This document shows, piece after piece, positions 1 through 32,411 of a DNA stretch of 32,411 bases. Each line of letters starts with the position of its first letter. Within the stretch, counting starts at the first letter, position 1. Both the position numbers and the translations under genes were made by a program. Origin of the DNA: Succinatimonas hippei YIT 12066 (lineage in GTDB: Bacteria; Pseudomonadota; Gammaproteobacteria; Enterobacterales; Succinivibrionaceae); NCBI RefSeq assembly GCF_000188195.1, contig NZ_GL831060.1, positions 835 to 33,245 on the forward strand, in the 5' to 3' direction. The notes beneath the pieces are model-generated. The model had not been told where the DNA came from. It saw only the letters and a program-made list of their open reading frames with translations, and did no database searches.

Positions 1-134
1 CGGGATAAAAAAATCGGAGCATCAAATTGAGCTAACTTTGCGACAAGATCTGTTTTATCAACATAGATTTTATTTCTTTCACAAAATTCGCTAAATGAAG
101 TAATGCTTAAAGGCAGTTTGGTTAGGTCAATCAC
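1..134 (-). CDS. AAA-ATPase-like (PF09820-type) protein, N-terminal part only
   Basis: Reading leftwards from a GTG at 134, the frame stays open to the window edge for 44 codons. It encodes a segment with YVDKTDLVAKLAQF followed by APIFLSR. That 'YVDKT-x(10-15)-FLSRPRRFGKS' layout is the hallmark start of the AAA-ATPase-like/PD-(D/E)XK family found in many copies in gut bacteria; the Walker A would lie just outside the window. An in-frame TAA two codons upstream of the GTG fixes the start closely, though there is no clear Shine-Dalgarno sequence. Cellular role is unknown for the family. It is transcribed in the same direction as the GntR regulator but 126 bp away, with a perfect dyad in between. 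Family assignment is fairly secure despite the short length; function is not. Confidence 0.72.
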   Translation of the reverse strand, partial: MIDLTKLPLSITSFSEFCERNKIYVDKTDLVAKLAQFDAPIFLS

Positions 135-159
135 GGATTTTTAGTAAATTTCAAAAGCA

Positions 160-176
160 GATAAAATCATTTTATC
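160..176. promoter_or_regulatory. Perfect 8-1-8 dyad upstream of the AAA-like gene
   Basis: GATAAAATcATTTTATC reads as a perfect inverted repeat with a single central base. It lies about 25 bp upstream of the GTG at 134, in promoter/operator position. No known regulator motif is claimed for it. Confidence 0.4.
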
Positions 177-260
177 AAAATTAAAACATTTAAACTTTGC
201 CGAAATGAATCAACGCACAGAAAAAAACTTTTAATTTAAGCAATGTTAGTTTTTACAAAA

Positions 261-980
261 TTACTCGTCTTCTTCCTCAAACCATTCACTATTTTTAGCG
301 CGAATGGAAATATGAGTCTGCATAATTTCGTATAAATGATGTTTTAACAATTCAACGGCGTGATCAAAATTTTTAGATTTTAAAGCTTCAAAAATCTCTT
401 CATGTTCTGCAATTAACTGTGAAATAGGCGACTCATTTCCCATAGAAAGATAACGAATACGATCCATATGTCCTTTTACGCTGCGCAATACATCCCATGT
501 CATCTGACATAAAGACAAACTGCAAATAAGTTCATGGAAATCATCATCTAAATTTAAGAAAATCGCAGTATTTCCATCTTTTAAGCACTCACGCTGCCTG
601 TCAAGATTTTTTGCAAATTGGGATAAAATTTTATTAAAAGTTTTATCATCAAGCTCTTTTGCTTTAATTACCGATCCGCACTCAAGTGAAGTACGGATAA
701 AACAGATTTGTTTTAAACCGCTTGCTGAAATTTTGCTTACGATACTACCGCGCTGAGGCATGACAATTAATAATCCCTCATGGTTCAAGCGCATCAAGGC
801 TTCTCTTACAGGCTGTCTTGAAACATTAAAATGAGCGGAAAGCTCGTTTTCAGAAAAAGCGGTACCCGGTTTTAATTTAGTTTCAGTAATTTGCTTTCTT
901 AAAAAATCATAGATTTGTCCGCTAATTGATCTCTTACTTGAAAAACGTAACTTAGGTAAAACTATTTTTTCCTTAGCCAT
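261..980 (-). CDS. uxuR: GntR-family (FadR/FCD subfamily) regulator, UxuR/ExuR-like
   Basis: A 239-residue DNA-binding repressor-type protein. Residues about 15-85 form the GntR winged helix (SENELSAHFNVSRQPVREAL, then a QRGSIVSKI wing). The remainder is an all-helical FCD ligand domain with the usual Asp/His ligand pattern (DDDFHELI, EHEEIFEAL, LKHHL). The frame can be opened to 1043, but that start lies inside the terminator hairpin behind uxuB. ATG 980 (MAKEKIVLPK) gives the normal family length (E. coli UxuR is about 257 residues). It sits last in a uxuA-uxuB-regulator order, so hexuronate control is the natural inference; the effector would be fructuronate or a related acid. Because a terminator intervenes, it probably has its own weak promoter or lives on readthrough. 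Family certain; the name uxuR rests on context. Confidence 0.8.
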   Translation of the reverse strand: MAKEKIVLPKLRFSSKRSISGQIYDFLRKQITETKLKPGTAFSENELSAHFNVSRQPVREALMRLNHEGLLIVMPQRGSIVSKISASGLKQICFIRTSLECGSVIKAKELDDKTFNKILSQFAKNLDRQRECLKDGNTAIFLNLDDDFHELICSLSLCQMTWDVLRSVKGHMDRIRYLSMGNESPISQLIAEHEEIFEALKSKNFDHAVELLKHHLYEIMQTHISIRAKNSEWFEEEDE

Positions 981-1023
981 TTTGTTAGCGCCTGCAGACA
1001 AATCAAAAATAAAAAATAACAAG

Positions 1024-1062
1024 TTATAAAAACAAAGCGGCAAATTTTGAATGTTTGCCGCT
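1024..1062 (-). terminator. Intrinsic terminator between uxuB and the GntR regulator
   Basis: On the minus strand AGCGGCAAA (1062-1054) pairs with TTTGCCGCT (1044-1036), a perfect 9-bp stem with a 9-nt loop. It is followed by the T-rich tail TTGTTTTTATAA. It ends or attenuates uxuAB transcription before the regulator. Confidence 0.85.
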
Positions 1063-1072
1063 GTTAATTTAA

Positions 1073-2686
1073 CTATTTAAGATACATTTGTAAAGTCTTT
1101 CTGACAGCTCCCGGGCCGCAAATCATGTCCGCGACCATTGTCTCAATCTTAGAACCTAAACCTATAGCATACAAATCTACACCGAAAATTGATGCATTGG
1201 ACAACAACGGCTTAAGATTCTCTCCTACAGAGGCAGGATCTCCGAATCTGATGGGGGAAATAATCTTCTTCAATTCAGGAATCAAAGGGTCATCAGACAG
1301 CTCAAACTCTTTACCGTTATCATCAATGGCTAAAAGATATCTTACCCATCCGGCTATGGCTAAAGGCAAAGCGACAAGATTTCCTGTATCAAGACCTTTT
1401 TTAGCATAATTCTTTAAAGTTTCGCCAAAGCGTACCGGAACTTTCTGTGAAGTATCAGTGGCAATACGCTGCGGAGAGTCCGGCAAACATTTGTTCGGAA
1501 GACGTTCATTGATAACTTCATCAAGAAATGCCTTTGGACTTAAGATCTTAGGATCATCAACAACCTTAAGCCCCTCGTCATAGCCTAATGTCTTGATTAA
1601 CTTCACTAAGTCCGGATCGTCCATTTCTGCACTGATGCGCTCATAACCCAATACACAGCCATAAACAGCCAAGGCAGTATGAAGAGGATTTAAGCACGTG
1701 GTAACTTTCATCCTTTCACACAAATCAACCCCCTGTTTATCGGTAAACAGCACCCCGACCTTTTCAAGCGGCGGACGTCCGTTAGGGAAAGCATCCTCTA
1801 CAATCAAATACTGAGGTTTTTCGGCATTGACAAATGGAGCGATAAAAGTTCCGCGTTCAGTCTTAATCGGATCCATATCAACAATACCGCGATCCTTTAA
1901 AAGCGCAACAATTTCAGGATCGGGACGCGGAGTGATTTTATCAATCATAGTCCAAGGGAAAGAAACTTTACTGCTATCTGTGAGATAGTCAATAAAACCT
2001 TCACTGACAAAACCCTTTTCATGCCAGACTTTTGCGATAGTCAAAACGGCATCTTTTACCTTATCACCGTTATGCGAGCAATTATCCATCGAAACGACTG
2101 CTATAGGATAAGCACCGTTTTGATAGCGCTCCCACAGCAAAGCTGCCGTAATGGACATTGCGTGATGACATTTTGCAGGACCGTTTGCAAAATCGTCTTC
2201 AACAATCGGCAGATATTTGCCGTCAATTCCTTTAATGGCATAGCCTTTTTCAGTGATGGTATATGAAAAAAGCTGCAGACTCTTTTTACAAAACATCTCA
2301 CGGATTGTCTTGCAATCATCCGGTCTTTTACCGCTAACCTCATATCCTGCTACAACTGAACCTATTACCTTAAGCTCAACATTCTTATCCGGAAGTAAAG
2401 TAACTTCCATCGTAAGACAGTCGTGAGGCTTGTAAATCCTATCAATTAAATCGGCACCGTGAAAAGAAACTGTCTGTATGCCTGATTGCTGCCATCCTTC
2501 ATTTAATAAAGACTGCTGCAATGAAGCAACAAAGCCGCGAAAAATATTACCGGGACCTGCGTGAATCCATACCGGATTATCTTTTGAATATTCTTGAACT
2601 TTTACGACATCAAAGGCAGGCAGGGTCACCCCTGCCTTTTTAAAACCTTCCTTATCTTTAAGTCCTTCTAAGGTTACTGCTACCAT
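1073..2686 (-). CDS. uxuB: Fructuronate reductase / D-mannonate oxidoreductase (mannitol dehydrogenase family)
   Basis: NAD-dependent cytosolic enzyme interconverting D-fructuronate and D-mannonate (EC 1.1.1.57), the step before UxuA. The 537-residue protein has the N-terminal nucleotide domain (VWIHAGPGNIFRGF, about residues 39-52). The VSMDNCSHNGDKV segment at about 198-210 corresponds to the SCDN region of the family. PWTMIDKITPRP follows at about 244-255, and KVTTCLNPLHTAL at 327-339 supplies the polyol-dehydrogenase catalytic Lys/Asn/His. It is longer than E. coli UxuB (about 486) and looks like the roughly 540-residue type common in anaerobes. Start: AAGAGG sits 6-7 nt before ATG 2686 and overlaps the uxuA stop, only 9 bp away, so the two genes are translationally linked. 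The direct uxuA neighbour supports this substrate over mannitol. Confidence 0.88.
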   Translation of the reverse strand: MVAVTLEGLKDKEGFKKAGVTLPAFDVVKVQEYSKDNPVWIHAGPGNIFRGFVASLQQSLLNEGWQQSGIQTVSFHGADLIDRIYKPHDCLTMEVTLLPDKNVELKVIGSVVAGYEVSGKRPDDCKTIREMFCKKSLQLFSYTITEKGYAIKGIDGKYLPIVEDDFANGPAKCHHAMSITAALLWERYQNGAYPIAVVSMDNCSHNGDKVKDAVLTIAKVWHEKGFVSEGFIDYLTDSSKVSFPWTMIDKITPRPDPEIVALLKDRGIVDMDPIKTERGTFIAPFVNAEKPQYLIVEDAFPNGRPPLEKVGVLFTDKQGVDLCERMKVTTCLNPLHTALAVYGCVLGYERISAEMDDPDLVKLIKTLGYDEGLKVVDDPKILSPKAFLDEVINERLPNKCLPDSPQRIATDTSQKVPVRFGETLKNYAKKGLDTGNLVALPLAIAGWVRYLLAIDDNGKEFELSDDPLIPELKKIISPIRFGDPASVGENLKPLLSNASIFGVDLYAIGLGSKIETMVADMICGPGAVRKTLQMYLK

Positions 2687-2695
2687 AAAAGCCTC

Positions 2696-3814
2696 TTAGA
2701 TCTTTGCGGTTACAGAATTAATATCGTTAGGATATGCTTCTCCTTTGCCTTTTCTAATCGCCTCTTCAAGACCGATAAGATAAGTAGCACCTAAAGCTCT
2801 GTCATATAATCCATAACCGGGGCGCGCAATCTCATCCCAAATTTCACGACCGTGATCCGGGCGGATGAGTCCATTGAATCCGACTTCAATTAAAGCTTTC
2901 ATAATTTCATAAAGATCAAGCGATCCGGTATGAGAAACGTGTGAACTTTCATGGAATTGATGATCTCCGGTATAAAGAACATTACGAACGTGAGCAAAGT
3001 AAATGCGCGGAGCAATCTTAGGATTACGTATGATCTTAGGCAAATTATTGTTAGGGTTGCTGCCAAGAGATCCGGTGCAAAGAGAGAATCCGTTGCACGG
3101 ACTTGTGTTCATTTCAGCAATTTTGACCAAATCTTCTTCACACTTGCAAATACGCGGTAAACCGAATAAATCATAAGAAGGATCATCAGGATGAACACCC
3201 ATCTTAATGTTATATTTCTCGCAAGTAGGCATAATTGCATCAAGGAAATATTTATAGTTGGCGCGAAGTTCGTCTCCGGTCATACCTTCAAACTTCTTAA
3301 TCTGTGCAGTAATTTCATCGCGGCGGTTTAATTCCCATCCCGGCATTTCAAAACCGTTTGAAGCATTGGCAATGCGATCAAACATTTCCTCGGCACTCAA
3401 TCCCTCAATGATTTTACCGTCATAAGCCAAAGCAGTTGATCCATCGGGTAAAGGCAAAGCTAAATCGGTACGGGTCCAATCGAACACCGGCATGAAATTG
3501 TAACAAACCATATGAATGTCGTTTTTACCGACAGCTTCAAGTGATTTAATATAATTATCAATAAGTTCGTCGCGATTTTTCCCGCCGTATTTAATGTCCT
3601 CATGAACATTGATACTCTCGATGCCCATGAGCTTAAGACCGGCTTTTTCAACAATAGCCTTTCTTTCACGAACCTTCTCTTCAGGCCAAGCTTCGCCAGC
3701 CGGAATTTCATGTAAAGCGGTAATTACGCCTTCCATTCCCGGAACTTGGCGAATCTGTTTTAAAGTAATCTTATCCTGGTCAGGTCCGTACCAGCGCATG
3801 GTCATGTGCATCAT
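2696..3814 (-). CDS. uxuA: D-mannonate dehydratase
   Basis: Dehydrates D-mannonate to 2-keto-3-deoxy-D-gluconate (EC 4.2.1.8), a cytosolic metal-dependent TIM-barrel enzyme. Family signatures are visible in order: MRWYGPDQD at the N-terminus, ITALHEIPAGEAW, ESINVHEDIK, GVHPDDPS, GFSLCTGSLGSNPNNNLP, HVRNV and RPDHGREIW. The frame opens at 3910. ATG 3814 follows GGGAG by 10 nt and yields 372 residues beginning just before the conserved MRWYGP. The upstream extension (IIKILVLQNSY...) has no family match. It is the first gene of the uxuA-uxuB operon; KDG kinase and aldolase are not in this window. Confidence 0.93.
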   Translation of the reverse strand: MMHMTMRWYGPDQDKITLKQIRQVPGMEGVITALHEIPAGEAWPEEKVRERKAIVEKAGLKLMGIESINVHEDIKYGGKNRDELIDNYIKSLEAVGKNDIHMVCYNFMPVFDWTRTDLALPLPDGSTALAYDGKIIEGLSAEEMFDRIANASNGFEMPGWELNRRDEITAQIKKFEGMTGDELRANYKYFLDAIMPTCEKYNIKMGVHPDDPSYDLFGLPRICKCEEDLVKIAEMNTSPCNGFSLCTGSLGSNPNNNLPKIIRNPKIAPRIYFAHVRNVLYTGDHQFHESSHVSHTGSLDLYEIMKALIEVGFNGLIRPDHGREIWDEIARPGYGLYDRALGATYLIGLEEAIRKGKGEAYPNDINSVTAKI

Positions 3815-3848
3815 GATGAGTGTTCTCCCGGTTAAAACTTTACTACGC

Positions 3849-3875
3849 AGTATAGATGCGTAAGAGTTCTGTAAA
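3849..3875 (-). promoter_or_regulatory. uxuA: Candidate uxuA promoter
   Basis: Minus strand TTTACA (3875-3870), 15-nt spacer, TATACT (3854-3849), about 35 bp before the uxuA start. The spacer is shorter than ideal. Further upstream (about 3912-3935) the strand carries a partly symmetric stretch, CTACCATACTAGAATACTAC, that could hold an operator, but it does not match the classical UxuR/ExuR palindrome. Confidence 0.4.
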
Positions 3876-3980
3876 ACTAATATTTTTATTATGAATGTTT
3901 TTTTTATCAAACGGTAGTATTCTAGTATGGTAGTGCGACGAATAGCACATTTTTTATTTTGAAGCAGTGTGAGTCAGGAA

Positions 3981-4017
3981 AAGAAAAAGGCACCTAAATT
4001 TTTCAACTTAAGTGCCC
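3981..4017 (-). terminator. Intrinsic terminator after the pit region
   Basis: Minus strand GGCAC-TTAA stem (from 4016 down) pairs with TTAGGTGCC (ending 3989) with one internal mismatch, followed by TTTTTCTTTT. It ends the phosphate-transporter transcript before the uxu promoter. Confidence 0.8.
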
Positions 4018-4046
4018 TTTGCGAATTGAGGTTTTAAATTTTAAAG

Positions 4047-4382
4047 CTAATCTTCTTTTTTATTAATTGCTTCTTTCTCAATTTCCTCGGCTTTCTCTGC
4101 TCCATCAGAAAAACTCTCTGCATCTTCTACAGGAGCCGAGCTTGAAACAACCTCTTCATAATCGGTTGCAATCGCAGCAGGAATAACCTGAGACTGCATC
4201 TGAGCCGAATTTACCGTAGTATCAACGGGAGACCCTACAACAATCTGATATAAGGCTCTCTCCTGCATTGCTACTGCAGCGTAGCGGTTAGCCAAATCAC
4301 GAAGAGACTGCAGGAAGGTTAAGTACATTTCAGATGAATGCATGGAAACATGCTGTCTGCCGATTAAATTAACCAAGTCCAT
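4047..4382 (-). CDS. PhoU-like C-terminal segment, probably frameshifted off pit
   Basis: The ORF from ATG 4382 encodes 111 residues: an amphipathic first half (DLVNLIGRQHVSMHSSEMY, FLQSLRDLANRYAAVAMQER) and a long acidic, low-complexity tail ending EKEAINKKED. The first half resembles the last PhoU-domain helices that close long Pit transporters. ATG 4382 has no Shine-Dalgarno sequence. The same frame is open upstream to 4427, overlapping the end of pit (stop 4407-4405). Read through from pit it would continue as KLNRDIDRSQMDLV, a plausible helix. I infer that it is the genuine C-terminus of the transporter, separated by a +1 shift (mutation, sequence error or programmed). An independent small protein remains possible. 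Confidence 0.55.
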   Translation of the reverse strand: MDLVNLIGRQHVSMHSSEMYLTFLQSLRDLANRYAAVAMQERALYQIVVGSPVDTTVNSAQMQSQVIPAAIATDYEEVVSSSAPVEDAESFSDGAEKAEEIEKEAINKKED

Positions 4383-4404
4383 CTGTGATCTGTCAATGTC
4401 ACGA

Positions 4405-6471
4405 TTAAGCTTCTTGGTATGCTTTAATCAAAAGTTCGACATTTTGTGCAGATGGGTTAACGGCAATAACGTGCATATCCTGACTAATCTTCTCAACTCG
4501 CTTAAAGAGATCAAGAAGACTGTTCTTCATTTCGCCGCCGAAAATAGTATGTCGGTTAGCAACATGAGTTACTGCCTGATCAATTGCATAACGAATTGAT
4601 TTAGCAGCCTCACGCATATTAGAAAATGCCAAATAGAAGAAGTGCTTTGCATCAACGGTACCGGCATTTCCATCCTGCTTCTTATCAAGCGCCATCGTGT
4701 AATATTCACTACGCTCTTTTGAGATCTGATAAAGCACATTGGATGCTTTATTGCGTGCTTTTCGCAATTTGAACTCATTATCTTCAAAGAAGTTCTCAAA
4801 AGTACGACGCATGCATTCAACCTGCAGATCAAAGAATACGGGAACAGCACCTGAAACTGCTTCCATAATCTTTTTATTGTCACCTTTAGCTTCAATAACC
4901 AATGCTACGGTTTCAGTGGTCTTTTCTTTCATAAAGTTGGTGCGGACAATAATCATAACGACAATCAGCATTAAGATTACTGAGGCAGGAATAAAGAAAG
5001 AATTTAAAAGCAAGCACACGAGGAAACTTACGGTAAAAGCACAAATTCCGGTCAAGAACCATCCGGCGATAACGGTTATAACACCGGAAATTCTATATAC
5101 CGCGCTTTCTCTATCCCAAGCACCGTCGGCAAAAGAAGAGCCCATTGCCACCATGAAAGTTACGTAAGTGGTAGACAACGGCAGCTTCAATGAAGTAGCA
5201 GAAGAAATTAAAACTGCAGCTATAACCAAATTAACCGAAGCTCGGACATAATCAAACGGCAGAGGAACTTCACCCTTTACAACCGGAGCTTTTCTATAGC
5301 GATATGCAATAAAGCGAGAAACGCTTTGCGGCATTATAGTACTAACAGCTCTTGAGATTCCCAGACCGAAACGGGTAACAACACGACCCGGTGTTGAGGC
5401 ACCGAACTGCTCATGCTCACCTTTGGTTGAACTTGAAAGGTTTATTGAAGTTTGTATAACGCGATGAGCTTTTTTTGACGTATATAAGGTAACAACCATA
5501 ATGATGCCGGCAAGCAGCAGGAAAATAGTTGCGGTATGAGAATTCTCATTTAAAGAATCCATCATTAAGCTGGTAGCACCTTGACCTGAGGCTGTCCAAG
5601 TCTGATAACTGTCAAGAGCGGCAAGAGGAACACCGATGAAGTTTACAAGATCGTTTCCGGCAAAAGAAAATGCTAAAGCAAATGTTCCTGAAAGGATGAT
5701 TATTTTGAAAACATTAAATTTAACAAGTACCAGAATCTGACTAAAAACGGTAAAACCGATAAAACAGATCCATAAAATGCTTGAAGTATGATTTTCAATA
5801 AATTCAATATATTCAGGTTTCATGAAAGAAGCGCCTTTAGCGCCCTTCATAACCAAAAAATAAATGATTGCTGTAATTGAAAAGCCGGAGAACAAACCGC
5901 CTAAATACTTATAGGTATTCTTAAATCTGAAAGTAAATAACAAACGACAGATAAACTGAATTAAAGCTCCGGAAACAAACGCAACAACAACCGAAACCAG
6001 AATTGCCGAAATAATCGTTATCGTCTTATCAGATTTGATGTAATTAAAAATTTCTGTAAAAGAGCCGTCCGAAACGTAGATTTTATAAAAAGCCGCACAC
6101 ACCGATGCTCCCAAGAGATCAAAAACAATTGAAACCGTCGTAGATGTGGGCAAGCCTAATGAGTTAAAAATGTTAAGAAGCAACACATCCGCAAGCATTA
6201 CCGCCATAAAGATAATCATTACTTCTTTAAAAGTGAACAGTTCCGGATGAAAAACTCCACTTCTGGCAACTTCCATCATGCCTGATGAAAAAGTCGCACC
6301 GAAAAGAACCCCTAAAGAAGCAACCAGCATAACAACTTTAAGCGGAGCGATGCGAGAGCCTACTGCTGAATTTAAAAAGTTTACTGCGTCATTTGAAACG
6401 CCAACGAACAAATCAATGGCAGCCAAAATGAGCAGAAAAACCACCAATATTAAAAAGATGGATTCGAACAT
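4405..6471 (-). CDS. pit: Inorganic phosphate transporter, PiT family, with PhoU-like cytoplasmic domain
   Basis: Inner-membrane low-affinity phosphate symporter. ATG 6471 (MFESIFLILV), preceded by AGG 7 nt upstream, gives 688 residues; a longer frame to 6522 has no support. The duplicated Pit signature is clear: GVSNDAVNFLNSAVGS at about 24-39 and SLGLPTSTTVSIVFDLLGA around 110-130, with its repeat AGNDLVNFIGVPLAAL and LKLPLSTTYVTFMVAMG in the second half. About ten hydrophobic segments follow, then after about residue 510 a soluble helical region (KDNKKIMEAVSGAVPVFF... onward) of PhoU/DUF47 character. This architecture and wording match the long Bacteroidetes transporters, not E. coli PitA (499 residues). 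The frame stops at 4405 before the last PhoU helices, which are found in the +1 frame (see 4047-4382). Transcribed divergently from corA. Confidence 0.88.
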   Translation of the reverse strand: MFESIFLILVVFLLILAAIDLFVGVSNDAVNFLNSAVGSRIAPLKVVMLVASLGVLFGATFSSGMMEVARSGVFHPELFTFKEVMIIFMAVMLADVLLLNIFNSLGLPTSTTVSIVFDLLGASVCAAFYKIYVSDGSFTEIFNYIKSDKTITIISAILVSVVVAFVSGALIQFICRLLFTFRFKNTYKYLGGLFSGFSITAIIYFLVMKGAKGASFMKPEYIEFIENHTSSILWICFIGFTVFSQILVLVKFNVFKIIILSGTFALAFSFAGNDLVNFIGVPLAALDSYQTWTASGQGATSLMMDSLNENSHTATIFLLLAGIIMVVTLYTSKKAHRVIQTSINLSSSTKGEHEQFGASTPGRVVTRFGLGISRAVSTIMPQSVSRFIAYRYRKAPVVKGEVPLPFDYVRASVNLVIAAVLISSATSLKLPLSTTYVTFMVAMGSSFADGAWDRESAVYRISGVITVIAGWFLTGICAFTVSFLVCLLLNSFFIPASVILMLIVVMIIVRTNFMKEKTTETVALVIEAKGDNKKIMEAVSGAVPVFFDLQVECMRRTFENFFEDNEFKLRKARNKASNVLYQISKERSEYYTMALDKKQDGNAGTVDAKHFFYLAFSNMREAAKSIRYAIDQAVTHVANRHTIFGGEMKNSLLDLFKRVEKISQDMHVIAVNPSAQNVELLIKAYQEA

Positions 6472-6506
6472 AGGAAAACCTGAATTTGCACTACTAGATC
6501 GATATA

Positions 6507-6524
6507 TATTGATTATTATCAATA
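6507..6524. promoter_or_regulatory. 7-4-7 inverted repeat in the pit 5' region
   Basis: TATTGAT-TATT-ATCAATA is a perfect inverted repeat 36 bp upstream of the pit start codon. Its AT-rich GATAAT-like half sites recall Fur boxes but match the 7-1-7 Fur pattern poorly. A repressor operator is a reasonable guess; the regulator is unknown. Confidence 0.35.
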
Positions 6525-6703
6525 TGTACCAACTTTACATTTTAACAGATAAATCTTTAAAAACTGTCAGCAAAAACGCGTTTTAACGGTCAAAAAATCA
6601 TCAGACTTAACATGAATTATAAAAATATTTAATAAATTCATAGAATTGTTAAATTTTCGTAAACTTACATTTAACAAAATTTTTCTTCAGTTTTTATTGG
6701 ATT

Positions 6704-6729
6704 TTGACAATTTTTCTGGAATTTATGCT
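6704..6729 (+). promoter_or_regulatory. corA: Candidate corA promoter
   Basis: A perfect -35 TTGACA at 6704-6709 is followed by TATGCT at 6724-6729. The spacer is only 14 nt, so the true -10 may be a neighbouring TTTATG-type hexamer. Transcription from here would produce a leader of about 115 nt containing the hairpins at 6749-6841. Confidence 0.4.
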
Positions 6730-6748
6730 GTTTTTATGAAAAAATACA

Positions 6749-6841
6749 GGCGCGTTTTAACGCCCGATGCGTACTTATAAAAGTACGTCCCGTGCAGAGC
6801 TTTCTGCCGCAATCTATATCAGCTTTATGCTGTGAACGGGA
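6749..6841 (+). ncRNA. Structured corA 5' leader, candidate cis-regulatory RNA
   Basis: Successive hairpins: GGCG/CGCC (6749-6764); GCGTACTT-ATAA-AAGTACGT (6769-6788, 7 Watson-Crick pairs plus one G-U); GCAGA-GCTT-TCTGC (6794-6807); CAGC-TTTAT-GCTG (6820-6832). In addition TCCCGT (6788-6793) is exactly complementary to ACGGGA (6836-6841), which contains the corA Shine-Dalgarno sequence. That pairing would close a three-way junction holding the third and fourth hairpins. T6788 belongs to both the second hairpin and this stem, so the two compete at one base. It is not a recognisable M-box or mgtA leader. Structure seen by eye only. Confidence 0.5.
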
Positions 6842-6849
6842 GAATAATA

Positions 6850-7800
6850 ATGATTAATGCTTGCCTTTTAAATGATGATGACACCCTCAAACTGGTGTCT
6901 GTCGCAGCCGGATCAACCTTACCTACCAACACTATCTGGCTTGATGTAAATCAACCTGACGATGAAGAACGTCAGTGGCTTGAAAAACTGTTAATCGAAG
7001 ACGTTCCTGATGAAGATGAAATGGACGATATTGAGTCATCTTCACGTTTTAGGGTAGGACCTGACGGCGTACACATTTTATCCTTGTTTCCTCAACGACT
7101 TGCCAACGATACCCGCGGTGTAAACATGTCCTTTACCATGAGGAAAAACTTACTGTTGTCTTTTCGTGAAGATGATGTTTCCATTGTCCGCCTTTTACGT
7201 TATTACATTCGCCACGGCAAAGCCAATATACGCTCCGCCCTTGATATTCTGTTAAGTCTGCAGGATTTAAAAGTAGATCAACTGTCAGATATGATCGAGG
7301 ACGCATACAGCACCTTGGATGAAACAGCTGATACCATCATCGAAGAGGGACATGTAGAGGAAAACCTTGAAGAGCTCGTACGTCAGGAAGAATTAAACGG
7401 TCAGATTTTGCAGGCCTTGTACGACAGCCGTCGAGCTCTACGCTTTATTAAAAAAACTTTTGAGTCATCACTTGATGACAGACAAAACCGCAACATTGAT
7501 GAAATGTTAAACGACATTGAATCCATTTTGCCTCATACCCAATTTTTGGCCAACAAGATCAATTTCCAGCTTGAAGCAACAATGGGTTATACCAATCATA
7601 AGCAAAACAAAATCATCAAGATCTTCTCAGTTGCCGCAGTAGTGTTCATGCCGCCAACCTGGATTGCAAGTCTTTACGGAATGAACTTTAAATTTATGCC
7701 GGAACTTGATTGGCGTTTCGGCTACCCTTTATCAATCTGCATGATGATCTTATCAGCAGGGGCTACCTATCTGTTCTTCAGAAAGAAAGGCTGGCTTTAA
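6850..7800 (+). CDS. corA: Magnesium/cobalt transporter CorA
   Basis: Homopentameric inner-membrane divalent-cation channel (Mg2+, Co2+, Ni2+). ATG 6850 follows GGGAG by 7 nt and gives 316 residues, the E. coli length; the six codons before it in frame are not needed. The N-terminal two thirds is the acidic cytoplasmic funnel with long helices (FRVGPDGVHILSLF, VEENLEELVRQEELNGQIL). The first membrane helix (IIKIFSVAAVVFMPPTWIAS) runs into the diagnostic YGMN at 276-279. The loop FKFMPELDW follows, then a second membrane helix and a basic C-terminus (RKKGWL). Monocistronic, divergent from pit, behind a structured leader that may set its expression. Confidence 0.95.
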   Translation: MINACLLNDDDTLKLVSVAAGSTLPTNTIWLDVNQPDDEERQWLEKLLIEDVPDEDEMDDIESSSRFRVGPDGVHILSLFPQRLANDTRGVNMSFTMRKNLLLSFREDDVSIVRLLRYYIRHGKANIRSALDILLSLQDLKVDQLSDMIEDAYSTLDETADTIIEEGHVEENLEELVRQEELNGQILQALYDSRRALRFIKKTFESSLDDRQNRNIDEMLNDIESILPHTQFLANKINFQLEATMGYTNHKQNKIIKIFSVAAVVFMPPTWIASLYGMNFKFMPELDWRFGYPLSICMMILSAGATYLFFRKKGWL

Positions 7801-7806
7801 TCTAAT

Positions 7807-7830
7807 CCTCTCAAGAAAGTACTTGAGAGG
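7807..7830. terminator. Hairpin between convergent corA and Nudix genes
   Basis: CCTCTCAAG-AAAGTA-CTTGAGAGG is a perfect 9-bp stem with a 6-nt loop just after corA. Neither flank has a good U-tract (AAATACTTT on the plus side), so it may act as a weak bidirectional terminator or as 3'-end protection. Confidence 0.6.
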
Positions 7831-7841
7831 AAATACTTTAC

Positions 7842-8360
7842 CTACTTGTAGTAACCTTGTTCCTTAGCCTTTTCTAAAATCTTTTTAAATGCGTAAAGAG
7901 AATCACTGACGCAGCAATCGGCTAATTTTAAAACTTCATCCTCTTTTAAATATAAAATTCCAGATACTTCGCTTTCCTGACGTACGGTTACAGCATCACC
8001 CTTGGCAAAGCATAAATATCCGTAAAGGAACATATCTCCGGACGGAATTTTTGCAAAACCTAAGTCGTAAAAATCGATCTTATTACCATCAATTCCGACT
8101 TCCTCTAAAAGCTCCCTGCGCGCTGCCTCTAAAAAATCTTCACCAGACTCAATCACGCCTCCGATACAAGCATCCAAAAGCCCCGGAGCATAATCCTTAG
8201 ATAAGGTTCTTATTTCAATTAAAAAGCGATTTTGCCTGTCACAATATGCGATATAGCAAGCTCTATGCGGTAAATGCTTTTGCCGCATCTCTTTTCTGAA
8301 AACAGTTTTTATAACCTCGTTATTTTCATCAACTATATCCACAAGCTCATTATCTGCCAT
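7842..8360 (-). CDS. yfcD: Nudix hydrolase, YfcD-like
   Basis: A 172-residue soluble pyrophosphohydrolase-type protein. The Nudix box is complete at residues 68-90: G-x5-E-x7-RELLEEVGI, with the REUxEExGU core intact. The N-terminus (ELVDIVDENNEVIKT, RKEMRQKHLPHRACYI) and overall length follow E. coli YfcD, a relative of isopentenyl-diphosphate isomerase; the substrate is unknown. The frame opens at a GTG (8384). ATG 8360 is chosen because GAGGTG stands 5-7 nt upstream, while the GTG has no ribosome site. It converges on corA across a strong hairpin. Confidence 0.85.
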   Translation of the reverse strand: MADNELVDIVDENNEVIKTVFRKEMRQKHLPHRACYIAYCDRQNRFLIEIRTLSKDYAPGLLDACIGGVIESGEDFLEAARRELLEEVGIDGNKIDFYDLGFAKIPSGDMFLYGYLCFAKGDAVTVRQESEVSGILYLKEDEVLKLADCCVSDSLYAFKKILEKAKEQGYYK

Positions 8361-8625
8361 AAAAACACCTCTTTTTTTCTTCACTGTATTAAAACTTTTT
8401 ACATTGATTTTCAGTGATCAAGTTAAGTAAACATGAAATTATTTATCTCCATAATATCCTTTACATTACAAAATCAGACATACATCATCTTTAACTTGAT
8501 AAATCAGCCTATTTTTGACGTCAATGCGTCTACTCCCCATCCCTGACAATAAATACTGAAAAACCGATTTTTATTTATTAAAATGCTCATTTATAGAGCA
8601 GCATAAACTTTATTTTTAAATACTA
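8361..8625. other. AT-rich intergenic region upstream of the met leader
   Basis: No ORF of note. Two items stand out. Tandem 8-mers TGACGTCA and ATGCGTCT (8516-8531) each match the MetJ box AGACGTCT at 6 of 8 positions. A small hairpin TGCTC-N7-GAGCA lies at 8584-8600. The Nudix promoter should also lie here, but no convincing hexamers were seen. Confidence 0.4.
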
Positions 8626-8655
8626 TTGACTAGTCATCTTTATTTGCGATAGTTT
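8626..8655 (+). promoter_or_regulatory. Candidate promoter of the methionine operon
   Basis: A -35 of TTGACT (8626-8631) is followed either by GATAGT (8648-8653, 16-nt spacer) or TAGTTT (8650-8655, 18 nt). TGACTAGTCA at 8627-8636 is a perfect 10-bp palindrome over the -35, so repressor binding is possible. It would give a transcript starting just before the leader ORF's ribosome site. Confidence 0.5.
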
Positions 8656-8689
8656 AAAAACAAATAAATTTTTATTAAGGAAAAACACA

Positions 8690-8854
8690 ATGTTTTCATC
8701 ATATCAACATAGTGATTTAAATACGAAGCGACCGACGCTTTCGTTTTTAAATGACAATTTATTTTACTCTTCAAGTTTTTTTGATTCTTTCGCTACTGCC
8801 TCTTCCTGCTCCCTCTCTTCTTCCATGGCCATGTCCATGCGAATGTCTCACTAA
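8690..8854 (+). CDS. Candidate methionine leader peptide (54 codons)
   Basis: ATG 8690 follows a strong AAGGA Shine-Dalgarno sequence by 8 nt, and a promoter lies close upstream. The product starts MFSSYQHSDL, is extremely rich in Ser, and ends SSMAMSMRMSH: Met at codons 46, 48, 50 and 52 (8825-8845), directly before the stop TAA 8852-8854. It has no membrane, signal or domain features and does not look like a functional protein. Stacked Met codons next to a stop, ahead of a methionine transporter operon and a hairpin/U-tract region, are the layout of an amino-acid attenuator such as the trp or his leaders. The coding call is strong by its ribosome site and codon pattern; the regulatory role is inference. 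It is not in the MetJ or SAM-riboswitch scheme known for methionine genes. Confidence 0.68.
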   Translation: MFSSYQHSDLNTKRPTLSFLNDNLFYSSSFFDSFATASSCSLSSSMAMSMRMSH

Positions 8855-8947
8855 GACACCCTTTTTCTTATTTAAAGACATTTAATTCATCACGCCCGTA
8901 GTGTATTTGGATTTTTTACTTTAAATAAGTCTATTTTTATCTTTTTT
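8844..8947 (+). promoter_or_regulatory. Candidate attenuator between leader peptide and metQ
   Basis: TGTCT (8844-8848) pairs with AGACA (8854-8858) around the leader stop codon, followed by CCCTTTTTCTT. A second AGACA begins AGACATTTAA (8876-8885), which pairs with TTAAAT..GTCT (8921-8932, two-base bulge), followed by ATTTTTATCTTTTTT, a terminator-like U-tract. The repeated AAGACA lets TGTCT choose either partner, so alternative folds exist. The stems are AT-rich and the exact switching logic cannot be settled by eye. Confidence 0.45.
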
Positions 8948-9000
8948 AAAATTTAACTAATTGATTTTTATCAAAATTATTGTATACATAGGTGAATTTT

Positions 9001-9882
9001 ATGTTATTAAAATCTAAATTTTTATTACTTGCTGCAGCTGTTTTAAGCATAACTGCCTGTAATGATGACAATGCCAACAAGCAAACCGCAAAAACTGAAA
9101 CCGGACTAAAAGAGCTTAAAGTAGGCGTATGCCCTGGACCTTACGGCAAAATGCTTCAAGACACTATTACCGAGAGTTTAAAAGATAAAGGTTATGAACT
9201 TAAAATAATTGAATTTACCGATTACGTTCAGCCTGATCAGGCTTTGGACAGCGGGGAAATCGATGCCAATTTAATGCAGCATCAAGCCTACCTTGACGCT
9301 ATCGTTAAAAACCAAGGATTAAAGCTGACCTCAGTGACTGCCGTACCGACTTTAGGCATGGGCGTATTTTCAGACAAATTTTCCAAACTTGACGAAATCA
9401 CACCCGGATCTTCAGTTGCTATAGCAACAGATGCGGTTAACCTGGCCCGTTCATTGCGCTTACTGCAAGATATCGGTCTTATAACGCTTAAAGATAATCT
9501 TGCCGATGAAAACAAAATTAACGTATCAGACGTAAAAGATAACCCGTTGAATCTTGAGTTTGTCGTTATGGAAGCGGCTCAAATCTCCAGAAGTTTTGAC
9601 AGTATCGGTATCGGCCTTGTTCCTGGCAATTACGCTATAGCGGCAAATCTTGACTACACCAAAGCCTTAGGCGTTGAAAAAGTCGCTCCGTCAATCTTAA
9701 ATGTCGTAACAGTGCAAAACGATCATGTAAACGACATCGGAGCCCTGCTTAAAGATTTGGTGCGCTCAGACAATTTCGTTTCACGCATTAACAATGACTC
9801 ATATTACACAGGTTTTACACGTCCTGACTGGTGGCAAAACTTCAACAAAAATCCCACTGCTGCAGATAATGGAGATAAATAA
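9001..9882 (+). CDS. metQ: MetQ-type substrate-binding lipoprotein (NlpA family)
   Basis: Extracytoplasmic binding component of a MetNIQ importer, 293 residues. ATG 9001 has AGGTGA 5-6 nt upstream; an in-frame GTG at 8992 is less likely. The signal peptide ends in a lipobox ITAC with Cys20 as the lipid anchor. Family motifs follow: LKVGVCPGPYGKML, EFTDYVQPDQAL, GEIDANLMQHQAYLD, VPTLGMGVFSDKF and NLARSLRLLQDIGLI. NlpA-family proteins bind methionine and relatives, so the exact ligand is inferred. The stop overlaps the metN start (TAATG), and the gene sits behind a Met-rich leader ORF. With two downstream 2-hydroxy/2-keto acid enzymes, a methionine analogue or D-methionine could also be the ligand. 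Confidence 0.88.
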   Translation: MLLKSKFLLLAAAVLSITACNDDNANKQTAKTETGLKELKVGVCPGPYGKMLQDTITESLKDKGYELKIIEFTDYVQPDQALDSGEIDANLMQHQAYLDAIVKNQGLKLTSVTAVPTLGMGVFSDKFSKLDEITPGSSVAIATDAVNLARSLRLLQDIGLITLKDNLADENKINVSDVKDNPLNLEFVVMEAAQISRSFDSIGIGLVPGNYAIAANLDYTKALGVEKVAPSILNVVTVQNDHVNDIGALLKDLVRSDNFVSRINNDSYYTGFTRPDWWQNFNKNPTAADNGDK

Positions 9883-10892
9883 TGTCTGAACCAATTCTTC
9901 GCTTAGATAAAGTATCGGTTCAATTTAACGATACCTTTGCCGTAAAGGATGCGTCATTGACTATAAATGAAGGCGACTTTTTCGGCATTGTCGGACCCTC
10001 CGGGGCCGGTAAGAGCACTCTGGTGCGTACCGTAAATCTGCTGCAAAAACCGACTTTAGGAAAAGTATTTTTCGAAGGTGTCGAAATCACCGCCTTAAAC
10101 AAGAAAGACTTAAGACAAACCCGTCTTAAAATCGGCATGATTTTCCAGCACTTCAACTTAATTAAAAATTCATCAGTGCTGGATAACGTCTGTTTTGCTT
10201 TAAAAGCAGCAGGTGCACCTAAAGATGAAATTAAAAAGAAAGCTCTGTTTTGGCTTGACCGTGTAGGACTTAAAGATAAAGCTTCATTATTCCCCTCTGA
10301 TCTATCAGGCGGTCAAAAACAGCGCGTAGCTATTGCAAGGGCTCTTGCCAATGAGCCAAAAATCTTATTGTGCGACGAAGCCACATCAGCACTTGATCCT
10401 AATAACACCAAAGAAGTTGTAAATACCTTAAAGGAAATCAAATCGCACTATCCCATAACTGTACTTTTCATCACTCATCAGATGGAGGTCGCCAGAACAT
10501 TATTTAACAAAATTGCAGTCATGGATTCAGGAAAAATTATTGAGCAAGGTCTTTGCTACGATGTTTTTGCCAATCCACAGCACGAGATCACCAAAAGTCT
10601 TGTCTCAAGTTCATGGCATTTAGAACTGCCTCATGAAGTGTTCCTTCACGAAAAAGAGCTTTTTGTAATCACTTATTCAGGCAATAACGCTTATGAACCG
10701 TTAATTTCCAAAGTATCCCGCGACTTTGCAGTCCAGGTACCGATAGTCGGAGGCAAGATTGAATATATAAGCGGCAAGCCATTGGGCATCTTGGTTATCG
10801 GCATTCAAGGCAATGCAGAAAACCGTACTGCGGCAATCAACTTCATTAAAACCCAGGCAAGGCTTGATCGCCTTACTTACAAGGAGGATTAA
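9882..10892 (+). CDS. metN: Methionine ABC transporter ATP-binding protein
   Basis: ATPase of the MetNI importer, 336 residues, start ATG 9882 overlapping the metQ stop, with GGAGA upstream. Walker A GPSGAGKST is at 38-46, the ABC signature is LSGGQKQRVAIARAL, and Walker B is ILLCDEATSALDP, followed by the switch His in FITHQME. The C-terminal 80 residues (from about EVFLHEKELFVITYSG) form the NIL domain. In E. coli MetN this domain binds cytoplasmic methionine and shuts transport (transinhibition). Its presence argues strongly for a methionine-type system over other ABC importers. Confidence 0.95.
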   Translation: MSEPILRLDKVSVQFNDTFAVKDASLTINEGDFFGIVGPSGAGKSTLVRTVNLLQKPTLGKVFFEGVEITALNKKDLRQTRLKIGMIFQHFNLIKNSSVLDNVCFALKAAGAPKDEIKKKALFWLDRVGLKDKASLFPSDLSGGQKQRVAIARALANEPKILLCDEATSALDPNNTKEVVNTLKEIKSHYPITVLFITHQMEVARTLFNKIAVMDSGKIIEQGLCYDVFANPQHEITKSLVSSSWHLELPHEVFLHEKELFVITYSGNNAYEPLISKVSRDFAVQVPIVGGKIEYISGKPLGILVIGIQGNAENRTAAINFIKTQARLDRLTYKED

Positions 10893-10894
10893 TC

Positions 10895-11557
10895 ATGCTT
10901 GAAGCAACTTTAGATATTTTAGAAAGAGAGCTTGGAAAAGCCTTATGGGAAACCCTTGAAATGATGATTATTTCCGTCGTTATTTCAAGCATTGTCGGCG
11001 TTATTTTAGGTTTTACCCTTTTTACCTGCAAAAGCAAATACTTTACTCCTCGTCCGGTGCTTTATCAGGTATTAGGCGGTTTTATCAATATCGTACGTTC
11101 AATACCTTTTATTATTCTTATCGTATTTACGTTACCGCTTACTTTCTTTATTACCGGTACCAAAATAGGACCTATTGCCGCAGCCGTTCCGCTTAGCATC
11201 TGTGCAATAGCCTTTTTGGCAAGACTAGTAGAAAGCGCCCTTCTTGAAGTGGATGAAGGCGTACTTGAAGCAAGTATCGCACAAGGAGCTTCAACCTATT
11301 TAATAGTTAAAGACGTACTTTTGATTGAAGCGGCTCCTGGATTGATCCGTGCTCTTACTGTAACCGTTATTTCACTTATCGGCTTTTCCGCAATGGCCGG
11401 CATGGTCGGCGGAGGTGGCATCGGCAATCTTGCCATTCAATACGGCTACTACCGTTATGAAAGCGGGGTAATGCTCTTTACCATCATCCTTTTAGTTGCA
11501 ATCGTTCAGTTTTCACAATGGCTCGGAGATTTCATAGCCAAAAGACTAAGTCATTAA
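10895..11557 (+). CDS. metI: Methionine ABC transporter permease
   Basis: Inner-membrane permease of 220 residues (E. coli MetI 217) with five hydrophobic segments. The EAA-type coupling loop is VDEGVLEASIAQGASTYLIVKDVLLIEAAPGLI, abbreviated here by its ends E-A-S-x3-G-A-S. The hallmark FSAMAGMVGGGGIGNLAI follows. Start ATG 10895 lies 2 bp after the metN stop with AAGGAGG 6-8 nt upstream. Third gene of the operon; 23 bp separate it from the oxidase gene. Confidence 0.94.
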   Translation: MLEATLDILERELGKALWETLEMMIISVVISSIVGVILGFTLFTCKSKYFTPRPVLYQVLGGFINIVRSIPFIILIVFTLPLTFFITGTKIGPIAAAVPLSICAIAFLARLVESALLEVDEGVLEASIAQGASTYLIVKDVLLIEAAPGLIRALTVTVISLIGFSAMAGMVGGGGIGNLAIQYGYYRYESGVMLFTIILLVAIVQFSQWLGDFIAKRLSH

Positions 11558-11580
11558 AACGAATTTTTAAGGAGTCAATC

Positions 11581-12942
11581 ATGGAAAAATTTATAAAACT
11601 TATTAAGGACAAACTTGGAGATAAAGTAACACTTGTCTTTGATAAAAAATACTTATCCGATTATGTGGGCGCCATACAAGGTAAAGCCGATGTTTTAGTA
11701 AAAGCAGAAACTACCGATGACGTTGCCGCAGCTTTAAAACTAGCCTATGAAAACGACATAAACATCGTTATCCGCGGAGCCGGAACCAATCTTGTTGCTT
11801 CAACCGTTCCTGAAGGAGGATTGGTTCTTGATGTTTCAAACTTAAAAGAAATCGGACAAATTGATGAGTTTAATCAAAGTATTGAGGTAGGCTGCGGTGT
11901 CAAACTTTGCGATCTGCAAAACTTCGTTGAAAGCAAAGGCTGGTTTTATCCGCCTGATCCTGCTGAAAAAGAAGCAACCATCGGAGGCAATATTTCAACT
12001 AACGCAGGCGGAATGCGTGCCGTCAAATACGGAGTAACCCGTGATTATGTACGTGAACTTGAATTCGTAACTCCGCAGGGAAATGTATTAAAACTTGGTG
12101 CCGACACCATTAAAGACAGTTCCGGACTTAATCTTAAACATCTTGTAATCGGATCAGAAGGAACTTTAGGTGTCATAACCAAAGCAAGACTTAAGCTAAT
12201 TCCCAAACCTGCATATACGCAAAGTGCCCTTCTTGCCTTTACAAGCTTGCGTAAAGCTCTAGATGCTCTACCCACACTTTTTGCCATGAGCTTAAAACCT
12301 ACGGCAATTGAATTTGTTGAACGTAAAGTAATTGCGATTGGTGAAAACTATTTATCAAAAGAGTTCCCTTGTCCTGAGGCTGAAGCATATTTAATTGTCA
12401 CCTTTGACGGCTGTGAACAAGACGTTCTTGATGCATTTAATATTGCGAAGAATGAATTAAAAAACCTCTGTCTTGACTTCATTGCGTTAACCGATCCTAA
12501 GGTAAGCTCTAATGTTTGGGAAATCAGAGCCGCTCTTGCCAAAGCAGTACAGGCAAGCGGTATTTGGGAGCCTGTCGATACCGTAGTCCCCCTAAGCAAA
12601 GTAGCTGATTTTGTCGATTTCGTTAACAAACTGTCGCAAAAAGAAGGAGTACGGATCTTATCATTCGGTCATGCGGGAGACGGGAACGTACATCTGTGCA
12701 TTATTAAAGATGAAATTCCATTAGAAAAATGGCCTTTGGTTTTACAGCACCTTCTTGATGAAATTTACAACAATGTCTATGAGTTAGGGGGACTTACCGC
12801 CGCAGAACACGGCATAGGAAAATCAAAGCGCCGCTATTTCCTTAATCATACCGCTCCCGAAACGATTGCGCTTATGCGTGCGGTAAAAGCGGCATTTGAC
12901 CCTAAAGGACTTTTAAACCCGCATGACGGCTACGCTATTTAA
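11581..12942 (+). CDS. FAD-linked D-2-hydroxyacid dehydrogenase, GlcD family
   Basis: A 453-residue flavoprotein of the PCMH/VAO family. AAGGAG stands 6 nt before ATG 11581, so the longer frame from 11518 inside metI is rejected. The FAD domain shows NIVIRGAGTNLVAS (62-75), PPDPAEKEATIGGNIST (124-140) then NAGG, and GSEGTLGVITKA. The C-terminal oxidase domain has the metal/substrate motif GHAGDGNVHLCI and EHGIGKSKRR. Family members oxidise D-lactate, glycolate or D-2-hydroxyglutarate, handing electrons to quinone or ETF. Its place between metI and a methionine-type aminotransferase suggests a D-2-hydroxy acid related to methionine (2-hydroxy-4-methylthiobutanoate) as substrate. That is inference; D-lactate or another acid remains possible. 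Confidence 0.85.
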   Translation: MEKFIKLIKDKLGDKVTLVFDKKYLSDYVGAIQGKADVLVKAETTDDVAAALKLAYENDINIVIRGAGTNLVASTVPEGGLVLDVSNLKEIGQIDEFNQSIEVGCGVKLCDLQNFVESKGWFYPPDPAEKEATIGGNISTNAGGMRAVKYGVTRDYVRELEFVTPQGNVLKLGADTIKDSSGLNLKHLVIGSEGTLGVITKARLKLIPKPAYTQSALLAFTSLRKALDALPTLFAMSLKPTAIEFVERKVIAIGENYLSKEFPCPEAEAYLIVTFDGCEQDVLDAFNIAKNELKNLCLDFIALTDPKVSSNVWEIRAALAKAVQASGIWEPVDTVVPLSKVADFVDFVNKLSQKEGVRILSFGHAGDGNVHLCIIKDEIPLEKWPLVLQHLLDEIYNNVYELGGLTAAEHGIGKSKRRYFLNHTAPETIALMRAVKAAFDPKGLLNPHDGYAI

Positions 12943-12958
12943 TATTAAGGACAAAAAA

Positions 12959-14119
12959 ATGATTAGTTTAAGTAAAAAAAGTTCAGTTTTTGAAGATTCG
13001 GTAATAAGGCGCATGACTCGTATTTGTAATGAATACGGTGCTTTAAATCTTTCACAAGGATTCCCTGACTTTGATCCTCCGCATGAACTTCTTGCAAAAC
13101 TTGAAGAAACGGCTTTCAAAGGCCCGCATCAATACGCAATAACCTGGGGCGCAGATAATTTCAGAAAAGCGTTATCTAAAAAGGTCGAACATTTTTCAGG
13201 ATTAAGCTACGATCCGCAAAGCGAAATAACCGTTACCTGCGGCTCAACTGAAGCCATGTTAGCTTCAGTTCTTGCAACATTAAATGACGGAGATAAAGTT
13301 GCAATCTTTTCTCCTTTCTATGAGAACTACGGAGCCGATGCTATTTTATGCGGAGCAACTCCGATTTATATTCCGCTGCATGAGCCTTCTTTTAATTTTA
13401 ATGATGAAGAACTTGAACAAGCCTTTAAAGACGGAGCTAAGGCATTAATTTTATGCAATCCGTCTAATCCGTGCGGCAAAGTCTTTACAAAAGAAGAATT
13501 ACTTCGTATCAGTACAATTGTCAAAAAATATGATGCTTTTGTTATCACCGATGAAGTATATGAGCATATCGTTTATGCTCCTTATGAACACTGCTATCTT
13601 GCTTCTTTACCGGGAATGCGTGAAAGAACCGTTATCTGCAACTCACTATCTAAAACATATTCAATCACTGGATGGCGCTTAGGTTATGTTCTTGCTCCTG
13701 CAGAAGTTGCAGATAGAGTCAGAAAGGTTCATGACTTTTTAACCGTTGGTGCCGCTGCCCCTTTACAGGAAGCTGCAGTAACAGCTTTAAATTTTGGCGA
13801 TGAATATTATGCAGCTCTGCAAAAGCATTACACAGCGATGCGCGATAGATTTTTAAACGGCCTTAGCGATGCCGGACTTAAATTCTTTACACCGCAGGGC
13901 ACTTATTTTGTAATGGTCGACATCTCGGAATTCGGATATGAAAGCGACTATGACTTCTGCATAGATTTAGCCCAAAAGGTCAAGCTTGGCGCTGTCCCCG
14001 GGTCAAGCTTCTTTAAAGACGGGTGTTCCCGTTATATCCGTTTTCACTTTGCTAAAAAAGATGATGTTTTAAAAGAAGCCTGCGAAAAACTGAAACAAAT
14101 AAAAATTCTGAAAAAGTAA
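12959..14119 (+). CDS. PLP class I aminotransferase, methionine aminotransferase (YbdL/MtnE)-like
   Basis: 386 residues, fold-type I PLP enzyme. ATG 12959 has AAGGA 7 nt upstream, 16 bp after the dehydrogenase stop. Hallmarks: ALNLSQGFPDFDPP (28-41), YAITWGADNFRKAL, CNPSNPCGKVF with Asn170, ITDEVYEHI with Asp198 and Tyr201, and the PLP lysine Lys232 in NSLSKTYSITGWRLGY. The order of motifs and the QGFPDFD start closely follow E. coli YbdL, which transaminates methionine and 2-keto-4-methylthiobutanoate. In this operon it would convert the keto acid made by the upstream dehydrogenase into L-methionine, or run the reverse. Aromatic or branched keto-acid specificity cannot be excluded. Confidence 0.85.
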   Translation: MISLSKKSSVFEDSVIRRMTRICNEYGALNLSQGFPDFDPPHELLAKLEETAFKGPHQYAITWGADNFRKALSKKVEHFSGLSYDPQSEITVTCGSTEAMLASVLATLNDGDKVAIFSPFYENYGADAILCGATPIYIPLHEPSFNFNDEELEQAFKDGAKALILCNPSNPCGKVFTKEELLRISTIVKKYDAFVITDEVYEHIVYAPYEHCYLASLPGMRERTVICNSLSKTYSITGWRLGYVLAPAEVADRVRKVHDFLTVGAAAPLQEAAVTALNFGDEYYAALQKHYTAMRDRFLNGLSDAGLKFFTPQGTYFVMVDISEFGYESDYDFCIDLAQKVKLGAVPGSSFFKDGCSRYIRFHFAKKDDVLKEACEKLKQIKILKK

Positions 14120-14127
14120 AGAACTTG

Positions 14128-14178
14128 AAAAAACCATCTTCGTACTATTGAATTGTACGAAAATGGTTTTTGTTTTTC
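14128..14178. terminator. Bidirectional terminator between convergent genes
   Basis: AAAACCAT-C-TTCGTAC pairs with GTACGAA-A-ATGGTTTT around a 9-nt loop: 15 pairs, one mismatch. U-tracts follow on both strands (TGTTTTTCATTTTTT on plus; TTTTTTCAAG on minus). It ends the methionine operon and the opposing SDR gene. Confidence 0.9.
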
Positions 14179-14183
14179 ATTTT

Positions 14184-15011
14184 TTAAGGCTTTAACGGTC
14201 CGTAAAAATATGAAGCGGTGGCGCCTCCGTCTATCAAAATGTCAGATCCGGTAATAAACGCACCTTGTGGACCTAACAGCAACTGCGCTACATTGGCAAC
14301 TTCATCGGCCGTTCCGGGACGATGAGCTGGACATTTTGCGAACATGTTTTTATAAAAATCCCCGCGCGGACCGTTAAACTCATCTAAAGCAAGAGGAGTT
14401 ACAATAATTCCCGGTGAAATTGAATTAATACGTGCACCGCGCTCACCCCATTTTACGGCTTCTGCCATTACACGTTTGACATTACAGCGCTTGGCCATTT
14501 GATAAGCATGCAGAGTATCACGGATAGCCTCAGGTTTAAGCATATCCAAATCAAGTAGATCTTCAGTTGCAGTCAAAGCAAGCATTGCATCTTTTTCTGC
14601 ACCTAATGCCGGCATTCTATACCCGGACTGACTTGAAATCGTAACTCCGCTGCCGCCTTGCTTAATAACCTTACCGACTTCCTCCAGCAAAACCGCAGTT
14701 CCGTACAAATCAACCTTTAAAATCGTTTCTATTGATGCTTGACTTGGCGATACGCCTGCAGCGTTGACTAAAGTGGAAATTTCACCAAAATTTTCAGCAA
14801 ATTTAATAAAAGATAGAATCGACTCACGACAGGATAAATCTACTTGTGAAAAAACAGCGTCAAAACCTGCACTCTGCATAATCTGAGCAATAGCTTTTGC
14901 ATTTTCAAAATTTTTATCCCCAATAACAACTTTCTTATCAAAACCTACTCTGCGAGCGATTGCCATCCCTATTTGACCTGCACCGATCACTATCATTACA
15001 TCCTTACGCAT
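14184..15011 (-). CDS. SDR-family oxidoreductase, substrate unknown
   Basis: 275-residue NAD(P)-dependent short-chain dehydrogenase. The N-terminal dinucleotide motif is IGAGQIGMAIARR, i.e. GxGxxG instead of the classical GxxxGxG. The NAAGVS motif, Ser in TISSQSG and the catalytic Tyr-x3-Lys (AYQMAKR) are present, and the C-terminus has GSDILIDGGATAS. An insert (EDLLDLDMLKPEAIRDTL) separates the Ser and the Tyr. Start ATG 15011 is preceded by GGAG 8 nt upstream. It is divergently arranged with an AraC-family regulator, a common pairing in which the regulator controls the dehydrogenase, perhaps in response to an aldehyde or ketone. Confidence 0.85.
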   Translation of the reverse strand: MRKDVMIVIGAGQIGMAIARRVGFDKKVVIGDKNFENAKAIAQIMQSAGFDAVFSQVDLSCRESILSFIKFAENFGEISTLVNAAGVSPSQASIETILKVDLYGTAVLLEEVGKVIKQGGSGVTISSQSGYRMPALGAEKDAMLALTATEDLLDLDMLKPEAIRDTLHAYQMAKRCNVKRVMAEAVKWGERGARINSISPGIIVTPLALDEFNGPRGDFYKNMFAKCPAHRPGTADEVANVAQLLLGPQGAFITGSDILIDGGATASYFYGPLKP

Positions 15012-15268
15012 AGCCTTTACTCCTAAATAAACATGTAAATTTGATAGCGGTCATATTAATTTTTATATAATGATAAAAAGTGACTATTATTCCTTTTTTA
15101 TTGCCTGAAATTCCCACAAGTAAGAATTGCTATTTTTATTATTAATAATCAACACCTCTAATATTCAAGATAAATAAGCAGTTCTTAATATTTAACTTAG
15201 CTGTTGATTAAAAAGTTTTATTGCTCAATAATAATTGCGATGCTTTCTTTTCTTTACAGTTAAACCAG
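15012..15268. promoter_or_regulatory. SDR/AraC divergent promoter region
   Basis: AT-rich region shared by the divergent genes. AATCAACA at 15147-15154 and TGTTGATT at 15202-15209 form an 8-bp inverted repeat with start-to-start spacing of 55 bp, about five helical turns. These could be regulator half sites. Minus-strand TATATAA (15063-15070) may serve as the SDR -10. Confidence 0.35.
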
Positions 15269-16153
15269 ATGACAAGTAATCTTTATACAGATTTAAAACA
15301 ACAAATTTTAAATATAGCCTTATGTGACGGCGTTTACGACATCGGCATATCCGATCTTAAAATCTGCAAAAGAAGTAAAACTTCAAACTTAAAAAAATGT
15401 TTCTATGACGCAATGATTTTATTCATGGTTCAAGGAGAAAAACAAACTGTCGTTAATCATAATAAATTTCAATATCATGAAGGACAATGCATCGTAACCG
15501 GTGTTGCGATGCCAAGCTTAAGCGCGGTTACTCGTGCTGACAGCAACCATCCCATGCTGTGTATCGGACTTGATTTTAATGATTCACTAATGCTTGAAGT
15601 ATTAAACAGTATTGAAAATCATTACCTTGATAATTCTTTACCTTCCGATATCTTCGTTATTGATGCGTCAGAGACTCTTGCCGATGCTTTTTTAAGACTG
15701 CTAAAGCTTCGTAATGAAGATCCTTTTTCCCGAAATTTTCTTAGTCAAAATATTATTAAAGAAATTTATTTTCGAATCATCATCAGTCCGTTAGGCAATT
15801 TTTTAAGGCACTTTTACAAAGAAGGTACACCAAGCAATCAAATCGCCAAAGCAATAAAATTTTTAAAAGATCATTTTAAAGAAGAAATCAACATTAACGA
15901 TCTTTCAGACAAAATTCATATGTCACCATCTGCATTCTTTCGCAACTTCAGTAAAGTAACCGGAACAACCCCGCTGCAATACCAAAAACAGCTTCGATTA
16001 TACGAAGCACAACGTATTCTGCTACAGCAAGACATCAACACTCAAAAAGCAGCTTTCTTAGTAGGCTACAAAAGTGCCAATCAATTTTGTCGTGATTACA
16101 AAAAGCTGTTTGGCAATCCGCCTAAAACCAATATCAAGCTTCTATCAGCATAA
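15269..16153 (+). CDS. AraC-family transcriptional regulator (YqhC-like layout)
   Basis: 294 residues. The N-terminal half is a cupin-type AraC_N domain (AMILFMVQGEKQTVV, GVAMPSLSAVTRADSNHPMLCIGLDF). The C-terminal 90 residues carry two helix-turn-helix motifs: INDLSDKIHMSPSAFFRNFSK and TQKAAFLVGYKSANQFCRDYKK, ending with the FGNPPK signature. The frame also opens at a TTG (15221). ATG 15269 fits where this subfamily normally starts, but neither has a good ribosome site, so the start is uncertain. Likely controls the divergent SDR; E. coli YqhC works the same way on an aldehyde reductase. Confidence 0.85.
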   Translation: MTSNLYTDLKQQILNIALCDGVYDIGISDLKICKRSKTSNLKKCFYDAMILFMVQGEKQTVVNHNKFQYHEGQCIVTGVAMPSLSAVTRADSNHPMLCIGLDFNDSLMLEVLNSIENHYLDNSLPSDIFVIDASETLADAFLRLLKLRNEDPFSRNFLSQNIIKEIYFRIIISPLGNFLRHFYKEGTPSNQIAKAIKFLKDHFKEEININDLSDKIHMSPSAFFRNFSKVTGTTPLQYQKQLRLYEAQRILLQQDINTQKAAFLVGYKSANQFCRDYKKLFGNPPKTNIKLLSA

Positions 16154-16260
16154 ATTTAGCGTATTTATCCAGACATCGCTTTTATTTACTATTAATTAAA
16201 GATCTGAACAAAAAGTTTAAATTTACTAACAAACATACAGCCTTTTCTTCAAAAGAACAT

Positions 16261-16306
16261 GCTTAAATTTAAGATTGGAGCAAAATTTAAGCAAAACTGG
16301 TAGAAT
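16261..16306 (+). promoter_or_regulatory. truB: truB promoter with adjoining inverted repeat
   Basis: An extended -10, TGG-TAGAAT, lies at 16298-16306, with TTGGAG at 16275-16280 as a poorly spaced -35. GCTTAAATTT (16261-16270) and AAATTTAAGC (16283-16292) form a perfect 10-bp inverted repeat over the -35 area. Confidence 0.45.
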
Positions 16307-16338
16307 TTCGTAGTTCTTTTATTTAACGATTAATTGCT

Positions 16339-17334
16339 ATGCCTATTACAGAATCTGCAACTAAAATCAAACGACCTTTTGTCCCCAAGCGCAATGTATC
16401 GGGAATTTTACTTTTAGATAAGCCTGAAGGAATATCATCATCAGGAGCTTTGGTAAAAGCTCGAGGTATTTATCGGGCATTAAAAGGCGGACATACCGGA
16501 TCTCTTGATCCTCTGGCCTCAGGATTACTCCCTATCTGCCTTGGCGAAGCGGCAAAATTCTCTTCTTATTTTTTAGAAGGCAATAAAAAATATATTGCAA
16601 CCGGATTGCTTGGTAAAACTACAACAACCTGCGATCGTGAAGGGGAAATAGTTGCAGAACGTCCGATCGGTAATGCTTTTTCGCGTTTAAATGACACATT
16701 GCAGCAATTTACCGGAAAAATAACACAAGTTCCCCCTATTTATTCTGCAGTAAAAGTTGACGGCAAACCTTTATATAAATATGCCCGACAAGGTAAAGAC
16801 GTAGAAATACCTAAACGTGAAATTGAAATTTATTCAATTAAACTTCTTGCTACTACAGAAGATTCTTTCACTGTAGAGGTCTATTGTTCAAAAGGTACCT
16901 ATATTCGTACTTTGATTGCCGATATCGGGGAAGCTTTAGGATGCGGTGCTTTTGTCACAATGCTTCGCAGAACTTATGTGGAAGGTCTTCCGGAAAACAA
17001 TATGATAAGTCTTGAAGGACTTCAAAATCTTGCCGACGGCAGAGAAAATCCGGCTGATTTTACTGAGCTTGACAAGCTGTTATATCCTCTTGAACTTGCT
17101 GTTAACAACCTGCCTTTAATTTCTCTTCCTTATAATCAGGCTGAGCCTTTAACCCACGGAGTCAGACAAAAGATTAATCTTAAAAATACGGTTTTACCTG
17201 AAAAAACTGACGGTCCCCTGCAGGTAAGATGCAAAGGAACTTTTATCGGAGTATGCGAATTAAAGGACTCAATATTAATTCCGCTAAGAATGATGGCACC
17301 AGAATGTCTTGATTCTTTAAGACTAAAAAAATGA
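16339..17334 (+). CDS. truB: tRNA pseudouridine-55 synthase
   Basis: Converts U55 of the tRNA T-loop to pseudouridine (EC 5.4.99.25). 331 residues, slightly longer than E. coli TruB (314). GILLLDKPEGISS (22-34) is followed by the catalytic motif GGHTGSLDPLASGLLP with Asp57. VPPIYSAVKVDGKPLYKYAR and YCSKGTYIRTLIADIG are the other family blocks. A C-terminal PUA-like part follows (PLTHGVRQKINL). No Shine-Dalgarno sequence is obvious before ATG 16339. The gene stands alone, between an AraC regulator and a terminator, instead of in the usual rbfA-truB-rpsO setting. Confidence 0.96.
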   Translation: MPITESATKIKRPFVPKRNVSGILLLDKPEGISSSGALVKARGIYRALKGGHTGSLDPLASGLLPICLGEAAKFSSYFLEGNKKYIATGLLGKTTTTCDREGEIVAERPIGNAFSRLNDTLQQFTGKITQVPPIYSAVKVDGKPLYKYARQGKDVEIPKREIEIYSIKLLATTEDSFTVEVYCSKGTYIRTLIADIGEALGCGAFVTMLRRTYVEGLPENNMISLEGLQNLADGRENPADFTELDKLLYPLELAVNNLPLISLPYNQAEPLTHGVRQKINLKNTVLPEKTDGPLQVRCKGTFIGVCELKDSILIPLRMMAPECLDSLRLKK

Positions 17335-17361
17335 AAAGCTTAATTTAAATTGCACAAATTG

Positions 17362-17390
17362 AACCCTGCTTTTGTGCAGGGTTTGATTTT
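17362..17390. terminator. Terminator between truB and slyX
   Basis: AACCCTGC-TTTTGT-GCAGGGTT, a perfect 8-bp stem, is followed by TGATTTT on the plus strand. The convergent slyX may use it too. Confidence 0.85.
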
Positions 17391-17595
17391 AATAATGAGG
17401 CGGAGGAGTTTCATCTTTCAAATCACGAACGGCTGAAGGCTCAGCAATTTTAGAAGATAAAATCCTCATATCTCTTTCAAGCTTTAATACCTTGTCTTCA
17501 AGTTCTGCAATTTCTTTTCCGCTTTTTTCCAGGAGATCTTCAAGCCAAGCCATCTTCTCCTGCATTTTAATAAGCTGATTATCATCAATGCCCAT
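17389..17595 (-). CDS. slyX: SlyX family protein
   Basis: 68-residue coiled-coil protein. Heptad-like helices run from about residue 8 to 50 (MAWLEDLLEKSGKEIAELED..). The C-terminus ends in ETPPPHY, the trademark of SlyX in proteobacteria. Function unknown; the E. coli gene is named for a lysis phenotype. ATG 17595 is preferred to the TTG immediately before it. It lies 27 bp after aroA and is probably the last gene of hisC-aroA-slyX; its stop overlaps the terminator tail. Confidence 0.88.
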   Translation of the reverse strand: MGIDDNQLIKMQEKMAWLEDLLEKSGKEIAELEDKVLKLERDMRILSSKIAEPSAVRDLKDETPPPHY

Positions 17596-17622
17596 CAATT
17601 AAAAACCTATAGACAAATTGAT

Positions 17623-18897
17623 TTATTCACACACCTTGGAAAACAATCCGAAATAATCCGGAAAAGTCTTCTTGGTACATTCAGGATCGTTGATATTGAT
17701 ATCGCGATCAAAAGCCGCTAAAGACATACTCATAGCCATGCGGTGATCATTATAAGTATCAAATGTTACTTCATCATGATTGCGCACCGACGCATCAATC
17801 TCAATAAAATCCTCACCGGAGTTAACATTTACTCCCAGTTTGGACATTTCTTTTACCATTGCGGCAATACGATCAGTTTCTTTTACGCGCCAGCTTGCAA
17901 TATTGGTAATACGAACTTTTCCTTTAGTATATAAAGCCATCGGCACTAAAGTCATTGCCGCATCCGGCATATTGTTCATATCAATATCTATGCCCAAAAG
18001 TTCCGGAGCTTTATAAACTTTAACACAAGACTTAAAGCGTTCTACTCTTGCTCCCATCTTTTCAAGGACTTTTAAAAAATTGATATCACCTTGCGTTGAC
18101 TCTTCACCTATGCCGTTAACGGTAATTTCTCCGGCTATTGCCGCTGCCGCGCAAAAATAAGTAGCACCGGAAGCATCACCTTCAACAAGATAATCGGAAG
18201 GTGAAACATAATCCCCAGCTGCTACAGTAAAACTGCGATAACCCTGACGGGTAACTTTAGCTCCGAATTTTTCAATAAGAGCAATAGTCAAATCAACATA
18301 AGGCTTTGAAATCAAATCACCGTCAACTTTAATGGTCAATCCTCCGCATAAAGGAGCCGACATTAGCAAAGCTGAAATAAACTGACTTGAGGTACTTCCG
18401 TCAACGTGAACTTCATGAGTGTTTACCATGCCTCCGCGAATTAAAAGCGGCGGGAAACCGGGATTATTAAGATATTCAATAGAAAGACCCAGGGTTTTTA
18501 ACGACTCACTAAGAGGTCCTATAGGTCTTTCCATCATTCTAACTTCGCCTGTAAGCTCAAAGCAGCCTTCAGAAATGGAAAGCATTGCACATAAAGGGCG
18601 CATCGCAGTGCCGGCATTGCCTAAATCAAGAACAATCCTCTTTTCTGCACTGCATTTAAAAGCAGAACCTATTCCCTCGACGACCATTACGTCACCGTCT
18701 TCGTACAATTTAACGCCTAATGCTTTTAATGCATCAATCATACGAGCAGTATCGTCAGAGCGTAAAAGATTATGTAAGCGCGTAGTTCCTTTTGCTACTG
18801 CAGAAAGAAGCAAAGCACGATTAGATAAACTTTTTGATCCCGGTAAAGTAATACTTCCTGAGATTTTACTTTTCTTATTTAGATGCAATGTTTCCAT
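17623..18897 (-). CDS. aroA: 3-phosphoshikimate 1-carboxyvinyltransferase (EPSP synthase)
   Basis: Sixth shikimate-pathway step: shikimate-3-phosphate plus PEP gives EPSP (EC 2.5.1.19). 424 residues (E. coli 427). GSKSLSNRALLLSA supplies Lys22, Ser23 and Arg27; DLGNAGTAMRPL carries Gly96 and Pro101 exactly as in class I, glyphosate-sensitive enzymes. GSTSSQF, SKPYVDLT, MPDAAMT, RVKETDR and YNDHRMAM complete the active site. ATG 18897 has only a weak ribosome site, 50 bp after hisC. The pair forms an amino-acid operon reminiscent of hisC/tyrA/aroA clusters in other gammaproteobacteria. Confidence 0.97.
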   Translation of the reverse strand: METLHLNKKSKISGSITLPGSKSLSNRALLLSAVAKGTTRLHNLLRSDDTARMIDALKALGVKLYEDGDVMVVEGIGSAFKCSAEKRIVLDLGNAGTAMRPLCAMLSISEGCFELTGEVRMMERPIGPLSESLKTLGLSIEYLNNPGFPPLLIRGGMVNTHEVHVDGSTSSQFISALLMSAPLCGGLTIKVDGDLISKPYVDLTIALIEKFGAKVTRQGYRSFTVAAGDYVSPSDYLVEGDASGATYFCAAAAIAGEITVNGIGEESTQGDINFLKVLEKMGARVERFKSCVKVYKAPELLGIDIDMNNMPDAAMTLVPMALYTKGKVRITNIASWRVKETDRIAAMVKEMSKLGVNVNSGEDFIEIDASVRNHDEVTFDTYNDHRMAMSMSLAAFDRDININDPECTKKTFPDYFGLFSKVCE

Positions 18898-18947
18898 TTG
18901 TTTAATTAACTCTGAGCTGACAGCTTATTTAAATTACGACCTTGATA

Positions 18948-20054
18948 CTATTTCAAACTTTTAAGGATCTCGTCAAGAGCCTTAAACAGTTTAGTGTTTT
19001 CAACATGCGTACCAATTGAAATGCGCAAGATGGTATCAAGTTTATAACCTTTAAGCGGCCTTACGATAACTCCGCGATGTAAAAGCGCATCATAAATCGG
19101 GAAAGCATCACGCTTAAAATCAATACTTACGAAATTAGCCTGAGAAGGGATCATATACAAATTATGATCTTCACAGTATTTTACGTAACGATCTCTTTCT
19201 TTAGCGTTTTCAGCTACAACCATCTTAAGGTGATCAGTGTCATCCAATGCTTCAATGGCTGCCGTGAGCGCAATCGCATTTACATTAAATGGAGCACGCA
19301 GGCGATTAACTAAAGAAGCAATTTCCTCATTAGAAACCATATATCCTATACGAAGTCCGGCAAGTCCGTAAGCTTTAGAAAAAGTTCTGCTGACAATGAG
19401 GTTAGGACACTCGGCAATCCATTTTGCAGTATCGTCAAAATCTTCTTCTTTTTGATATTCGTTATAAGCTTCATCGATTACGACTAAAGTTTCATGCGGA
19501 ACTTTTTTCACAAATTCTTTAAGCTTATTAATATTTACTGCAGTACCGGTCGGATTGGCAGGATTAGCCAGTACCACCATGCGAGTATTTGAATCAATTG
19601 CGTCGTAGACAGCATCCAAATCAATTACCCAATCCTTGAGCGGAATGGTTTTTACTTGAGCATCGGCAACTGTAGCCTCCATTGGGTAAACGACGAAGGA
19701 ATAAGCAGGAATAACTACATTAACCTTATTATTAATGAATGTCTGGAAAATAAGGTTAATAAGTTCATTAGACCCGTCACCTAAAGTAATAGTTTTAGGA
19801 TCGTAACCGAATTTTTCAAAAAGTTTCTGCTTTAAATAATAACCGTTTGAATCAGGATAGATGTGGCTTGAGTTTAAAGCTTCGGCACATTTGGCAACAG
19901 CCTTTTTACTCATACCGAAAGGATTTTCATTTGAGGCCAGTTTAATTACTTCACTAAGGCCCAATTCTCTTTGAACTTCTTCGATAGGCTTACCTGCCTG
20001 ATACGGCGAAATACGCGGCAAACCGCCGTTTGCCATACTGGTATAATCGGTCAT
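18948..20054 (-). CDS. hisC: Histidinol-phosphate / aromatic aminotransferase
   Basis: PLP class II-type aminotransferase of 368 residues (EC 2.6.1.9). Markers: SPYQAGKPIEEVQRELG, KLASNENPFG, LGDGSNELI, NPANPTG, VVIDEAYNEY, and PLP Lys227 in SRTFSKAYGLAGLRIGY. It is of the HisC2 kind that often also transaminates phenylpyruvate and hydroxyphenylpyruvate. Because it is joined to aroA and no other his gene is present, an aromatic role is at least as likely as histidine synthesis. Start ATG 20054 has GGAG 7-8 nt upstream. First gene of the hisC-aroA-slyX operon. Confidence 0.92.
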   Translation of the reverse strand: MTDYTSMANGGLPRISPYQAGKPIEEVQRELGLSEVIKLASNENPFGMSKKAVAKCAEALNSSHIYPDSNGYYLKQKLFEKFGYDPKTITLGDGSNELINLIFQTFINNKVNVVIPAYSFVVYPMEATVADAQVKTIPLKDWVIDLDAVYDAIDSNTRMVVLANPANPTGTAVNINKLKEFVKKVPHETLVVIDEAYNEYQKEEDFDDTAKWIAECPNLIVSRTFSKAYGLAGLRIGYMVSNEEIASLVNRLRAPFNVNAIALTAAIEALDDTDHLKMVVAENAKERDRYVKYCEDHNLYMIPSQANFVSIDFKRDAFPIYDALLHRGVIVRPLKGYKLDTILRISIGTHVENTKLFKALDEILKSLK

Positions 20055-21875
<1,821 letters not shown>

Positions 21876-21901
21876 TAAATAAGACATCCCTATAATTGAC
21901 A

Positions 21902-21940
21902 AAAGCACGTATCAATCTAGGTACGTGCTTTTTTTATTTT
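21902..21940 (+). terminator. gdhA intrinsic terminator
   Basis: AAAGCACGTA and TACGTGCTTT form a 10-bp stem over a 10-nt loop, followed by TTTTTATTTT. Confidence 0.93.
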
Positions 21941-22546
21941 CAAAGGCCATAGGCAAAAAATTAAAGGAAATAAAATCTTAATTACTCAAAATTCACCAAA
22001 ATTTATTGCCTTCTATTAAAAACATATCAATTAAAAATTATTTTTCATTAAAGGCATTCAACTTAATGAATTTGAACAAACATACCTCTTTTTCTTATTA
22101 TGTAAAAACATCAAAAATCCTTGTATGTAAGATGATTCTAAACTTGGATCCTAGTTATACTAAATTAACGTATTATTTATAATAAAAATATTACTAAATT
22201 TATTAAATTGAACACATAGTTTTATAAGTTTAAACAGCGTAAAAATGAATAAAAATTGTCTGATCACCTTAAAATTTTTAGAAATCTTACATACCAGTTT
22301 AATCTGATTTATAAGCATATTTATGCAAATTTCCTATTTAACTGAAATTTTTCCAATTAAAACAGATCTGATGAAAGAAGCAAAATCTTTTCTATTTTTA
22401 TGATCAGTCCTACATTTTTTAATGAATAAACTTTCAAAAAACGAAAGTGCAAACTATATTCATAAATAAATTATGCGGGAAAGTTGATCCTGTTTTAATT
22501 TTTTATTGTATGCAAGATTTTTTCATTGCCTCTTAGGGAGATAGAT
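21941..22546. promoter_or_regulatory. Long AT-rich regulatory region upstream of the TRAP operon
   Basis: About 600 bp without a supportable gene; a 38-codon ORF from the ATG at 22064 lacks a ribosome site. TTTCAA (22432-22437), 17 nt, TATATT (22455-22460) is a possible promoter, leaving a leader of about 80 nt. TTGTATGCAA at 22506-22515 is one base from TTGTATACAA, a dyad typical of GntR/FCD regulators, and lies just before the dctP ribosome site. CTTTC-N7-GAAAG (22431-22447) is a small hairpin. Confidence 0.4.
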
Positions 22547-23539
22547 ATGAAATCATTTAAGAAGTATCTTACTGCTGCTGCCGTTGCTGCCGCTATGTTC
22601 ACCAGCACCGGTGCTTTTGCCGACGATACTATCACTTTGAGATTAGGCTTCGTTGATCCTGCCTCATCAAGCTATGCTATGGGCGGTCAGAAGTTTGCCG
22701 ATGAGTGCGCACGTTTAACCGACGGCAAGGTCCAGGTTAAAGTTTTAGCCGGCGGAACCTTGGGCGGCGAGCGTGAAATGTACGAAGGCGCTCAGATGGG
22801 AACCATGGACATGGTTACCGTAGTAAACACCGTTTTGTCACAGTTCATCCCTGAGATGGTATTGCTCGATCAGCCGTTCCTTTTCGATACCGTTGAGCAG
22901 GCTCACGCTGCAGCTGACGGCAAACTCGGTCAGTTAGTTGCTGAGAAAGCCGCAGCCCAGGGCATTCATATCATCGGTTGGCTTGAGTCCGGTTTCCGTG
23001 ACACTTTCTCCAAGGATCCGATTAAGTCAGTTGATGATTTCAAGGGCGTAAAGATCCGCACCATGGAAAACAAGATGCAGATCGCTGCCTTTAACGCTGT
23101 CGGCGCAATCGCTACCCCGATGCCTGCTACCGAGCAGTACACCGCTTTACAGCAGGGCACTATTGACGCCTGCGAAAACGCAGTCGGCAACATGCTCATC
23201 AACCGTTACTACGAAGTCATCAAGAACGTAACCAATACCAAGCACCAGTTCACCTATATCTTGGTCGGTGTTTCTGATCGTGCATGGAAGAAGATCCCAG
23301 ATGAGTTAAAGCCTAAGGTAGAAGAAGCCATGAAGATCGCTGTCGAGTGGCAGAGAAAGAACCTTCAGGAAATCAATGACAACGCAACTGCAGAACTTAA
23401 GAAACTCGGCGTTCAGTTCTACGATATCGATCGTGAAGCCATGAAGGCTAAGGTTCTCCCTGAAGTTGAAAAGCTCCGTGCCAACGTTCCGCAGGAATGG
23501 GTTGATGCCGTTGCAGAAGCTGTAGCTTCAGCAAAATAA
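22547..23539 (+). CDS. dctP: TRAP transporter solute-binding protein (DctP family)
   Basis: Periplasmic receptor of a tripartite transporter for an organic acid. AGGGAG 6 nt before ATG 22547 sets the start, giving 330 residues. A Sec signal peptide of 25 residues ends AFA-DD. The mature protein shows GGTLGGEREMYEGAQMGTMDM, the conserved GFRDTFSKDPIKS, and GVKIRTMENKMQ, whose Arg normally clamps the ligand carboxylate. EQYTALQQGTIDACENAV follows. Adjacent isomerase and SDR genes suggest a uronate or deoxy-uronate ligand. Codon use is strongly biased to G/C endings. A hairpin after its stop may boost dctP over dctQM. Confidence 0.93.
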   Translation: MKSFKKYLTAAAVAAAMFTSTGAFADDTITLRLGFVDPASSSYAMGGQKFADECARLTDGKVQVKVLAGGTLGGEREMYEGAQMGTMDMVTVVNTVLSQFIPEMVLLDQPFLFDTVEQAHAAADGKLGQLVAEKAAAQGIHIIGWLESGFRDTFSKDPIKSVDDFKGVKIRTMENKMQIAAFNAVGAIATPMPATEQYTALQQGTIDACENAVGNMLINRYYEVIKNVTNTKHQFTYILVGVSDRAWKKIPDELKPKVEEAMKIAVEWQRKNLQEINDNATAELKKLGVQFYDIDREAMKAKVLPEVEKLRANVPQEWVDAVAEAVASAK

Positions 23540-23562
23540 TTTCTTTTGAAAGTTAACTAAAT

Positions 23563-23589
23563 ATGAGGGCACCTAGGCGCCCTCATTTT
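23563..23589 (+). terminator. Intercistronic hairpin between dctP and dctQ
   Basis: ATGAGGGC-ACCTAGGC-GCCCTCAT: perfect 8-bp stem followed by only four Ts. It fits a partial terminator or mRNA stabiliser, keeping binding protein in excess of the membrane subunits. Confidence 0.65.
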
Positions 23590-23605
23590 AAATGGAAAGA
23601 AAATA

Positions 23606-24097
23606 ATGGAATCTTTAGGAAAAACTCTGAATAAATGCGAGAACGGCATTATTGCATTATGTTTTATCGTAATGTCGCTCGCAGCTTTTGCTCAGGTTGT
23701 AAACCGTAACTTAATCGGTGCCAGTATTTCCTGGTTCGACGAACTTGCCCGCTACTGCATGGTTTACATGACTTTGCTTGCTACTGAAGCCGGTCTGCGT
23801 GACGGTTCTCAGATTTCCGTCAGTGCTGTCATTGACAAATGCTCTCCAGCTGCACGCCGCATTCTTCAATTAATTGTAAAACTAATCGTAATTGGCTTCT
23901 CAATTATGATTTTTGTAACCTCTTTAACCATCGTCCAGACTCAAATTAATTCAGGACAGGTTTCTGCCGGATTGGGCATCCCGATGGTAATTCCTTACCT
24001 TGCCTTACCAATTTCTTTCGGTGCCATTGTTGTAGTGCAGATTCTATCTCTGATAACTATGCTTAAAACTCCTATTCCTACTAAAGAGAGCAAATAA
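23606..24097 (+). CDS. dctQ: TRAP transporter small permease (DctQ family)
   Basis: 163-residue inner-membrane protein with four hydrophobic helices (starts near IIALCFIVMSLAAF, TLLATEAGL, LIVKLIVIGFSIMIFV, MVIPYLALPISFGAIVVV). ISWFDELARYCMVYMTLLA is the DctQ family signature. GGAAAG lies about 7 nt before ATG 23606. The stop TAA is directly followed by the dctM ATG, so the two are translationally coupled. Confidence 0.92.
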   Translation: MESLGKTLNKCENGIIALCFIVMSLAAFAQVVNRNLIGASISWFDELARYCMVYMTLLATEAGLRDGSQISVSAVIDKCSPAARRILQLIVKLIVIGFSIMIFVTSLTIVQTQINSGQVSAGLGIPMVIPYLALPISFGAIVVVQILSLITMLKTPIPTKESK

Positions 24098-25363
24098 ATG
24101 ACTGGTTTAATTCTCTTCGGCAGCTTCATCATAATGCTTATTATAAGCGTACCTATTGCTTTGGCATTAGGTGTAGCAACTGCCATTACCCTCTTCTACA
24201 TCGACATGCCGGTTGTCGTAGTCGCACAGCGTATTTTTACTGCTATCGACTCTTCATCAATTATGGCAATTCCGTTCTTCGTTTTAGCTGGTAACTTAAT
24301 GACCGAAGGCGGTATCTCAAGACGTATCGTTGAACTTGCAAACTCAATCGTCGGCGGCGTAAGAGGCGGTCTTTTCTATGTAATGGTTATCTCATGCGCC
24401 TTCTTTGCCGCATTGTCAGGTTCCGCTCCTGCAACCGTTATCGCTATTGGTGCCATGCTTTATCCTGAAATGGTAAAACGCGGCTATCCTGAAAAACGCT
24501 CAGCAGGTTTATTAGCTGTAGCCGGCGGCTTAGGTCCGATTATTCCTCCGTCAATCATCATGGTTGTTTACGGTACCATTACTTCAAGCTCCATCGGTGA
24601 CCTCTTCAAGGGCGGTATCGTCGCAGGCATCATGATCATGGTTGTCCTGTTCGTTATCTGCGCTTTCTTATCAAAGAAAGAGAACTGGCCTAAATCAGAC
24701 AAACGCTTAAGCCTTGGCGAATTTACCAAAGCTTTGTGGTCCGCAGGTCTTGCAGTAATGCTTCCGGTCATCGTGTTAGGCGGTATTTACTCAGGTATCT
24801 TGACCCCGACCGAATCTGCAGCCGTTGCCGTTATTTACTCCTTTATCGTAGGCGTGCTCATTTACCGTGAGTTGCCGTGGAGCAATCTCATGAACGTAAT
24901 CATTGCTTCAGGCAAAGGCTCAGCAATGGTTCTTTTCATTATTGCAACCTCAACCGCATTCTCATGGCTCTTCACCTATGCAGGCATTTCACAGCAACTT
25001 ATCGACTTCATCAACTCAATGCATTTAAGCGCTTGGGCCTACTGCCTCATCGTTGCTTTCATTCTGTTGATTTTCGGCACTTTCCTTGAGGGTATTGCTA
25101 CCTGCGTATTGCTCGTACCTTTACTTTGGCCGGTTGCCGAAAGCCTTGGAATCAATGTCATTCACTTTGGTCTTATCGTTTCCATCTCCAACGTTATCGG
25201 AACCATGACCCCTCCTGTTGCCGTTAACTTGTTTGCAGCCTCTTCTGTAACTCACATGAAGATGGGTGATATCGCTAAGGGTGAAATTCCGTTCTTCATC
25301 GGATTTAACTTCGTATTCTTCTTAATCGTGCTCGTACCTTGGTTCAGCACCGCTTTAATTTAA
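24098..25363 (+). CDS. dctM: TRAP transporter large permease (DctM family)
   Basis: 421-residue sodium-coupled transport subunit with about twelve hydrophobic segments. Landmarks: SSIMAIPFFVLAGNLM, GGLFYVMVISCAFFAALSGSAPATVIAIG, GGLGPIIPPSIIMVVYG, TPTESAAVAVIYS, and ISNVIGTMTPPVAVNLFA near the C-terminus. These glycine/proline-rich re-entrant motifs bind Na+ and substrate in the family. It starts immediately after dctQ and lies 12 bp before the isomerase gene. Confidence 0.95.
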   Translation: MTGLILFGSFIIMLIISVPIALALGVATAITLFYIDMPVVVVAQRIFTAIDSSSIMAIPFFVLAGNLMTEGGISRRIVELANSIVGGVRGGLFYVMVISCAFFAALSGSAPATVIAIGAMLYPEMVKRGYPEKRSAGLLAVAGGLGPIIPPSIIMVVYGTITSSSIGDLFKGGIVAGIMIMVVLFVICAFLSKKENWPKSDKRLSLGEFTKALWSAGLAVMLPVIVLGGIYSGILTPTESAAVAVIYSFIVGVLIYRELPWSNLMNVIIASGKGSAMVLFIIATSTAFSWLFTYAGISQQLIDFINSMHLSAWAYCLIVAFILLIFGTFLEGIATCVLLVPLLWPVAESLGINVIHFGLIVSISNVIGTMTPPVAVNLFAASSVTHMKMGDIAKGEIPFFIGFNFVFFLIVLVPWFSTALI

Positions 25364-25375
25364 TAGGAATGAATT

Positions 25376-26176
25376 ATGTTAGATAAAGAGACTCGCGACA
25401 GACTTCATGACTGGAAATTCCAGTCCCCGGATACTAACGGTTTCCATGAAGTAATCGTTGCCGGAAAAGCTGACTGCAAAGCCATCAATATGTTCCGCTT
25501 GAATTTAACTCCGGGTCAGAGCTATACCGTTGGCTCCGACACCTTGGAGATTCATCCGGTAATCATTGAAGGTAAAGCAACTGTGACCGAAGCACCATTT
25601 CAGGATTTAAATTTAAAACGCTTCGATTCCTTCTATCTTCCGGCTAAATGCAGTGCTAAGATTACTGCTGTTGACAACTGCATCATTTACATTGCTGGTG
25701 CTCCGTTTGACGGCATCGGTGAGCCGAGCTTCCGTATTTACGATCCCGATCTTCCTATCGGCAAGATCCACCAGATCCACGGTGAGGGCTTAGGCCGCCG
25801 TGAAGTAAGCTTCACTCTTGACCCTGATACCAAAGCTTCACGTCTTATCTGCGGTATTACTTGGGGTGCTGTAGGTGCTTACACTTCATGGCCTCCTCAC
25901 CAGCATGATAAAGATCTTGAAGAAGCTTATTGCTACTTCGATATGCCGGCTCCAAAGTGCGGTTTCCACATCAGCTACCTGCACTCAGGCGGTCTTGAAG
26001 ATGCTGTTGTACATCCGGTAACTTCAGGATCTATGGTTATCGCTCCGCGCGGTTATCATCCGACCTGCGCAAGCCCTTCATGCCGCAACGCATACTTATG
26101 GTGCCTTGCCGCATTCAGACCTGAAAGCCGTCGTTACGACTTAGCCGTACTCGATCCGGCTTATGAAATGTATTAA
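25376..26176 (+). CDS. KduI/IolB-family cupin isomerase
   Basis: 266-residue bicupin of PF04962. Metal ligands are visible: His175 and His177 in SWPPHQHDKD, Glu182 or Glu183 in DLEEAYCYFDM, and His228 in APRGYHPT. KduI isomerises 5-keto-4-deoxyuronate; IolB isomerises 5-deoxyglucuronate in inositol breakdown. The PPHxHD and GYHP wording is IolB-like, whereas EEAYCYFDM with a one-residue-longer spacing sits close to KduI (MEVYFYFNM). No other iol gene is present, and the next gene is a KduD/Gno-type SDR, so uronate chemistry is favoured. Start ATG 25376 has AGGAA upstream. High-expression codon use like its neighbours. Annotators may call it either name. Confidence 0.75.
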   Translation: MLDKETRDRLHDWKFQSPDTNGFHEVIVAGKADCKAINMFRLNLTPGQSYTVGSDTLEIHPVIIEGKATVTEAPFQDLNLKRFDSFYLPAKCSAKITAVDNCIIYIAGAPFDGIGEPSFRIYDPDLPIGKIHQIHGEGLGRREVSFTLDPDTKASRLICGITWGAVGAYTSWPPHQHDKDLEEAYCYFDMPAPKCGFHISYLHSGGLEDAVVHPVTSGSMVIAPRGYHPTCASPSCRNAYLWCLAAFRPESRRYDLAVLDPAYEMY

Positions 26177-26202
26177 TAGTGCATACTTAAGGAGAATTTA
26201 AG

Positions 26203-26958
26203 ATGATTTTACAGGGCAAGACAGCTCTTATCTCTGGCGGCAGCCGCGGTATCGGCCGTGCTATTTCCGAGCTCTTTTATAAAGAAGGTGCAACACTTTA
26301 TATCATGGCTCGCAATGCCGAGAAGTTAGCACAGGCAGCCAAGGAAATCGATGTTAACAACGAAGGCCGCGTTCACGCAATTCCTTGCGATGTCGGTTCC
26401 AAGACCTCTGTTGATGAAGCTTTTGCTCGCATTAAAGCTGACGGCGCCTGCATTGATATTTTGGTAAACTGCGCCGGCGTCAACCTCCGCGGACCGCTTG
26501 AAACCATGCCGATTGAGACTTGGGACAAGGTTATCGCTATCAACCTTACCGGTACTTTCCTCCTCACTCAGAACTGCTTTGAGATGATGAAGAAAAAAGG
26601 CGGCGGCAAGATTGTTAACGTTGCTTCCTTGATGTCTGAAATTGCTCGTCCGACCATTTCTCCGTATGTAGCATCAAAAGGCGGCGTCAAGATGTTCACC
26701 AAGGCTATCGCTATTGAGTGGGCTAAGCACAATATTCAGGCCAACGCCGTTATCCCGGGCTACATTTCAACTGAAATGAACACTCCGCTTATCGAAGACG
26801 AGAAGTTCAATTCCTTCATTTGCAACCGTACTCCGGCCGGCCGTTGGGGCAAGCCTGAAGAAGTTGCAGGTGCAGTATTGTTCCTCGCATCTCCGGCTGC
26901 TGACTTTATCACCGGTCAGCTTATTGCTGTTGACGGCGGTATTCTTTCTTCCTTATAA
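26203..26958 (+). CDS. SDR oxidoreductase, KduD / gluconate 5-dehydrogenase type
   Basis: 251-residue classical SDR. Cofactor motif GGSRGIGRAI; NCAGVN; catalytic Ser in VNVASLMSE; Tyr-x3-Lys in SPYVASKGG. The C-terminal RTPAGRWGKPEEVAGAVLFLAS and GQLIAVDGG are shared by KduD and IdnO/Gno. KduD reduces 2,5-diketo-3-deoxygluconate to KDG, so together with the KduI-like neighbour it would deliver KDG, the product UxuA also makes. AAGGAG stands upstream of ATG 26203. Gluconate 5-dehydrogenase is the main alternative. Confidence 0.82.
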   Translation: MILQGKTALISGGSRGIGRAISELFYKEGATLYIMARNAEKLAQAAKEIDVNNEGRVHAIPCDVGSKTSVDEAFARIKADGACIDILVNCAGVNLRGPLETMPIETWDKVIAINLTGTFLLTQNCFEMMKKKGGGKIVNVASLMSEIARPTISPYVASKGGVKMFTKAIAIEWAKHNIQANAVIPGYISTEMNTPLIEDEKFNSFICNRTPAGRWGKPEEVAGAVLFLASPAADFITGQLIAVDGGILSSL

Positions 26959-26973
26959 GAAAGAATTTACTAT

Positions 26974-27040
26974 AAAGCCGCATGAACTTGCGGCTTTTAA
27001 TGAAAGACCCTTAATTATTTTTGATTAAGGGTTTTATTTT
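26974..27040 (+). terminator. Tandem terminators after the TRAP/kdu operon
   Basis: Two intrinsic terminators in a row: AAAGCCGCA-TGAACT-TGCGGCTTT with TTTT (26974-26998), and ACCCTTAAT-N8-ATTAAGGGT with TTTATTTTA (27007-27040). They suit a very active operon. Confidence 0.92.
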
Positions 27041-27135
27041 ATATGTCTCTTAACAAAATTATTTCCCTGTCTAAATCTCAAAACGCAAAACAACGATTAT
27101 TTTTAAGCGATATCCTTTAACATACAAAAAGCTTG

Positions 27136-27238
27136 CTATATCTGTGATATAGTAATGCCCAGCAAAAAAAAGCTCGTTTAATTTAACCCTATTCTTTTTA
27201 TCTGCCGTCAATAAAAAACGGCCTTAGGATATCCGAGC
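27136..27238 (+). promoter_or_regulatory. trpS upstream region with nested inverted repeats
   Basis: CTATATC-TGT-GATATAG (27136-27152) is a perfect dyad. Downstream, GCTCG (27172-27176) can pair with CGAGC (27234-27238), enclosing GCCGT-N9-ACGGC (27204-27222). This may be a folded trpS leader. There is no Trp-codon leader ORF; the only small ORF (at 27154) has none. Confidence 0.35.
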
Positions 27239-27269
27239 AAAATTAAAAAATATTAAATAGAAGAGACTT

Positions 27270-28340
27270 ATGAGCAAAATAATTTTAACCGGAGACCGCC
27301 CTACAGGACGTCTCCACGTCGGTCATTATGTAGGATCCCTTAAAGAGCGCGTTGCTTTACAGAACTCCGGTAATTACGATAAAGTTTTTATCATGATTGC
27401 TGACGCCCAGGCATTAACCGACAACGCTGAACACCCTGAAAAAGTTCGTCAAAACATTATGCAGGTCGCTCTTGACTATCTGTCCTGCGGCATCGATCCG
27501 AACAAATCATGTATTTTTATCCAATCCATGGTAAGAGAGCTTGCTGAACTTGCTTTCTACTACATGAATCTCGTTACCGTCGCACGTGTCCAACGCAATC
27601 CGACCGTAAAGAATGAGATTAAACAGAAAAATTTTGAAGCAAGCATTCCTTTAGGATTTTTCAGTTATCCGGTAAGCCAAGCTGCAGATATCACCGCATT
27701 TCGCGCCACGACAGTTCCTGTCGGCGAAGATCAAGAGCCTATGATCGAGCAATGCCGTGAAATCGTAAGAAAGTTCAATGAAATATACGGTGAAACCTTA
27801 GTCGAGCCTGAAATCGTATTGCCAAGCAATAAAGCATGTCTGCGTTTACCAGGCATTGACGGTAAGGCAAAAATGAGTAAATCTCTTGGCAACTGCATTT
27901 ACTTATCCGATGAGCCTGACGTAATTAAGAAGAAAATTATGTCAATGTTTACCGATCCGACCCATATCAAGAAAGACGATCCGGGTCATACAGAAGGTAA
28001 TCCGGTGTTTATCTATCTTGATGCTTTCTGTAAAGATGAGTACTTTGCCGAATTCCTGCCTGAATATAATTGCCTTGAAGAACTAAAAGAGCATTATCGC
28101 AGAGGCGGACTTGGTGATATGACGGTTAAGAAATTCTTGAACAATGTTATTCAGACCGAGCTGCGCCCTATTCTTGAAAAAAGAAAAATGTGGGAACAAA
28201 AGCTTCCTGATGTTTACGATATCTTGCAAACCGGCACTAAAGTTGCCCAAGACGCTGCTGCAGACACCATGCGTGACGTCCGCCGTGCCATGAAGATTGA
28301 TTATTTTGATAACGACAATCTTTTAAAGCTTAACGCTTAA
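27270..28340 (+). CDS. trpS: Tryptophanyl-tRNA synthetase
   Basis: Class I aminoacyl-tRNA synthetase charging tRNA-Trp (EC 6.1.1.2). 356 residues. The HIGH-equivalent is HVGH at 16-19 in TGDRPTGRLHVGHYVGSL, and KMSKS is intact at 201-205. IADAQALTDN and PVGEDQEPMIEQCREI bind tryptophan and ATP. The N-terminus differs from E. coli TrpS (SGAQPSGELTIGNYMGAL) and belongs to the longer-insert type seen in many anaerobes, so the gene may have been replaced laterally. GAAGAG is a weak ribosome site before ATG 27270. Monocistronic. Confidence 0.96.
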   Translation: MSKIILTGDRPTGRLHVGHYVGSLKERVALQNSGNYDKVFIMIADAQALTDNAEHPEKVRQNIMQVALDYLSCGIDPNKSCIFIQSMVRELAELAFYYMNLVTVARVQRNPTVKNEIKQKNFEASIPLGFFSYPVSQAADITAFRATTVPVGEDQEPMIEQCREIVRKFNEIYGETLVEPEIVLPSNKACLRLPGIDGKAKMSKSLGNCIYLSDEPDVIKKKIMSMFTDPTHIKKDDPGHTEGNPVFIYLDAFCKDEYFAEFLPEYNCLEELKEHYRRGGLGDMTVKKFLNNVIQTELRPILEKRKMWEQKLPDVYDILQTGTKVAQDAAADTMRDVRRAMKIDYFDNDNLLKLNA

Positions 28341-28354
28341 TACCCGCCAAAATA

Positions 28355-28388
28355 AAAAGCTCTCTTGTTTCCATATAAGAGAGCTTTT
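28355..28388. terminator. Bidirectional terminator between trpS and dapB
   Basis: AAAAGCTCTCTT and AAGAGAGCTTTT form a perfect 12-bp stem around a 10-nt loop. The T/A-rich ends serve both converging transcripts. Confidence 0.93.
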
Positions 28389-28415
28389 CAACTAAAAATA
28401 CGAAATTAAAGACGT

Positions 28416-29192
28416 TTAGTCTTTTTGCAAAGATAAAACATCATTCATAGTATAAAGTCCGGGTTTTCTACCCTCAAGCCAAGCTGCAGCACGCAAAGCT
28501 CCGCGGGCAAAAGTTGCACGGCTTGAAGCCACGTGATTTAATTCAACTCTTTCACCGTCACAGCAGAACATAACGTTATGCATACCAACAATATCACCGC
28601 CGCGAATAGACGAGAATCCGATAGTTCCGTACTGTCTCTCACCGGTTACGCCGTTGCGTCCTGCCACCATGACATCATTTAAGTTGACATTGCGTCCTGC
28701 AGCTGCCGCTTCACCCATGGCAAGCGCAGTTCCTGACGGAGCATCAACCTTATAACGATGGTGTGCTTCAACTATTTCAATATCGGCATCCTGCATAATT
28801 TCTGCGGTCTTTTTTATTAAAGACAACAAAATATTAATTCCGACTGAGAAATTAGCCGCAAAAACTACGGGAATAAGTCTTGAAGCTTCTTTGATTTTGG
28901 CTTTTTGGGTTTCACTAAATCCGGTAGTTCCGAGAACATAGCTTATATGATGCTCTTTGGCAAAATTCAACACTTCTAAAGAGCAATCAGGACGAGTGAA
29001 ATCAACAAACACGTCAGGAACGGTCTTAAGATCGTTTACATTCTCAACTACTTCAACATTGCATCCTACCGGAACACCGTCAGTGTTGCGATCAATACCG
29101 CATACGACTTTAAGGCTATCCATGCCAAGACAGCAATCCCAAAGGACATGCCCCATTCTTCCGCTAATTCCGACAATACCGACCTTAAGCAT
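28416..29192 (-). CDS. dapB: 4-hydroxy-tetrahydrodipicolinate reductase
   Basis: NAD(P)H-dependent step of lysine/diaminopimelate synthesis (EC 1.17.1.8). 258 residues. Nucleotide motif VGIVGISGRMG at 4-14; VDFTRPDCS; GTTGFSETQ; FAANFSVGIN. The catalytic signature EAHHRYKVDAPSGTA has His144/His145 and Lys148. ATG 29192 directly abuts the stop of the upstream acetyltransferase gene (TAA-ATG), with AAGGAG about 9 nt upstream inside it, indicating tight coupling. Last gene of the nadK-recN-GNAT-dapB operon. Confidence 0.97.
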   Translation of the reverse strand: MLKVGIVGISGRMGHVLWDCCLGMDSLKVVCGIDRNTDGVPVGCNVEVVENVNDLKTVPDVFVDFTRPDCSLEVLNFAKEHHISYVLGTTGFSETQKAKIKEASRLIPVVFAANFSVGINILLSLIKKTAEIMQDADIEIVEAHHRYKVDAPSGTALAMGEAAAAGRNVNLNDVMVAGRNGVTGERQYGTIGFSSIRGGDIVGMHNVMFCCDGERVELNHVASSRATFARGALRAAAWLEGRKPGLYTMNDVLSLQKD

Positions 29193-29645
29193 TTAAACCA
29201 GCTCCTTTTTTAATTCTATAAGATGTGTAAATTTTACTTTAGTTTCAACAAACTGTAATCTCTTATAAAACTCTTGTGCCCTAAAATTGTGCTTTTGTAC
29301 CTCAACAACCAGAGAATTTCCGCCGTTTGCTACAACTACCTGTTCTGCTTTTGCCACTAAAAGTTTTCCGTATCCCATGCGAAAAAACTGCGGATCAATG
29401 TACAAAGCCGTAATAATTCCCTTTTTGAGCGGCAGCTGCATTCCCATCATTCCTTTTGCCGCACCGTTTTCTTTTAACAAATAAGCTTTATGGCTTTTAA
29501 ACAAAAATCTGTTGCCCCAAAGAGAAATAAGCTCCTCAATACTCGGCGCATAGCCGTCAGAGCGACTTTCGTGAACGATGGAAGCTGACTCAATTCTTGC
29601 CATGTCAACTAAATCGTTGTCAGTAACATCAACAATTTCAATCAC
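29193..29645 (-). CDS. GNAT-family N-acetyltransferase
   Basis: 150-residue acetyl-CoA-dependent acetyltransferase. The central acetyl-CoA motif is ITALYIDPQFFRMGYGKLLVAKAE (R-x2-G-x-G form), followed by NSLVVEVQKHNFRAQEFYKRLQF, the usual N..A..FY element. The start is GTG 29645, overlapping the last codons of recN (GTGATTGA). The substrate is unknown; RimI-like protein or small-molecule acetylation are both possible. Its wedge position between recN and dapB gives no functional clue. Confidence 0.85.
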   Translation of the reverse strand: MIEIVDVTDNDLVDMARIESASIVHESRSDGYAPSIEELISLWGNRFLFKSHKAYLLKENGAAKGMMGMQLPLKKGIITALYIDPQFFRMGYGKLLVAKAEQVVVANGGNSLVVEVQKHNFRAQEFYKRLQFVETKVKFTHLIELKKELV

Positions 29646-31308
29646 GGCTAAACTGTCCTAATAACTCTCGGGCACTTTTTCTTGTGGCTTCAGTAATGAC
29701 ATTACCGCCAATCATGCGAGATATTTCTTCAACGCGACCTGCATGATCCAGCGTTTTAATTTCGGAAACCACACCGTCATCACGATTAAACTTACTGACC
29801 AAAAGCTGACTATGCGCACTTGCGGCAACTTGCGGCAAATGTGTAACAGCTATAACCTGCACGGCATTGCCAAGCTCATGCAACAACTTGCCGACTGCTG
29901 CTGCAGTTCTTCCAGAAATACCGCTGTCAACTTCATCAAAAATAAGAGTCGGGGTTGAATTTTTGCCTGATGACAAAACTTCAATTGCAAGAGCAAGACG
30001 GGACAATTCACCGCCCGAGGCCACAGTTTTTAACTCTTTAGGTTCTTGTCCTAAATTTGCCGAAAACAAGAATCTAGCGCTGTCGCGTCCGTTAAGCTGC
30101 GGCTTTATTTCAATATTTTTTTCAATCTCGATTTTAAATACGGCATCAGGCATTGCCAGACTCTTAATCCTTTCACTGACCTCTTTCTCCATTTTAAGAG
30201 CAGCCTTTACCCGTACCTCACTTAATTCATCGGAAAGCCTTTCATACTCATCACGTGCTTCTTTAACTTTTAAAGTCAACAGATTGATTTTTTCTTTAAG
30301 CGACAAAAACTCTTCAATACTGTTTTCAAGTTCTTCCCTAACTTTATAAAGCTCTTGAGGCAAAACACCAAAACGTCTTGCCAAATCATGAATTGAAGAC
30401 ATTTTTTCTTCTAAATCGATGGTCGATATTTCATCGTATCCGCTTAAAATATCAGAAGCTCGCTCCTTTGCGTCATCAAGATATGACGCAGCATTTTCCA
30501 ATGCTTCATTTATTTCTTTTAATTTAGGCTCAAGAGAAATAAGTTTTAAAAGCTCATCATTTACAGAGTTAAGCTTACCTAAAACGGCGGTTTCATCACC
30601 TGATATAAAATTATAGACAGTGCCCAAAACTCCTTTTAATTTGCTTAAATGCATCTGTTTATCAAAATCAAGTTCCAGTTTTTCATAATCGCCTGCATTT
30701 AAGTCAAGTTTTTTTAGCAAATCCAAATCATAGCGCCTGCTTTTATACTCAAGTGCGCCTTGTCTTTGTTTTTGCGCTAATTCATTAAGTTCACTGCGCA
30801 ATTTAGCGTATTTATAAAAAGCACTGTTAACCGACTTCAAAAGTTCAGCATCTTTTGCGTAAACATCTACAAGCGACAACTGTACATCTTCATCCATCAG
30901 TTTCACGCTTTCATGCTGTCCATGAATTGACACCAAATCACCGGCAAGACTTTTAACATTGGCAAGCACACTCGGTCTGTCATTGATGTAAGCCTTAGAT
31001 CTGCCGTCTCTTGCTATAACTCTGCGTAAAACAACCGTGTTCTCCCCATTTTCAAGATCTAAAGCATTAACTTTCTCTAAAGCCTTCGGACAATCTTTTA
31101 AAGAAAATGTCGCACTAACCTCAAGTCTGTCCTTTCCGTTCCTTATCATTGAACTGCTGCTTTTTCCGCCTAACGCTAAGCTTAACGCATCGATAATTAA
31201 AGACTTACCAGCGCCGGTTTCTCCCGTTACCGCAATCATTCCGCGTTCAAAATCAATTTCAAGACTTGAGCTTAAAGCTAAATTCTTTACCCACAGTTGT
31301 TCTAACAT
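29638..31308 (-). CDS. recN: DNA repair protein RecN
   Basis: SMC-like ATPase acting in double-strand-break repair. 556 residues (E. coli 553). Walker A GETGAGKS at 29-36; long central coiled coil; ABC signature VASGGELSRLALAIEV; Walker B TLIFDEVDSGISGRTA; and the switch His in IAVTHLPQVA. All catalytic elements are intact. ATG 31308 has AAGGG about 11 nt upstream, 41 bp after nadK. The nadK-recN order is conserved in gammaproteobacteria. No convincing LexA box was seen before recN, so SOS control by the upstream promoter is not shown. Confidence 0.97.
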   Translation of the reverse strand: MLEQLWVKNLALSSSLEIDFERGMIAVTGETGAGKSLIIDALSLALGGKSSSSMIRNGKDRLEVSATFSLKDCPKALEKVNALDLENGENTVVLRRVIARDGRSKAYINDRPSVLANVKSLAGDLVSIHGQHESVKLMDEDVQLSLVDVYAKDAELLKSVNSAFYKYAKLRSELNELAQKQRQGALEYKSRRYDLDLLKKLDLNAGDYEKLELDFDKQMHLSKLKGVLGTVYNFISGDETAVLGKLNSVNDELLKLISLEPKLKEINEALENAASYLDDAKERASDILSGYDEISTIDLEEKMSSIHDLARRFGVLPQELYKVREELENSIEEFLSLKEKINLLTLKVKEARDEYERLSDELSEVRVKAALKMEKEVSERIKSLAMPDAVFKIEIEKNIEIKPQLNGRDSARFLFSANLGQEPKELKTVASGGELSRLALAIEVLSSGKNSTPTLIFDEVDSGISGRTAAAVGKLLHELGNAVQVIAVTHLPQVAASAHSQLLVSKFNRDDGVVSEIKTLDHAGRVEEISRMIGGNVITEATRKSARELLGQFSRD

Positions 31309-31349
31309 TAAAAAGCATGCCCTTATTAAACATTAAATTAAGTTGTTTC

Positions 31350-32264
31350 CTAAATAAGACTTTGTCCCCAGCCTAACTTCTGACGCAAAATACTGTAATA
31401 ATCGTATCCTTCAGGATGAATTAAAATAAGCGGGGTCTTATGCTGTCTTATAAGTACCGAACATTTGGTATCAGCTCTTACCGTCACCTGACCGTCACAG
31501 TTGATATTAACCCATTCGACGCAATCGTCCTTGCAAGCAAAATCAATTCGCACCGTAGATTTGCCGGGAATAATGATAGGCGAACAGTTAAGCGACTGCG
31601 GAAACATCGGAACCAAGGACAGAACGTCAAGATGAGGCTCCACGATAGGACCGCCTGCTGACAATGAATAAGCAGTTGATCCTGTAGGAGTATTGACGAT
31701 TATGCCGTCACCGCGCAGCGTATACATGTAAGTTCCGTCAATCGTCACTTTAAAAACCATCATATGCGCCATCATGCCCGAATGAATAACTGTCTCATTA
31801 GTAGCAAGAGACTGTCCGATAAGTTCACCGGCGCCGTCTTCATCTTGACGAAATACGCGCATATCAAGGATCATGCGCTCTTCTTTCGTATAGCGTCCCC
31901 GCACAATTTTATTCAACGCTTCTTCAAGATCTGCAGGGCTTACATCAGTAAGTAAGCCTAAATGACCGCGATTTACTCCAAGAACCGGAACTTGAAGATC
32001 AACAAGAGTACGCGCAGCTCCTAAAACGGATCCGTCACCGCCTACCACAATAATCAAATCTTTTTCTTTTATAGCTTTACGCGATAAGCATGGTATATCA
32101 GGAATATTGAATCCTACCGAGGTATTTTGATCAAGATATGCCTCAACACCTAATTTTTTTAATAAGGAGGCAATTTCATATATGGCTCCGGATACCTGTC
32201 TTTTATAAACTTTTGACACAATTACCGCTGACTTTATCGGTTTGCCAACTAAATTCTCGGCCAC
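31350..32264 (-). CDS. nadK: NAD kinase
   Basis: Makes NADP from NAD and ATP/polyphosphate (EC 2.7.1.23). 304 residues (E. coli 292). The GGDG motif at 75-78 is in IIVVGGDGSVLGAAR; GVNRGHLGLLTDV, LATNETVIH, and TPTGSTAYSLSAGGPIV complete the fold. The start is GTG 32264 with AGGAG 6 nt upstream. First gene of the minus-strand operon with recN, GNAT and dapB. Confidence 0.96.
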   Translation of the reverse strand: MAENLVGKPIKSAVIVSKVYKRQVSGAIYEIASLLKKLGVEAYLDQNTSVGFNIPDIPCLSRKAIKEKDLIIVVGGDGSVLGAARTLVDLQVPVLGVNRGHLGLLTDVSPADLEEALNKIVRGRYTKEERMILDMRVFRQDEDGAGELIGQSLATNETVIHSGMMAHMMVFKVTIDGTYMYTLRGDGIIVNTPTGSTAYSLSAGGPIVEPHLDVLSLVPMFPQSLNCSPIIIPGKSTVRIDFACKDDCVEWVNINCDGQVTVRADTKCSVLIRQHKTPLILIHPEGYDYYSILRQKLGWGQSLI

Positions 32265-32288
32265 GATTTTCTCCTAAAGTTTTTTAAG

Positions 32289-32294
32289 ATTATA
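32289..32294 (-). promoter_or_regulatory. nadK: Candidate nadK -10 element
   Basis: A perfect TATAAT on the minus strand 25 bp before the GTG start; the -35 region (about 32312-32317, GGCGCA-like) is weak. The remaining bases to 32411 hold no coding signal I can support; GATCTTAAGGATC near 32359 is a short dyad. Confidence 0.45.
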
Positions 32295-32411
32295 CAAAAG
32301 ACTTCAGCAAATGCGCCATGCCATGCACCTTTTTATCCAAATGAGCACCATAGCAATGATCTTAAGGATCAAGAAAACATCGTTAAACAGTTAAATATCC
32401 TGTTGGTTTTA

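Follow-up and report, generated by a model that had tools for sequence, protein, structure and literature searches.

Short ORFs with methionine-rich tails before MetQ-family transporter genes in the Succinivibrionaceae, a possible family of methionine leader peptides

Introduction

The trp, his, leu, ilv, thr and phe operons of Proteobacteria are governed by classical attenuators, in which control codons in a leader are followed by a terminator with an alternative pairing partner. The TnaC and mgtL/corL leader peptides act with Rho, the position of the ribosome on the leader ORF deciding termination, and in TnaC the nascent peptide arrests the ribosome with tryptophan as ligand. To our knowledge, the amino acids usually named as being read by control-codon leader peptides do not include methionine, perhaps because every ORF needs it to start.

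Passages of PMC1262725 and PMC2965389 mention classical amino-acid attenuators, and the nearest precedent for the leaders described here is also found in passages of the former. These describe Cys-codon leader peptides before cys operons in Mycobacterium and other Actinobacteria, which are short ORFs with control codons near the stop, upstream of a sulfur amino acid operon and with no conserved terminator, and for which Rho was proposed; in the same passages no conserved RNA structure was seen before methionine operons in Actinobacteria. MetJ, MetR, SahR and the SAM/SAH riboswitches of Proteobacteria, as treated in passages of PMC4239095, act on the same kind of target genes as those considered here, and the terms 'leader peptide' and 'attenuat' are absent from the main text of that paper. 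Our search of the open-access literature, with few subscription papers or preprints covered, found no methionine leader peptide.

The window analysed here is a stretch of 32,411 nucleotides of the Succinatimonas hippei YIT 12066 genome, in which a first-pass annotation had interpreted a short ORF as a methionine leader peptide ahead of a methionine transporter operon. Comparison over 56 genomes of the Succinivibrionaceae lends support to this interpretation at the level of sequence: Met-tailed short ORFs recur before transporter genes, suggesting that the ribosome is used as a methionine gauge in one gut and rumen family. If such a family of Met-codon leaders is real, the charging of elongator tRNA-Met would be readable separately, and the control of methionine uptake in gut and rumen bacteria without MetJ would be explained; the idea is open to simple reporter testing.

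Results and Discussion

The leader ORF and its operon

The features of the locus are collected in Table 1. The ORF with its AAGGA ribosome site and the alternating Met codons at its end are as the first-pass annotation described them; the peptide reads MFSSYQHSDLNTKRPTLSFLNDNLFYSSSFFDSFATASSCSLSSSMAMSMRMSH up to the stop codon, which lies 146 nt from the metQ ATG. The plausible promoter that the annotation placed ahead of the ORF was not confirmed: a TTGACT-16-GATAGT pair exists, but five promoter-like sites lie around the leader where shuffles lead one to expect 3.8. No Rfam family, the SAM riboswitch and T-box included, has a match anywhere in the window at gathering scores. Inside the ORF there is a candidate terminator-like element, for which shuffles of the region 8400-9020 gave a mean of 0.0 such sites; a looser scan, run without shuffles, places terminator-like hairpins within the ORF in 11 of 28 leaders. 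The AU-rich stem downstream of the ORF falls in a 361-nt region with a folding z of -2.92, and the terminator scan gave it no more than -4.1 kcal/mol.

Table 1. Features of the leader and transporter region in the window
Feature	Position	Strand	Basis or remark
Candidate promoter TTGACT-16-GATAGT, TG before second hexamer	8626..8653	+	sites no commoner than in shuffles
Shine-Dalgarno AAGGA of leader ORF	8677..8681	+	8 nt 5' of ATG
Leader peptide ORF of 54 codons and a stop	8690..8854	+	reading frame and comparison with relatives
Terminator-like hairpin and T tract inside leader ORF, candidate element	8723..8744	+	hairpin scan
Met codon cluster M-A-M-S-M-R-M, leader codons 46-52	8825..8845	+	Met at 46, 48, 50, 52
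Small hairpin TGTCT/AGACA across leader stop codon	8844..8858	+	counterparts in several relatives; by itself on a par with shuffles, fraction 0.213
AU-rich stem of 11 bp (8867-8877 paired to 8919-8929), then U-rich tract; possible weak terminator	8867..8929	+	folding
metQ lipoprotein, NlpA/MetQ	9001..9882	+	PF03180, 194.5 bits; GTG 8992 alternative start
metN ABC ATPase with NIL domain	9882..10892	+	domain match
metI permease	10895..11557	+	domain match
FAD-linked GlcD-like oxidase, probable operon member	11581..12942	+	same order in three relatives
Class I/II aminotransferase, probable operon member	12923..14119	+	same order in three relatives

The best named NCBIfam models for the three transporter genes are MetQ, MetN and MetI, all of them under the curated cut-offs. 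The arrangement in which metQNI is followed by a gene resembling FAD-linked 2-hydroxyacid oxidases and by an aminotransferase gene occupies 9001-14119 of the window and is found in all three relatives checked (L063, L064, L067). Judging from the family names, some of which rest on matches below cut-off, the oxidase and aminotransferase could convert an imported hydroxy analogue to methionine.

Recurrence upstream of orthologous metQ genes

The sample of 56 genomes includes contigs named Succinivibrio, Anaerobiospirillum and Succinivibrionaceae, and 27 of the genomes have a MetQ counted as close (E of 9e-74 or lower). Upstream of the orthologous metQ, 17 of these 27 carry a short ORF ending in a Met-rich tail (three or more tail Met in all except L062 of G069, which has two), two are weak, having a leader-like ORF with one or two tail Met (L002 and L061), and at the remaining eight close metQ loci no such ORF was found (G001, G017, G023, G030, G060, G063, G068, G077). 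Between the leader and the next large ORF, metQ loci have a gap of 60 to 799 nt, the one exception being L084, with a count of 1 because an in-frame GTG was taken as the start. The Shine-Dalgarno (SD) rule used in our scans misses L006 and L085, and L184-L186 are counted without a check of start or SD.

The check proposed in the annotation was whether relatives conserve a short ORF with clustered ATG codons while the rest of its sequence drifts, and this is the pattern seen at the 17 of 27 orthologous metQ loci as well as at divergent MetQ and MetN genes. Identity to the window's peptide is 7-30% among the 18 other leaders aligned, with Met kept and the remainder drifting, and about eight unlike peptide groups can be told apart by eye among related leaders. 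Among the tails found upstream of metQ are AMSMRMSH, SCMRMPVMA, MRSCMRMPR, CLCMRMPL, CMCMCM and CMCMCMCM. The number of Cys-Met units varies in frame between close relatives, as the last two tails illustrate, and in a genome with two similar leaders (CMCLCMRMPL before metQ, CMRMCMCM before a porin gene) the Met/Cys density is kept and the order changed, both of which are as expected of control codons.

Enrichment was calculated over 121 loci (392,915 bases) with pattern-fetched loci left out; the loci omitted are the Met-pattern loci L031-L060, L087-L094, L112-L188 and L251-L253, those from outside the family (L013, L022-L030, L065, L066) and the duplicates L064 and L067. These loci yield 28 distinct ORFs of 20-60 codons that are SD-led and have three or more ATG among their 12 final codons, where ten block shuffles yield 0-4; a MetQ-family gene comes next after 19 of them, the window's own included, and does not after the other nine. 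Among SD-led short ORFs at least three Met in the last 12 codons occur in 19 of 94 before MetQ-like genes versus 9 of 932 elsewhere (OR 26, p 1e-14, with kinship among the sequences making P values too small). Cys tails are found in 11 of 94 versus 14 of 932 (p 3e-6, likewise too small with related sequences), but 10 of these 11 ORFs also have at least three Met, and once all ORFs that reach three Met are set aside the counts are 1 of 75 versus 14 of 923 (p 0.69). We have therefore dropped Cys as an independent signal, as it goes along with Met and shows no enrichment of its own. Ser is about equally frequent before MetQ-like genes and elsewhere (15 of 94 versus 140 of 932), and Met and Cys are the only residues to reach p 0.1 in the leader tails. 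The Ser/Cys/Met bias that the annotation saw as a sulfur amino acid link thus stands for Met, holds more weakly for Cys and only alongside Met, and is not shared where Ser is concerned.

Two forms of leader

The leaders come in two forms. In form B (L182, L184, L185, L186 and L188, a set picked without the terminator as a criterion) the Met/Cys cluster starts 13-20 codons before the stop, and in all five a T-tract hairpin (-14.7 to -22.8 kcal/mol) begins 24-34 nt past the stop and finishes ahead of the transporter gene; for each of them none of 40 shuffles was as good. All five also contain a GCTTCC-like stretch between the cluster and the terminator that is able to pair with the 5' arm of the latter, the partners being singly weak (63, 4, 33, 24 and 75 of 300 shuffles as good). 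These leaders look like classical attenuators in their anatomy, with methionine as the signal. The differences from the classical systems are the methionine signal itself, the importer targets, and the window's own member, which is without a terminator.

That member belongs to form A, in which the Met cluster adjoins the stop and no conserved terminator comes after it. No terminator was found between the window's leader and metQ, the best hairpin there reaching -4.1 kcal/mol, with 3 of 20 shuffles as good. Hairpins of -8 kcal/mol or better with a T tract follow 5 of 27 leaders, a set that includes two of form B, against 2.4 expected; the five are these two form B leaders, L063, L183 (which has a poor tail) and L209 (where the hairpin overlaps the metQ start). 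Intrinsic termination was consequently rejected as a general mechanism and holds for form B. In the 70 nt after the stop C exceeds G in 22 of 28 leaders, with totals of 420 to 271 that are raw counts without an intergenic control, and the window's genome encodes Rho. The lack of a conserved terminator, the excess of C over G and the presence of Rho together make termination by Rho our best guess for form A. The actinobacterial cys leaders, as portrayed in passages of PMC1262725, resemble form A in the features listed above and differ from it in having Cys codons, in preceding biosynthetic genes and in belonging to another phylum.

There are also hints of a small hairpin at the stop codon. It scores at or below 0.05 against shuffles in 6 of 19 leaders, the window's not among them and L084 scanned on a shortened sequence, and across four ungapped leaders standard pairs fill 18 of 20 pair cells, the inner pair showing a compensatory change. 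L068 and L085 each break one pair, in paralog leaders the hairpin is mostly missing or ends before the stop, and the palindromic CATG in Met codons by itself favours such structures. The case for this hairpin is suggestive only; it is seen in some of the leaders and could act as a pause hairpin.

How the leaders might act

We consider it probable, with good confidence, that these are cis-acting leader peptides in two forms that gauge methionine supply through translation of their own Met codons. A shortage of charged elongator tRNA-Met would stall the ribosome in the Met cluster, and the stalled ribosome would relieve premature termination before the transporter genes; when methionine is plentiful it would reach the stop and transcription would end early. 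In form B the intrinsic terminator downstream of the leader would execute termination, and in form A a ribosome halted at the cluster would cover RNA otherwise used by Rho. As with TnaC and mgtL/corL, it would be the position of the ribosome on the leader ORF that decides termination, with other signals and other sequences; translation, stalling and the Rho dependence of form A are the parts of the leader model that we infer.

A different kind of stalling would occur if the leaders were sequence-specific arrest peptides, whose nascent C-terminus, MRMP[VGA][LM]A followed by the stop, halts the ribosome on binding a ligand, for instance free methionine or SAM. The MRMPxxA ending is indeed nearly fixed within one subgroup, and RMPVLA before the stop is kept in L061 despite a single tail Met. 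We nonetheless think this reading unlikely, since wholly different tails terminate leaders elsewhere (CMCMCM and MCTCHSCTLMCM), the cluster lies far from the stop in some members, and conservation of the P and A in MRMPxxA may be owed to a small hairpin that their codons form. The leader could also be a Met/Cys-rich peptide acting as a copper gauge, much as a copper-responsive uORF does, and the CMCMCM-type tails may resemble copper ligands; yet the genes downstream are MetQ-family transporters and some tails (those of the window, L009 and L075) have Met without Cys, and a metal gauge seems highly improbable.

It is also quite improbable that the ORF encodes a functional small protein or has no regulatory role. 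Non-synonymous changes in the leader bodies are as many as synonymous ones or more in four of the six pairs that are comparable, on few codons, which lends this reading some weight; drift of the body argues against a conserved small protein, and the positional and compositional enrichment of leader ORFs also speaks against this reading.

Known regulators, methionine synthesis and other targets

Compared with the MetJ system the target genes are alike, but MetJ was found in none of the 56 Succinivibrionaceae genomes, with a positive E. coli control. No match to the MetE N-terminal or MetH activation domain turned up in the window's genome, and a full MetE or MetH is present in 1 of 18 leader genomes versus 17 of 38 others, only the MetE and MetH forms being counted; G007 carries two short MetE fragments that pass the cut-off and would make this 2 of 18, and the MetE matches in G059 and G062 are weak and below it. 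The leader organisms seem unable to make methionine, as far as these two enzyme forms go. Whether MetJ has been replaced in the Succinivibrionaceae by a dispersed set of Met leaders of two builds, gating several MetQ-type importers and the porin of one genome, with the ribosome reporting a shortage of methionine (and perhaps also of cysteine) in hosts apparently incapable of making it, is a proposal that we regard as evenly balanced.

Leaders before genes other than the orthologous metQ were sought in 72 stretches, the majority lying upstream of divergent relatives of MetQ. Twelve carry a leader, 11 before divergent metQ or metN genes and one before a porin gene, and the other 60 have none by the same criteria. 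Five leaders were obtained without any Met pattern (L205, L207, L209, L215, L217), and six were first flagged by one, L182, L183 and L185 before MetQ and L184, L186 and L188 before MetN. Pattern ATGYGNATGYGNATG matches 59 places versus 17 for its reversed control, six of the 59 being short ORFs directly before a MetQ or MetN gene; three of these are L184-L186, which are absent from the last-12-codon scan because it covered only those codons. Pattern TSNATGCGNATGNNNNNNTRR matches 42 places, four of them metQ leaders, versus 26 for the reversed control, and pattern ATGNNNATGCGNATGYC was dropped, its matches being mostly coding or chance. In the 60 metE and metK loci scanned (some metE loci being second matches in one gene, and the metK loci representing 30 of 55 places) there was no leader, only four chance-like ORFs; nor was a leader found at 10 MetQ loci from other families, or anything in the viral collection searched.

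The porin leader, L187 (G067:C4), lies 248 nt before a Porin_1 gene. It has a Met/Cys tail and closely resembles the metQ leader of that same genome. Genus g8 (G064-G067, G007, G075, G078) has 7 to 9 MetQ/NlpA relatives per genome.
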